Position numbers and translations under genes: made by a program | Origin: Bolinopsis microptera | Lineage: Eukaryota; Ctenophora; Tentaculata; Lobata; Bolinopsidae | Assembly: GCF_026151205.1 (NCBI RefSeq) | Contig: NC_087082.1 | Location: 818,501-882,500, forward strand | Direction: 5' to 3' | DNA: 64,000 bases | Notes under the pieces: generated by a model | What the model was told of the DNA's origin: nothing | Database searches by the model: none | The model's input: only the letters and a program-made list of their open reading frames with translations | Shown here: piece by piece, positions 1 to 64,000 of the stretch | Position numbering within the stretch: the first letter of the stretch is position 1 | Layout of the letters: each line of letters starts with the position of its first letter

Positions 1-1
1 G

Positions 2-1453
2 TATGGATATTACCCAAAAGCCAGTAAGACCGTCCTGATTGTGAAGAATAGCGAGGACCTAGATCTTGCGCAGAAAGTATTCTCAGGCACTGGTATTAAA
101 ATCGAGTCTGAAGGAGAACGCCATTTGGGTGCAGCAATTGGCAGCGAAGCTTTTCAGAACAAATATGTCTCAGATAAAGTCCATAAATGGTGTCAGGACA
201 TCAAGCTGTTGTCATCAATTGCTATTGAGGAGCCCCAAGCTGCTTTGACTGCATATACTAAGGGAATTTGTCACCGGTGGACGTTCATTCAGAGGACCAT
301 CCCGGGTATAAGTCACTTGTTTCAACCATTGGAGGATTGCATCAGAACAGATTTTATTCCAGCAATCTTGGGTAAGAACGTATCAGACTTGGACCGCTCC
401 ATATTTGCATTGCCAGTCAGACATGGTGGCCTAGGTATCTCCAACCCAGTTGAAAACTGCAATAGAGAATTCACAGCCTCAGTCACCATCACAAAAGACC
501 TCACAGACCTGATTATCAACCAGCAAAACACCCTTGAACATTACAACATGTCAATTCAAAATGACACTATAAAAAGTCTCAAGGCAATCAAGGAGAAACA
601 CTTATTTACGGTTAGCAAATCAATAGAGGACAGTGTAAGAGATCCCAACCTAAAGAGATCCCTCCAGTTCATCAAAGAGAAAGGTTCAGGATGTTGGCTT
701 ACTGCACTTCCATTGAAGAGATTTGGCTATTCCCTGAACAAGATTGAGTTCCGTGATGCTCTGTACTTGCGTTATGGTTGGGAGATCCCTAACACCCCAT
801 TTCACTGTGCTTGTGGAGATAGAAATAATGTGAATCACACACTTATATGCAAGAAAGGTGGCTATGTTTCTATGAGACACAACAACATCCGCGATCTAAA
901 TGCAGAGCTGCAGCGTGAAGTATGCAGAGATGTAGTGACTGAGCCAGCATTGATACCCCTTGATAATGAAGAAATTGTTGGTACCAATGCTGATAGAGCT
1001 GCACCTGATGTATCCTCACGAGGTCTCTGGAGCACATTTGAACGAACATTCTTTGATGTCTGTGTTACCCACCCCAACTCACCCACATATGACAAAAAAG
1101 ATATGGAACAGATCTATAAAGCTCATGAAATGAGGAAAATGAAAAAGTACAACAACAGAATCATCCAGGTGGAAAAAGGCACCTTTACTCCACTTATATA
1201 CTCAACAAATGGCGGATGGGGTCCACAAGCCACAAGATACCACAAGAGACTCGCTGAAAAACTATCCCAGAAGAGAGGAGAAGACTATGCGGCTATTATG
1301 TGTTACATGCGCACCAGGATTAGATTCTCAATCCTCAGGAGCACCCTGATAGCGGTCAGGGGTGAGAGAGGGAGACGGCAATCGTATACATTGCCAGTCA
1401 GTGTAACTTCGTTTAACTTGATACCTGCCACCATGGACTATGAATGTTTCTAG
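2..1453 (+). CDS. 3' part of a non-LTR retrotransposon polyprotein with restriction-like endonuclease
   Basis: The frame is open from the first bases of the window to a stop at 1451-1453, so the protein begins upstream. Counting from the Met at 41, residues 1-140 look like the region after a reverse transcriptase palm (ERHLGAAIG, ALPVRHGGLGISNP). A CCHC cluster follows (C256, C258, H266, C270). Next come APD at 321-323, FFDV at 337-340 and HE at 362-363, spaced like a PD-(D/E)xK restriction-like nuclease. This zinc cluster plus nuclease order is known from R2/R4/NeSL/Hero-type LINEs, which nick DNA and prime reverse transcription on it. The exact clade is not resolved. The visible frame has no breaks. 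Confidence 0.75.
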   Translation, partial: YGYYPKASKTVLIVKNSEDLDLAQKVFSGTGIKIESEGERHLGAAIGSEAFQNKYVSDKVHKWCQDIKLLSSIAIEEPQAALTAYTKGICHRWTFIQRTIPGISHLFQPLEDCIRTDFIPAILGKNVSDLDRSIFALPVRHGGLGISNPVENCNREFTASVTITKDLTDLIINQQNTLEHYNMSIQNDTIKSLKAIKEKHLFTVSKSIEDSVRDPNLKRSLQFIKEKGSGCWLTALPLKRFGYSLNKIEFRDALYLRYGWEIPNTPFHCACGDRNNVNHTLICKKGGYVSMRHNNIRDLNAELQREVCRDVVTEPALIPLDNEEIVGTNADRAAPDVSSRGLWSTFERTFFDVCVTHPNSPTYDKKDMEQIYKAHEMRKMKKYNNRIIQVEKGTFTPLIYSTNGGWGPQATRYHKRLAEKLSQKRGEDYAAIMCYMRTRIRFSILRSTLIAVRGERGRRQSYTLPVSVTSFNLIPATMDYECF

Positions 1454-1850
1454 ACACTATCCTTTTGATATTGAGATATTGGTATTTCAGATCACGTGTA
1501 CATCGTTCCTTTTTTTACGACACAGTAATTTATTGAATCAGTATTTTTATCTGTGCTCTGCGAATGCATCACATGAATCAGTTTTTTAATCTATTAACTT
1601 ATTACACATTTGTGCTCTGCTTTAGCATCACTTGACTATTTAAAAAAAATTGTTTGTTCAGGCCATGACCTTATAGTCAGCCAATTGGCCATTGCTATAT
1701 TATGTGTATATTGTTTGAATATTCATTACTATGATCATAAATAAATGTGTACACAGTTCAGTCAATATTTCATTAATCCCATTAATCAAGTGGTGATATC
1801 AAAAAAGTCATCATCTTTTAATATCTTATATACCTTAATCCATATTCAAT
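1454..1850 (+). other. Probable 3' UTR of the upstream LINE; AT-rich
   Basis: No coding signal is seen. An AATAAA lies at 1740-1745, about 290 bp past the stop codon, so this may be the transcript end of the preceding LINE. The 3' boundary of the element is not defined. Confidence 0.35.
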
Positions 1851-2516
1851 CTAATAACTAGCTCTAGAACTAAACAGAGTAGTTATATCTCTTCCTCTGT
1901 ATCCCCTCAGTGCAATATTAGTTGTCTTGCTTTTTGAGTGTTGTTTGCAATGCAAGTTCAGCTCAAACGTCAAATGTGAATCAGTGAGCAGGCATATCGG
2001 ACTAGACCAAGTTGTCTTGAACAGTGAGTACACTAAGGCATCCACAAAGGCATCCACAAATTCTTCCCTCATGTTGTGACTGATTTGCGTAGAGAGCTTG
2101 GATTTTGAAGAGGATGAGTGGGGGAAGTTATATTTGGTGAGAAGATTGGAGATGTTGGTGTACCAAGGAAGGCCCAGCATAATCTGCTCGTGAAATGCAG
2201 CGGAGAGAAGTTCATTTTCAGAGCTTTCAAGGCGACTATAGAAATCTATTGCAAGTTTGCAGGCTTCAAAGAAGAGGGGGTGGCGCCCACTTTCGCCCCA
2301 GCAGCCTATATTTGATGCTTTAGAATGGACAGACAAGGACCACTTGATAAACTTTAGGTGGAATCTTTCATAGTGGTCTTGTGAGATGTTCTTGAGATTA
2401 TGCTGGGGGTTGGCTTTGCTATCTGTTTTAGGGAGGTATATCATGGTTTTTGAGTGGGGACACAAGATTTGGCAGCCATAGAGCAGGATCGGTTTAATTA
2501 GAGAATAAAGAGTCAA
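1851..2516 (-). pseudogene. Fragment of a LINE reverse transcriptase C-terminus
   Basis: The 221-residue frame begins in the region after the RT palm (SLIKPILLYGCQIL) and continues with FHLKFIKWSLSVHSKASN and a GCWGESGRHPLFF block, typical of the C-terminal third of LINE ORF2 proteins. No endonuclease or catalytic RT motif lies upstream on the minus strand, so this is a severely truncated copy. Reading from 2530 in a neighbouring frame adds a few more plausible residues, which suggests a frameshift at the upstream edge. The family was not determined. Confidence 0.55.
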
Positions 2517-3660
2517 ATAGAATGTTTAGGGAACGGTGAGAGAGGGCATCTTTAACGATAAATTGCTACAGAGGGTACATTGTGCAATGTATATGATGCT
2601 GTTGCTTTTGCAATTGAGTCTGTAATCCAAAATCTTTATATACATATATTAGATCTATATATTTCACCTCTATTGATTTCAAAGTTGCCGAAGGGAGTTT
2701 ATATGGGCGAGCATGAGACACTATGGGCATCCTGAGAAGTATGTCAGAATCAGTCAGGCATTCTTTAATGGAACTATAATAAGTGCTTTTAGGGTCAATC
2801 ACGATGGTGGATTTTTTTTGTTGAAATTAACAATTTAAACAATATACACATAATATAGCAATGACCCTATATAAAATCAACCCTTTAAGAATTCAAAAAA
2901 TTCCCTTAACAATTAAAATTACCCTTGGCCTTGTGGCTCCAAGTTAAGATCTAGACTGTTTATATCAACAATGTTGGTTCCACCAATGTTGGTTCCACCA
3001 TCACGATGGTGGATTGACAGATTGGTTTCTGTTAACTCGGCACACGTTGCGTCTTACGATTCAGGAAAAAAAGCGGCCCCTATGATCAGTATCTACAAAA
3101 CTGCTGTTATACGGATAGGAGCTGAAGCCTGGAACTCGACAAAGCAGAGGCCCCTTTTTGAGGTTATCCATCTGACCTCCCTTAAAAGAATTTGAAGATT
3201 AAATGGTTCAACCATGTCTTCAATGTTCTCAGGCTTGCAGGTGTTCAGTCTATTGAAACTTTCATCGGTTGTGCTAGACTGAAGTGTAACTAACACTTAC
3301 CTGCTGACTAGATATGGCGGAATGAAAGGATGAATGCCACCCAGTAATACTGACATAATGACACTGACATAATAATACTGACATATAAGCATGAAACTTG
3401 GAAAGGGGACAAGAGTTGATACACGTTACATACGAAAAGAGGTATACAACGTGTATCAAGTCGATCTTCGAGATTTTTCTAAAAGGGCTCCCAACAGTTG
3501 AAACTAGATTGAATCGATGTATTTTCGAACGCTGATTCCGAATCACCCTAGGTGACATATCGTTAAAATGCTTCCATTGCGAGATATCTGTCTCGATCAC
3601 GTGATATGACCATATAATGAAATTTGTATAATTTCTCAAAAAAAACAATTGTAGGTTTAC
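2517..3660. other. No gene recognised
   Basis: Short open frames here match no family I recognise. A 15-bp unit (ATGTTGGTTCCACCA) occurs twice in tandem from about 2970. The rest is AT-rich unique-looking sequence. Confidence 0.5.
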
Positions 3661-3688
3661 AACTTGACATACGTTGCATGCCACTTTT

Positions 3689-3849
3689 CGCGCGCGAAGC
3701 GCGCGCCGCCGAAGGCGGAAAAATATATTATCTCTGATATTGGGATACGAAACATGTATCAATTTACAACTAACCAGGACGTTGTCATACGTTGTATGAC
3801 CCGCCGCGCACGAAGTGCGCGGCTCCCCCTGTATCGTCGAAGACGATAC
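3689..3849. repeat. Cluster of four hairpins with GAA loops
   Basis: Four perfect inverted repeats each close on the triloop GAA: 3689-3705 (7-bp stem), 3706-3718 (5 bp, directly abutting the first), 3803-3823 (9 bp) and 3831-3849 (8 bp). The stems differ in sequence but the loop is constant, so the loop rather than one repeat unit is conserved. A repeated AACCAGGAC word lies near 3774 and 3903. This may be part of an unrecognised nonautonomous element. Confidence 0.7.
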
Positions 3850-4106
3850 TATAGTGAAGCGATACTATAGTGAAGCGACAGTGGGGGTCACCACGTGATA
3901 CAACCAGGACGCGCGCCGAGTTGGACTCGTCGACGGTCCTGATATTTGGAACAAATATTTTACAAATATTTTACGAGTATCACCCGTTTAGAAAACAACA
4001 ATAGGAGCAAAACTTTAACGATATAGGAGCAAAATAGTTTGTATTGAAATTGGAGGACTTCGCCCCTTCGCTGCGCCGCGCAAGCTAGCATTCTTGCTTC
4101 GCATCG

Positions 4107-4135
4107 ATCGTTGCTCTGATTCGCAGAGCAACGAT
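4107..4135. repeat. 12-bp-stem hairpin
   Basis: ATCGTTGCTCTG at 4107-4118 pairs perfectly with its reverse complement at 4124-4135 across a 5-nt loop. It lies in otherwise AT-rich noncoding DNA near the GAA-loop cluster. Confidence 0.7.
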
Positions 4136-4311
4136 TTGAAAGGGTTGACATCGTTAATCAAGTATTGGAATTATAAAATGGTACGCTATTCCAATCCCTC
4201 CACAAAAAGTTGTTTCATTTCACATTTAGCAGCTAGCTAGTCTCATGTCAGAAAACTTGAAAGCAATTAACGTAATTTAAATAAATAAATTCACCTTGCT
4301 CTAAGTTCTAA

Positions 4312-5020
4312 CCAGAGCCCTTTCGCTTATACGCGCTTCACGCTTGCAGTAGCGCCGTAGTCACGCAGTACGCGTAGACACATAGCTAGAGCTATGTGAA
4401 AAATTCTCCCGAAAGTGGTGATTCAAAAAAATAGCGTCAAGCATGTGTTTAAATATTTTTGATGCGGTAAACCTTGGTCTTTTATTTTATTTTTTGATTT
4501 TCAATTTTGCAAAAAACCTTTTTTAACATTCAAGCCTATCGGCTAAATATTTTTCGCGCGGCGCTCTTTTCAAGCCACAATCTCAAATCTGGGCTGTACT
4601 AATTATTTCGTTAAAAAATCAAGTCACCGATTAATAAGCTGCGTAAAATATTTAAAAGGAATTTTAATTGCTTTATAACGTGTGTTAATGGTTAAGTAAA
4701 AAGCGCGCACAAAAGCTTTTGCTTTTGCTTTTCATGGAAAAAGATCAGTGTGCAACAACGTTAATTTAAAATATTTAAACTCGTATCGGCCGTTAAATTA
4801 ATATTAAAGCAATCAATCAATAATTTGATATTTAAAAAGCAAGTGCATTATATTATGTGCAGGGTTGAGAAAATACAAATTTAAGTTTATTTGATTATTT
4901 AAATAATTCTTCTCGCAGATACATGTACACCACTGGATTCACATAGCCATGTGTCTACGTGATTTGTTTCTTCGGCGGTCGCGCGCTACTGCAATTAGCG
5001 AGAGGGCTCCATGGTTGCTC
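4312..5020. mobile_element. MITE-like element with imperfect terminal inverted repeats
   Basis: The left end (about 4312-4402) and right end (about 4940-5015) match as imperfect inverted repeats. Shared blocks in inverted order include an AGAGCCCTTTCGCT-like block, TGCAGTAGCGC, CGTAGACACAT and GCTATGTGAA. The interior is AT-rich and has no transposase frame. The outer limits and any target duplication could not be fixed by eye. Confidence 0.45.
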
Positions 5021-5129
5021 TATCCAGAGCCCTTGCGCTTGCAGTAGTAAGTTGTTGTGAAACTTGTATGTTGTTGTCATGAAAATCTCGCGAGCTCATG
5101 GTTAGAACAAACTAATAATAACTGTATGA

Positions 5130-5212
5130 TAGGCTGTATAAATATAATATATATATAGGCTGTATAAAATATATATAGGCTGTATAAATATATATAGGCT
5201 GTATAAAATGTA
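5130..5212. repeat. Short tandem repeat around TAGGCTGTATAAA
   Basis: The word GGCTGTATAAA occurs four times, separated by runs of TA. This is an ordinary AT-rich minisatellite just outside the left end of the Copia element. Confidence 0.7.
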
Positions 5213-5315
5213 TCTAGGTAAAATTCATTGTAAGAAGTCGAATTTGACAGCAAATCGAAATTTGAATGCGTTTGATTTACCATTGAACAAAAATGTTTAA
5301 AATTGTATTTCAGCA

Positions 5316-5320
5316 TTTAC
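5316..5320. other. Target site duplication of the Copia element (left copy)
   Basis: TTTAC precedes the left LTR and recurs at 24336-24340 directly after the right LTR. A 5-bp duplication is usual for Copia integrases and ties the two LTRs, 19 kb apart, to one insertion. Confidence 0.9.
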
Positions 5321-5630
5321 TGTTTGTAGGTAATAAGCAATGAAACCCAGTAATCGTATAACCAAGCTGAAATGATCTATATCAATGTATAGTAAATAAT
5401 ACCTTTAGTCAATCTGAATAACTCACAATACTTCTATAAAGAGTAAAAAGGGATAAACCCATAAACACTTGACGGAGAGAAAGTAACTCACCAAGAAAGC
5501 TCCGTCAAGGATCGTAAGCTCTAGTAGGTCTCTAGAGTCTGTCATATAAAACAACCATGCTTAAGGAAAACATGGGGTTACATAAAGATATATCCTAATA
5601 TAGGAAATCTAGAGAAAAGGATATATGACA
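5321..5630 (-). repeat. Copia 3' LTR
   Basis: 310 bp, starting TGTTTGTAGG and ending ATATATGACA on the + strand, with TG...CA ends on either strand. No difference from the 24026-24335 copy was found by eye. On the minus strand, an AGGCGGGATAT stretch abuts its start and is the best candidate polypurine tract. That stretch sits in a 15-bp tandem duplication (5630-5660). Confidence 0.92.
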
Positions 5631-6231
5631 ATATCCCGCCTAACAATATCCCGCCTAACAAAGCAGAAAACTAGAAACGATTAAATCACCCAGAGGAAAG
5701 ACAAAGCATTCTTGCTTGATTAAAATATTAAAATGAGATACTCAATATCTCTCACTATAAACTCTAACAAATATAAAAGCATTATTAAAAATACACTCTC
5801 ATAATATTATCAAATAAGTAGAATAAAAAACCCCGCAAATTATAAGTTCATCAAATATAATAAATAAATCTCAAGTAGTCACCAATGCCAATTAAAACAC
5901 AGCATCTCTTACAATAAATGTCTTTTACAATACAATACAAAAGTCCATGGCCAATTCAGTTTTGAAGATAGCAGAGTAGAAGAGTAGAGAGAATCATCCA
6001 CCAGAAGCATACACAAAGAAAACTTACAGCAGGAGAGAAGAGCAAGACACTTCAGCCATCATACACACCAGATGACTCACTTCAGATCATCGGGCACCTT
6101 AAACAAGCCCAACTGTCCAATAAGAAGGTTAACTCAAGTTTTTTTTTCTGGGAAAGACAACACCCTCTCTACTCAACACGCCAACAGTCAGAACACCGGT
6201 TTAGAATAGGACCAGGCATAACCAGGAAGAA
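5631..6231 (-). other. Copia 3' noncoding region
   Basis: AT-rich sequence between the pol stop codon and the 3' LTR. No further frame is seen. It starts, next to the LTR, with a duplicated AATATCCCGCCTAAC unit. Confidence 0.6.
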
Positions 6232-9200
6232 TTAGTGTTGAATAGGATGAATATTCAGCTTCCCAGTCTGAATAACAGCCAGTAAATTTTCCACTGGATC
6301 TTTATTCTTTGGACTTTTGGTAAGACAGTCAGCTAGTTGCTGAGGATCAGGAATCCATACAACCTTGTTTATCTCCTCATCGTCTATAATCTTTCTGAGA
6401 TATGCAACTTGTACTCTCATCTTTAAGTCAACAGATGGATTAGTAGAGTAGATGTTCTCTTTTACAGATAAATTGTCAGTTAAACCAATGATAGGAACAG
6501 TGTCTTTTGTCTTATTTTGAGATAGACATAGAGCGGTGATGATAGTCTCTCGTATCAGATAAGCTTCATCCAAACATTCACCAAGAGCCATGGCTTCTGC
6601 ATAACTGATGGTCTTGGTAACTTTTTTGATCTTTCTTGAGCACCATGATAAAATTCCTGCACTGTCTCCACTAACGAGAAATATAGCGTGCCCGCGTGCA
6701 CTTGATGTCCTACCAGGGAGCATATTAAGCGAAGCATCAGCATAAGCATAGATCTTTAATTGAGAGATGTCTTTAGACAAGGATGGAAGCATTATGGTTA
6801 CCGTTTGCTTCTTTAATTTCTTGACAATAGCATTTAGATTTATTAAATCAGAAACTCTAGGCTTTGCTGCTTTCATACTGCTCTCGAGGACTTTGTAGCG
6901 TAGGTCAGGGCGGCTTTGAGATGTTATCCACTGAAGCTTGCCTAGTAGTTGTTGAAACTCAGTCTTCTCAAGATCGCTCAGTTCATAATCAGGTTGGTTT
7001 CTCCTTCCTGAGCTTATACTTACAGGGCTAATTTTAGTTTCTTGGTAATCTATTTGATCAATAGTCACGGTATTATTAGATACAGCAGATTGTTTTATGT
7101 TCCAACCAACATAGGTGAAGTCACCGTACTCCTCTGTTCCAATCTGAAACTTCTCTTTCAATCTCCTTAAAACTTTTTCATGGAAGTCCTTATTTCCCGC
7201 CGCTAAGAAATCGTCCACATGCACATTTAGGAAACCCGAGAATTCTTCATTGGGTTGGTACACAAAAACTGACTTGTCAAGTGGCATCTGAACACAACCA
7301 TAAAGAATAAGCTCTTCTTTCACCGTCATATACCATGCCCTGGCAGCATCATTTAGGCCATATACAGGCTTCTTGAGTCTCCAAACCATGTTGTTATCAG
7401 TTCTCTTCTCCTTTGGGGGTTTAACCAATATCAACCTATCCAAAGGCTTGGACTGCAAAAAGGCAGCACGTACGTCAATGCACAATAGTTTGTACTCAAA
7501 CATGTTAGCTAGCATGATGAATGTTCTTGTGACACATTTACCAGCTGTAGGTGAGTCAGCTACCTGAGGATTGGACTCCTGGAATCCTCTTATCACAAGG
7601 CGAGCTTTGGTGCATAAACCCTCTGGTTTCTCCTTTTGATTTATAACCCAACGACATGATAACACTTCTTGATTTGGAAATTTTCTTTTATCAACTTCTT
7701 CGTAGACGTCGAACTTCTGCCATTGTTGCATTTCCTTTTCCATTGCAATTTCTTCTTCGTTGGATGATGGTCTAGCTATGTTTAACCAAATCTTTTCGTC
7801 TCCAATTGCATCAGCAAATAATCCTGCATCATCATTTTTAGCAGGCATCTCTTTGGTTCGTAACCATTCGACCAATTCTAGGTCAACAATGAAGCGTTCA
7901 CCTGAATTGTTGACAACTTTCCATCGTTCACCTGCCAGTCCTTCTTTTTCAATTAGGCTGCATGACACCCATGTGTTGAATTCAATGTTCTTAATGTAGA
8001 TGACATCTCCTCTTGTCATTTGAGTCGATGAGCGTGATCTAAGTCTGGAAGATATTCCATTGTCCTTTTCCTCATCTATGGAATCCTCAGCATCAAAGAA
8101 TTCCTCTGTGTTGACTGGTTCCTCGACTGTTGCTTCTATCTCCATAGACTCAGGCTGTATTTCTGGTGTCTCATTTTGCACATTTTCTTTCTCTGCGTCA
8201 ACTTCGATGTTGTTATGCTCTGTGCTTGCAGCAGTGTCTTCTGTTACCTGTTCTAATGGAGGAATGACTGGTCTAGGTTCATCATCATCAGAATCACTTT
8301 CGGTGTTATCAGGGATTGTCTGTTTCTCAGGACTCTTATTAGTCTGTTCAATTTCTTCTGCTTGTGTCTGATCTGGTGAGTTCATCTGTTTTTCAGCAGT
8401 TTGCTTTAAGATTAGCTTACAAGGATGGACTTTTATTAAGGTTCTGGCTCCTGTTTTGACCAATACCTGCGCTCCATCTTGTCCAAGTACTTTTCCTGGT
8501 CCTTGCCATTGTTTTAAGTCTCTCTTCTTGTAATATACAATATCCCCACTGAAGAACCTTTGGTGTGTTCCAGCATAAACTCGTCCTCTCATAGCACGAG
8601 CAACTCTTTCTGCATTCTCTGCTTTGATGTAAGCTTCTCTAGACATTCTCAAGCTGTTTAGGTGATTTGCAACAGTTTGACTGGATGTGTACGATGACAT
8701 TGCTGGTAATTTATTGGTACTATTTCCTGGAATGTTTGGATTCTTCCCAAAGACTAACTGGTACGGTGAGAAACCTAGTACGCTAATAAGAGAATTTTTA
8801 GCGTGTATAGCCCACATAAGAGCAATTTCAATCTTGCATTTAACATCCTCCATTACCTTTTGAGTCATGTGACCAATCAAGTCATTGTGACGTTCGCAAA
8901 TACCGTTCTGGAATGGTGCTTCTGAAGCAGTGTCTTTGTGTAGTATGTTGAAAGCTGCAAACATTGACTGCCATTTGTCATTGACAAATTCTCCGCCGTT
9001 GTCTGTAAGAATCTTTTCCGGTGGCCCGAGTACTGAAATCCAGCATTCAAAAAGTTTCTCCATCACCTCATCTGAGTCTTTGCTCATCAGGACGTGTGCA
9101 GATGAGAAACGGGTTACATAGTCACAGCAATGAAGGATCCACGTTCCATTTATCTTCTTGAGATCCATGGTTACTAATTCATTGAATTGGTATGCAAGAG

Positions 9201-10149
9201 GTAAGGCAACTGTGGGTCTTGGATGAGCACGTTTATGTTTAAGGCAGTAGTCACAAGAGGTATCTAAAACTATCAGCTCTCTCTCAACTTCTTTATTGGA
9301 CATATCTGCATTCTTCAGAAGTTTAATTACTCTCCCTGAACCTGCATGTGCAAAGCGCTTATGAAGTTTAAGGGCTTTCTTCTTAGCTTCAAGTAAGCCT
9401 GTATGATCTTCATTGGCAATCATAATCTCACAAGTGACATTGTTGACATAGGATGGGTCTCTCTCTTTTGCTAGTGGTAAGGCATAATGTCCTGTACTTG
9501 TTGTTGTTAAGGAGAATGAATTACCATCAATCTTAGCTTCATCGGTCTCAAAATCAATATTCATTCCTAAAGCTTTCATAGTCTGTAGTGATATGAGGAG
9601 GGGAATATCCGTGGCTACCACATCTACCTCTAATCTGATGTCACGTTTGCATATTGTCACTGGGATAAGAACTCTCTTTGATGCTCTCATAGTGCCGACC
9701 CCAAACCTGAACATGGTGTCGGAAGGGTATTCAGTCACTTGTTCTCTAACCTTTTCAGGGAGTGAGTCTAGGTAAATAGTGTACCATTCTGTGCCACATA
9801 CGGTACGACTGGCTCCGCAATCAAGAACTGCTTGATTGATTGTTTCGTCAACTAAAAGTATAGTCTCAATCTCGCTTCCAATATTAGATTGGAAGAATAT
9901 AGGTATCCCACTTACATCAGATGAGCTCTGTTGGCTCTCATAAAACTGATCATCATAGCTAGCTTCTTCAGAACATAAATACTTATTATAGCCTCTGCTA
10001 TTGTTGTTAGATCTGCTATTGTTGGATCTGCTATTATTGTTGGATCTGTTGTTGGATCCAGTCATTCTTTGCCGCAATTCACGTACATGAGGGCAGTCTC
10101 TAATCATATGGTTCAGGTCACCACATCCATAACACATATTCACATCCAT
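6232..10149 (-). CDS. pol: Copia pol polyprotein (zinc knuckle, protease, integrase, RT, RNase H)
   Basis: A 1305-residue unbroken frame. In order: a CX2CX4HX4C nucleic-acid-binding knuckle (C6, C9, H14, C19); an Asn/Ser/Arg-rich linker (about 30-55); an aspartic protease with active site D110-C-G-A; an integrase with an HHCC zinc domain (about 262-310) and DDE residues in VTMDLK, LTDNGGEF and ICERHN; an acidic linker; a Ty1-type reverse transcriptase with catalytic VHVDDFL; and RNase H with YADASLN, AEAMALGE and LTDNLSV. The integrase-before-RT order defines Copia. Protease has Cys where Ser or Thr is usual. The annotated Met is only the first in the surviving frame: upstream sequence was displaced by LINE C, so gag and pol were probably one frame. 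Confidence 0.93.
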   Translation of the reverse strand: MDVNMCYGCGDLNHMIRDCPHVRELRQRMTGSNNRSNNNSRSNNSRSNNNSRGYNKYLCSEEASYDDQFYESQQSSSDVSGIPIFFQSNIGSEIETILLVDETINQAVLDCGASRTVCGTEWYTIYLDSLPEKVREQVTEYPSDTMFRFGVGTMRASKRVLIPVTICKRDIRLEVDVVATDIPLLISLQTMKALGMNIDFETDEAKIDGNSFSLTTTSTGHYALPLAKERDPSYVNNVTCEIMIANEDHTGLLEAKKKALKLHKRFAHAGSGRVIKLLKNADMSNKEVERELIVLDTSCDYCLKHKRAHPRPTVALPLAYQFNELVTMDLKKINGTWILHCCDYVTRFSSAHVLMSKDSDEVMEKLFECWISVLGPPEKILTDNGGEFVNDKWQSMFAAFNILHKDTASEAPFQNGICERHNDLIGHMTQKVMEDVKCKIEIALMWAIHAKNSLISVLGFSPYQLVFGKNPNIPGNSTNKLPAMSSYTSSQTVANHLNSLRMSREAYIKAENAERVARAMRGRVYAGTHQRFFSGDIVYYKKRDLKQWQGPGKVLGQDGAQVLVKTGARTLIKVHPCKLILKQTAEKQMNSPDQTQAEEIEQTNKSPEKQTIPDNTESDSDDDEPRPVIPPLEQVTEDTAASTEHNNIEVDAEKENVQNETPEIQPESMEIEATVEEPVNTEEFFDAEDSIDEEKDNGISSRLRSRSSTQMTRGDVIYIKNIEFNTWVSCSLIEKEGLAGERWKVVNNSGERFIVDLELVEWLRTKEMPAKNDDAGLFADAIGDEKIWLNIARPSSNEEEIAMEKEMQQWQKFDVYEEVDKRKFPNQEVLSCRWVINQKEKPEGLCTKARLVIRGFQESNPQVADSPTAGKCVTRTFIMLANMFEYKLLCIDVRAAFLQSKPLDRLILVKPPKEKRTDNNMVWRLKKPVYGLNDAARAWYMTVKEELILYGCVQMPLDKSVFVYQPNEEFSGFLNVHVDDFLAAGNKDFHEKVLRRLKEKFQIGTEEYGDFTYVGWNIKQSAVSNNTVTIDQIDYQETKISPVSISSGRRNQPDYELSDLEKTEFQQLLGKLQWITSQSRPDLRYKVLESSMKAAKPRVSDLINLNAIVKKLKKQTVTIMLPSLSKDISQLKIYAYADASLNMLPGRTSSARGHAIFLVSGDSAGILSWCSRKIKKVTKTISYAEAMALGECLDEAYLIRETIITALCLSQNKTKDTVPIIGLTDNLSVKENIYSTNPSVDLKMRVQVAYLRKIIDDEEINKVVWIPDPQQLADCLTKSPKNKDPVENLLAVIQTGKLNIHPIQH

Positions 10150-10155
10150 AACACT
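10123..10155. repeat. Direct repeat at the Copia pol/LINE C junction
   Basis: ACATCCATAACAC occurs twice, separated by a few bases, exactly where Copia sequence meets LINE C. It may be filler or a local duplication from the insertion. No matching copy was found at the other LINE C end, so it is not a proven target duplication. Confidence 0.5.
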
Positions 10156-10487
10156 AGACTACTCTTATACTGGTGATTCAGACCCACCCCTATCCCCCAC
10201 AATCCCAGCACCCCTTGCCTCAGCCATAGACGCAGTTACATCAAAGTGCAGACTGACCCATAAGCCCAACTCCATCCTAATAAACTACTACCCTCCCTCA
10301 GTTGATACCACCACTAGTAGCAAGCTCCCTTTTCACTCTGACGATGAGTCTGAGATTATTGCTAACTCAGAAATTGCTACTATCAGCATAGGCGACGTCA
10401 GGAAGGTGTGCTTTAAGTGCATCTATGAGACCGGAAACGAAGCCTCAACTGAGTATGTTCGGCAACTTGGTCGTTTAGCTCCGGACA

Positions 10488-10636
10488 GTCTATGCAACGT
10501 CTATGCAACGTCCATGCAACAACAAAAGAACCGTCTATGCAACGTCTATGCAACGTCCCTGCACAATGAACACTCTATGCACACTCCCTGCACGGTCAGT
10601 CTATGCAACGTCTATGCAACGTCTATGCAACGTCTA
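10488..10636 (+). repeat. Minisatellite (TCTATGCAACG) inside LINE C ORF1
   Basis: The 11-bp word TCTATGCAACG and close variants recur about nine times. In the ORF1 frame they read LCNVYATSMQ repeatedly. LINE A has no equivalent at this position, so the array grew or was acquired in this lineage. Confidence 0.8.
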
Positions 10637-10639
10637 TGA

Positions 10640-11008
10640 AACTAACCGGCTTAAGAGCCGGTTAGTAGCCGGTTAGTAGCCGGCTAGTGACCGCTTTCTA
10701 AGTGCCGGCTAGTAGCCGGTTTGGAACCGGCTACTAGTAGGTCCGCTTAAGAGCCGGCTAGTGACCGGTTAGTAGCCGGTTAGTAGCCACTTGGTGGTTA
10801 CTAGCCGGTTAGTAGCCGGTTAGTAGCCGGCTAGTGACCGCTTTCTAAGTGCCGGCTAGTAGCCGGTTTGGAACCGGCTACTAGTAGGTCTGCTTTAGAG
10901 CTCGGCTAATAGCCGGCTAGTGACCGGTTAGTAGCCGGTTAGTAGCCACTTGGTGGTTACTAGCCGGTTAGTAGCCGGTTAGTAGCCGGCGAGTGACCGC
11001 TTTTCAAG
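10640..11008. repeat. Higher-order minisatellite built on GCCGGTTAGTA
   Basis: Runs of GCCGGTTAGTA and GCCGGCTAGTGACCG form a block of roughly 160 bp that occurs twice (from about 10665 and about 10825). Inverted segments occur within each block (CCACTTGGTGG; ACTAGCC against GGCTAGT), so the array should fold strongly. It is GC-richer than its surroundings. Confidence 0.8.
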
Positions 11009-11776
11009 TATGTTCATAGTGTGAGTCCAGAATCTAACTCAGTGTATGTGATGACACGATCGTCACAAGCCTGGTATCGTCACGGTATTGATGAAACAGG
11101 TCCTGCTGAAACTCAGTCTTCTGTGCAGACAGGAAGGTTCTCCATCACACTGAGAACTGTGAGCAAACAGTTTAGCCGGAGCTGCATCATCATGGGCGAC
11201 TCTAACACCAAGCCCATCAAGTTCGGTGTCGGTACTGGAACCCTTGGACAGTCCTTCCCAGGTGAACGTGTTAAAGCCAACAAGGTCAGTGCAATAGACC
11301 CTAAGCTCTGCATTGGTTATAGCAACGTCATCTTAGTTTGTGGGACCAACGATCTACGAGTTGAAAATGTGCAGTCACCTGGTGATATACACCAGCTGGT
11401 AGACATTCTCCACCTGAAAATCCAGCAGATCCAGAAACTGTGCCCTAAGGCAAAGTTGTTTGTCACAGCAGTTTTACCGTCTAGACTCCCTAAGATGAAT
11501 AAAAACATTATGGCATTCAACAGCTTGGTTGATGAAATGTTGTACTCTAGCTTTAACCAGACTGTATGGCACCTTGGTGTTGGCCACTTTTTAGACGGGA
11601 AAGGGTTGCTTGCTATGAAACTCACGAGAAATGGTGATGAAATCCATCTCGGAGAGCTTGGTATTGCTAAATTTGTGAGATGTCTGAAACAGTGGGTGTA
11701 TGTGAGGGAGAGACAGGAGAGAGTAAGACAAAGGAAGGCCACCCGACCAGTGGGAGTTTATCCCACTTAGTTTATC

Positions 11777-14700
11777 ATGATTATGAAACTTATTAAAGAT
11801 GTGTGCGACCCCTGTAGTAAATACATTAATATTGGCCAGCCACTCTTAGAATGTGAAAATTGCAGCAAAGTTGTTCATACTAAGTGCTTCAGATCCGCGA
11901 AATTTACAAGCAAAAACGGTCTATGGATGTGCAGTGATTGCTGTAGTACAATAGAAGATAGGTATTGCCCATTTCCAAGCAGCCAAAGATATGATGATTC
12001 AGATAAATTCTATGATACAAACAACCAGGAAGATGTCACCATAGCTAAATTCTCTTCAATACTTGAAGACTGTAAGCGTTACACAAAACAAGAACTAGCA
12101 AACTCAATCAGCAAACTTTTTCCTGAGAAAAATAAAAATTCTGCTTATCTGCCCGCTCTGTTTTGCAATATAGATGGGTTTGCTAGTAATTTTGACAGCT
12201 TTTTAATAGAACATAAGACCCTCCCGTGTAATTTTGATGTCATTGGATTGGCTGAGACCAACATCGATCCAAGCCAACAAGGCTTATACCAAATCCCCTC
12301 CTATACAACATTTTGTCAAGTACCATTCCCTGATAAGAAAAAAGGAACAGGAGTATCCTTATATGTCTCTGATCGCCTGAATGCTGTAGTAATCGAAAAT
12401 CTATCTCACTGTACAAAAGATATTGAGTGCTTATTTGTTGAAATTACTCTTAGCTCGGGTGATAAACTGACATATGGGGTTGCTTATCGTCCTCCAAATG
12501 GCTGTAGTGAGACCTTTTGTCAAACTCTTGAGGATATATATCTAAGAAGTTGGCTGGTAAAAAGTTCCATATTCTTGGCGATTTTAACTCTAACCTCCTC
12601 AATGTACAAACCTCCAGCCAGCTATTTGAGGACACGTTACTTCGTAACAATATGTATCCTACTATATCACTTGCTACCCACTTCCGTCCTAACTGTAAAA
12701 ACTCATGTATTGACAATATCCTCACATCAGAGATAGATCATGTACTTCTCTCCGGTGTATTGAATGATAGGATTGGTGACCATGCCTTTATATTCACCTT
12801 CACGTCAATTCCTACCGAAAACAGTACTGAAAAACTTAAACATGTTCGCTACTATGATTATTCAAGTTCCAAACTCACTAATTTTGTTAATGAACTCGAG
12901 GTGAAGGTGAATGACTTGACTCCCTCGGTAAACTTCAATGAGTTCTTGGACTGCTTCAATGAAACACTTGATAAACACTGTAAGCTTGATGTACCAAAAG
13001 TTACCAAAAGGACTCCCAAACTCAACCCGTGGATTACCGATGGAATCATTGTCTCAGTTGAAAGAAAACATGAACTCTGTAGAGACTGGTCAAGCACTGT
13101 AACAAATAGAAACCCTGAGGGTAATGTACTGCTCTATAAAGTCTTCAGTGACTACCGAAGAATGCTTAAAAGTATTATCAAGGTCGCCAAACGATCGTAC
13201 TACTGCAATGAAATCCATAAAAATATAGAAAACAGCAAAAAAAACGTGGCAGATAATCAATGAGCTCAGGGGCAAGAAAAAGAAGCAAACTAAGCCTCCC
13301 TTTATCATAAACAACGAACGAATCATGAATCGTAGAGTCATAGCCAATGGATTCAACTCTTACTTTGTTTCTATTGCCCCTAAGCTCAATGAAACACTTA
13401 GTACGGTGAGGCCTCTGGTTTACCAATTCTCCATATAAAAACATTCTATGATTTCCTTGGAAAGACTAATGAAAAATCGATTATGTTAGAAGACTGTACA
13501 CCTTATGAGATAACGGAAATAATAAAAGGATTTGAAAATGGAAAAGCAAGTGATATTCCTGTTAGTGTAATCAAAAGATCATCTCATGTAATTACACCGA
13601 TCCTTAGTCGATACATCAACATCTTAATGTCTAATGGCACGTTCCCCGACGTTCTAAAGACTGGTAGAATAACTCCTGTATTTAAGAAGGGAAACCCTGA
13701 AGAGATAGAAAACTACCGCCCAATCTCTACTCTCTCTATATTTGGTAAAATCTTTGAAAAGATCATTTACTCAAGAATATATTCGTTTGCTAGCTCACAG
13801 GGTATAATATCTAAAACACAATTTGGCTTCAGGCAGTCACACTCTACTTCACATGCAGTTAATCACTCAGTAAACCTTATAACTGAATCTCTAAAACTTA
13901 AGCATCATGTCTTAGGCATATTCATAGACCTTAGCAAAGCTTTTGATACAATAGATCATGGTACATTACTTGTCAAATTACAGGGCTATGGGATACGTGG
14001 GGTGGCAAATGATCTTATAAAAAGTTAAACTTAACAAATAGATCACAATATACTGAAGTTGTTGGTGAGAAATCTGACGCCTTGAAAATACAGTTTGGAG
14101 TCCCTCAGGGTTCGATTCTTGGACCTCTCTTATTTCTCCTATATATTAATGATATCGCCAACAGCTCCAGTTTGGGATCATTTGTCACCTTCGCTGATGA
14201 CACCAATATATTTGTGACTGGGAAATCTAAAAAGGAGGCATATATGCGTGGTAATTCTCTTTTAGCTAGTTTATATTCCTACATGCGAGCAAACAAACTC
14301 CATGTCAACTTGTCTAAATGCTGTTTCATTCACTTTAAACCAGCATCGTCCTCCCAGACTGACAATAATTCTGAATATACTCTAACCATTGATAACTTTC
14401 CAATAAAACAAGTTGCATCTGCTAAGTTTCTGGGAGTCGTCATCGATGAAAAGCTAACCTGGGAAGAACATATAAAATCACTTAGGCGTTCTCTCAGCCA
14501 TGCAACATCAACTCTCTGCCGCCTACGCTGCTCCCTCCCAGATTTCTTACACCGCCAGTTGTATTACACTCTATTTGAATCACACCTCTCCTATTGTATC
14601 ACGGTTTGGGGTGGGGCAGCCAAAACTCGTATAAGTTCTGTATTCAAAGCACAAAAATATTGTCTCAGGGTACTGTTTGGCGACAGGGAGGCATACCTAG

Positions 14701-15176
14701 ATAAATTTAAGACCTGTGCTCGTGCTCGACCGTTTGGCAACCAAAATCTGAACAAAAAATTTTTCTTGAAAGAGCACACGAAACCTTTGTTCAAGGAACA
14801 CGGAATACTTGCCGTCCAAAACCTGTACACTTACCATTGTTTCCTTGAGCTCTATAAAATCATGAAATTCCGTGCTCCGATTTCCCTCCATGAAAATTTC
14901 ACCTGCTCAAGTAGGAAACCCACCCTTATACTAAGCCAAGCAGACCCCCCTGACAACTTCAATAGCAGAACGACTCGTATTTGGAACGTAATTGTGCCTA
15001 AGCTTGGTATACGTGACTACTGTCTAAGTGTGGCCTGCCTGAAGTCTAGGATGAAGCAATCACTGCTCGTCAACCAGCATAACCATGCTGATCTTGATTG
15101 GACAAACAAAGATTTCGAATGCTCTAATCTAAATTTTGACATTAAGTCTACCCTAGGGTCCACACATCCAAAATGA
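11777..15176 (+). pseudogene. LINE C ORF2 (PHD, endonuclease, reverse transcriptase), frameshifted
   Basis: ORF2 starts 6 nt after the ORF1 stop. Its N-terminus is a PHD-like zinc finger (CDPCSKY, CENCSKVVHTKC, CSDCC). An apurinic-type endonuclease follows (GLAETNI, YRPPNG, LGDFNSNLL), then RT with FIDLSKAFDT, GVPQGSILGPLLF and FADDTN, and a C-terminal region ending at 15176. Frame changes are needed near 12545, near 13240 (a run of A) and between about 13263 and 13483, and near 14028. It is closest to LINE A ORF2 along its whole length. In an intact relative it would nick DNA and copy the RNA. Confidence 0.85.
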
Positions 15177-15844
15177 TTATCTTGAAATTGAAAATTAGCT
15201 GGGTGTGCATTTTCCTTTGTCTTACTAACGTGTGTGAGCGCAGTGTAGTGAGAAAGTGTTTTTAACAGATTTATTATTAGACTTAGGATTATGATTTTTA
15301 ATATATTACATTGATATAAGATTTATTTTTGATAGGTACTTAATAAAGTTGATGAATTTCCCTCCCTATTAAAATTTTAAACCCATTTAGTGAAAATTGA
15401 TAAACGAAGATCTAGATATTGATACATATTATAACCAACATTGCTTATATTCTGCCTTGTAAACAAAGAGCAAATCTTCTTAATGCCTTCTTCATGTCCT
15501 AAAACTAAAACTTCATCCTATTAAAGTAAAGGCCAGTTGTTACCACAAGCTATTATACCGTCCCTCTCAAAAACATGCCTCAGCCTCCATCAAAAACAAT
15601 TTTAGTTTTCAGTCCTTCTAGTTTCCAAAAATCTACCGAGCTAGTGTTCTGGTGTGCACAAAAGCCCCTAAGCCCGTGCATTCCTTGCCCCGCTAGCTGC
15701 CAGTCCTTGACAAACTTCCAATAGCAAAGATCAACTAGTCATTTACAAATTGAGCACTATACAATTTTAATTGTTTTAAATATTTGACTTTGTAAAATGA
15801 GCTAAAACATTGATTTATTAGTTTCATTGATTTATTAGTTTCAT
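15177..15844 (+). other. LINE C 3' UTR
   Basis: Noncoding AT-rich tail after ORF2. It ends in the 17-bp doublet at 15811-15844, next to resumed Copia gag sequence. No poly(A) tail is present. Confidence 0.55.
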
Positions 15845-16495
15845 TGACTCACGGCTGTAGGTCGTGTTTCTTTGATCTCTGTTAAATGGGGGTCTTTGAT
15901 TTCTTCTGTCTCTGTTGTACAGTACCTCCTCTTCTTCTTGATGACTCCCATAGAAGTTTATCTCTTGCTCCTCTTTAACAACGGGTCTAATCTGAATCTT
16001 GGAAGAGTCAGATGTGATTAAAGGGGTGTTAACATGTGAATCAGTTAATCGCAACAGTGCTTTTTTGGAGTCACTCATAGTTTTATTAGTACATGTTGAA
16101 TTAGCGATGCGCTTGTCACTTTCACTGAGCTGCGCTCCTTCAATAATTAGATATGAAAGAATTAAATCTGGAATTTCAAGTCCACCAGTTTTCAGTTTAG
16201 CAACCTTGCTTTCGTAAAAGTGAATATACTCTTTCATAGTTTGATCTTTACTGCGTCTAAATCGGTAAAATTGATCAAATTGGTCCATAAGATCATTGTC
16301 GCTTTCATAAATACAGTCCAATTTTTTAATGATTACAGCTACGCTAGTGTCTGCTTCATCAATTAGTAAATCTGACGCCTTGTCAGCCATGTTCATGATA
16401 AGTAAGACACCCTGTTTCTTAGTGTCATCCTCTTCACAAACTGTCACCCACATGGTGACTAGCTTCTTCCATTTGCTGTACTCACTGGCCTTCCC
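15845..16495 (-). pseudogene. gag: Copia gag, main part
   Basis: The frame reads from GKASEYSKWKK through KKQGVLLIMNMADKAS and an RSKDQTMKEYIHFYESKVAKL block to an Arg-rich C-terminus, the usual alpha-helical capsid of Copia elements. LINE A interrupts it upstream at 16496-16498, and LINE C cuts it downstream, where the last native codon is near 15845. The first nine codons lie at 23965-23991. The codon boundary at 16496-16498 is in phase with the AGT codon at 23965-23967, so the frame was intact before insertion. The few residues after 15845 on the minus strand are LINE C tail. Confidence 0.85.
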
Positions 16496-16498
16496 ACT

Positions 16499-16516
16499 TT
16501 TTTTTTTTTTTTTTTT
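16499..16516 (-). other. Poly(A) tail of LINE A
   Basis: Eighteen T on +, that is A on the element strand, immediately beside the gag codon AGT. An AATAAA-type signal lies about 10 nt upstream on the element strand (near 16528). Confidence 0.85.
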
Positions 16517-17430
16517 AAACAAATTTTATTTTATACCCACAATCAATTCATATTTAGTTCAAATATTTAAAGTCAAAATAACCATTTCACATAAGTGGTT
16601 ATATTATAATAAAATAATTTGTGATAAATTAATAAATTAATTTACACTCAAAAATGAACAAAATATACACAATTTTTACCTAGTGCAACACTGGTTCAGC
16701 GCGCGGCTGATCGAAAAAGTGTGATTTGATTTACTAACTACAGTGTACAGCGTACATGAAAAAATTACTTACTGAATCTTTTAATACTAGACACATTTTA
16801 ATTCAGATGTTGTTCAATGAGTTAGCCACAAAAATGTTCAAATTATGTAGGAGGGTAAAGGACACAATTGCTAGTAGTGCTTCTTTGTGCCCGTTGACTA
16901 CAATGAACATTTTGCGGAGTTTCTCCAGACGGCTTTTATCGGAGTGCGTGTTATTTACTTGGTTATGCACAAGCCAGGCCAACATTTTGTTTTTGTGTCA
17001 GCCGTGCTACCAGGTTGCAGAGTATTATAAACACTAAACAATTATACACTATACAAATTTGCTAATACAATATCATGCAGAGTCCGATCTAGCTGCAAAC
17101 GTCAGACACCACAGTTCAGCCGCCAAGTACCGTTTAAGTGAACACCGAAACACGAGGTTTAGGTGTCATTTTGTAAATCACTTTATGGATGAATAATTCA
17201 GTAATTGTTGAAGAAAATTACAGTCACTGCCACCTATAGCGTTATGTCATGGGTCTGATTAACGGCCAAGAATAAACGTACGTGCGCGCTTAAGAAACCC
17301 GCGCAAATGTTGAGGTAGGGAGTAGCTGCGGCGCGCTTTTAACATTTATTACGTATAGCGCCGTACGGAAACGGCAATATTTAAGTAATTAAGTATTTGT
17401 TTACATAAATTCCACGTTTTTATCAATAAT
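16517..17430 (-). other. LINE A 3' UTR
   Basis: About 0.9 kb without a convincing frame between the ORF2 stop and the poly(A). It contains GC-richer patches near 17270-17360. Confidence 0.6.
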
Positions 17431-18030
17431 CTAGCATGGTCCAAAACTGTTAAAGTTGTCATTATGCCACTCATTATCGAACCTGCTTTGGGCATCTAGA
17501 AGAGATCGGTTTAGCCTTGATTTGATTGAGTTACAGGATGTGTTCACAAAGTCAGGTTTATTCTGTGGATTGGAGTCCTTGAATTGATTCCAAAGCCAAG
17601 AAGATTTATAAATAAAGTTATGGCTTGGCTTTGGTGGTATTAGACGGTCATCCCTCAGTTCAGACATGTTAAGTAAAGAGTAGAGAGATATGGGTACCCT
17701 ATATTTCACTATTTTAAAAGGTTCAGTTATAGTACGAAGTTTGTAAAGATTATGAACAGTAAGGAGTTTATGACTGTTAAATAATGGTTTGGTTGATTCC
17801 TTGGAATAGAATTCAGCTCCTAGTTTTTGACAACATAAGGGTCTAACAAGTTTATTATGAACTACCGATTTAGAGCGGACACACTTTGCACATGGTTTAA
17901 TACGTGGATTAACAGAGTTATTAACATTAGACTCATATTTACCCAGTATTTTACATTGAATAGGTCTAGAACGAGCACATGTTTTGAATTTGTTTTGGTA
18001 TGAGTTTGCATCTCCAAAAATTATTCTAAT
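17431..18030 (-). pseudogene. LINE A ORF2 C-terminus after a frameshift
   Basis: Past the premature stop at 18021 the homology to LINE C continues in another frame, beginning IIFGDANSYQNKFKTCARSR (LINE C has LFGDREAYLDKFKTCARAR). It runs through NLYKLRT and KYRVPISLYSLLNMS to a stop at 17431. This is the RT connection/C-terminal region. A single 1-2 nt indel near 18030 explains the break, so this otherwise full-length copy is probably inactive. Confidence 0.75.
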
Positions 18031-20930
18031 AATCTCTTCTGTGTTAAGAATACAGGGTTGATAACTTGGTTAGAGACACCACCCCATACTGAGATGGCGA
18101 ACGTAAGGTGTGATTCAAATAGTGTGTGGTATATCTGCTTGTGCAGTTTTATAGGTAGACAGTTTTTTATGCGGTAAATACGTCCACAAGCACTTCTTAG
18201 TTTCTTATTTAGTGATTCGATGTGAGGTTTCCAGTTCAGTTTATCATCAATCAGCACACCTAGAAACTTAGTTGTTTTAACACGTATTATTATGGAGCCG
18301 TCTATGGAGAGATTTAAATCATCGGGTGTACTGCATGTAGACGATTCATTTACACGTTTGTTTGGGGAGAAATACATATAACAGCTCTTCTTAGCGTTAA
18401 TATGTAGTAGATTACATTTCATGTATCTAGAAATAGACGAAAGAATATCGTTAGCTACATCATAAACGTCTTTTTTCGAGTCTGCAGAAACGAATAGGTT
18501 AGTGTCGTCAGCAAATAAGATAAACTTGCCTTTATTAGATACGTTGCATAGGTCATTTATATACAGGAGGAATAGTAAGGGACCAAGAACAGAGCCTTGG
18601 GGAACTCCCCACTCAACAGGAAGTTTATCGGAGTTTTCATTTAAGACGTGAACATATTGGCTCCGGTTTGACAGGTAACTTTTTATCAAATTCAGTGCGT
18701 TGCCCCTAATTCCGTAATTATTTAATTTGAATAAAAGCTTCTCGTGAGATATCGTGTCGAAAGCCTTACTTAAATCAATGAAAATGCCAAGAACGTGTTT
18801 CCTGTCTTTTAAGTGTGATTCGATATGGCTAACAGATAAGTTCAGTGCGTGGCTTGTTGAGTGACCCTTTCTAAATCCAAATTGGTTCTCATAAATGATT
18901 CTTTTAGCAATTAGGAAGCTGTACATACGTTTATAAATAAGTTTCTCTAAAATTTTTCCAAATACTGGTAAGGTTGATATTGGCCTATAGTTTTCAAATA
19001 GTTCCTGATTATCTTTTTTATAGATGGGACTTATCTTTCCTAATTTAAGTTCATCTGGGAATATCCCCTGTTGCATGCAATGGTTAAAGTGCTTGGCTAA
19101 AAAGGGAGATATTATTCTAGCAGACTTTTTTATAACGTGAATTGGAATGTCACTAGATTTACCATTTGTGAACTCATTAATAATATCTATAATTTCATAC
19201 TGTGTACAATCACTTAGATATATACTTGACTCACAGGTTTTAGGTAAGAAGTTTGAGAATGAGGGAATTGCATCCAGGGTTATATAATCTTCAGAATAAT
19301 TTTCATTTAGTTTGGATGCAATCGACTGAAAATATTTATTGAATTCATTAGCAATCATCCTACGATTTATTATTTTTTGATCGTTAAGGATAAAACATGG
19401 CTTTATTTCACGCCTGGATTTTCCACGAATAGTGTTTATGATTTCCCACGTTTTCTTACTATCACCAGAGCAGTCAGTTAATTTACCTGCATAATGATTC
19501 TTCTTGACACGGTCAATAAGTACCTTGAGATGCTTCCTGTAATCCTTATATTCAAGGTATCTTTTTGCTATATTCATACAAGTGAGGCAATTACACTCCT
19601 CGCGTTTAATATTATTATTATTAGTTAGCAATAAACATTTTTTCTTCTGAGACTTTTTCCACAAATCATAGAGCGAGTCTTTCGTTCGAATTGAGGTAAC
19701 AATACCACTAGTAATCCATGGGTTGTTCAAAGCGTTACGTTTAGATAATTTCGGTTTGTCAAGTTTGAATGCCTCGTCTAGGTGCTTCTGAAAAGTAGTG
19801 CAGAAACTACTGAAGTTTTCAGGAGGATTGGTATGTAGTTCATTATCAATTGATGTGAGAAAGGCGTCTACATTTGAGGTGCTATAGTCGTAATATTGTG
19901 CGTGTTTAAGTTTAGGTTCATCAGCTACAAAATTAAGACAACTATTGATTTGAAAGATGGCATGGTGATGAGAAACATTGAGTTGCAACGTTCCTGTAAA
20001 CAACGTGCTTTCGATTTCATTAGTGAAAATATTATCAATACAGGATGGTTTACATTCAGGCTTTTCGTGTGTTTGGATAGATATCGTTGGTGAGTACCCT
20101 AATCCGAGCATTATGTTTTCTAATTCTTGTGTGCATCTTCTATTGCCGTTATGGAGGTTAATATTAAAATCACCCATTACATGTACATTTAACTTTGGGA
20201 GTTTACCCATAATTACTTGTAGCTCAGCGAGAAACTCGTCAATGTCTCCACTAGGTGGTCTATAGATTACTCCTACGTTTATAGTTTTAGATTCTTGATG
20301 AATAGTCACAAAGAGGCTTTCTAAATTACTGGTGACGTTTGATACATCTACATTAACGACTGCATTAAAAGCATTGTGAACATAAACTGCAACGCCCGTT
20401 CCTTTCGATTTGTTATGCATTGTAGTCTGGTAGAAACTATTGAATCCATTAATAGGGTAAACGGAACTCTCTTCTGGGCTAATATTGGTTTCGGCAAGGC
20501 CTATGATAGGGAAATTGTGTTTGAGGCACTCTAATTCAGATATGAGATGGTCGAAGTTGCTTTTATTGCCGTCGATATTCAGGAAGAAAGAGCCGCCATT
20601 TTTATGAAGATCGGCACTAAGTTCGTTATTAAATTTGTTGGTGGAGTAAGGCTTACAATATTCTAGAACTTGTGACATTTTCAGAATCAAGGGGTCGTTG
20701 TTATTGTTATCCGACTTACTAATCATATCTTTAAACGGGTTGTACTGTTTAAGGATTAGCGCTTTGCACTGACTACAAAAGTAATTTGAGTTGATCACGG
20801 TTGCTTCAGAGTTTTTGAAACATTTTTCATGTATAATGCAATTGCATTTAAAACATTCAACAAATTTTTGACCTAAACATAAGCTCTTAAGGCAGTGACT
20901 GCATTTTTCCTTATTTGAGAAAGTTACCAT
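18021..20930 (-). CDS. LINE A ORF2: PHD finger, AP-type endonuclease, reverse transcriptase
   Basis: 969 residues. Residues 11-56 form a PHD/RING-like finger (CSHCLKS, CFKCNCIIHEKC, CSQC). An endonuclease/exonuclease/phosphatase fold follows, with GLAETNISPE, IYRPPSGD and MGDFNINLH; its final block reads SHHHAIF. RT motifs are GFRKGHSTSHAL, FIDLSKAFDTI, GVPQGSVLGPLLF and catalytic FADDTN. The start ATG overlaps the ORF1 stop (ATGGTAA), which suggests coupled translation. The frame ends early at 18021 because of an indel; the C-terminus continues at 17431-18030. PHD fingers are reported for CR1-like ORF1; here ORF2 carries one too. Confidence 0.87.
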   Translation of the reverse strand: MVTFSNKEKCSHCLKSLCLGQKFVECFKCNCIIHEKCFKNSEATVINSNYFCSQCKALILKQYNPFKDMISKSDNNNNDPLILKMSQVLEYCKPYSTNKFNNELSADLHKNGGSFFLNIDGNKSNFDHLISELECLKHNFPIIGLAETNISPEESSVYPINGFNSFYQTTMHNKSKGTGVAVYVHNAFNAVVNVDVSNVTSNLESLFVTIHQESKTINVGVIYRPPSGDIDEFLAELQVIMGKLPKLNVHVMGDFNINLHNGNRRCTQELENIMLGLGYSPTISIQTHEKPECKPSCIDNIFTNEIESTLFTGTLQLNVSHHHAIFQINSCLNFVADEPKLKHAQYYDYSTSNVDAFLTSIDNELHTNPPENFSSFCTTFQKHLDEAFKLDKPKLSKRNALNNPWITSGIVTSIRTKDSLYDLWKKSQKKKCLLLTNNNNIKREECNCLTCMNIAKRYLEYKDYRKHLKVLIDRVKKNHYAGKLTDCSGDSKKTWEIINTIRGKSRREIKPCFILNDQKIINRRMIANEFNKYFQSIASKLNENYSEDYITLDAIPSFSNFLPKTCESSIYLSDCTQYEIIDIINEFTNGKSSDIPIHVIKKSARIISPFLAKHFNHCMQQGIFPDELKLGKISPIYKKDNQELFENYRPISTLPVFGKILEKLIYKRMYSFLIAKRIIYENQFGFRKGHSTSHALNLSVSHIESHLKDRKHVLGIFIDLSKAFDTISHEKLLFKLNNYGIRGNALNLIKSYLSNRSQYVHVLNENSDKLPVEWGVPQGSVLGPLLFLLYINDLCNVSNKGKFILFADDTNLFVSADSKKDVYDVANDILSSISRYMKCNLLHINAKKSCYMYFSPNKRVNESSTCSTPDDLNLSIDGSIIIRVKTTKFLGVLIDDKLNWKPHIESLNKKLRSACGRIYRIKNCLPIKLHKQIYHTLFESHLTFAISVWGGVSNQVINPVFLTQKRLLE

Positions 20931-22942
20931 ACCTGGTAACTGTACCCGCCTCCTCCTCTGGCAACTGAACTGAAGGGTCTCCCGTCAACTCTGCTAGTCG
21001 GTCCTCTTCGTTTATCAACTCCTCGGTGGAGCCTGGAAAATATGGTTTGTTTAATTAGGCCAGCAAGGACCCTAGCACCTAGTTCGTTAAGGTGAAGCGT
21101 GTCAGGCCTGTTTTGTCGATCAACTGTCTTGGACAATTGATGGACCAACATGCCATAATGATCAGCAAAGCCATTAAAACCTTGCACACTCTGAACACCA
21201 GAACTCATAGATGTAAGACCGTTCGTCAGCAGTTCATTAAACAAGTTAACTTTTCTATTCAAATCAGCAATTTTAGTAGGAAGCAGCGGGCAAACATAAA
21301 CAAAACATTTAGGGTTCAGCAGCTTAATTTCTTTTATTTTTGTTAACAGCGAACTACATACACTTCTGACGTTACTTTGAGGTTGCTTTATATCATTTAT
21401 CCCGCACATGATAACAACATTGCTGTAGGATTGACAGCTGTAAGGGTCAATGTTGTTGATTATAGGCGCCCATTCTTTAAGGCCAGGCATGAGTTCACCA
21501 AATGTATTACGTTTATTAGTCCCAAACTTGAGCATTCCTGTATTTGAATCTCCTATCAAGATTGTAGAGTTTTTGTTCTTCCAGTTAACTGATCTGAACG
21601 TGAGGCTATATCTGATGTCCTGGGTGACGTTACCTTCTGGAATTGAATGAGTGAAAAAGTCTTGTGATTTTCTTGTCATATGATAGAGTGATCGGTGGGT
21701 GGATGTTAGGTCAGACTTGACACCAGACTTTTTGTCAAGGAACTGGATGGAGCATTCTTGGCCGAGGGACAGTGTGAAAATGGATGATTCGACATCTATA
21801 GTGGGCTCGTCGTCTGAGTGGCTGGGAAGTGAACTATTAGGGCCTTCGTACCTATTTATGAGACATGAATTGATGACAGGAGGTGAAGGATGCCTCTCAG
21901 GATGTGACTTGAAGGTGGGGTGCTGTTCGTAGAATAATTCCTTTTGTAGGACATTGATTTTCTCCAGTATCGGCTGAAGCACCAGGGGGATTGGGGTTGC
22001 ATCGGCACCAGATTTGGAACCTGTATACGTGTAAGGAGCTCCGAATGCAACAGTTGAGCGGCCTGATTCAGACACAAATGACAATGACTCTAGTGATGTG
22101 GTGATATTTGAGGCTGTATCTTCATTGATGAATTCTAGTTTGAGGTCGGTGAAGCTTTTCTGATTGTGCTCTATGGTAGTTGTGGGTTCAGGGACAACTG
22201 TGGGTGGGTGGGTGAGTGGGTGGGTGGGTGGTGTGACACGACTAGGATGGACCCAGGGCTGAGAGCTTGATGGTGCTTGGGTGATTTGAGGGCTGCTTGA
22301 GGAGGCAGTTGATTTCTTAAGGTCATCCATACTAGACTGAAGCTCAGTGATCTGATTTTTCATAGTTTTAAGTTTCTCATCAACCTGACCTTCTTGGAGG
22401 GTCCGATGTTGAATATGTAGCTCAATGTCTCCTAGCTTGAGTATTCTCTCAGAAATGGTCTTGGTGGTAGCTCCGAGATCGTTTGTGTTGGATATCAGCG
22501 AAGTTAGTTTCTCCTCCATTTTCATGACAGTTTCTTCAAGATCAATGTTTTTATTCCTCAGATTAGACATATTGAGAAGTAAAGTCTCGATCTGTTGGTT
22601 GTTACGGATGGTCACGCCAGGGGCACTGAAACAAAGCGGACAGAGCCAATCCTCTATCTGTGTAACAAACTGTTCGGAAATACCTTTTAGATTACAACAA
22701 TTGCTGTGCCAGGTTTGAGGGCAAGAGGTACAATCAATAATCCATGAGGTTTTATCACTAGTTCCACAGGGACATTTATCATACCTGATGTCCGGTTTCG
22801 AGGTTTCTCCTGATTTGGTGGCTTTCTTCGGGGCCTTTTTGGCTGGGTCCTTTGCTATATCCTTTGCTGTACGGTTGGGGGTTGCTGCGGTCTTGGTGTT
22901 GGTGTCTTTCTTTAATACCATATTCACGGAAAACAAGATCAT
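20924..22942 (-). CDS. LINE A ORF1: PHD finger and SGNH esterase protein
   Basis: 672 residues. A Lys/Ala/Pro-rich N-terminus leads to a PHD-type finger (C57, C59, C71, C74, H79, C82, C101, C104). A coiled-coil-like stretch (about 110-210) and a Ser/Pro/Thr/His linker follow. The SGNH/GDSL hydrolase domain lies at about 460-640: TILIGDSNTG, IMCGINDIK and DTLHLNELG hold the Ser, Asn and Asp/His blocks. PHD plus esterase in ORF1 is an established arrangement of CR1-like LINEs, where ORF1 protein binds element RNA; the esterase substrate is unknown. The start at 22942 follows an upstream in-frame Met-poor region; MVLKKDT eight codons later is an equally likely start. Confidence 0.87.
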   Translation of the reverse strand: MILFSVNMVLKKDTNTKTAATPNRTAKDIAKDPAKKAPKKATKSGETSKPDIRYDKCPCGTSDKTSWIIDCTSCPQTWHSNCCNLKGISEQFVTQIEDWLCPLCFSAPGVTIRNNQQIETLLLNMSNLRNKNIDLEETVMKMEEKLTSLISNTNDLGATTKTISERILKLGDIELHIQHRTLQEGQVDEKLKTMKNQITELQSSMDDLKKSTASSSSPQITQAPSSSQPWVHPSRVTPPTHPLTHPPTVVPEPTTTIEHNQKSFTDLKLEFINEDTASNITTSLESLSFVSESGRSTVAFGAPYTYTGSKSGADATPIPLVLQPILEKINVLQKELFYEQHPTFKSHPERHPSPPVINSCLINRYEGPNSSLPSHSDDEPTIDVESSIFTLSLGQECSIQFLDKKSGVKSDLTSTHRSLYHMTRKSQDFFTHSIPEGNVTQDIRYSLTFRSVNWKNKNSTILIGDSNTGMLKFGTNKRNTFGELMPGLKEWAPIINNIDPYSCQSYSNVVIMCGINDIKQPQSNVRSVCSSLLTKIKEIKLLNPKCFVYVCPLLPTKIADLNRKVNLFNELLTNGLTSMSSGVQSVQGFNGFADHYGMLVHQLSKTVDRQNRPDTLHLNELGARVLAGLIKQTIFSRLHRGVDKRRGPTSRVDGRPFSSVARGGGGYSYQVW

Positions 22943-23923
22943 GGGGGTGTGCCAGGTGCCTCCGAGGTGCCACTTTCATCGAGTCAGCTTCGCCTGAAAT
23001 ATATAGATCATGGGTGGTGGTCTGGTGGTAATGAGTTGAAGCCAGGGAATTGATGTTGAGAGACACTTGAAAATTTCATTGATTTGCATGTTGAAACTGA
23101 AAGGTAATTTAATGAAATAATTAATTAAATAATAAGACATATGGTGACATGATAGGGGGGGGGGTGGGTGGGGGTGGTAGATGGATCTATTCATGCTTTG
23201 TTTGGGGAGGGTGGGTGGGGGTGGTGGATGGATCTATTCATGTTCTGTTTTGGGAGGGTGGGTTTTGGTGGTGGAGGGTTCCTTTTGGATTATTTATTAT
23301 GTTCGGGGAGGGATGCAGATGAACTACAGGCTTCAGAGTGAAGACAGTAGAGATAAATGGGGGTTCCTTTGAACAGGAAACATTGTGGCAGGCATGTCTG
23401 TTTGACAAACCTGCCACAAAAGGCTAGGAGTCAAGGTACAATAAACTTGAATAGTTCAATAAGTAAGTCAATTTAGAGAATAATTCATATTCATACTAAA
23501 TTCAAGTAAATAAATATATAAAATCTAATCAATCCTAAAGAATAACTCATACTCAAATTAATCAATATCATTATCATTATCATTATATAGACACTCTCCA
23601 ATATCATAACAATAGTGTAAGAACTTTCCGATAAATCAATATCAAGTAGATCATACTCTCCGAAACTACAGAAAATACAAATAATTCAAGGATGTGTCCA
23701 ACCAGAAGCCGGCAGTCCATGTGTTACATAGACTTTAAGGGATGGGGCAAGGGAGGGGATTTGGATGATCTGATGATTTATGAGGTTGTGTTCCATGATC
23801 TACTCATCTTCGGTTAGAGCTTCATCTCCGACAGTGGCACCTCTTCACACACCCTGCAACACCCCCACAGATCTTTGATCTTTAGCAACACATGGACATT
23901 GGGCTCCTGGCCTCACTTGACAT
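22943..23923 (-). other. LINE A 5' UTR with G-rich tandem repeat
   Basis: About 1 kb of leader before ORF1. Between 23154 and 23290 a unit of about 60 bp is repeated, with G-runs on the + strand (GGGGTGGGTGGGGG-like), so the antisense strand could form quadruplexes. An internal promoter for the element is expected here but no specific motif was recognised. Confidence 0.6.
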
Positions 23924-23964
23924 CCTCAAATTATTTGTTATATAGTAGTGTTGAAAGTATTAAA
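23924..23964 (-). other. 41-nt leader-like motif at the 5' end of LINE A
   Basis: On the minus strand it starts TTTAATACTTTCAACACTAC and ends AATAATTTGAGG. The same 41 nt occur at 63819-63859 (minus, 5' end of LINE E) and 39521-39561 (+, CAND1 intron 11). Here the interrupted gag codon shows that its first nucleotide is also the first nucleotide of the insertion. The flanking sequences differ completely among the three sites. Confidence 0.85.
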
Positions 23965-23991
23965 ACTGAAGGATGGAACTTTGTTCTTCAT
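23965..23991 (-). pseudogene. gag: Copia gag start (nine codons)
   Basis: An ATG at 23989-23991 on the minus strand opens a frame of nine codons ending in AGT, where LINE A begins. The next codons of the same frame are at 16495 and below. It lies about 25 nt inside the primer binding site, a short leader for a Copia element. Confidence 0.7.
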
Positions 23992-24015
23992 CGTTGAGTG
24001 TAGTCTGCTGTCTTC

Positions 24016-24024
24016 CTGCTACCA
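24016..24024 (-). other. Copia primer binding site
   Basis: TGGTAGCAG on the minus strand, one nucleotide inside the 5' LTR. It is complementary to the CTGCTACCA 3' end of animal initiator tRNA-Met, the usual primer for many LTR elements. Confidence 0.75.
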
Positions 24025-24025
24025 A

Positions 24026-24335
24026 TGTTTGTAGGTAATAAGCAATGAAACCCAGTAATCGTATAACCAAGCTGAAATGATCTATATCAATGTATAGTAA
24101 ATAATACCTTTAGTCAATCTGAATAACTCACAATACTTCTATAAAGAGTAAAAAGGGATAAACCCATAAACACTTGACGGAGAGAAAGTAACTCACCAAG
24201 AAAGCTCCGTCAAGGATCGTAAGCTCTAGTAGGTCTCTAGAGTCTGTCATATAAAACAACCATGCTTAAGGAAAACATGGGGTTACATAAAGATATATCC
24301 TAATATAGGAAATCTAGAGAAAAGGATATATGACA
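24026..24335 (-). repeat. Copia 5' LTR
   Basis: 310 bp, no difference from the 5321-5630 copy found by eye. It is followed on + by the TTTAC duplication at 24336-24340. As the 5' LTR of a minus-strand element it should hold the promoter; no clear TATA element could be assigned. Confidence 0.92.
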
Positions 24336-24340
24336 TTTAC

Positions 24341-25200
24341 GGACGATACCCGAAAATATTGTTTTAAATATCAAAAATATTCGCAGCGCCCTGATTTTTA
24401 TCTGAATATAAAATTTCTTCACAACCAATGATTAGTGATTACATAACTTGTTAGTTTATTGCATGATTCACGATGTCAATCCTTCACAGCTCGGCAAGGC
24501 CCAGTGGTTTAGTAGAGGCACTAATTACTAGTCCATAAAACAATAATAATCCCAGGAGCCTAGGGGCTCCAGCAGAGAAGTGCCTTATTTGCCCGTAAGA
24601 GCCTCTACTATATGGGTATTGACATTTATGTTGATGCTATTACATTTTATTAAATGTTTTATACTGTTAATTATTATCACCTTCAACTGTCACATTTTTT
24701 CTATTCCATCACAAATAAGCTTGTACGGCTTCGCATGCATGCGCCCTGTCCGCCGGCCGAGCTACATCGATTAGATGATGGGTCGGCAGCATCTGGAAAA
24801 CATTAAGGATAGGTGGCTTCTGTGTAAATCAAATCAAATGGTGTAGAAGGTTCCGAGTTCGAATTCTAGTGTCACCTAGTCTAGGGAGTAGCTAAGGATC
24901 TATTGGATTCATCCGAAATCACACATCTGTGTCGAATGATCGGAAATGTGATTGAGGGTTAAATGAGGAGGGGCCCTGCCAAAAGATCAATAATATTCTC
25001 AGGATATCCACGACCCCTTCAGTACATCTACATTTTAGTCTACTGTAAACATTTTTTTTATTTGAAAATTCAATTAATTATTATATATAAATCAAGCGTT
25101 ACATTTCAGCCATGCAAAATTAGAATGACATATTTTGATAAACTAATTGATAAATGTTACTGCAATATAAGTTGCTTAATGTTTGGCCGGATGACAACTA
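24341..25200. other. Intergenic DNA with tRNA-like (SINE-like) pieces
   Basis: No gene is seen. GCCCAGTGGTTTAGTAGAGG near 24500 resembles a tRNA/SINE box A region, and GAGTTCGAATTC at about 24855-24866 resembles box B. The two are about 350 bp apart, so an interrupted or decayed tRNA-derived SINE is possible. Folding as a tRNA was not achieved by eye. Confidence 0.25.
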
Positions 25201-25474
25201 ACTAAAAGAGAAAAATAAACTTGATTACATAATAATTAATTCGGCTGAACCAACACATAGCAAGAGCCACATTAACGTTGGGGCCGTCTACCAAATTTGA
25301 ATGACATACAAATAACAAGAAATCAAACATATCATAAATAATTATATATGGATTTTGTTCATTACAATTCCGTCACAACTGAAAGAAGAAAAGGAAGAAA
25401 AAGCGGATAGGAAATTGGACGGACAGAATTGTAACCAACAAAAACACATTTCTGAGACTCATTAGACTGATGAG

Positions 25475-28400
25475 CTAGTCTGGCCAGACTGTATCGGCAG
25501 CCCAGAGGTACTTGATCAGATTGGCCTTAAAAGTAGAAATCCGCTCTGACTGCCGGATACATACTGGTAGACTATTCCATTTCAGCATAGATCTATGAAA
25601 GAAGCTATTTCGGAAGGCATCCGAGCAGGGCACAGTGGTACTCATGTAAGTTGAAGTATCCGACCTATCAATTATTTGAGCATTGTGCCTGGTGTATCGG
25701 GTGCCCTCTGGACGGCATAGGACTATATAAGTAGGAAGCGAAACTGGGATTATGCTATTCACTATTTTATAGAAGGTCATAAGATCGTTATAAATAAACT
25801 TCTGCATGACAGGGAGAATATTTAGCTTCTTTTGCTCTGTAGCAAGTTTATCGTCATTATAACTGGAGTAGGGTTCACCATTGATCCATTTAATAGCCCT
25901 CTTTTGGATAGCAACAAACTGTTGAAGATGAGTTGCAGATTGAGGGGACCATATGACAGAACAATGTTCAAATATAGACCTAATTAACGCTAGATAGAAC
26001 GATCTTTTCTGCCTTTTATCAGTAGTGAAATGACATGTTCTCTTAAGTAGTCCAAGTCTAGAGTTAGCTTTGGAAACAAGCGCTTTACATTGTGCACCCC
26101 AATTAAACCTGGAGTTTATTGTGACTCCTAAATCTGACTGAGAGGGCACAAAGTCAATATCACTTCCAGAAAGTTTATAGAAGAAGGTATTGAATGGCAA
26201 GTTATCCAGCACGTTTCTTTGCAGGGACACAGAGAGGGCTTTGCACTTTTGTGGGTGGAACTTCATTCGATTTCTCACTGACCAATCATACAATCTATTG
26301 ATGTCATTTTGGATTATGTGATGGTCAGGGTAACCAAGAATCTCCCTCCAAATTTTAGTGTCATCTGCATAAAGGGCGATATTGGTGCCTTCAGAGACAC
26401 ATGAGAACATGTCATTTATAAATATAACAAACAATAAAGGGCCAAGTATAGAACCTTGAGGGACACCAGACCGAACTGGTAGAGAAGAAGACGTTTGGCC
26501 TCCTATCACTACTTGTTGTTGTCGCCCCTCAAGATAGGACTTAATAAATTTAAGCATTAGTCCATCGACATTAAAAATATTCTTTAATTTACTTAAAATG
26601 AGGTCATGCGAAACGCTATCAAAAGCTTTCGCAAAATCAAAATATATTATATCAGTCCTGGACCTGTTATTCAGTGCAAGTGCAAGATTATCTGTGAAAG
26701 GTATCATTTGGGTTGTGCATGAACGTTCATTAACAAAGCCGTGTTGTCGGTCATCCAACAGATCAGAACATGCAGCGTATAATGCAGTCTTTATGCACCT
26801 TTCAAAGACTTTCATTACAAGAGATGTTAACGAAATAGGCCTGTAGTTCTCAACCGAAGACTTATCGCCCTTTTTGTGCACTGGTACTACAAGTGCCAGC
26901 TTCCAATCAGAGGGTATGCATCCGCTCGAGAAAGACAGGTTAAATAAAACACTAAGTGGGTATGCAAGGCTTTGGGCACAGTTTTTGAGGACTTTCCCAT
27001 GAATCCCATCAGGGCCAGGGGCCTTGTTAGGATTTAACTTTTTAAGAATTAACAGAACATCTTCTCTACTAAACACAAGACTTGAAAAACAATCATCACG
27101 AAAATCTATGTCAATGCCATAATCGCTCTCTTGAGAAAACTGCTCATAAAAATATTCGTTAAAAAGGGCAGCTTGATCAGATGGATTGTTTCGAAAGCGA
27201 TTATTATATTTGACAGTTTCAGGGATCCTGGTTGACTTTGATTTAGATTTAACGTAGGTCCAGAATTTCTTGGAGATAAGAGCATCATCGGAGTCATCCT
27301 CAACACTGAGTCTCATTCTTTCGTCCATCATATTTTTAAATTTTGTTCGAAATGCACGAAACTTTTGTTTATGAGACTCAGAGTTGCTCCCCTTATGCCT
27401 TATCCTCCATTTCTCCTTATTTCGTAGGAGACGATCACATTCGGAGTCATACCATGGAGGCTGGAACTGAGACTTAATGGTCTTTTTAGGGATCCATCGG
27501 TCACAGGCTGCATCAAGAACTCCTCTGAATCGACTCCAGGCAAGATAAGGATCATTACACCCAAATATACTATCCCAATCGATGCTAAATAACTCAGAAT
27601 TCAGGCCCCTAAAATTACCTTTACTATAATTAAAGATCTTTCTTTTAGGCTGCTTAATATACTTTGTCTTAACATCAATGTCAAATGTGATACAAAAGTG
27701 GTCGGACATACACATTTCGTTTTGATCTAAAACTTTAACATTCTTAATAAGGTTCTGAATGTTAGTGAACACAAGATCTAAGGTGTTGCCTGACTTGTGA
27801 GTAGGGGAGCTAATAAGTTGTGTATGTCCGAGGTCATCAGTGAGAAAATTTACAAAGCTAGAATGTAGCTGGCAAGTTGACTGACCATCTGGCCAGGAAA
27901 TCGAAGCTAAATTAAAGTCCCCTACCAGAATATGCCTTTGCAACTTTCTGGCAGATGCTAAAGTAACAAAATGTTTCTTGAAAGATTCAAAATTATCTAA
28001 GCCAAGCGTTCCTACTCTATAGAATGTAGATATGCAAAAGTTTCTTCCACACTGAGTCTTAATTATGATGGATAATAATTCAGCTTGAACGCTAACCTTT
28101 GAGAACTTTAGACTCGAAATATCAATGTCTGTTCTATGGGCAATCAGAACACCACCACCGTTTTTTCTGAATTTCTTGGGCTGGGTTGCATCCACAGGAT
28201 GCGATCTTAAGGATCGATCAAGCCTAAATACTTTGTATTTGTCAGGGAGCACCTCATTACTGAGAATGGAATTTTTCAGCCATGTCTCGTTTAGAATAAT
28301 GATGTGAGGCTTATGTTTGTAGATATAACCATGGAATTCATGTATCTTGGTCATATTTAGTGGTGGTGTTCCTGATGCTAGATCGCGGGTATTTAGGAAA

Positions 28401-28954
28401 CCATGGACATTATTGTAAACAACGGATAAATTTGGTCCAGGGTTCAGTAAGGAACAATTACAAATTACTATCAGGGAAATATTAAGGAGAGATAGAAAAA
28501 CCAGACCACACCTAGACATGACCCCAAGCCAGCTGCTGGTAACACCGAAAAGTAACTTAACAGTCTGTTTCGGTGACATGGTAGGTGACAGTTCGGTTTT
28601 TGTGGTAGATAGCAATTTTACAGAAATTGCAGCTAAGGCTGTCCCAATGCCCCTCTCCCCCCTATACACAAGTTTAAAGTGTCTGAGAAAAATGGTACAA
28701 AATATTACCATAAAGTAAAGATTTATGGATGACCTCAAACATGGTACAGAGTGTATTTTAGGTTGGAGGGGAGCACTAGGGAGTGTATTAGCATCGATAG
28801 TCAAAGAAAATATATACAAAATAACATAGAAATAAAATAGACCCAATAGAGCACATAACATGACGAGACAGAAGACAGGACAACAAATTTTCCCCGTTAC
28901 CTCTATTACTTTTACTGATGATAACATACCTAGAAAACATACCAGTTGCAACAC
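25475..28954 (-). CDS. LINE D ORF2: endonuclease-reverse transcriptase
   Basis: 1159 residues, no breaks. The first 170 or so are strongly hydrophobic, with several possible membrane segments (for example LVMLCALLGLFYFYVILYIF), which is unusual for a LINE. The endonuclease starts near NLSVVYNNVHGFLN and shows IILNETWL, VGDFNLASISWPDG and MSDHFCITF. RT shows DFAKAFDSVSH, GVPQGSILGPLLF and catalytic LYADDTKIW. The C-terminal region ends in LIKYLWAAD. The true start may be a later Met (for example before the endonuclease), so the hydrophobic part could be untranslated. Confidence 0.87.
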   Translation of the reverse strand: MLQLVCFLGMLSSVKVIEVTGKICCPVFCLVMLCALLGLFYFYVILYIFSLTIDANTLPSAPLQPKIHSVPCLRSSINLYFMVIFCTIFLRHFKLVYRGERGIGTALAAISVKLLSTTKTELSPTMSPKQTVKLLFGVTSSWLGVMSRCGLVFLSLLNISLIVICNCSLLNPGPNLSVVYNNVHGFLNTRDLASGTPPLNMTKIHEFHGYIYKHKPHIIILNETWLKNSILSNEVLPDKYKVFRLDRSLRSHPVDATQPKKFRKNGGGVLIAHRTDIDISSLKFSKVSVQAELLSIIIKTQCGRNFCISTFYRVGTLGLDNFESFKKHFVTLASARKLQRHILVGDFNLASISWPDGQSTCQLHSSFVNFLTDDLGHTQLISSPTHKSGNTLDLVFTNIQNLIKNVKVLDQNEMCMSDHFCITFDIDVKTKYIKQPKRKIFNYSKGNFRGLNSELFSIDWDSIFGCNDPYLAWSRFRGVLDAACDRWIPKKTIKSQFQPPWYDSECDRLLRNKEKWRIRHKGSNSESHKQKFRAFRTKFKNMMDERMRLSVEDDSDDALISKKFWTYVKSKSKSTRIPETVKYNNRFRNNPSDQAALFNEYFYEQFSQESDYGIDIDFRDDCFSSLVFSREDVLLILKKLNPNKAPGPDGIHGKVLKNCAQSLAYPLSVLFNLSFSSGCIPSDWKLALVVPVHKKGDKSSVENYRPISLTSLVMKVFERCIKTALYAACSDLLDDRQHGFVNERSCTTQMIPFTDNLALALNNRSRTDIIYFDFAKAFDSVSHDLILSKLKNIFNVDGLMLKFIKSYLEGRQQQVVIGGQTSSSLPVRSGVPQGSILGPLLFVIFINDMFSCVSEGTNIALYADDTKIWREILGYPDHHIIQNDINRLYDWSVRNRMKFHPQKCKALSVSLQRNVLDNLPFNTFFYKLSGSDIDFVPSQSDLGVTINSRFNWGAQCKALVSKANSRLGLLKRTCHFTTDKRQKRSFYLALIRSIFEHCSVIWSPQSATHLQQFVAIQKRAIKWINGEPYSSYNDDKLATEQKKLNILPVMQKFIYNDLMTFYKIVNSIIPVSLPTYIVLCRPEGTRYTRHNAQIIDRSDTSTYMSTTVPCSDAFRNSFFHRSMLKWNSLPVCIRQSERISTFKANLIKYLWAADTVWPD

Positions 28955-29165
28955 GGTGTTGTTGAGCTGATATTCCCATGGAACTTATAAGTATATTATT
29001 AACAGAATTGTGTCTCGCCGTTGTGTTTTGTTAGGTATTGTGCTATAATATGAAGTAACATACATTATGTTATCACTTCGTTTGAATACATATAAATAAC
29101 ATCCAAATGATCAGATCCAATAGGATACTGATGCAGGCAATGAAAAATTGAATTGAATTACCACA

Positions 29166-29942
29166 TCAGTATCCCAATGGATTAAACCACTTTGAGTGTA
29201 TAATTCTGAGATAGAACTTTGCCAACACTGGCATCCCAGCCTTGGGGCTGGGATGAATATCATAAAAGCCCCTATTGTCACATTTAGGAAATAATCTCTC
29301 GTTTCTGTTTCCATAGCGGTCTAAGAAAGCCCAAAAAACATCAAGGTAAAACAGTTTATGTCTAGAGCAGCGATCAAAGATCAAATTATTCATAGCACAA
29401 ACATTACCAGGGATTTTCTCTTGTCCGTTGGGGTGGACTGGTGGAATTGCTTGTACAAAAACACGTGCATTAGGATAAAGTTTTTTTGCTGTCTTCATAA
29501 GGTCACTCACAGGGGTCTTGAGATGATTGACACCCTGGGTACAGTACCGGATGTCGTTGGCACCGAAGCTTAAGAACAGTTTCTTTACCTGCACAAGAGG
29601 GTTCTTTGTATGAAAGGCCTCAATAGAGTTCTGTATAGCTGAGATCTTAAGCCCACCCTTAGCTATGTTGGTGACAGTTTCTTTACCTCTACTGAGGCGA
29701 TCAGCGTCCAATCGGGCAGCAAAGGAGTCACCAGCAATGAGGATGATAGACTTCTGGTGTTTGTGGGAGTCTGTGATGGGGGCTTTTGGAGATACTTTAT
29801 TAGGACTGTCGGATGTAGGAGAGGGAAGAATAGGAGATGAAGGGGAAGAGGAGGGTGTGGTTAACTTTCTGAAGGAGAGACTATACCTCCAACAAATTTC
29901 ATTGTCAGAAGGTGCATCTCCTGGAGCAATCCTGTGCCTCAT
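29166..29942 (-). CDS. LINE D ORF1: SGNH esterase protein
   Basis: 258 residues. A Ser/Pro-rich region (30-55) precedes an SGNH hydrolase domain: IAGDSFAARL with catalytic Ser at about 73, SFGANDIRYC with Asn at about 129, and DIHPSPKAGM near 228 with the Asp/His pair. It has no PHD finger, unlike LINE A ORF1. Its position upstream of ORF2 and matching strand mark it as the LINE's first frame rather than a host lipase. The N-terminus may be truncated. Confidence 0.8.
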   Translation of the reverse strand: MRHRIAPGDAPSDNEICWRYSLSFRKLTTPSSSPSSPILPSPTSDSPNKVSPKAPITDSHKHQKSIILIAGDSFAARLDADRLSRGKETVTNIAKGGLKISAIQNSIEAFHTKNPLVQVKKLFLSFGANDIRYCTQGVNHLKTPVSDLMKTAKKLYPNARVFVQAIPPVHPNGQEKIPGNVCAMNNLIFDRCSRHKLFYLDVFWAFLDRYGNRNERLFPKCDNRGFYDIHPSPKAGMPVLAKFYLRIIHSKWFNPLGY

Positions 29943-29990
29943 GACTTGCTGTGCACCAGGCTTGATACTATACTATACTATTAACTTGGT

Positions 29991-31117
29991 TGCATGATGC
30001 TGCATTGCAGGGTGGTATTGTTTGAGCTTCATGCCGAGATCATGCGATGAATTTGATGACATGGGAATCATGCAGAGGTTCAGCTGGTATTGCTATCAAA
30101 TACCATAATTATTAAATACAACATTTTATGTTATGCTTACTAATTCACCTTTTCTTGGTTTATATCTTAACAAGGTGACTTTAGTGATAGCCTAAATATA
30201 TTCAGGCTTGAGTCCTTAAAAGTTTAATATCTATAATTCTTGTCATGATTTCATTTAGGCAAAACAGTCTTGATCGTGAATGATTGTCTGTAAACAAAAT
30301 GTGTGATATGAAAGCAAAAAGAAGTCTGTTAGTCTATTAACCACTCCATTTTTATGATGATATGGGATCCAGTACAAGACACCTTGCTGGGAGGAATATG
30401 TTCTCTAAAAACATTCAATTTGTTCACTAATGTTCCCTTGTTCTTAAAGGTGCTGCCCTGGCTTTATCACCTTCACCAGGCACCACTGTACCTTCTCTTC
30501 CCCCTCATTGCATAAAAATTTCAAAGCCATGTTAATTTTGAAAAAGTTTAAGTTTAAGTGACAAGATTAACCTGAAGGAAAATTAAATTGAAAGAGGTTA
30601 ATTTAACCTGTTTGGAAGTCAAGAGAGCAATAAAATTGATAATTTTGCTCCAAATTTTTTGCCTGCGGTCAGTATTCCTTCCAGTGATCATCTCCAAAGC
30701 AAAACTTTTTTGTTTGAAAAAGTTCGAGTGAAAAGATTAACATGAAGGAAATTTAACTTGAGAAAGAAATTTTACCTGTTTGAAAGTAACAGAGAGCAGG
30801 TTTGTGTGTTTGTCGCCTGTCTGGACTCTTGGAGATATGCTATCTGTGATATGCAATCATGGGCTATATTCTGAAGTTGCTAGGTGACAAGCCTATGATT
30901 CCAGATTATTTCACAAGATTATTGAACGCAACATGATATTTAATTCAATTTCGTTTTGAATTGTTCATGTTCGTTAATATTTGTCAATTACCTTGATATA
31001 AAACAATTTAACCTCAATTGATATATAAGTTTTGCTATATCATCTTGATTTTCTGTTCCAAATGCTACAATATTATTCTGTCATTGTACCAATTTTACCA
31101 CACCTAGGTAATTCAAC
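29991..31117 (+). other. CAND1: Region upstream of CAND1
   Basis: It should contain the CAND1 promoter and 5' UTR, but no TATA box, CpG-rich stretch or initiator could be assigned. An imperfect direct repeat of about 100 bp is present: 30530-30620 and 30690-30790 share AAGATTAACxTGAAGGAAA and TTACCTGTTTG blocks. Confidence 0.4.
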
Positions 31118-34100
31118 ATGTCGTCTTCGTCGTACCACATCACCACTCTTCTTGAGAAGGTATGCTATATTTCGGTTACCAGGTTACCAGGTTACCAGGT
31201 TACCAGGTTACCAGGTTACCAGGTTACCAGGTTACCAGGTACCACATCACCACTCTTCTTGAGAAGGTATGCTATATTTCGGTTACCAGGTTACCAGGTT
31301 ACCAGGTACCAGGTTACCAGGTTACCAGGTTACCAGGTTACCAGGTACCACATCACCACTCTTCTTGAGAAGGTATGCTATATTTCGGTTACCAGGTACC
31401 AGGTTACCAGGTTACCAGGTTACCAGGTTACCAGGTTACCAGGTTACCAGGTTACCAGGTTACCAGGTACCACATCACCACTCTTCTTGAGAAGGTATGC
31501 TATATTTCGGTTACCAGGTTACCAGGTTACCAGGTTACCAGGTTACCAGGTTACCAGGTTACCAGGTACCACATCACCACTCTTCTTGAGAAGGTATGCT
31601 ATATTTTGTTTCTTGTAAAAGTTTGATTATACATGATTTTTAATTCAATAATGATCTTAGATCAGCAATAATATTTACTACATCTACGAGACGGTTCACG
31701 TAAAACTTTTAATTTTTGCTAATCGCAAGTTCACATAAAATCATGAGATAATGATGCCAATCAGTTACTCGTTTTATATTTCAACTGACTTACTTGACTT
31801 AAGGCGGGTGGTATTCCCGAGATCCATTGACAACAGTTCTCCACAGCTTTCTGTCCTCCATCAGTCTAGCTATCTCATCTACTGACTTCAGCCCAGTATC
31901 TGCTTTTAGGTTATCTAGTAGTGTTAAATGAGGTCGCCCCCTGTTAGTATGCCCATGACTCGGCTTCCAGAGGATCAGTTTGTTCAGTGTCAGCTCCGGA
32001 TGTCGGTGAGCATGACCTGCAAGTCTGAGCCTTCGTTGGGTTATCTTGGAGCTGACTTTGGGAAGATCACCGTACAGGCTGTGGTTGCTGACATGGTCTC
32101 GATATTGGTTGATGTTAAGGGCCATTCTTAACATTCGCGTATAGCAACCATCAACCATCTTCTCTAGCCTTTTCGTCATTGTCCAAGTCTCGGAACCGTA
32201 CAGTAGCACCGACTCCACTAGTGCTGTAAACACTCTGATCTTGATAGACTTTCTAAGCTTAGAATTCCAAAGCTTTTTGAGTGTGTGGCATGCTCCCCAT
32301 GCTCTTCCTTTCCTAACCCTGATATCACTCTCACTGTCTCTGATTCTAGAACCCAGATAAGTGAAGTCTTCCACATGCTCTATTGTACTGTTACCCAGGG
32401 ACTTGATGGTATCAGGGTTCTCGATGTTCTGAGTAATGAATTTGGTTTTCCCTTCATTCATTCTAAGTCCCACTGTAGCAGCAACCCTTTCTACCTCTAG
32501 CATCAGCGTCTCTGCCTCCTTTACAGTATCTGCTATCAGAGCAATGTCATCTGCAAAACCAGTGTCTGATATCTTCTCCGCCTTAACTCTCCTACTCCTA
32601 TAAGGCTTAATGGTAAATCCTATTTCAGGGTGCTTGCTTAAGGCTTGTCTCATGCAATAGTCAAGGGCTATAATGAACAAGTATGGTGCTAACGTATCCC
32701 CTTGAAGAACTCCTGCCAGGATATCAAATAGCTCAGTATCCCCATCAGGTGTAATAACTTTGCCCTTTGTGTTTACATAGAGTAGATTAATGATATCCAC
32801 AATACTGTCTGGTATCCCATAGGCCTTTAGTATTTGCATCAAAATTCCCCGGTGAAGTGAATCAAAGGCCTTCTTAAAATCAACAAACACCATAGCTGCC
32901 GGTAGGTTTCTCTGTCTAGCCCCCTCTAGTATCCTTCTGAGTGCCAAGATATGACTAGTAGTGGACCGTCCTTCCCGAAAACCATTCTGAGTGTCCCTAA
33001 GTACCCCTTCTATGGCCGGCTGGATCCTATTAAGCACCATTCTATTAAGAGTCTTTGCTACAAGTGAAGTCAAAGATATCCCCCTCCAGTTTCCAGGGTT
33101 TGTCAAGTCTCCCTTTTTGGGGACCGGAATGATGTTGCTTATCCTCCACTGATCTGGCGCAATACCATCTGTCAGGGCTTTGTTGCAGAAGGACAACACG
33201 ATTTCATCCAGATCGCATCTTTTGAGGACTTCAGGTGGTATACCGTCATCACCTGGTGCTTTACCTTCTTTAATCCTGAGTTTAGCAGCTTTGAGCTCCT
33301 CTAGAGTAAAAGGTTCTGTACTGATGTTGAGTCCTTCAAATTGAGTCTCGATCCTAGGATGTTCGTTTTCCACATCAGGTGTACTCCCTAAAAGATTCGT
33401 GAAATGCCTAAGCCAATTTTCCTTCCTCTCTTCGGCTCCGTTGCCCCTTATTTGAGTTGCCCCCTTGGCCTTCCTACCAGTAATCTCATTTATGACATTC
33501 CAACTTTCTTTATTTTTGCATCTGTCTACAGCCATTTCGACCCTTTTAACCTTGGCAACTAGATCTTCCTCAAAGATGTCCTGGTACACCTGATCCAGTT
33601 CAGTTTTAAGTACGTTAACAGAGAGTCGACTGTCTTCACTAGGATCCCGGTGATAGACAGTCTCTGCTTGCTGCAACGCTGTACGCACGTTTTGAACTCG
33701 CTGATCACCCGCGAAACCGTCACGTCTCTTCTTTTCTCTCTTCGGCAGTATGGCTTTGTTGGTATCAGCAATCGCATCAACAAAATGCCCATACAGTTCC
33801 GTAACCTCACTTTCATCAGTTTGCTCGCATAAAGCAGAGTACCGATTCTTGACTTCTACTGCATATCTCTTCTGTAGGTCTTCATCCGATTTTAGTACTC
33901 CCCAATTATACCAGTCCTTGCCAAAATGTGTTTGTCAAAAGTTCAAATCTTGCTTCAGATGGGTGACGCTGACAAAGACTTTCGATACATGGCACTCACT
34001 GATCTAATGAGTGAGCTTCAGAAAGAGAGTCTATCACTTGACAGTGATACTGAAGAAAAGGTATTAATTGGGTTTTAAATAGATTCGTTATGCAATATAC

Positions 34101-37100
34101 AATAATATTAGCTTTCTTTCTGCTGCTCTTTTAAAATTAAAAATTGAGTATATAATGCTCATAATGCATTCTATATGAACTTCCAATATTTATTGCCAGT
34201 CCACAACTTTTATTCAATTATATAATGGGGAGGTGGTTTGTTTTGACAATGTGGCTGAAATTTAATTTGTTGATAGTTTCAGCTGAATGATTTATTGCTG
34301 CAACGTACCAAAACAAATATCCACAACCTCTACCCATATGTCTGAAAACTAGACTAAACACAGTTTATCCACTAAAGAAAACGTACAAATTTCAGATATG
34401 TGAGCGTCTCCTTGTGCTGTTAGGAGACAAGAACGGTGAAGTCCAGAACTTAGCGGTGAAGTGTCTGGGACCGCTGGTGGGCAAGGTGAAAGGGAACAGG
34501 GTGGAGAACATTGTGGATGTGCTGGGGAACAACATGCTGAGTCAGAGCGAACAACTCAGAGGCATTTCAACTATGGGTAAGTATTGACTGGGTAATTTTG
34601 ATGTGCATTTTGTCCCTAAAAATTCCACATGATTGATATGTGAGAAGATTAATTACAAAAATGCACGGTTTTCACGGTTTTCAAGAGCTGGTATTAAAAA
34701 TGCTGGTATTTTGAAGTACGGTATCTCCGTGTTTAGAGTATGTCACGAAAAATTAAAATTATCTGATCACTGATATCATAGAAAGTAGGAAATGAGAATT
34801 ATAATTTACAATACAACATAATATGCCGTCATGTCTTGTGTGGGTAGAATTTAAAATATGCGACTACAAAGTTATAAAATGCTCAGCTTATCAGAGATGA
34901 TCAGATAATAATATTGTACTTTGATCAGTTAACATATTATGTACAAGCAGCTAACTGTAACGTGTTTTCTCCAACGAAACAATTTAAGTTTCCAGAATCG
35001 TAATTTAAGAAGCCCGCACTTATGAGGATCAATACAATCGTGTTACAAATTAATATATAAATAGAAGTGTAAGAGTAGATTGTAATGTAGCTTGGTCATC
35101 TCACGTTATTATCCTAATTGGTAATTATGTACATGCATAATACTTAATTAAGTAATTATGTACTTACATTAACATTGTTACTTAGCTACTACACGTGTAC
35201 TCGATCTATTATTAATTACATTATTTAAATGTGAACATTCAAACTCGAGATCTGAAACGTTAACTTTATGATTGGTGTGGGTGCTGAAACGTTAACTTTA
35301 TGATTGGTGTGGGTGCTGAAACGTTAATTTTATGATTAATGTGGGTGCTGGAACGTTAACTTTATGATTGGTGTGGGTGCTGGAACGTTAACTTTATGAT
35401 TAATGTGGGTGATGATACGTTTACTTTATGATTGGTGTGGGTGCTGGAACGTTTACTTTATGATTGGTGTGGGTGCTGGAACGTTAACTTTATGATTGAT
35501 GTGGGTGCCGAGCTCATTCGTTTGGAGAATGTTAAACATTTCCATCTTTACTACAGCCGGAAAAAGCAGCCACTTAAACAAAGAATTTACAATACAATTA
35601 CATTTAAAACTTGCAATTTGAGTTCCAGTTTTTCGTTGCTGTGGAGATTCAGCTTCTATTTTTTCTACCATATAATCTGAGTTGGATAACCAGATTAAAT
35701 TAGACGGTATTGATTTATCCCAATCTGAGTTGGATAACCAGATTATATTAGACGGTATTGATATTTGGGCCTCACCTCAGGTCTGATGATGGTGATCAGT
35801 GAGCTACACAGCTCGTCCCTTGCAGCTCCTGTCAGTAGGCGGATATGTAGCAAACTCACTACTGCTCTTACCTACCCCAAATTAGAGGTTAGTAATAGTA
35901 ATTAGTTAATATATTATCTTATTTTCAAGTGTTTATCTTATTTTGTAATATATTCGGATTTTAGTAATCATCTTTTTATTTTAGTAATAATTCTTAATGA
36001 TTTTAGTTTACTTATTTAGTAGTAATCTGATTATGGCATTGGATAAAATCAATAGATAGGTTTAGAGTTATAAATATCTCCGGGATTTCGACGCGGGATC
36101 ATATTATCACTCAGCCCGGCCCGCTGTTAGATAAACATCTCAAGGTGATATCATCCCGCCCCGGAAATTTGTATAAACCCGGCCCGCTTTTTAGTCGTAA
36201 CTGATGTTTATCATTCAATTCTCCGACTTACAATAATCAATGATACTGCTGATTAGAACTCGATAATAGTAGAACAGTTAGACGCGCGATCACGTGGGCG
36301 CGTCACGTGCGTACCACGTGCCACCAATAGCATACGCCGAGTCTATACCACGTGACACGAAAGCGCACCACGTGATATGAAACATCGTAACCGTCCACTT
36401 CTTTTACACGCAAATTCCTGGGAACGTTGCCAAAGCAGCTAATTCTTGGAATTTCTCCAACGCGTGGCGTGAGAAGTTGGCGACTAGCCAGCTACCCTTG
36501 TCCGTGCCCTAAAAATAGTATTGTTTTGCTTGCTCTCCTTCCAGCTCTTGTTCCTGCTAACGTTCAAGCTATTGCTCCACTATGACAGATCGGTTTGACA
36601 TTTCTTCTAAAGTATAAATCCCTTGTCGAAATCGCCGGAGATAATTATAATCCATAAACACTTCACGCTCAGGGCTAAATAAATGTAATCCCTCAGCTGG
36701 CGCTTCGGGATTACATATTAACACAAAACTCGTGCGCTGCGCACACTCGTATGTGTTTATCAGATCATCCCGCTAGCGCGGGATGATCTGTTATATAAAC
36801 CCTTTGCGTGGCGGGTTTATGTTATTGTAGATCATTACTGTAAATTACTTCATTTTCTGCTCTCCAGGTACAGATCCAGCTAGAAAGTCTGGACATCATG
36901 AGTGAAGTGCTGCACAAGTTTGGCAGTCTAGTCCAGTCACAGCACGACAAGGTTCAGGCGGCTCTACTCCCACTACTTGCTAATAACCGCGTTGCTGTAA
37001 GGAAGAGAACCAGCGTAGCTATAGGTTAGAGTAGCTAATGTTAGGGTTTATTAGTTGCAGGGACTTTGGGTTAAATTAAACCCCAATTAAACCCCAATTA

Positions 37101-40100
37101 AACGTTAATGATAGTGTTCTCACTTTGTTTTTCTTTCAATTTGTTTTGTTGAGGATACTAGTTTCAGGTATCACAGCTGAAACTTTCTAATCTTGAAGTT
37201 AGTGATTGCACAATAATAAACTGTGCAGGGTATTTAGTACAGAACATCAGCAATTCCCTGTTTGAAGAGCTGATAAAGCATGTGATGGATAACCTTGTTA
37301 ACCCTACTAAAGTCCTTCAGAGCTACATCACCTGTATCAACGTCATCAGGTACTTCTTCTTACCGCTCTAGAGTTTTAGAGTTTTAATGTTTCTAGCAAT
37401 ATCCTGTATCAACGTCATCAGGTACTTCTTGTTTACGTCATCAGGTACTTGCTGTTACGGCTATAGAGTTTTAGAGTTGTAATGTTTCTAGCAATATGCA
37501 TTTTGTCTTTAAGTCCAAACATTAGCCGCAGTTTTGGGTTTGTTTATCAACGATTTATTATCATTTCAAGTGAAAACTGTAAATTCCATAGTGAATATAG
37601 CGTTATTTCAATAACAACCATACTCTTAGTCGACATGCTGGGCACAGGTTTGGCAACAAACTAAAGATAATAGTTCCTAAAGTAGCAGAGTTTGCTCATT
37701 CTGCAGGAGAGAATGATGACCTGAGGGAGTCTGCCATTCAGGTAAGCAGATAATTGTACAATGTACAATGTACAATGTACAATGTACACTGTACAATGTA
37801 CACTTTACAATGTACAATGTACAATATACAATGTACAGTGTACACTTTACAATGTACAATGTACACTTTACAATGTGCAATGTGCAATGTTCAGCACAGT
37901 TAATAGGTATACAATTTAAAAAAAACCGAAGCAGTCAGTTTGTCAGCTAACATTTCGTTTGTCAATTGCATGTTCTGGTTATTCATCAAATTTACATAAT
38001 ATTACACACAAATATGTAACGAATACTTGTTCAGGTTCTGGAGTCGTGTGTACTATGGTGTCCCGGAGAAATGCAGGAGTTTACCGCTCAGATAGTAGAC
38101 ATCTCCCTTACTTACATCACTTACGATCCTAACTATAACTACGACAGTGAGGATGAAGAGGATGAGGAGTATCTGTACGTTTTGAAATATTTCCTTGTGT
38201 TTTCTTTGGGCTAACACCACAATTATAATCAATAAATAATTGTGTTTTTATTGTGTTGTTTGAGGAATAATGCTATTTCTAAGTGATGCCTAGCCTCGAG
38301 GGTATTACAAACAGTTTGTGTACATTAGTTATACATGGTCTTCATTGACGAATGAGACGTAACCTTACAAGTTTTCAAGGTTTAAACTGACTAAATCAGG
38401 TTAAAATATTCACATCCCATACATTCACTCAATAAATGTATTTATTTGTAGTTGTGAAACTAGTTTAAAATAAGCTAGTAGTCGTCAGTATTACCTTATT
38501 ACATGTATTATACATTATACTGATATACTCAGGGATGACGAGGACGACTACAGTGATGACGAAGACATGAGTTGGAAAGTTAGAAGATCTTGTGCGAAGT
38601 GCCTCTCTGCTATTGTCCAGGTTATTTATATTTCGTGTTTGAAAAGTTATTCTGTTTTGAAGTTTCAGCAACAAATACAGCAAGATTTAAATGAACACTA
38701 CTACTCAGTACTCACCTCATTCAATACACCCACAAAATAACAATATAACCAGTATAACTGCAGTCTAACATTCAATACAACAAACAAGATACAAGGGCAG
38801 ATCACAGCTTGGTAACTGCTTGGGCGGCGATCGTGTTACCACTACACCACCCGGCCTCATTCAATACACCCACAAAATAACAATATAACCAGTACAACTG
38901 CAGGCCCGTCCCGAGCTGCTATGTGATATCTACACCCGCATATCCCCTGTCCTGATATCCCGTTTTAAGGAGCGGGAGAAGAGTGTCAGACTGGACATTT
39001 TCAACACTTACTCCTGTATCCTCCGTCAAACTGCTGCCAGTAAACACGATATTGCCCCTGAGGACGAGATGCAGGATGTCACGTGAGTGCAAGTGGGGGG
39101 CCGGGGGGTGTAATTAGCTGATTAGTGTTTTGTAATGCTCCGAAATTATAACGAATTAAATTTAGTGATCTGTCGATCATGATGTGGTTGTTAGAAATAA
39201 CTTCTGATCATTTACAATTTTGTTTTATAAACTGAACCTGAATGTCTAGTACTTACAATCTATTTTGTATCTACAATTTACACACCCGTCCACCCGTTCA
39301 GGCCGCTAGCCCAGCTGGCAACACAAGTAGATGCCATTGTACGTGGTCTAGAGAAACAGTTGTACGACAAGAACGACAAAACACGACAGAGTTGTTTCTC
39401 CTTGTTGGGCGAGCTGGTTACTGTACTGCCTGGCTGTCTTACCTCTTATGTGGATATTCTTCTGCCTGCTGTTCACAAGTCTCTTAGGTATTATACTAGG
39501 GGTAACTGGGTGTTGTATACTTTAATACTTTCAACACTACTATATAACAAATAATTTGAGGAAACGATATAACAGAGTCGATATATTTTAATGTTGCCAT
39601 GGGGTGGCAAGTCCCCATACATCGTGGTCCAGTAGTTTCATTGCGTCCTAATATTAGTGATACTACTACACTTTATACAGTGACTGATTAACTGATTAAG
39701 CATTGTTATCTGAACAAAACAATAAACTGCTATAATATATTATCCTTTCCACCAGTACAAAAGGAGCAAGTTGTTACATAAAGATAAGCTCTCTGTCCTT
39801 CCTCCGCACACTTCTCACTCATCACTCTCCTGAAGTGTTCCAGTCTAACCTCCCTGATACACTCTCCTGTGTTATTGGTGCTGTTCAGGACACTTTTTAC
39901 AAGGTATCATTATTTTCACACAGTATAATTAGATGGTGGGACCAACTAATGTTTTGCTTCATTTTTTATATAATTATATATAATATGCATTCTTTTCAGA
40001 ACTCATTTTTGCAATGGACATCATTTGTTTATCGATATAATAAGATGATCATACAATTCTTGTAATTCTTGTTACTCCTGTAACTCTTGTAACTCTTGTT

Positions 40101-40710
40101 ACTCTTGTAACTATTGTTACTCTTGTAACTCTTGTAACTCTTGTAACCCTTGTATAAACTGATGATTCCACCATTAATTCCACAGGTCATATCGGAAGCT
40201 CTGCTGGTAAGCGAACAGCTAGTATTTGTAATCAGACCCCCTAACAGTAATAATCCGCAAGTATCAGAGCTATGTACCGCTATTTTCAATGCCACCTTGT
40301 ACAGATTGAAGGAGGCTGATTTAGATCAAGAGGTCAAGGAAAGGGCTATAACTTGCATGTAAGTACTGTTCATGAAAAATAACAGAAAAAATAACAAGAA
40401 AGCTTTATCAATATGTTTATCATTTTGATGACGATTGTGATTAATTAATATGATGAAATCTGATTAAGACATAAAGATGATCATATCTAATCATTATATA
40501 CATTAATCAGTATATACTTGTGATTCTCTATATATTGGTATATCGTTTGTCTCCATGTTAAAGTAAATCGTCTTGCAGGGGACATTTGTTGGCGAATATG
40601 GCAGATTTACTGCAGTCGCAACTAGCAATAGCTTTGCCGCTGTTTTTGGACAGACTGAGAAACGAAATTACAAGACTCACGACCGTGAAAGCTCTTAGTG
40701 TCATCGCCAA
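31118..40710 (+). CDS. CAND1: CAND1, N-terminal half (14 exons)
   Basis: CAND1 is a HEAT-repeat protein that binds cullin-RBX1 and exchanges SCF substrate receptors. Exons: 31118-31159, 33959-34060, 34396-34576, 35781-35887, 36868-37024, 37229-37349, 37648-37741, 38035-38174, 38533-38619, 38904-39082, 39302-39487, 39756-39903, 40186-40358, 40579-40710. All have GT/AG borders and joined phases, giving about 617 residues without stops. Diagnostic segments are [13 protein letters not shown] (exon 1), [18 protein letters not shown] (2), [18 protein letters not shown] (3), [17 protein letters not shown] and the acidic loop to [10 protein letters not shown] (8-9), and [13 protein letters not shown] / [15 protein letters not shown] (13-14). 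The family is about 1230 residues; the C-terminal half was not found downstream. The exon 9 donor (GTTATT) is weak. Confidence 0.95.
31134..31610 (+). repeat. CAND1: Amplified exon 1/donor array of CAND1
   Basis: The last 27 nt of exon 1 plus donor and about 15 intronic bases occur five times. GTATGC donors lie at 31160, 31267, 31373, 31495 and 31594 (spacings 107, 106, 122, 99). Between copies are variable runs of the 8-bp unit TTACCAGG. Only the first copy has the ATG. Each later copy is preceded by CCAG-G, which could act as a splice acceptor. One frame stays open through all copies to 31618. Confidence 0.95.
31619..31798. other. CAND1 intron 1, part before the RTE-like LINE
   Basis: AT-rich sequence without recognisable features. 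Confidence 0.5.
31799..33688 (-). CDS. RTE-like reverse transcriptase (5'-truncated)
   Basis: 629 residues from the first Met; the same frame is open further upstream. Motifs: [88 protein letters not shown] and catalytic [11 protein letters not shown]. The C-terminal part has YLGSRI, LYGSETW and a GHAHRHPE segment, as in RTE-type LINEs. The endonuclease is absent. No stop interrupts the visible frame, so the insertion is fairly young. Confidence 0.85.
   Translation of the reverse strand: MRTALQQAETVYHRDPSEDSRLSVNVLKTELDQVYQDIFEEDLVAKVKRVEMAVDRCKNKESWNVINEITGRKAKGATQIRGNGAEERKENWLRHFTNLLGSTPDVENEHPRIETQFEGLNISTEPFTLEELKAAKLRIKEGKAPGDDGIPPEVLKRCDLDEIVLSFCNKALTDGIAPDQWRISNIIPVPKKGDLTNPGNWRGISLTSLVAKTLNRMVLNRIQPAIEGVLRDTQNGFREGRSTTSHILALRRILEGARQRNLPAAMVFVDFKKAFDSLHRGILMQILKAYGIPDSIVDIINLLYVNTKGKVITPDGDTELFDILAGVLQGDTLAPYLFIIALDYCMRQALSKHPEIGFTIKPYRSRRVKAEKISDTGFADDIALIADTVKEAETLMLEVERVAATVGLRMNEGKTKFITQNIENPDTIKSLGNSTIEHVEDFTYLGSRIRDSESDIRVRKGRAWGACHTLKKLWNSKLRKSIKIRVFTALVESVLLYGSETWTMTKRLEKMVDGCYTRMLRMALNINQYRDHVSNHSLYGDLPKVSSKITQRRLRLAGHAHRHPELTLNKLILWKPSHGHTNRGRPHLTLLDNLKADTGLKSVDEIARLMEDRKLWRTVVNGSREYHPP
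31799..33930 (-). mobile_element. LINE F: RTE-like LINE fragment in CAND1 intron 1, antisense
   Basis: The coding frame begins upstream of the first Met, near 33930, inside a region that already reads as RT N-terminal sequence, so the copy lacks its endonuclease. Its 5' end stops about 30 bp short of CAND1 exon 2 (33959). The 3' end lies near 31799 with almost no 3' UTR, as in RTE elements. The insertion does not break a CAND1 exon. Confidence 0.75.
34061..35780. other. CAND1 introns 2-3, with a 32-bp minisatellite
   Basis: Apart from exon 3 (34396-34576) this is AT-rich intron. About eight copies of a 32-bp unit (GAAACGTTAACTTTATGATT and variants) lie at 35252-35508, and a 45-bp sequence is duplicated at about 35670-35760, just before the exon 4 acceptor. 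Confidence 0.85.
35252..35508 (+). repeat. 32-bp minisatellite in CAND1 intron 3
   Basis: About eight near-identical units starting GCTGAAACGTTAACTTTATG and ending GGTGTGGGT, with scattered substitutions (GATTGG/GATTAA). Confidence 0.9.
36060..36830. repeat. GC-rich hairpin clusters in CAND1 intron 4
   Basis: Successive perfect inverted repeats: TGTAATCCC at 36684-36692 with 36707-36715; GTGCGC-T-GCGCAC at 36732-36744; a 13-bp stem with TAGC loop at 36761-36790; ATAAACCC at 36795-36802 with 36813-36820. A looser set lies at 36070-36190 (CCGGGATTTCG... against ...CCCCGGAAAT). The DNA is clearly GC-richer than the rest of the intron, and looks like an inserted element of its own. Confidence 0.8.
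37754..37892. repeat. TGTACA-rich self-complementary tandem repeat in CAND1 intron 7
   Basis: Many copies of TGTACAA and the variant ACTTTACAATG, about 13 bp after the exon 7 donor. TGTACA is palindromic, so the whole array can fold on itself or form slipped structures. Confidence 0.85.
38715..38903 (-). mobile_element. Short SINE-like insertion that duplicates the exon 10 acceptor
   Basis: A 49-bp sequence ending in CTGCAG occurs at 38715-38763 and at 38855-38903 with one mismatch. The second copy is the splice acceptor of CAND1 exon 10. The 91 bp between them, read on minus, start CCGGGTGGTGTAGTGGTAAC, a tRNA/SINE-head-like box A, with no box B found. The 49-bp repeats could be a long target duplication. 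Confidence 0.6.
39521..39561 (+). other. 41-nt leader-like motif in CAND1 intron 11
   Basis: Identical by eye to the 5' ends of LINE A (23924-23964, minus) and LINE E (63819-63859, minus). It starts 34 nt after the exon 11 donor. It is followed by AAACGAT rather than GT, so it is not an obvious leader-RNA gene. A strong stem (ATGGGG...CCCCAT, near 39600-39620) lies downstream. Confidence 0.8.
40058..40156 (+). repeat. 9-bp minisatellite (CTTGTAACT) before CAND1 exon 13
   Basis: About ten units of CTTGTAACT or CTTGTTACT end about 30 bp before the exon 13 acceptor at 40186. Confidence 0.9.
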
Positions 40711-42009
40711 GTAAGTTTGTAATTGTAATTAAAGCCTATAGTTTCAGCAATATACCAGGTTCAGTAATCTACCGGTATTGTTCCGAGTTGGGTCTTCTGC
40801 GCCGTGTGTGCCGGTCACATTTTGATTGTTTCTTGACTGTTATTGGAGCAGGTGATAAACTTTTTATAATTAAAAGTTGCATTGCGCGCATCGAGAGCAA
40901 TTGCTGCACATGCTGCAAATGCGCGTCCTATGAAATGATCTTGATAGCTGATTGACTGTTGATGTTTGAAAACGGTTTTTTCTGGTATTTGGTATATACC
41001 CTTTAGGGCATCCAAGTTCAATTAATATATAAAGACAAATCCTATTAGGCACTCAAAATTCATGAAAATCTGCAATCGTCAGGGATTCTTTCTTCAGCAA
41101 ATAATTTATAATACTCTGCTATTCTTTAATCTTGATAAAATTACATTTGCTGCAGTCGTTCACAATTTTCGGTTAGATTTCCTGGTTTTTATGAGTTTTC
41201 TGCTCCTTTTTAGATATATCGAGTGACAATTAGAGCTTGTCATAGCAGAAATGAAGCTCAGTATTACAATGTCTACAAAATGTTTGCCTTGCTCAAAACT
41301 TAATTTTAAAATGTTTTAGTCCGGATGAACAAAAGAAAATATGTAATGATAACCATGAGGTAAGAAAATATCTTCTTTCTTATCAAGTGCCTGAACTATA
41401 GAAGGATTATTGACAGTTTTTTGACGTTTCTATAAACCACAAATCCTCTTAAAGATGTCCTTTGTCACCTACCAGAATAAAGTCGGAGAATTTAAAAGAA
41501 AACATCACCATCTTGGGACAGCTTCATTAAGGGAAATGAATCTTCCTATTAAACGTGTATTTAAACCATGCTTCCTTGAGCAACGACATATGGATTAATC
41601 CGTTCTTGAGGATAAAGCAACATGACAGAAGATCATATCTATTGAGGCAAAGCTCTAAAGTCAGACTTAAGAGTATTTTCCTTGCATTGAAAGAGTACCA
41701 TACTCAACTTCTAACAAAAAATCAATCACCATAGAAACACCACGTTGCTGATAATCATTTTTACTCCAAGATCTTACGAAAAATTGTTATATCTGGGTAA
41801 GCAGAACCAAGAATTACTCCCATGAATGTTGAAAAAGCCATACAAATCTTGATGAGATCGTATCATACACATACTTGTCCAGTATGCTTTATGAGATTGC
41901 ACTTGTTTCACTAGGGATATACACTGGAAAAATAATTATTTTCAAAGTCAAGCTTAAAACAAAATGCTCTTGAAACTCCAGATAATCAGATGAAACCAGA
42001 AAATAAAGA
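40711..42009 (+). other. Downstream of the last recognised CAND1 exon
   Basis: No further CAND1 homology was found. One exon-like stretch at 41320-41359 has an AG acceptor, a GTAAGA donor and the phase needed to follow exon 14, but its translation (NPDEQKKICND) does not clearly match the family. The rest has no recognised gene, although 41400-42000 may be the decayed 5' part of the F-box copy. Confidence 0.4.
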
Positions 42010-43340
42010 AAAACTCCAAGAGTTGATACCATTTCGAAACTGCCTCCCCAAATGTTCTGCCTAAAATTTTTAAAAACTTAGACCTCAAGTCAAGAATAGC
42101 TTGCTCAATGGTATGTACCACCTGTCATGTTCTGCTACAAAGTGTAACTCTTTACACAGAGCTCGCCTAGACTAAAGCTGGATTTGAAATCAATGATGTC
42201 GTTTTCTGCAAAACATATTAAGACGTTATACATTTTTCCTTTACCATATAAAAATGGAAACCTGTGATAGTGTTTCCCCTAAAATTTTGGAGAACATGAA
42301 GATTGTAAGAATCTTCCAAGAAATTGATTTCAGGATGAATGTGAGGTCTCATTTGCTCCAGCAAGTAGGCGTAAGCTGTCCCTTTGTGGGCTATCCCTGA
42401 ATCTAGCAAACAGCAAAGTGTTGATGAACCTGTTTTCGCTAGCTAATATTGCCCAAAGTACTTCCCTTGTTTGAATACTTAGACGTCTCTATTGTGTAGA
42501 CCTACCTGAAGCTGGGTTTTTATTATCTGTTTGATAAGCAAGTCTTTGAGGACACTCTCTTAATTTTGACAATCTGTCTGGGTGTCCAATGTATTAATGG
42601 AAATTGCTTGCAAACATTGGCCATGTTGTGTTCTTCTCAACTCACTTTTATTAGACAACATACCAGGCCTAACGATGATTGCCTTTCTAAATTGGGCTGC
42701 CACATGTCAAAGACAAAGGATTTTATCCACTTATACAAGCATTAAAATAACTCGATAGAGGGATGAAATACATTGCTACTAATTTTGTTCAGCTTGAAAA
42801 GTTTTACTTGAAGGGAACAGAATTTTTACAGCAGGGTGTTGCTGAAATAATGGAGGAAGAAACATGCACCACCTCATCTTGTCGATTGTCTTCAGAAAGT
42901 TTAGGACACTGCTTTAAAACCTATTGCAAAACTCCTCGAACACCACAGTCATCATCTGACAGACTGTGTCCGACTGACAGATGCAGGCATCAAAGCATAT
43001 TCTTGATAGTCCTGCCGCTCCTTACCTACAAGAACTCACCGTACCAATTGCAACGAGTTGGAGATAAAAGCATCCAAAAGGCTTTGACTGTTGTCCGAAA
43101 GTTGGCAATACCGTCTCTATTGCTTACGTGTGAAAAAGTTGTAACTGATGTTGGTATGGCCATGATTGGCCACTCATCCCACCCTAGATGCTTGATGTTT
43201 CCTTGGCTGTTCCACCACTGACTATGGAGCAGGTTATCTTCGTCAATGCCAAAAACTTGACCTATTTATCAATTGCTGAATGCAATCTCATTACAGATAT
43301 CGGTAAAGAGCGAATGGCAAGTCCCAGAAAAACTTGAAGT
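42010..43340 (+). pseudogene. Decayed F-box/leucine-rich-repeat protein copy
   Basis: Joining short pieces of the three + frames shows an F-box (CLPNVLPKIFKNLDLKSRIA then CSMVCTTC, near 42035-42110). LRR pieces typical of FBXL proteins follow: LDNIPGLT (about 42650), LTDCVRLTDAGIKAYS (about 42950), LQELTVPNCNELEIK (about 43030), VTDVGMAMIG (about 43145) and a CNLITDIGKE-like piece (about 43280). Stops and frameshifts occur every few dozen codons, and no introns are evident, so this is a processed pseudogene rather than a gene. F-box/LRR proteins are substrate receptors of SCF ligases. Which FBXL is the parent is not clear. Confidence 0.5.
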
Positions 43341-44095
43341 ATTTGGATATTTCTACTGTACTAGTAGATCATATATGGTAATGAAAATGCTAATTTTGAA
43401 AAACAAGGCTTGAACACATTTGAACATTGTGGTTTGTAAATTGATAACTAATACTACCCTAAACCAGCATGGCCAGGTTTTTGCATTTACCTGTCAAACT
43501 GAATATTTCAAGAGATTAAAAAACGTAACATATAAAGGAATCAGAAACCTTCGTGTTGGTTTAAAGATCTAAGTATCTTAATGTTTCTTATGTCCCGAAT
43601 TGACCTAGGTAGCATTGCTAAGTTTTATTCAACAAGGATGGGTACAGTGGTTCATACTTTAAATGTAGGATTAAGTTTTATTAGCTAGATGCCAATTCAT
43701 TAAATCCTTGAAGTTTAAGGTAAATTTTATGCTTAGAGAGAACAATACTATTTACTGTATATTGTATAGTGAATTTTATTTACATGTTAATGAATACAGT
43801 GATTTTTTATAATGTGTTATCCATGATTTTTTATGTACAGAAGATTTTATGAGTGTGACTGTTTTTATTGAGATCAAGAATAGTTTATGACTTTTTACTA
43901 CTTTTGTTTGACTTGTTTATAACATAATGGTAAACCGTTCATATCAAGTCTCAAGAATTCCATATCAAGTCCTCAAGATTTGAAACATTGCCCCACTCGT
44001 TCCATTTTAATTTTCTGTTCTCTTTCCATACATAATCATAATTTAATGGTAAATTTTATTTAGAGTTAAATAAATCCCACCCACCTCATTTAGGA
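43341..44095. other. AT-rich spacer
   Basis: No coding signal. An AATAAA near 44068 could be the poly(A) signal of the preceding pseudogene. Confidence 0.4.
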
Positions 44096-47000
44096 CATGT
44101 TACAACAGAGACAGCGACTATCAGTAGCACAACCTGAAGCAGAAAAATCGATATGAATATACTTCAATCACCTGCAAAACTTTCAAGCAGAAGCTGAGAA
44201 AAAATTCGAAAATGGCAAACGACTTCCAGAAATTGAGGCTTAAGCAAAAAATCGCCAAGCTCAAAGAGTGTGACGTCTTTATCACAAACCAACGTAATAA
44301 GTGTTAAGAACAGATCGAAATGAAAATCTGTGACTTTACTTCAAAGGAACAGATGAATCAAGCACGGGGGGAGATCAATGTTAAGTTAAAAACTGCCAGA
44401 GGAGTTTGTTTCATAATGCTCTTAAAAATCACTCTGAAAAATCTTCAAACTCTATTGTCCTGGTGAAGAAGATAGAGACTCATTAAGAATGTTAGCTGCT
44501 GAAAACATGTAAGCCAGATTCAAGAATGAAAACCAAAATGCTGAAGTGGTTGAAGCTACTGAAAAAAGTGTAGATTCTCTGAAGCTTGTGTCAAAGAGAA
44601 AGAATTACCCTTGAAGAACTAGCATTTTTCATCCAAATTGAAATTGAGGAGCACCAAAAATACCAATATGGCTTTAGAAAAGGAATGTTGCTTCTTGTAA
44701 ATTTGGACTGATGATATTTTCTAGACAGTTAATTGAACAAACCAGTGCATCTCTTCCCTCGAAATAAAGAGAAGAATTTAGGAAAGTGACAAAACAAAGC
44801 AGCAGCTTTTATAACATCTCAAGACTCAAAGCTAATGAACTTCAAAATATATCAATGTAACTAAATCAGCCTATAAGAGTGCACAGGAGAATGTAGAAAA
44901 ACTACAGCAAGAAAGTAAAAACATTTCAGATCAGTTTCAACAGTTTCAAAGATGATGCTGGCCGCAAATTGAGGAACTTCAAACTGAGCTGACTGAGCTT
45001 ACTGATTCACCTACTCAGCTTGTCGACCAATATATGAGAGGCATCAAAATGATCGTCATTGAGAGGAAAATAGGTCGCTAAAGAAGTGTTTCCAACTGGT
45101 CAAATGCTGGAAGAGCTACAGGAACAAGCAAGAAATGATGAAGCTGAAGTGAAGAATCTAACTGATACATGTAGCACAGCAATGAAGAATGAGCTTGAAT
45201 GAAGGCTTTAGTTGAAGCTATAAAGCCAAAATGCAAGAACTGTCTCGTACCAGATAAGAGATTGAAACTCAGCTTAACTCTATATCGAAAGTCTAATAGT
45301 GTTCAATTAAAAGAGGTTGGAATACTTGCAAGAAATCGAACCTCACGTGTCCAATAGAACAAAGGGATAAACAACTAGTAGAGTTAGAAAAATAAATCAA
45401 ATCTGACCATGACAATCACTCAAAAACAATTTGCATTCTGATTTAGACAAATGGTGTTGGAATATCGTGAATTGAAAAGCAAATGTGAACAACTTGAGCA
45501 GGATTCCATCTATGGCCTTGTCCATTGTCGGGAAAAAGATTGTGGAGCTAGGAGCTGGTTTTCTAAAATGAGTCATTTAAACTGTTAGTCAATGATTGTG
45601 TTGCTGAGTATGCTACATTTTAAAAGATGAACACGATAACCTCACCAGGACAGTGTCAGTCATGCAAGAAACATTTGACTGCTGCAGCAGTGAAATGAAA
45701 ATCATTGGAGGAAGTGACGACATCAGGACAAACATACTTGCCAAAAAAGATGCAGCATCTTTAAAGCAGAAAGAACCAAATTCCAATCTCAGCTCAGAAG
45801 ATAACAGATCCTATGAAATCTTGCTATGAAGTTAGAGCAAAATTTGTCGGACATCTTCAAGAAAAGATAAAGCATAAAAATTAGTGAAGAAAAGATGAAG
45901 ATCCTGCTGTGACCTAGAGCATAAAGAATTTCCAATTACAAGCTAGAGTCGATCAGCTTTAGATAGAAGTTGACAAATCTACATCGTCATACATTCAGCG
46001 TAATTGATCCTCAGATCGTCAACAGAAATTATAACGATAACTGATTGAAGCCACTGAAGTCTTCGTGAAAAATATGTTGGATAAAAAACTTAAACGGTGA
46101 TTTAGCAAAGTGAAGCATTGATTGTCTAAAGAGTGAAAAACGTCGCATTCCAAAAAGAAGCTGTGAAAAGGAGAATGTGCAATAAAGAGCTCCATTTCCA
46201 ATAAGGCTGGGATATATCAGGGCATTGGAAGAAGAAATCAGCAACCAAAACAAAATACTGAAGCTTGATGATCCAAAATAAAACATCAACCTCTGCCAAC
46301 CACTGACGAACTAAATCGTTAAACTTTGAAATCGGACTTTTGACAAGCCAAAAAGGAACTCTTGGAAAAATGTCCTCTTCATCAAGCTGAACAGAAATGA
46401 GTGATTCTGAAAGGTTTAAAGTTTGAAGGATTTTTGACTGAAAAGCAAAATGAAGTTGCTGACCCTACATTTGAAAATGGAGCAGTTGAATCAGACAATT
46501 CTAAATATCGTTTGCAATATGAGGATCTTAAAACCGCAAAATGGGTGTATTGAAGGACAAACAAAAGAATTTCAAGTCACTAGTCAAAAGTTTAAGAGAT
46601 AGAAGTCAGTTAAAAATTGCAAATGCGAAGTTAGAACATCTCTAATGCGGAGAAGGGAAATCTGTCGACTATTGATAAACTGAAGAAGGAGATTAAGAAA
46701 GCTCAACAAGAGCAAAGTTAAGCTGTTTTATCCAATGAGTCCTCTAAATCCCCAGCAGTTGGTGACATATCTTCCTCACGCCCAATTAAACGACCCAAGA
46801 TGAGCCAACCCTGAGTCCCTAAAACGCCCACTGTTAGTAGGTCCAAGAAGCGACGTGTTGCATTGGAAGTCTCCCACGTGGCTTGAACCACAGAGAAGAA
46901 GAAGCTGATATGACTGTGTTCAAGTCCACTAATTCTAAACCAAACAAAGTAAAGTACCTGTCAATGAGGCAGAATCACCAAAATCAACTACATATGCCCC

Positions 47001-47445
47001 GCAAAGTCCCTTGCCCAGATTGCAACGATCAAAATCTCCTGGCCCATTTACGGAATTTACTTGCTAAAATACCCCACCCCATCTAGTGCACAAAACGGGG
47101 AGTCCAAACTTCCAATGCTTAACTTAAGAGAAAAGAAGCTAATGAAAAGAAGAAACAAAAAATTAAGGTCGAAGCAAGTTTCATGGTTTGATTCAGACTC
47201 CTGCATTGGTTTGATGAAATGGGTCAATCACGAAAATCTCAATCAAAAAACTTTTTATACTACCTGTGTGCCTAACTACCAATATTTTTATCGAGTTATT
47301 GTTCAGAAACAGTATGTTTAGAAGATGTACACGGATATGGAACCAACAGGTTCAAATCACAGCGACAAATTATATGGTAGAAGTAATGTTTGCCAGTCTC
47401 CTGTATTTTATTTTATTAAGATTGTTATTATATTTGTTAAATAAA
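44096..47445 (+). pseudogene. Decayed copy of a long coiled-coil protein
   Basis: Across all three + frames the translation is rich in Glu, Lys, Gln and Leu (for example NVEKLQQESKNISDQFQQFQ near 44890 and EELQTELTEL near 44975), as in a long coiled coil. It ends with a basic Ser/Pro tail (SSRPIKRPKMSQP and PKTPTVSRSKKRR, about 46770-46855). Stops and indels are dense. AATAAA occurs at 47440-47445. The tail recalls mitotic kinesins or other spindle coiled-coil proteins, but no motor domain was found and the parent is not identified. The direction and degree of decay match the F-box/LRR pseudogene next to it. Confidence 0.4.
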
Positions 47446-48297
47446 TGGATTAACTAATTTTTTTATTTTTGTTGTAAAATGTATGTTTTCTCAGATTATT
47501 TACACAATGATTGTATGGTTATCATTATTTTGCTAACGTTATTTGAATTTCAACTGTACATACTATCTGACTAGTTTTATTTGCATTATTTTGATTTAGC
47601 TTGTTAGATTTCATAATTTCATTTCCTGTATCATGACTTATCAGCTGGCAACGAATACTTATTACGCGTTAACTTCGAAGCAGGATTAAACCATAAAAAA
47701 GTAACACCACACGCAAGGTGGTCCACAGATTAGAAAACTTTCTGCAGCACGTTACTAAGCACATTCGTAAGAACTCTTAGAAACTATATTCTAATGACTC
47801 ACGTGTGAATGATTACATGACGGTTAAGCTAAGAAAATGTAATAAACACCATCCCTCTCTCAGTCCGTCCTCTCAGCACCCCCTCTCAGACCCCTCTCAG
47901 ACCACTCCTCAGAACCCCTCTCAGACACAACACACACAAAGTGGGCCCCACACTGGCCCTCTCAGTGGGAAATTACTCGTCCCTTTGATTCGCCCAGATG
48001 TAAAAATCTAATTAAGGTACAGTAAGAGGTTTATTATAGGGTGCAGAAATTTGACCGGGCATATAAGGGGGGGCCACCTAGATATTAACTTCATTACCGC
48101 CGTCTGCCGTCCTGACCCCACATTAAACCCAATCGACAGTACAAGAACGTCCTGAAAACTCAAACAAGCTTAATAAAAACACACACAATCATGCACACTA
48201 ACGATCTAAATTATAGTCACATTATATAAAATCAGCGGTGAATAATGGACTGTTAATCTAATCACAAACATTCTGCAATACACCACATTTTTTGTTT
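47446..48297. other. No gene recognised
   Basis: Mostly AT-rich. A short CCTCTCAGA-type tandem stretch lies at 47860-47930. Confidence 0.5.
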
Positions 48298-48431
48298 TCC
48301 CCCACATTGTCCTCCATCTCTCTCTCTCTCATCTTCTCCTTCTTCTCTCTCTCTCTTCTCTCTCTCCTCTCTCTCAACATTCTCTCTCTCTCTCATCTCT
48401 CTCTCTCTCCCCTCTCTCTCTCTCCTCTCTC

Positions 48432-48478
<47 letters not shown>

Positions 48479-49165
48479 CTAATATATATACTCCCCTCTC
48501 TCTCTCTTCTCTCTCTCTCTCTCTCGGGGTTTGCTTCTCTCCGCCCTCACTCTTCCCTCTCTCTCTCTTCTCTCTATGTATATCTATATCTCTCTCAATC
48601 TAAATCTCCCTCCCCCGTCTCAATCTCCTCTCTCTACCTCTCTCCTTCGTCCTTCCTCTCTCTACCTCCCTCTCTCTAATCTAGAATCACAAACAGACAA
48701 CAGTTCTGCCAATTACACCACATTGTGCCTCCTTTTCCCTCCCTCCCTCCCGTCCCTCCTTCTCTCTCTCCTCCTCCCCTCCCTCCCTCTCTTCCCTCCC
48801 TCCCCTCCCCCCTCCGAGCTCTCCCATCCCTCCCTCCCTCCTCCTCCCGTCCCTCCCTCCCTCCTCTCTGCCTCCCTCCTTCCCTCCCTCCCTCCCTCCC
48901 TCCCTCCTCTCTCTCCCTCCCTCTCCCTCCCTCCCTCCTCCCCCCTCCCTCCCTCCCTCCCTCCCTCCTCTCACTCTATCCCTCCTGCTCTGCTGCCCTC
49001 CCTCCTCCCTCCCTCCCTCCCTCCCTTCCCACCCTCCCTCTCGCTCTCTCCTCCCTTTGCCTCTCATCCTCCCTCCCTTTCGCTCACCTTCCAGATCTCC
49101 ATCCCATCCCTCCCCTCCCTCCAATCCTCTCCTCCCTCCTTCCATCACTCTACCGGTCCTCATAA
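48298..49165 (+). repeat. Polypyrimidine tract (CT)n and (CCCT)n
   Basis: About 870 bp of nearly pure pyrimidine on +, first (CT)n, then (CCCTCC)n-like. TA runs and a short unique piece near 48690 interrupt it. The open frames here only reflect the composition. Confidence 0.95.
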
Positions 49166-49209
49166 ACGTTGGTTTTAATCCAGTAAACCCGAGACCCTGT
49201 AATCTTCAC

Positions 49210-49352
49210 CTACACTGTAACAGTATAAGTAACCCTGTAACAATAACACTGTAACAGTAACATTGTAACAGTAACACTGTAACAGTAAACAACTGGAACA
49301 GTAACACTGTAACAGTAACACTGTAACAGTAACACTGTACAGTAACACTAGT
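49210..49352 (+). repeat. Minisatellite AACACTGTAACAGT
   Basis: About ten imperfect units of 12-15 bp. Confidence 0.9.
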
Positions 49353-49452
49353 AACACACGAACTAAGTATCACTGTGTAAACAGGGTGAGGGGGTGTGTT
49401 TAAAGCTTGGGGACGTGAGGCGTCGTATGTAAACATTTTAGTGATATTCGAT

Positions 49453-49797
49453 ATACTCTCTCTCTCTCTCTTCTCTCTCTCTATCCTCTCTCCTCTCTAT
49501 CCTCCCTCCCTCCCTCCCTCCTCCTCTCTCTCCCTCCCTCCCTCCCTCCCACCCTAGGCCTCCCTCCCTCCCCCCTCCTCTCTCATCCCTCCTCTCTCTC
49601 CCTCCCTCCCTCCCTAGGCGGCCTCCAATCGCCTCCCTCCCACCGCTTCCCTTCCTCTCTCTCCCCTCCTCTCCTCCCTCCATCCATCCATCCCTCCCTC
49701 CCTCCAATCCCCCTTCCCCTTTCCATCTCTCTACCCTCACTCCCGCCCTTCCCTCCCTCCCTCCCTCCCTCCCACCTTCCGTCACTCTACCTTCCCT
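49453..49797 (+). repeat. Second polypyrimidine tract
   Basis: Another (CT)n/(CCCT)n block of about 345 bp, separated from the first by the AACACTGTAACAGT minisatellite and unique sequence. Confidence 0.95.
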
Positions 49798-50147
49798 CTA
49801 TTAATATATATATATGTAATGGCGACTTGTTTTTAAAGCTAGTATTTGTGGATTCGAGTACTCATTTCTAGACTTTATAATATTAAAATTAACATCAATT
49901 AAAATGTGTTGCCCCTACCTTACAAGCATCATGAATAGGAGGTAAGCTGAACACCATCCATTTTCTTCTCCACCCACGAACCCAACAAAACTAGGGTCTA
50001 TGATTCCCAGTCCTCTAAACATACCAACAATCGCTATGAGACAATCACTAATAGCCAGATTGAACATGAAATATTTCTGAAAGTGAATAGAATGTGTAAA
50101 ATCTCTTAAATCAAACTTTTTTGTGTGTGTATTATATTTATCTATAT
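49798..50147. other. Unique-looking spacer
   Basis: No gene signal seen. Confidence 0.5.
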
Positions 50148-50246
50148 GGTCAGTATATGGTCAGTATTGTAAGTATTGTAAGCATTATATGGTCAGTATT
50201 GTAAGTATTGTAAGCATTATATGTTTATATGGTCAGTATTGTAACT
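50148..50246 (-). repeat. 32-bp minisatellite, block 1
   Basis: Units of GTAAGCATTATATGGTCAGT plus TTGTAAGTATT, the reverse complement of the unit in the right-hand blocks. The array stops where the LINE fragment begins. Confidence 0.9.
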
Positions 50247-51467
50247 ACTAACTAGGGAGAGAGACCTCTACTTCAAAGAACTGATTGGCTACGTGCAGAC
50301 CAGGGAAGGAGCCGGTATTGGATTCGGTGATCAGAGGAGGAAGAAGAACAAAAAGGAGCAACTGGTGGAGATAATTAAGTCTCTGAAAGAAGAGGAGCTC
50401 CTTCAAACTCTCTACGATAAGAGAGTCCAAGGAAAGTTTCTAACCTGGGAGAACACCATGCAGCTAGACACTGGCTGGCAAAGCCTGCTGTATACCTTGA
50501 GCCCCGAGCTGACAAAGTTCCACCTAAATGCCATCCACGACGTTGCAAGTACACCTAGCAACCTCCAGCTTTGGAACTACAGCTCCACGAACAACTGTCC
50601 CCTTTGTGGGCGTCAGCAGTGCAACCTAAAGCACATTCTAACGTGTTGCCCAGTGTCGCTTAAACAAGGAAGGTATAATTGGAGACATGATCAGGTGCTC
50701 AGGGTAATCGTGCAACCAATTGCAGAGAAGCTGAGGGAGATAAACAGTGCTACCCCAAAGACAGAAGTAAAGAGAGAGTGGAGGAAGTTCGTATCCGGAA
50801 AAGGAACCTACAGGAAACCCGAAGTACGGCTTACAGAAGAACCTCATCTTCTAGAGGAAGGTAACGACTGGAAACTAGTGTTTGATGAGGACGAAAGGAC
50901 AAGACAATTCCCCCAACATATTGTCAACACAGCTCTCAGACCTGATGTGGTAATATACTCTAACACACTCAGGAAAGTCATCCTGATAGAGCTGACCTGT
51001 GGAAACGAGGAGAACTTTGAGGACCAGAGATCCCGGAAAGAGAAGAGATACGAAGAGCTAATGGTGGAGATCGAGACCGCAGGCTGGGAAGGATATCTCT
51101 TTACAGTAGAAGTTGGATGTCGTGGATTCTACCACCACACATTACCCCGAATTTTCAACTTCCTTAACATCACCCGGGCAAAGAAGAAGAGGGCACTTAA
51201 CACAACAGCGGTGGTGTCCCTGAAAGGTTCCTACACTATCTGGCTTAGTCGCTACAACAAGACCTGGAGTGACAACTGGCAGCTGGCTGAAAGACCCTGC
51301 CCAGTTTAACCCTGATGAACAGCTGAACGTTGGGCCCTTAAAACGTCGTTGAAAGCTACATCTGGGGTCGTAAGTCCCAGACATCAGAAGAAGTCAGAGA
51401 GTGTAGAAGATTCTGCGTCTGAAAAGACTAGAGAATTGAGGTAAATATAGTTGGTTTGGTCTCATTG
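50247..51467 (+). mobile_element. LINE H: 3' fragment of a restriction-endonuclease LINE inside the minisatellite
   Basis: Minisatellite units of the same orientation flank it on both sides (to 50246 and from 51468). It is 5'-truncated, keeping only the C-terminal zinc and nuclease region and about 160 bp of 3' UTR. Confidence 0.8.
50293..51309 (+). CDS. C-terminal zinc cluster and restriction-like endonuclease of a LINE
   Basis: 338 residues with the frame open further upstream. A CCHC cluster lies at C102, C105, H114 and C118 (CPLCGRQQCNLKHILTCC). The nuclease core follows: LRPDVVIYS (Asp near 215), then VILIELTCG with Glu and a downstream KEKRYEEL. This matches the PD-(D/E)xK endonuclease of R2-group LINEs. 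It differs strongly from the copy at 2-1453, so it is another family. RT itself is missing. Confidence 0.75.
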   Translation: MQTREGAGIGFGDQRRKKNKKEQLVEIIKSLKEEELLQTLYDKRVQGKFLTWENTMQLDTGWQSLLYTLSPELTKFHLNAIHDVASTPSNLQLWNYSSTNNCPLCGRQQCNLKHILTCCPVSLKQGRYNWRHDQVLRVIVQPIAEKLREINSATPKTEVKREWRKFVSGKGTYRKPEVRLTEEPHLLEEGNDWKLVFDEDERTRQFPQHIVNTALRPDVVIYSNTLRKVILIELTCGNEENFEDQRSRKEKRYEELMVEIETAGWEGYLFTVEVGCRGFYHHTLPRIFNFLNITRAKKKRALNTTAVVSLKGSYTIWLSRYNKTWSDNWQLAERPCPV

Positions 51468-51595
51468 TAAGCATTATATGGTCAGTATTGTAAGTATTGT
51501 AAGCATTATATGGTCAGTATTGTAAGTATTGTAAGCATTATATGGTCAGTATTATAAGTATTGTAAGCATTATATGGTCAGTATTGTAAGCAGCT
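51468..51595 (-). repeat. 32-bp minisatellite, block 2
   Basis: Continues block 1 after the LINE fragment, same orientation. It forms the left end of the fold-back structure. Confidence 0.9.
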
Positions 51596-52021
51596 ATACC
51601 ATTTAGCTGGTCGTGGGATGCTTTATTAGAATGTATTAACTATTATTAAACAGTAGAATCACCTGGTTACTCAGGTGAACCTTTTGTCCGATTATGACAA
51701 ACATGACGATGACATTCAGCAAGATGCCGCAGAAACTAACCAACGCCAGGGTCCCTCCCTGAAATAGGGAAATCATCAAGCTTTATAGGTGATGCCATAA
51801 AGATGACCCGCAATAACTGGCATATCCAGCGCTGGTATAATTTCGTATACGAAGTGAAGTAAAGTGAAGTAAATTTTTTATGATTGTTACAATGTTCTTT
51901 TTGAAAGGGAAGTTTTGCCTTCTTGCTGATGACACACTGAAGCTAAGAAATCCATAGCCAGCAAACCTGAAAAAGATCTGACCTTCACCCCAATGAGGCT
52001 ATAATCACAGAGTTGTGATAA

Positions 52022-53260
52022 AGTCAATTGAAAAATTACAGTTTTGACTGATTTTTTCACCTGCAACCAATTAGTATGTCAACTATAGATTGGAAATGAC
52101 ACGATTGAGGTGGTGGAAGTTTGATTTCGGTCGGAGGAAGCCCACAGCAGAAAGCTTAACAATACGAAAAGTTGCATTTTCAAAATCCTGTCCCATTTTC
52201 AAATATGTAATTTTCTGAGCCCAAATTTGACAGATTGGATGAAATTTTTGTCCAGAAACCAATTAGTTGGTTAATTGATGATGGTATGAAACCAAATTGA
52301 GGTACTGGGAGTCAAAATCCCGAATAGAATTGCAAAATCATATTGTCCCAATCTCTGTCCCATTTTCAGTTTTTGAAGATGAAATCTCCAGGACCGAAAT
52401 TTTACAGTTTTGACTGATTTTTTCACCTGCAACCAATTAGTAAGTCAACTATAGATGGCAAATGACACGATTGAGGTGGTGGAAGTTTGATTTCGGTCGG
52501 AGGAAGCCCACAGCAGAAAGCTTAACAAAACGAAAAGTTGTATTTTCAAAATCCTGTCCCATTTTCAAATATGACATTTTCTGAACCCATATTTGACAAA
52601 TTGGATGAAATTTTTGCCCAGACACCAATTAATTAGTTAATTGATGACGGTATGAAACCAAATTGAGGTACTGGGAGTTAGAATCCCGAATAGAATTGCA
52701 AAATCATATTGTCCCAATCTCTGTCCCATTTTCAGTTTTTTGAAGATGAAATTTCTAGGACCGAAATTTTACAGTTTTGACTGATTTTTTCACCTGCAAC
52801 CAATTAGTATGTCAACTATAGATGGCAAATGACACGATTGAGGTGGTGGAAGTTTGATTTCGGTCGGAGGAAGCCCACTGCAGAAAGCTTAACAATACGA
52901 AAAGTTGTATTTTCAAAATCCTGTCCCATTTTCAAATATGAAATTTTCTGAACCCAAATTTGACAGATTGGATGAACGTTTTGCCCAGAAACCAATAAGT
53001 TAGTTAATTGATGATGGTATGAAACCAAATTGAGGTACTGGGAGTCAAAATCCCGAATAGAATTGCAAAATCATATTGTCCCAATCTCTGTCCCATTTTC
53101 ATTTTTTGAAGATGAAATTTCCAGGACCGAAATTTTACAAATGACACGATTGAGGAGGTGGAAGTTTGATTTCGGTCGGAGGAAGCCCACAGCAAAAAGC
53201 TGAGGTACTGGGAGTTAAAACCTGAATGGAATTGTAAAATCATATTGTCCCAAAAAAACT
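52022..53260 (+). repeat. 366-bp tandem repeat, left array
   Basis: The marker GTCAACTATAGAT occurs at 52078, 52444 and 52811, giving a 366-367 bp unit. Each unit includes TTCGGTCGGAGGAAGCCCAC and TACTGGGAGT. The third unit runs into a shortened copy near 53140-53210. Confidence 0.92.
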
Positions 53261-53264
53261 GAAA

Positions 53265-53612
53265 ATGGGACAGAGATTGGGACAATTATATGATTTAGCA
53301 ATTTTATTCGGGATTTTGACTCCCAGTATCTCAATTTGGTTTCATACCATCATCAATTAACTAACTTATTGGTTTCTGGGCAAAACGTTCATCCAATCTG
53401 TCAAATTTGGGTTCAGAAAATTTCATATTTGAAAATGGGACAGCATTTTGAAAATACAACTTTTCGTTTTGTTAAGCTTTCTGCTGTGGGCTTCCTCCGA
53501 CCGAAATCAAACTTTCACCACCTCGATCGTGTCATTTGCCATCTTTAGTTGACATACTAATTGGTTGCAGGTGAAAAAATCAGTCAAAACTGTAAAATTT
53601 CGGTCATTATCC
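53265..53612 (-). repeat. One inverted 366-bp unit within the left arm
   Basis: Reverse complement of the neighbouring units, making a local palindrome centred near 53260. Confidence 0.9.
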
Positions 53613-56600
53613 CGAATAGAATTGCAAAATCATATAATTGAAAGCAACATGGACTGGAGATCCGAAAGTCCGGCCGCGATTTGTTTTTGGATAATTCGAA
53701 AAAGGTGAAAGATATTTCATCTGTAAAAAGGTTTCAAAAGCTTTAAAATAGAAAGATTTCATGATTGATTCTGAATTGCCTTACCTAGCAGGAACCCGTC
53801 TAACCCTAAAATGGTGTCAAGACTCAAGAGACTAAAACAATTATTACCTATTTAATTCGCGTTTTTGACACCACTTGGGGTAACAAATTTTGGGCTCTAA
53901 AACTCCTATTTCTTGGCCAATTTTTTATTGTTTCATGCTGATTTGGAGGCCATTAAAGCATTTGACCCAGTCAAAAAAGTTTCAGTTGTATATCTTTGAC
54001 GGTTTTTGCAGAAATTCGCGTTAAATTTGATGCCGTGGTGTCAGTAAAATGGCACGGATAAATATATATATATATCGTCTCGCTTTATATATAGTAAGAT
54101 AAATGACGAGCGGCCGGTGTGTGTATTTTTCTGACTTAAATTGTAACAATCTCATAGTCATAGGCCAGAGCAGAGGTTCCCTCGCTTTAAAAATGCTGTT
54201 CAAAGTTCAAACCCTCAACGTCTTCTCTGTGAAACCTGCCAAATTGTATAATCTTCTGCTTAAGCCCTAGGATCACACTAGCCCAGAGCATGACACGAGC
54301 AAACTGTAAACTTACGTTTATGAGGCGAAATTCACAAATATCCGGAAAGGTCCCTGCAACACAGTCGTCTTTTTTAACCACAAATTCTGCATTTGATTTA
54401 TTCGTCATATCGCGCGCGTTCGTGTTCCCGAGCCTGTCCCCTTATTCTCTCAGAACACCTCGGGTACACTTGTTCGTCCAAGTACCTAGTGGTAGACACT
54501 TTGACAGTCATCACACTGTTATGGATTTGGCACAGTTGACATGAAAACTTTTTCTTATCAGTCATTATCATGTCACCCATCACAACATTTTGAACTTCGA
54601 TAGTACCTCACATGAATTTATCGACAGTTAACTCTATTTCACTACGACATACTTAACTTTGTCACACAGTATCATATTTTCATTAGACACCTACATTTTG
54701 AGAATCATTTAATTTTCGAATGGAATTTTACCGAATTAAAACCGAGTGTGTGTGTTTGAGCGATTTGTACAACATTTCTGTAATGTTTCAAATTATATTC
54801 AAATGTTCTAAAAAATGTTCTATCATCACCTCAGAAAGTATAGTTATAATATTTAAATACTATAATTATAAGGGCAACCACCTTTTGAGTTTCAACTTTC
54901 AATATACGTTTAAAAGACAGTTTCTTAAAACGAGATAATGTCTAAAAGAAATAACGATGCTTATGAATTTGTTCAGCTGCGTATGTAGTTGTACGGTAAT
55001 GTAATAAATAATACCTTGACTGTTGACTTTGAGTGCTACCCGCGACAATTCCCGACGCTTTAGCGGAGGGATCGCGGGGCACGAAACTAAGCCAAGATAT
55101 TATTTATTATTATATTATTACACGAGAATATGGTGCCTCTTTTCTAAAACCCTGTTAACTAATTATTTGACGGTTCTTCTACCGATCATAGCCCTAAAAT
55201 ATGTTGTTTTGAAAAACTAGCTAATACCTGAGGCACTTATTGGGAAATGAGGTTAATTCTGTCACATTATATTATGGAATTTGAAATTTTCGGTGAATTG
55301 TCGAAATCATTTATATCTGATTTTGGTTTGAAAAGCAGGAAAACTCTATATAAGGACGATAAAGTTGATTCAAGTTAAGGGCAGTTAATGCGAACATTGT
55401 CAAAAAATTATACGAAATCGTTATTAGGTTAAATTTCGAAACAATGATAACCAAACCTCGATTAGAATCAATATTCTTCCAGAAATGATTGGAAGGTTAT
55501 TAATATTATTCAGAAAATCGAAACTTAAGTTTAACAATGTTGAGGTTAATTTTAGTTACCGAAATGTGACAAAATTCACTTTTCCTGCCCCAACAGTAAA
55601 AAATTCAATTCAAAATATGATAAGGAGAGTTTGATGTGAAAGAAAATGTATCTAACTTTTACAATAACTTATGTGACGAAATTTACATTTCTTGCCCCTA
55701 TCACATTTCTGTAAGGATCTTTTTGAAACAGTAAGCGTGACCAAAAAGATAAAATTAAAAACGTTAGAAAGTTTATAGCAGGAGGATTTGTATATAAATC
55801 GAAGATCCGACTAGAAACGATTTCATTTTCATTGTCTTTTCAAACTATAATTTGGTTTTGATTAATTCGGAATTTGCAGTACTTAGTAAAGTGTACGTGT
55901 TTAAACTAACCTTATTGTTCAACAAAATCGTTCTAATTAAGAATGAATTGAAGACAAGTTTATTCCCAAATAACCTCAACATTGTTAAACTTGAGTTTCA
56001 ATTTTCTGAATAATATTAATAACCTACCAATAATTTCTGGAAGAATATTGAATTCTAATCGAGGTTTGGTTATCATTGTTTCGAAATTTAACCTAATAAC
56101 GATTTCGTATAATTTTTTGACAATGTTCGCATTAACTGCCCTTAACTTGAATCAACTGTATCGTCCTTATATAGAGTTTTCCTGCTTTTCAAACCAAAAT
56201 CAGATATAAATGATTTCGGCAATTCAGCTAAAATTTCAAATTCCATAATATAATGTGACAGAATTTACCTCATTTCCCAATAAGTGCCTCAGGTATTAGC
56301 TAGTTTTTCAAAACAACATATTTTAGGGCTATGATCGGTAGAAGAACCATCAAATAATGAGTTATAAGGGTTTTAGAAAAGAGGTACCATATTCTCGTGT
56401 AATAATATAATAATAAATAATACCCTGGCTTAGTTTCGTGCCCCGCGATCCCTCCGCTAAAGCGTCGGGAATTGTCGCGGGTAGCACTCAACAGTTAACA
56501 GCCAAGGTATTATTTATTACATTACCGTACAACTACATAATCAGCCGAACAAATTCATAGGCATCGTTATTTCTTTTAGACATTTTCTCGATTTAAGAAA

Positions 56601-56837
56601 CTGTCTTTTAAACGTATATTGAAAGTTCAAACTCAAAAGGGGGCCCTCATAATTATAGTATTCAAATACTATATAACTATAATTACTGAGGTGATGATAT
56701 GACGAATAAATCAAATGCAGAATTTGTTGTTAAAACAGACGACTGTGTTGCAGGGACCTTTCCGGATATTTGTGAATTTCGCCTCATAAACGTAAGTTCG
56801 TGTGATGCTCTGAAATGGAATACAGTGTTTAAAGTGT

Positions 56838-58210
56838 GATAAAAAAACTGAAAATGGGACAGAGATTGGGACAATATGATTTTGCAATTCTATTCGGGAT
56901 TTTGACTCCCAGTATCTCAATTTGGTTTCATACCATCATCAATTAACTAACTAATTGGTTTCTGGGCTAAAACTTCATCCAATCTGTCAAATTTGGGTTA
57001 AGAAAATTACATATTTGAAAATGGGACAGCATTTTGAAAATTCAACTTTTCGTTTTGTTAAGCTTTCTGTTGTGGGCTTCCTCCGACCGAAATCAAACTT
57101 CCACCACCTCAATCGTGTCATTTGCCATCTATAGTTGACTTACTAATTGGTTGCAGGTGAAAAAATCTGTCAAAACTGTAAAATTTCGGTCCTAGAAATT
57201 TCATCTTCAAAAACTGAAAATGGGACAGAGATTGGGACAATATGATTTTGCAATTCTATTCGGGATTTTGATTCCCAGTACCTCAATTTCGTTTCATACC
57301 ATCATCAATTAACTAACTAATTGGTTTCTGGGCAAAAAGACCATCCAATCTGTCAAATTTGGGTTCAGAAAATTTCATATTTGAAAATGGGACAGCATTT
57401 TGAAAATTCAACTTTTCGTTTTGTTTAGCTTTCTGCTGTGGGCTTCCTCCGACCAAAATCAAACTTCCACCACCTCAATCGTGTTATTTGCCATCTATAG
57501 TTGACTTACTAATTGGTTGCAGGTGAAAAAATCTGTCAAAACTGTAAAATTTCGGTCCTAGAAATTTCATCTTCAAAAACTGAAAATGGGACAGAGATTG
57601 GGACAATATGATTTTACAATTCTTTTCGGGATTTTGACTCCCAGTACCTCAATTTCGTTTTATATTATCATCAATTAACTAACAAATTGGTTTCTGGGTA
57701 AAAAGTTCATCCAATCTGTCAAATTTGGGTTCAGAAAATTTCATATTTGAAAATGGGATAGCATTTTGAAAATACAACTTTTCGTTTTGTTAAGCTTTCT
57801 GCTGTGGGCTTCCTCCGACCGAAATCAAACTTCCACCACCTCAATCGTGTCATTTGCCATCTATAGTTGACTTACTAATTGGTTGCAGGTGAAAAAATCT
57901 GTCAAAACTGTAAAATTTCGGTCCTAGAAATTTCATCTTCAAAAACTGAAAATGGGACAGAGATTGGGACAATATGATTTTGCAATTCTATTCGGGATTT
58001 TGATTCCCAGTACCTCAATTTCGTTTCATACCATCATCAATTAACTAACTAATTGGTTTCTGGGCAAAAAGTTCATCCAATCTGTCAAATTTGGGTTCAG
58101 AAAATTTCATATTTGAAAATGGGACAGTATTTTGAAAATACTACTTTTCGTTTTGTTAAGCTTTCTGCTGTGGGCTTCCTCCGACCGAAATCAAACTTCC
58201 ACCACCTCAA
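56838..58210 (-). repeat. 366-bp tandem repeat, right array (inverted)
   Basis: The marker ATCTATAGTTGAC recurs at 366-bp spacing (about 57130, 57496 and 57862). Close to four units, all inverted relative to 52022-53260. Confidence 0.92.
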
Positions 58211-58683
58211 AAATCAGTCACAACTGTAATTTTTCAATTGACTTTATCACAACTCTGTGATTATAGCCTAATTGGGGTGAAGGTCAGATCTTTCTCAGGT
58301 TTGCTTGCTATATTGGATTTCTTAGCTTCAGTGTCTCATCAGCAAGAAGGCAGAACTTCCCTTTCAAAAAGAACATTGTAACAATCATAAAAAATTTACT
58401 TCACTTTAATATACTGCAAAATATACCTCGTATACGAAATTATACCAGCGCTGGATATGCCAATTATTGCGGGTCATCTTTATGGCATCACTTATAAAGC
58501 TTGATGATTTTCCTATTTCAGGGAGGGACCCTGGCGTTGGTTAGTTTCTGCGGCATCTTGCTGAATGTCATCGTCATGTTTGTCATAATCGGACAAAAGG
58601 TTCACCTGAGTAACCAGGTGATTCTACTGTTTAATAATAGTTAATACTTTCTAATAAAGCATCCCACGACCAGCTAAATGGTA

Positions 58684-59192
58684 TAGCTGCTTACAATACT
58701 GACCATATAATGCTTACAATACTTACAATACTTACAATATAATGCTTACAATACTTACAATACTGACCATATAATGCTTACAATACTTACAATACTTACA
58801 ATATAATGCTTACAATACTTACAATACTGACCATATAATGCTTACAATACTTACAATACTGACCATATAATGCTTACAATACTTACAATACTGACCATAT
58901 AATGCTTACAATACTTACAATACTGACCATATAATGCTTACAATACTTACAATACTGACTATATAATGCTTACAATACTTACAATACTGACCATATAATG
59001 CTTACAATACTTACAATACTGACCATATAATGCTTACAATACTTACAATACTGACCATATAATGCTTACAATACTTACAATACTGACCATATAATGATTA
59101 CAATACTTACAATACTGACCATATAATGCTTACAATACTTACAATACAGACCATATAATGCTTACAATACTTACAATACTGACTATATAATG
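58684..59192 (+). repeat. 32-bp minisatellite, block 3
   Basis: About fifteen units of TTACAATACTGACCATATAA plus TGCTTACAATAC, in the opposite orientation to blocks 1 and 2. Ends at the LINE E 3' junction. Confidence 0.95.
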
Positions 59193-59562
59193 AAAAAACG
59201 AAACGAAACGAAACACTGTATTTACTACCCCGCTACTATGCGACAAAGATATTGTATAAAGTTAACTAAATAATTTACACAATACGGTGCCCATGTCTGA
59301 GCGGCTCTCCTCAAATAACTTTCTCTCCTCCTCGGAGCAGAAAGTTAAAAACAAAACACGGGTCTCATAAATCAAAAAATACTAAATAATGTTAAAGAGA
59401 TCATATCAGATTAACTGTCGCAAAAAATGGTTAAAGTATACATATTACATAATTGATTTTATTGACACACCGATAAAAACCAGAAAAACAAGAAGTGGAT
59501 ACTCGGAAAACAAAAAATAACACAAAAAAAGACTAGAAGCCACAAAAAATAGCTTAACCAGG

Positions 59563-62517
59563 CTATAGTTGATCATACAAATAGTTCTTTAACTTACCCT
59601 TAAAAGAGACAATATTGTCGATATTACGGACATTAAGAGGGAGAGAGTTCCATGATTCAGGTGCATAGTTGCTGAACCGCCTGCTAGTTGCCTTCAATTT
59701 AGAGAACTTAGGTATCTTCATAAGAAGGTTGCATGCTGTTTTTGTTCTGGTTTCTTTGACAGCCTTATCATCTCTGTTCATTTGAACCAACTCTTGGAGG
59801 TACATTGGTGCCAATCCATGGGTCACTTTGAAACAGATGAGACACACTTTGAAAAATATCCTCTTTTCAACAGGGAGAATATGAGCTTTCTTGTAGAAAG
59901 GAGACAAGTCAGTATTTCTGTCATAGATGTCGTAAATGAAACGTATCCCTGCATTTAGAACAGATTGCAGCTTCTTCACTCTAGTCTTTGAAAGATTCAT
60001 GTAGAGGGCATTACAATAGTCCAGCTTTGATATGATCAGTTGTTTGACCAGCATGAGCTTAACTCTCTCATCTAGATACTTTCTGATAGTTCTAAGATTG
60101 TTCATTGTCCAGGAACAGTTCTTCCTAACGTTGTTAATCTGCCTTTCCATGTTGAGAGATTCATCTAGTAACACTCCAAGACTCTTCCAGGTATCGTTTT
60201 TGCATACAGTTGGTGTAATAATGGTGTCACCAAACTTTATTGTTATTTCAAGGTCAAACTTCTTCAGTACCAAAGGCTTTCCAATGACTAACAATTCTGT
60301 CTTGCTCTCATTCAGTTTCATGAAATTATTAACCATCCATACTTTGATTTCAGACAGACAGTCATTGATCCTACTAGTGACATTCTGCAGCTCCATGGGT
60401 CTCATCGGGTGGAAAGCTATATAAAGTTGTGAGTCATCTGCATAAAGCTGAATATCGAGACCATACTTTCTAGCTATTTCCTGGAGCAGCTTAATGTATA
60501 AGATGAACAGGATCGGTCCCAATAGAGAGCCCTGGGGTACCCCAAACAACAGACACAGGAAGTCAGATAATGAGTCATCTACCTTAACCTTGAAAAACCT
60601 GCCTGAGAGGTATGAACTAAACCATTTCAATGCAGAGTCCTTAATACCAAAATCTTTTGCCAGCTTCTTAAGAAGGATTGTATGATCAATCGTGTCAAAA
60701 GCAGCAGAGAGATCAAGTAGGACTACAATCACAATGTTGTTCTTCTGCACTTCCTTAAGAATATCGTCTGCCATCCTGACCATCAGGGTTTCACAACTGT
60801 GGTTCGCTCTGTATCCAGACTGAACTGGGCAATGCAGACTGTTTAAATGTAAGTGATTGTTTAACTGCTCAAGTACAATCTTTTCAATCAGTTTAGACAT
60901 AACTGCAAGATTTGAGACTGGTCTGTAATTCTTCAGAATATCTGGATCAGCATTCTTCTTCTTGATAGTGGGCTTGACCAGTGCAGTCTTCATCTCGGCT
61001 GGAAACACACCTTGCAACATAGAACCGTTTATTATGTGCAGGAGGATCGGTGCCAACTCCTGAGAGCATTTCTTCAACATGAAAGTTGGAATAGGGTCAA
61101 GACTACAAAACTTGTTAGACATCTTAGAAATGGTGTGTAACAGGTGCTGCCTAGTGATGGAGTGAAATTTATCAAATGATGGCCCTGAATAGGTGCTTTC
61201 AAGATTCTCTGACGATGACAAGTTCCCTCCGATATGACTTCCTTCTTCTTCTATCCCAAGTCTGATATCATTCACTTTATCCGCAAAGAAAACTTTAAAA
61301 CTTTCTGCCAGTTTTTTAGTGTCATTACCATGTGGCCTTTCTTGGGTAGTTTCACCCGTGAGTCTATAAACTTTCTTGTACAGAGCCTTCGTATCTCCCG
61401 CAGAGGCTAAGAGGGCTTTTCTATTGTAAGTAATCCTCTTCTGTCGCTCAATGACAATAAATTTGTTCCTGAGGTTGACAAAAATATCCTTCTGTCCCTT
61501 GCCTTTCCTCCAGGCTCTCTCAGCTGCTCTCCTCTGCCTCTGTAAAGCTTTCAGATCCTGATCCATCCAAGGTTTACCTTTGTCTTCACTCTTCATCTCC
61601 TTACTGATCACAGGACAGTGCTTGTCCATAAGTTCCAATAGAATACTATTGTACATCTTAACTGACTCATCAAGACTCTCAGAGCACCAAGCATCTCTTT
61701 TACAGAGATCAGAAACCAAAATATCTGCTTTAAAATCCTCAACCACAATACTTTTAAAATCACGGTAGTTCATCACCCTAGTATCATTCAAAGAGGTCTT
61801 CAGGCTCACAGACACTACAAATTTAACAAGAAAATGATCTGATCTAGTCCCAGATTCCACAATGTTAATAGAAGTTATAGAGTCTTTAAAGACTTTGGTC
61901 GTTATCACGAGGTCAAGAGTTCCTCCTTGATTGTGAGTTCTTTCTAGTGGTACACATTGGATGAAACCAAGCTGATCAAGAAGGGAAAGAAACTTTGCGG
62001 GGTAAAGATCTTTAGGTCTTTCAACATGTAAATTAAAATCCCCTGCAATCACCGGGGTTCCTGGCTTACCGGACAAATCACACAGGTATTCACTGAATTC
62101 TTCCAAGAAGTGGCACTCAGTGTACCTGGCCTTTTTGGTGTAAGGCGGTCTATACACATCAATAAGTCTGATTATCCCACTATTTGTTTCAAGTACAACT
62201 TCCATGACTTGGTAAGACTTGTACTTCTTGACTCTACCGTTGCTTTTCAACTTAAGGTTCTTATTGAAAATTATACCTATTCCTCCGCCACTACGATGCT
62301 TCCTTGGGTTGGATAAAATACCCCAACCAAAATCTCGTATCTCTTGTAGCTTTGCAGTATCTGCTTCCTTAAGAAAAGTCTCTTGAAGAAAACAGATATC
62401 AACCCCCTCATCAGTTAGGTGCTCAAGAACCTCTACTGTCTTGTTCACTAGACGATTAACATTAAACGTGGCTAAGACTAGTTTATCCCAAGCTCTCTTT
62501 GTCGAATCTTTGCCCAC
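59563..62517 (-). CDS. LINE E ORF2: AP-type endonuclease and reverse transcriptase
   Basis: 984 residues without breaks. The endonuclease starts at LATFNVNRL (about 15) and shows CFLQETFL, VYRPPYTKK, AGDFNLHVE and SGTRSDHFLV. RT shows NYRPVSNLAVMSKLIEK, LLDLSAAFDTIDH, GVPQGSLLGPILFILY and catalytic LYADDSQLY. The C-terminal region (YAPESWNSLPLNVRN) is typical of CR1/L2-group LINEs. The start overlaps the ORF1 end by 40 nt in another frame. It has no PHD finger and is clearly a different family from LINE A. Confidence 0.9.
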   Translation of the reverse strand: MGKDSTKRAWDKLVLATFNVNRLVNKTVEVLEHLTDEGVDICFLQETFLKEADTAKLQEIRDFGWGILSNPRKHRSGGGIGIIFNKNLKLKSNGRVKKYKSYQVMEVVLETNSGIIRLIDVYRPPYTKKARYTECHFLEEFSEYLCDLSGKPGTPVIAGDFNLHVERPKDLYPAKFLSLLDQLGFIQCVPLERTHNQGGTLDLVITTKVFKDSITSINIVESGTRSDHFLVKFVVSVSLKTSLNDTRVMNYRDFKSIVVEDFKADILVSDLCKRDAWCSESLDESVKMYNSILLELMDKHCPVISKEMKSEDKGKPWMDQDLKALQRQRRAAERAWRKGKGQKDIFVNLRNKFIVIERQKRITYNRKALLASAGDTKALYKKVYRLTGETTQERPHGNDTKKLAESFKVFFADKVNDIRLGIEEEGSHIGGNLSSSENLESTYSGPSFDKFHSITRQHLLHTISKMSNKFCSLDPIPTFMLKKCSQELAPILLHIINGSMLQGVFPAEMKTALVKPTIKKKNADPDILKNYRPVSNLAVMSKLIEKIVLEQLNNHLHLNSLHCPVQSGYRANHSCETLMVRMADDILKEVQKNNIVIVVLLDLSAAFDTIDHTILLKKLAKDFGIKDSALKWFSSYLSGRFFKVKVDDSLSDFLCLLFGVPQGSLLGPILFILYIKLLQEIARKYGLDIQLYADDSQLYIAFHPMRPMELQNVTSRINDCLSEIKVWMVNNFMKLNESKTELLVIGKPLVLKKFDLEITIKFGDTIITPTVCKNDTWKSLGVLLDESLNMERQINNVRKNCSWTMNNLRTIRKYLDERVKLMLVKQLIISKLDYCNALYMNLSKTRVKKLQSVLNAGIRFIYDIYDRNTDLSPFYKKAHILPVEKRIFFKVCLICFKVTHGLAPMYLQELVQMNRDDKAVKETRTKTACNLLMKIPKFSKLKATSRRFSNYAPESWNSLPLNVRNIDNIVSFKGKLKNYLYDQL

Positions 62518-63695
62518 TGGAGATAAGAGTTTTTTGATGTTTCACATCCGCTCGTTCTGGCCATGATATAACTCTGCTCTCTCACATAAGATGGGCATAA
62601 TCTGTCAGCTGCAGAATGTGTCTTGCATTTATCTTTGACATTCTTGTCTTTACTGTTGCTGCAGTTCGTACACTTGATACTAGATCTTCGGCCCGCCGTT
62701 TTCTTCTCACAATCTTTCGATTTGTGGGCACCTGCACAGTAGAAGCACACTGGGTCGGCATTATACTTCTTACACTTACAGTAATCACTGCCACTCATGT
62801 GTCCGAAGCTCTGACAGTCAAAGCACTGGATTACATGATACCTATCCTTAACTTTATACTGTCCAAGATCAGCGTGTACAAAGTCACCTGACTCCCTTAT
62901 AGACTGCCTGATTTTCACTGACACTTGTAGGCATGCCCAGGTCTTGTTTTTCTCCAGGAAAATAACCTTGAAAGTGTTGTTCTCATCTTCAACTAAACTC
63001 TTAATGGAACTGTTCTTATCAAGGATGCTCTGGCGCAATTCTTCGGATGACTCAAAATCTCCCTTGAGATCATACATAGTAAGCTTAGGTTCAAGCATTG
63101 TCACGGTGTGGGATTTTGCAGACACTTTGTAGTCCACACTAAGAGCATCTTTAGCTTTCTCCATAAGTTCCTTGTTCTTGAATATTAACCTTGCTGTGCC
63201 TTCTTTGACACCTGAGACCCCTTTAATAGGGATGCTGGGCAGTATTGATGCGACATGTTTCTTCACCTTTGAGGACCAGAGTTCTTCTGTTATCTTATCT
63301 GCCTCATTCTGCCCTTCCAGAGTTAAAGTATGAGTCTCACTGGGTCCGAGATTGGTCTTAATCTCAGGTATAATATCTGGACCACCTTTATTGTGCTCAA
63401 TGAGAATTTGTCTAAATTGTGCTAGCTCCTTTCTCACTATATCTAGTGCCTCGGTAGCTGTCCCTTCCTGTGGTGCAGGTGTGTCTAGTTTAGACTTGGT
63501 CTTCAGTAGTGACAGGGCCCTCTTACTGAAACTGTATAGTTCCTTTATAACTTCAAACATATCCGGCTTGCTATTCCCTGTGGGTAAGTCTAAAGAATCT
63601 GCAATTATAGTATCCAACTTCTTCTTACCTTTTAAACTGTCGTTTAACGTTTCTAACTCCTTTTCCATCTTGTCATAGACATCAGTGATAACCAT
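62478..63695 (-). CDS. LINE E ORF1: zinc-knuckle nucleic-acid-binding protein
   Basis: 405 residues. The N-terminal third has helical, charged sequence. The C-terminus has three zinc-knuckle-like clusters: C291/C294/H299, C317/C320/H324/C329 and C342/C345 with H360/C367. This is the usual RNA-binding arrangement of LINE ORF1 proteins and takes the place of the PHD/esterase protein of LINE A. No break is seen. Confidence 0.85.
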   Translation of the reverse strand: MVITDVYDKMEKELETLNDSLKGKKKLDTIIADSLDLPTGNSKPDMFEVIKELYSFSKRALSLLKTKSKLDTPAPQEGTATEALDIVRKELAQFRQILIEHNKGGPDIIPEIKTNLGPSETHTLTLEGQNEADKITEELWSSKVKKHVASILPSIPIKGVSGVKEGTARLIFKNKELMEKAKDALSVDYKVSAKSHTVTMLEPKLTMYDLKGDFESSEELRQSILDKNSSIKSLVEDENNTFKVIFLEKNKTWACLQVSVKIRQSIRESGDFVHADLGQYKVKDRYHVIQCFDCQSFGHMSGSDYCKCKKYNADPVCFYCAGAHKSKDCEKKTAGRRSSIKCTNCSNSKDKNVKDKCKTHSAADRLCPSYVREQSYIMARTSGCETSKNSYLQWAKIRQRELGIN

Positions 63696-63818
63696 TGCTG
63701 TAAAGGATTTGAGACCTCTCTACTTTAACTCAAACCAAATAAATATAGTGGTAAGTGCTGAAAAGTACTTGATAAACCCACTAAAAGCTGTTGGTCGTCG
63801 TTTAAAACGCAGTAAAAA

Positions 63819-63884
63819 CCTCAAATTATTTGTTATATAGTAGTGTTGAAAGTATTAAAAAATAGTAGTGTTGAAAGTATTAAA
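63819..63884 (-). other. Leader-like motif at the 5' end of LINE E, with partial duplicate
   Basis: 63819-63859 matches the 41-nt motif; 63862-63884 repeats its first 23 nt. The minisatellite begins at 63885. The sequence following the motif inside the element (TTTTTACTGCG) is unrelated to LINE A. Confidence 0.85.
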
Positions 63885-64000
63885 ATGCTTACAATACTTA
63901 CAATACTGACCATATAATGCTTACAATACTTACAATACTGACCATATAATGCTTACAATACTTACTATACTGACCATATACTGACCATATAGATAAATAT
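63885..64000 (+). repeat. 32-bp minisatellite, block 4
   Basis: Continues block 3 in the same orientation after LINE E and runs off the window. Confidence 0.92.

Follow-up and report, generated by a model that had tools for sequence, protein, structure and literature searches.

A putative spliced leader at the DNA 5′ ends of many retrotransposon families in a ctenophore

A short sequence repeated within a 64-kb window of ctenophore DNA (the window being the whole stretch analysed, 64,000 nucleotides) is, as judged from sequence, best read as a host spliced leader (SL), and retrotransposon families very probably take up this leader by trans-splicing of their transcripts before reverse transcription. 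The original prediction of a trans-spliced leader at this motif is supported by donor genes that carry an Sm-like site, by the 5′ ends of two LINEs of the window, termed LINE A and LINE E, and by the match to a published ctenophore SL.

The motif as first proposed, a 41-mer, was confirmed as three exact copies in the window, at 23924-23964 and 63819-63859 on one strand and 39521-39561 on the other, with flanks that all differ. In leader orientation, the copy at 39521 lies on the plus strand, those at 23924 and 63819 on the minus strand. Although the repeat is real, its ends had been placed wrongly by a few bases. The 41-mer, which on the opposite strand reads TTTAATACTTTCAACACTACTATATAACAAATAATTTGAG followed by G, lacks the 5′ AGT of the complete unit (AGTTTTAATACTTTCAACACTACTATATAACAAATAATTTGAG) and includes one base of the element body. 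Of 101 copies read, 42 have AGT in front of this sequence; two of the 42 are SL RNA genes. The full unit was therefore taken as 43 nt. Within it, the dinucleotide AG occurs at positions 1-2 and 42-43 only. The window contains the following leader copies:

23925-23967, minus strand: full 43-nt leader copy, the first bases of LINE A, same as the exon of 9 of 13 SL RNA gene representatives; 23924 is the first body base
63820-63860, minus strand: leader positions 3-43 at the LINE E 5′ end
63862-63885, minus strand: incomplete second leader (positions 3-26) on the 5′ side of the LINE E leader, adjoining the minisatellite target
39521-39560, plus strand: leader positions 4-43 heading a short element whose body runs from 39561 for ~97 nt (L038 compared with L069); the original prediction placed this site in an intron of a putative CAND1 gene

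The genome searched comprises 264.65 Mb in 232 contigs. A 35-nt leader core is present there in 1,066 exact copies, against 0 for the reversed control, which excludes chance; with up to 3 mismatches, the number rises to 1,644 (578 inexact), and the reversed control again gave none.

Genes that could donate such a leader were found mostly in tandem arrays. A search for the leader followed by GT, which returns bodies starting with GT by design of the query, gave 236 places, including a tandem array on C3 with 591-bp spacing. A 19-nt exon-donor pattern, made up of the exon end and GTAAGATTAAGTT, was located at 83 sites, 36 on C3, 12 on C5 and 32 on C13, with three scattered. The arrays are as follows:

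C3:13510964-13551326: SL RNA gene array, spacing 591 bp
C5:21341787-21352031: SL RNA gene array, spacing ~857 bp
C13:12783474-12952512 and C13:15242043-15247431: SL RNA gene arrays, irregular, with some 880-bp steps and ~700/854-bp steps

The gene units read comprise the 43-nt exon, a GTAAG donor, a hairpin, the Sm-like site ATCTTTTGG and a 3′ hairpin. Folding and alignment of representatives revealed that the Sm-like site between the two hairpins is either ATCTTTTGG or ATATTTTGG, and that the stems are conserved while the loops are variable. The donor-bearing small RNA gene on which the original prediction depended, with leader, GT and an Sm-like site, is thus present at these 83 sites, its structure having been read in representatives. 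On C3, 36 places are identical (100%) over 137 nt among the best 40 of 1,283 candidates. The exon of 13 representatives is the exact 43 nt in 9, carries one change in 2 and is degenerate in 2; in the 9 exact genes the exon is unchanged although the flanks vary. Likeness to the Rfam SmY RNA amounts to 23-26 bits, below the gathering score of 39, and no 5S rRNA match was detected near the genes in two 4-kb pieces of C3 and five pieces of ~0.4-0.5 kb elsewhere. Eight of the 9 exact-exon genes read have C immediately before the exon, and C also precedes leader position 1 in 21 of 42 copies (two of them SL RNA genes); transcription may, in part, start one base earlier.

A spliced leader of ctenophores was reportedly described by Derelle et al. 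in 2010. End-to-end alignment of the present leader with the Hormiphora californensis SL gave a score of 52, whereas 2,000 shuffles averaged 4 and never exceeded 25. The two leaders belong to the same length class (43 nt here versus 44 nt), have a near-identical core and both end in TTTGAG. The accessible part of the H. californensis account (PMC8527503) reports that its SL is carried by 56% of Iso-Seq reads, that genomic leader copies number 718 in H. californensis and 491 in Mnemiopsis, and that shared first exons may reflect mapping to the nearest leader locus. Like those two genomes as described there, the present one contains hundreds of leader copies. It differs from that part of the account in that the donor genes form separate arrays, and in that different bodies follow the leader in the copies read away from these arrays, whereas the same part holds no link of genomic copies to retrotransposons.

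A sequence common to different retroelements at the 5′ end could, in principle, be a shared promoter and no leader at all, as is Pr77, a promoter sequence at the 5′ end of otherwise different trypanosomatid retroposons according to the accessible part of PMC8190864. The likeness extends to both being short 5′ sequences common to otherwise different elements. Nevertheless, Pr77 is described there as an element promoter, while the motif analysed here is the exact exon of SL RNA genes with a donor and an Sm-like site and matches the leader on Iso-Seq reads of another ctenophore, leaving the promoter explanation with next to no probability; it was dropped after the SL RNA genes were found.

At the LINE A locus, the leader is placed at the first nucleotide of the insertion by the flanking DNA. 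The features of this element are:

16498-23967, minus strand: LINE A insertion, 7,470 bp, from 5′ leader to 3′ poly(A), with a T run of 19 at 16498-16516 on the plus strand
20924-22972, minus strand: LINE A ORF1, with 2OG-Fe(II) oxygenase above the Pfam cut-off (E 2e-13) and, below it, PHD (E 0.0016) and GDSL lipase (E 0.0011)
18024-20984, minus strand: LINE A ORF2, with reverse transcriptase RVT_1 (E 4e-38) and endonuclease (E 5e-5, just below cut-off)

When the short flanks are joined they form an open gag-like frame with one codon split C|GT, and the argument that an interrupted codon fixes the motif at nucleotide 1 therefore stands, although the insertion starts at 23967, 3 nt earlier than first claimed. 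The term gag is the label of the original prediction; Pfam gave no match for the interrupted frame, 15827-16525. The copy ends in poly(A), as had been stated, and a target-site duplication was not found at the insertion ends. A body search for LINE A copies of at least 92% gave leader sequence in 9 of 9 that were found to reach the junction, one search behind this count covering the best 40 of 1,094 candidates and being biased to GATGT bodies, these bases being in the query. Eight of the nine carry the leader from at least position 8 onward, one with one change and one with several; the ninth is truncated inside the leader, of which the last ~10 bases remain. Among relatives of ~70%, the leader was at the expected place in 3 of 7 (one exact, two 98% over 51 nt), the other 4 counting neither way. 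At C1:17436879, an exact 35-nt core adjoins a LINE A-like body of 70%.

LINE E comprises the following features:

59193-63885, minus strand: LINE E insertion, with a (GTTTC)n-T tail at the 3′ end, within a minisatellite; ends read by eye
59566-62541, minus strand: LINE E ORF2, with endonuclease (E 1e-9) and reverse transcriptase (E 2e-30)
62481-63719, minus strand: LINE E ORF1, with no Pfam match and no significant similarity to LINE A ORF1

The minisatellite hit by this element lies at 58800-59192 and 63886-64000 and has a unit like ATGCTTACAATACTTACAATACTGACCATATA. The leader is at the LINE E 5′ end, as claimed, through its positions 3-43, but the 41-mer does not supply the very first bases, since it is preceded by the partial leader of positions 3-26. 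Leader sequence was present in 17 of 17 LINE E places found to reach the junction, among the best 40 of 790 candidates. The comparison of 5′ ends proposed for both families thus gave the leader in every junction-reaching place found (9/9 and 17/17), with changes seen in some of the body-sampled copies (L006, L008, L133 and L134). The description of the two LINEs as unrelated is right for the ORF1 proteins, which displayed no significant similarity on comparison, and wrong for the ORF2 proteins, which are distant relatives (24% identity over 880 aligned positions). When these two elements were examined for marks of retroposition, LINE A displayed the T run and the split codon but no target-site duplication, and LINE E the (GTTTC)n end.

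Among copies read away from the arrays, the splice junction is exactly where bodies of unrelated sequence start. A sample of 58 such copies (L029-L078) derives from 61 of the first 100 listed core places, 3 having been dropped for identical near flanks; the 61 comprise the top 30 of the list and 31 from 20 regions chosen from it, some picked for close pairs or tandems. Because these copies were retrieved by the exact 35-nt core, neither leader decay nor starts past position 9 are visible among them. They fall into 28 body clusters. GTAAG follows the leader in 0 of 58, the last four upstream bases of the SL genes (CTGC, CGGC or GGGC) precede position 1 in 0 of 58, and the first body base is mixed (A17 G15 T13 C13). 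Sorted by post-leader sequence, the 101 distinct copies that were read, among which are two SL RNA genes, form 45 clusters; one of these is that of the SL RNA genes, and at least one family is split (clusters 4 and 18). The leader is the exact 43 nt in 42 of the 101 (two of them SL RNA genes), and 78 start at leader position 1, 2 or 3, starts past 9 being excluded by retrieval. The outcome that had been named as fatal to the leader interpretation, a motif forming part of a longer dispersed repeat, was not seen among these copies, and that possibility was dropped as the bodies after the leader differ. The dispersed copies resemble DNA made from spliced RNA.

The same junction bears on a route without trans-splicing, in which the reverse transcriptase, on finishing the element RNA, jumps to SL RNA, comparable to snRNA chimeras. 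A jump onto SL RNA would normally enter its 3′ part and take the intron side along, whereas the dispersed bodies begin at the donor position and none of the 58 sampled copies contains GTAAG. Partial double leaders do point to such jumps. With an exact pattern, a partial leader before another leader was found at 63862-63885 of the window and at C2:2127392, C6:1941285 and C13:815278, and 8 further places match both window LINE E leaders less exactly (among the best 40 of 790 candidates) and were not read as double leaders. In the four partial tandems the junction lies inside the leader, away from the splice donor, and is thus not one that splicing at the donor could make. These partial double leaders likely result from template switching, and some template switching therefore probably occurs, but as a general origin of the leader copies it is very unlikely.

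Open reading frames follow the leader closely in several families. In four families, eight copies in all have an ATG 2 or 7 nt past the leader that begins an ORF of 135-466 aa, some of these frames running off the locus end:

L094 and L096: 323 aa
L086 and L087: at least 466 aa
L050: 272 aa
L077: at least 135 aa
L070 and L078: open at the locus end

In these four sampled families the leader is practically the entire 5′ untranslated region, the element itself adding almost none. This is not general, since an ATG at nearly the same post-leader place in LINE A gives only a 13-codon frame and the first ATG of LINE E lies 125 nt downstream of the leader. When 18 further post-leader ORFs were compared with Pfam, 11 matched at E ≤0.01, several below the curated cut-off (PHD-type in 7, 2OG-Fe(II) oxygenase in 4, GDSL in 1), and 7 gave no match; reverse transcriptase was found in 0 of 18 within the 1.4 kb examined, beyond which it may lie. 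These ORFs may encode LINE ORF1 proteins; reverse transcriptase was demonstrated for LINE A and LINE E only, and the remaining families are thus putative LINEs. In a separate observation, L032 (C1:1414922) displays the leader, then 19 untranslated nt and a repetitive ORF of 103 aa that starts like a signal peptide, and is a candidate retrocopy of a host mRNA.

In the mechanism proposed, the tandem SL RNA genes would give rise to a short RNA whose first 43 nt are trans-spliced onto mRNA acceptor sites, and transcripts of many retrotransposon families, which we infer to be trans-spliced in this species, would receive the same host leader. Target-primed reverse transcription would then copy the element RNA from its 3′ end to its presumably capped 5′ end, and, with copying extending to the RNA 5′ end, a full-length new copy would carry the leader from its first nucleotide. 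In this DNA copy, the AG that closes the leader could itself act as an acceptor, the incoming leader then taking the place of the previous one and leaving no scar. Against this mechanism, GAG is a weak 3′ splice site.

Addition of the leader anew in each cycle is suggested by exact 35-nt cores on relatives whose bodies are 70-82.5% alike, by an AG at the very end of the leader and by the lack of full tandem leaders, head-to-tail pairs with ≤6 nt between them numbering 0 in the genome with an exact pattern. Our confidence in this renewal is moderate, as the lack of tandems also fits inheritance and the exact leaders were retrieved by their exactness. Alternatively, each LINE lineage may have captured the leader once by trans-splicing and inherited it as DNA ever since, selection acting through better translation or stability of SL-type mRNAs. 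Such a history agrees with the finding that all LINE A (9) and LINE E (17) copies found to reach the junction have the leader in their DNA, and head-to-tail pairs would likewise be absent without re-splicing. The constancy of the leader is harder to accommodate: 35 of 35 letters are kept at 70-82.5% body identity, for which equal rates of change give a probability of 4e-6 to 1e-3 per pair, odds that are overstated because the compared copies were retrieved by the exact core. The odds for 70% were computed for a C10 relative with an inexact leader; the relative at C1:17436879, with an exact leader, is also at 70%. Selection on a DNA-encoded leader could be another cause of this constancy, but one-time capture would require equally strict selection across many families, and we regard it as rather unlikely. 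Only for LINE A and LINE E were copies sampled through the body; the other families were reached through the exact core. Under repeated trans-splicing, dozens of ctenophore retrotransposon families might depend on the host for both the cap and the 5′ leader of their RNAs, the leader in DNA, with an AG at its very end, serving as a self-renewing and scarless acceptor; we put this wider proposal forward tentatively, at somewhat under even chances.

Host leaders joined to retroelement transcripts are described elsewhere. The available portions of the respective reports state that in Hydra the SL is carried by 30.9% and 29.7% of TE Iso-Seq reads (PMC12220107) and that in C. elegans SL1 is added to Cer1 mRNA, the 8-kb Cer1 RNA not being trans-spliced at the SL1 site (PMC3315495). 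The present elements would resemble both in receiving a host SL. This contrasts with the present genome in one respect, since those portions report the leader on RNA, while here the DNA of many families itself has the leader fixed at its 5′ end. In dinoflagellates, retroposed trans-spliced mRNA leaves leader relics in retrogenes (DinoSL/DinoRL; PMC12014239, PMC6050394, as far as these are accessible), a similar case of a leader left in DNA by retroposed trans-spliced RNA. DinoRL lacks the first seven nucleotides, the new leader being spliced inside the old, and relics follow the new leader, according to the same sources. The present leader, in contrast, has AG only at its two ends, no full tandem pairs of it were found, and the carriers studied are mobile elements. 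Re-splicing of the dinoflagellate type, leaving a relic, was dropped in view of the 0 full tandem leaders found genome-wide with the exact pattern.

Ctenophore leaders, Hydra TE leaders, SL1 on Cer1 and dinoflagellate retrogene relics are thus already in print. A literature search, with most subscription journals outside its coverage, found no report of many animal LINE families whose DNA begins with a leader, and what seems new is the fixation of the leader in this position in so many families. The hundreds of leader copies in ctenophore genomes could then find an explanation: in the present genome, those read away from the arrays resemble 5′ ends of retroposed RNAs, and the donors form a few tandem arrays. 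The leader marks full-length 5′ ends of elements and retrocopies, so that LINE 5′ ends, usually hard to define, can be read directly. Retroelements may, moreover, rely on a host RNA-processing step for the 5′ end of their mRNA.

Leaders also head short bodies of ~70-210 nt, which form eight clusters. The copy at 39521, without leader positions 1-3, is not a bare leader but heads one such element, shared with L038 and L069. A hammerhead ribozyme had been suspected in short families from CTGAAGA...GAAA seen by eye and was discarded, as no Rfam hammerhead match was obtained at E ≤5 in L061-L063 or at E ≤3 in L100, L029, L035, L045 and L038. Matches to microRNAs in short families are all below Rfam gathering scores and probably reflect inverted pairs. 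At seven places two leader copies stand head to head (L041/L042, L055/L056, L061, L062, L063, L064 and L100/L101); these are short elements, mostly of one family per pair, and the junction between the leader 5′ ends varies. Finally, the leader lies within tandem units of one family at L059 (C2:1844300-1845800) and L060 (C1:24530000-24531000), with steps of ~181, 204, 140 and 101 bp, an arrangement that we take to resemble the 5′ monomer arrays of some LINEs.
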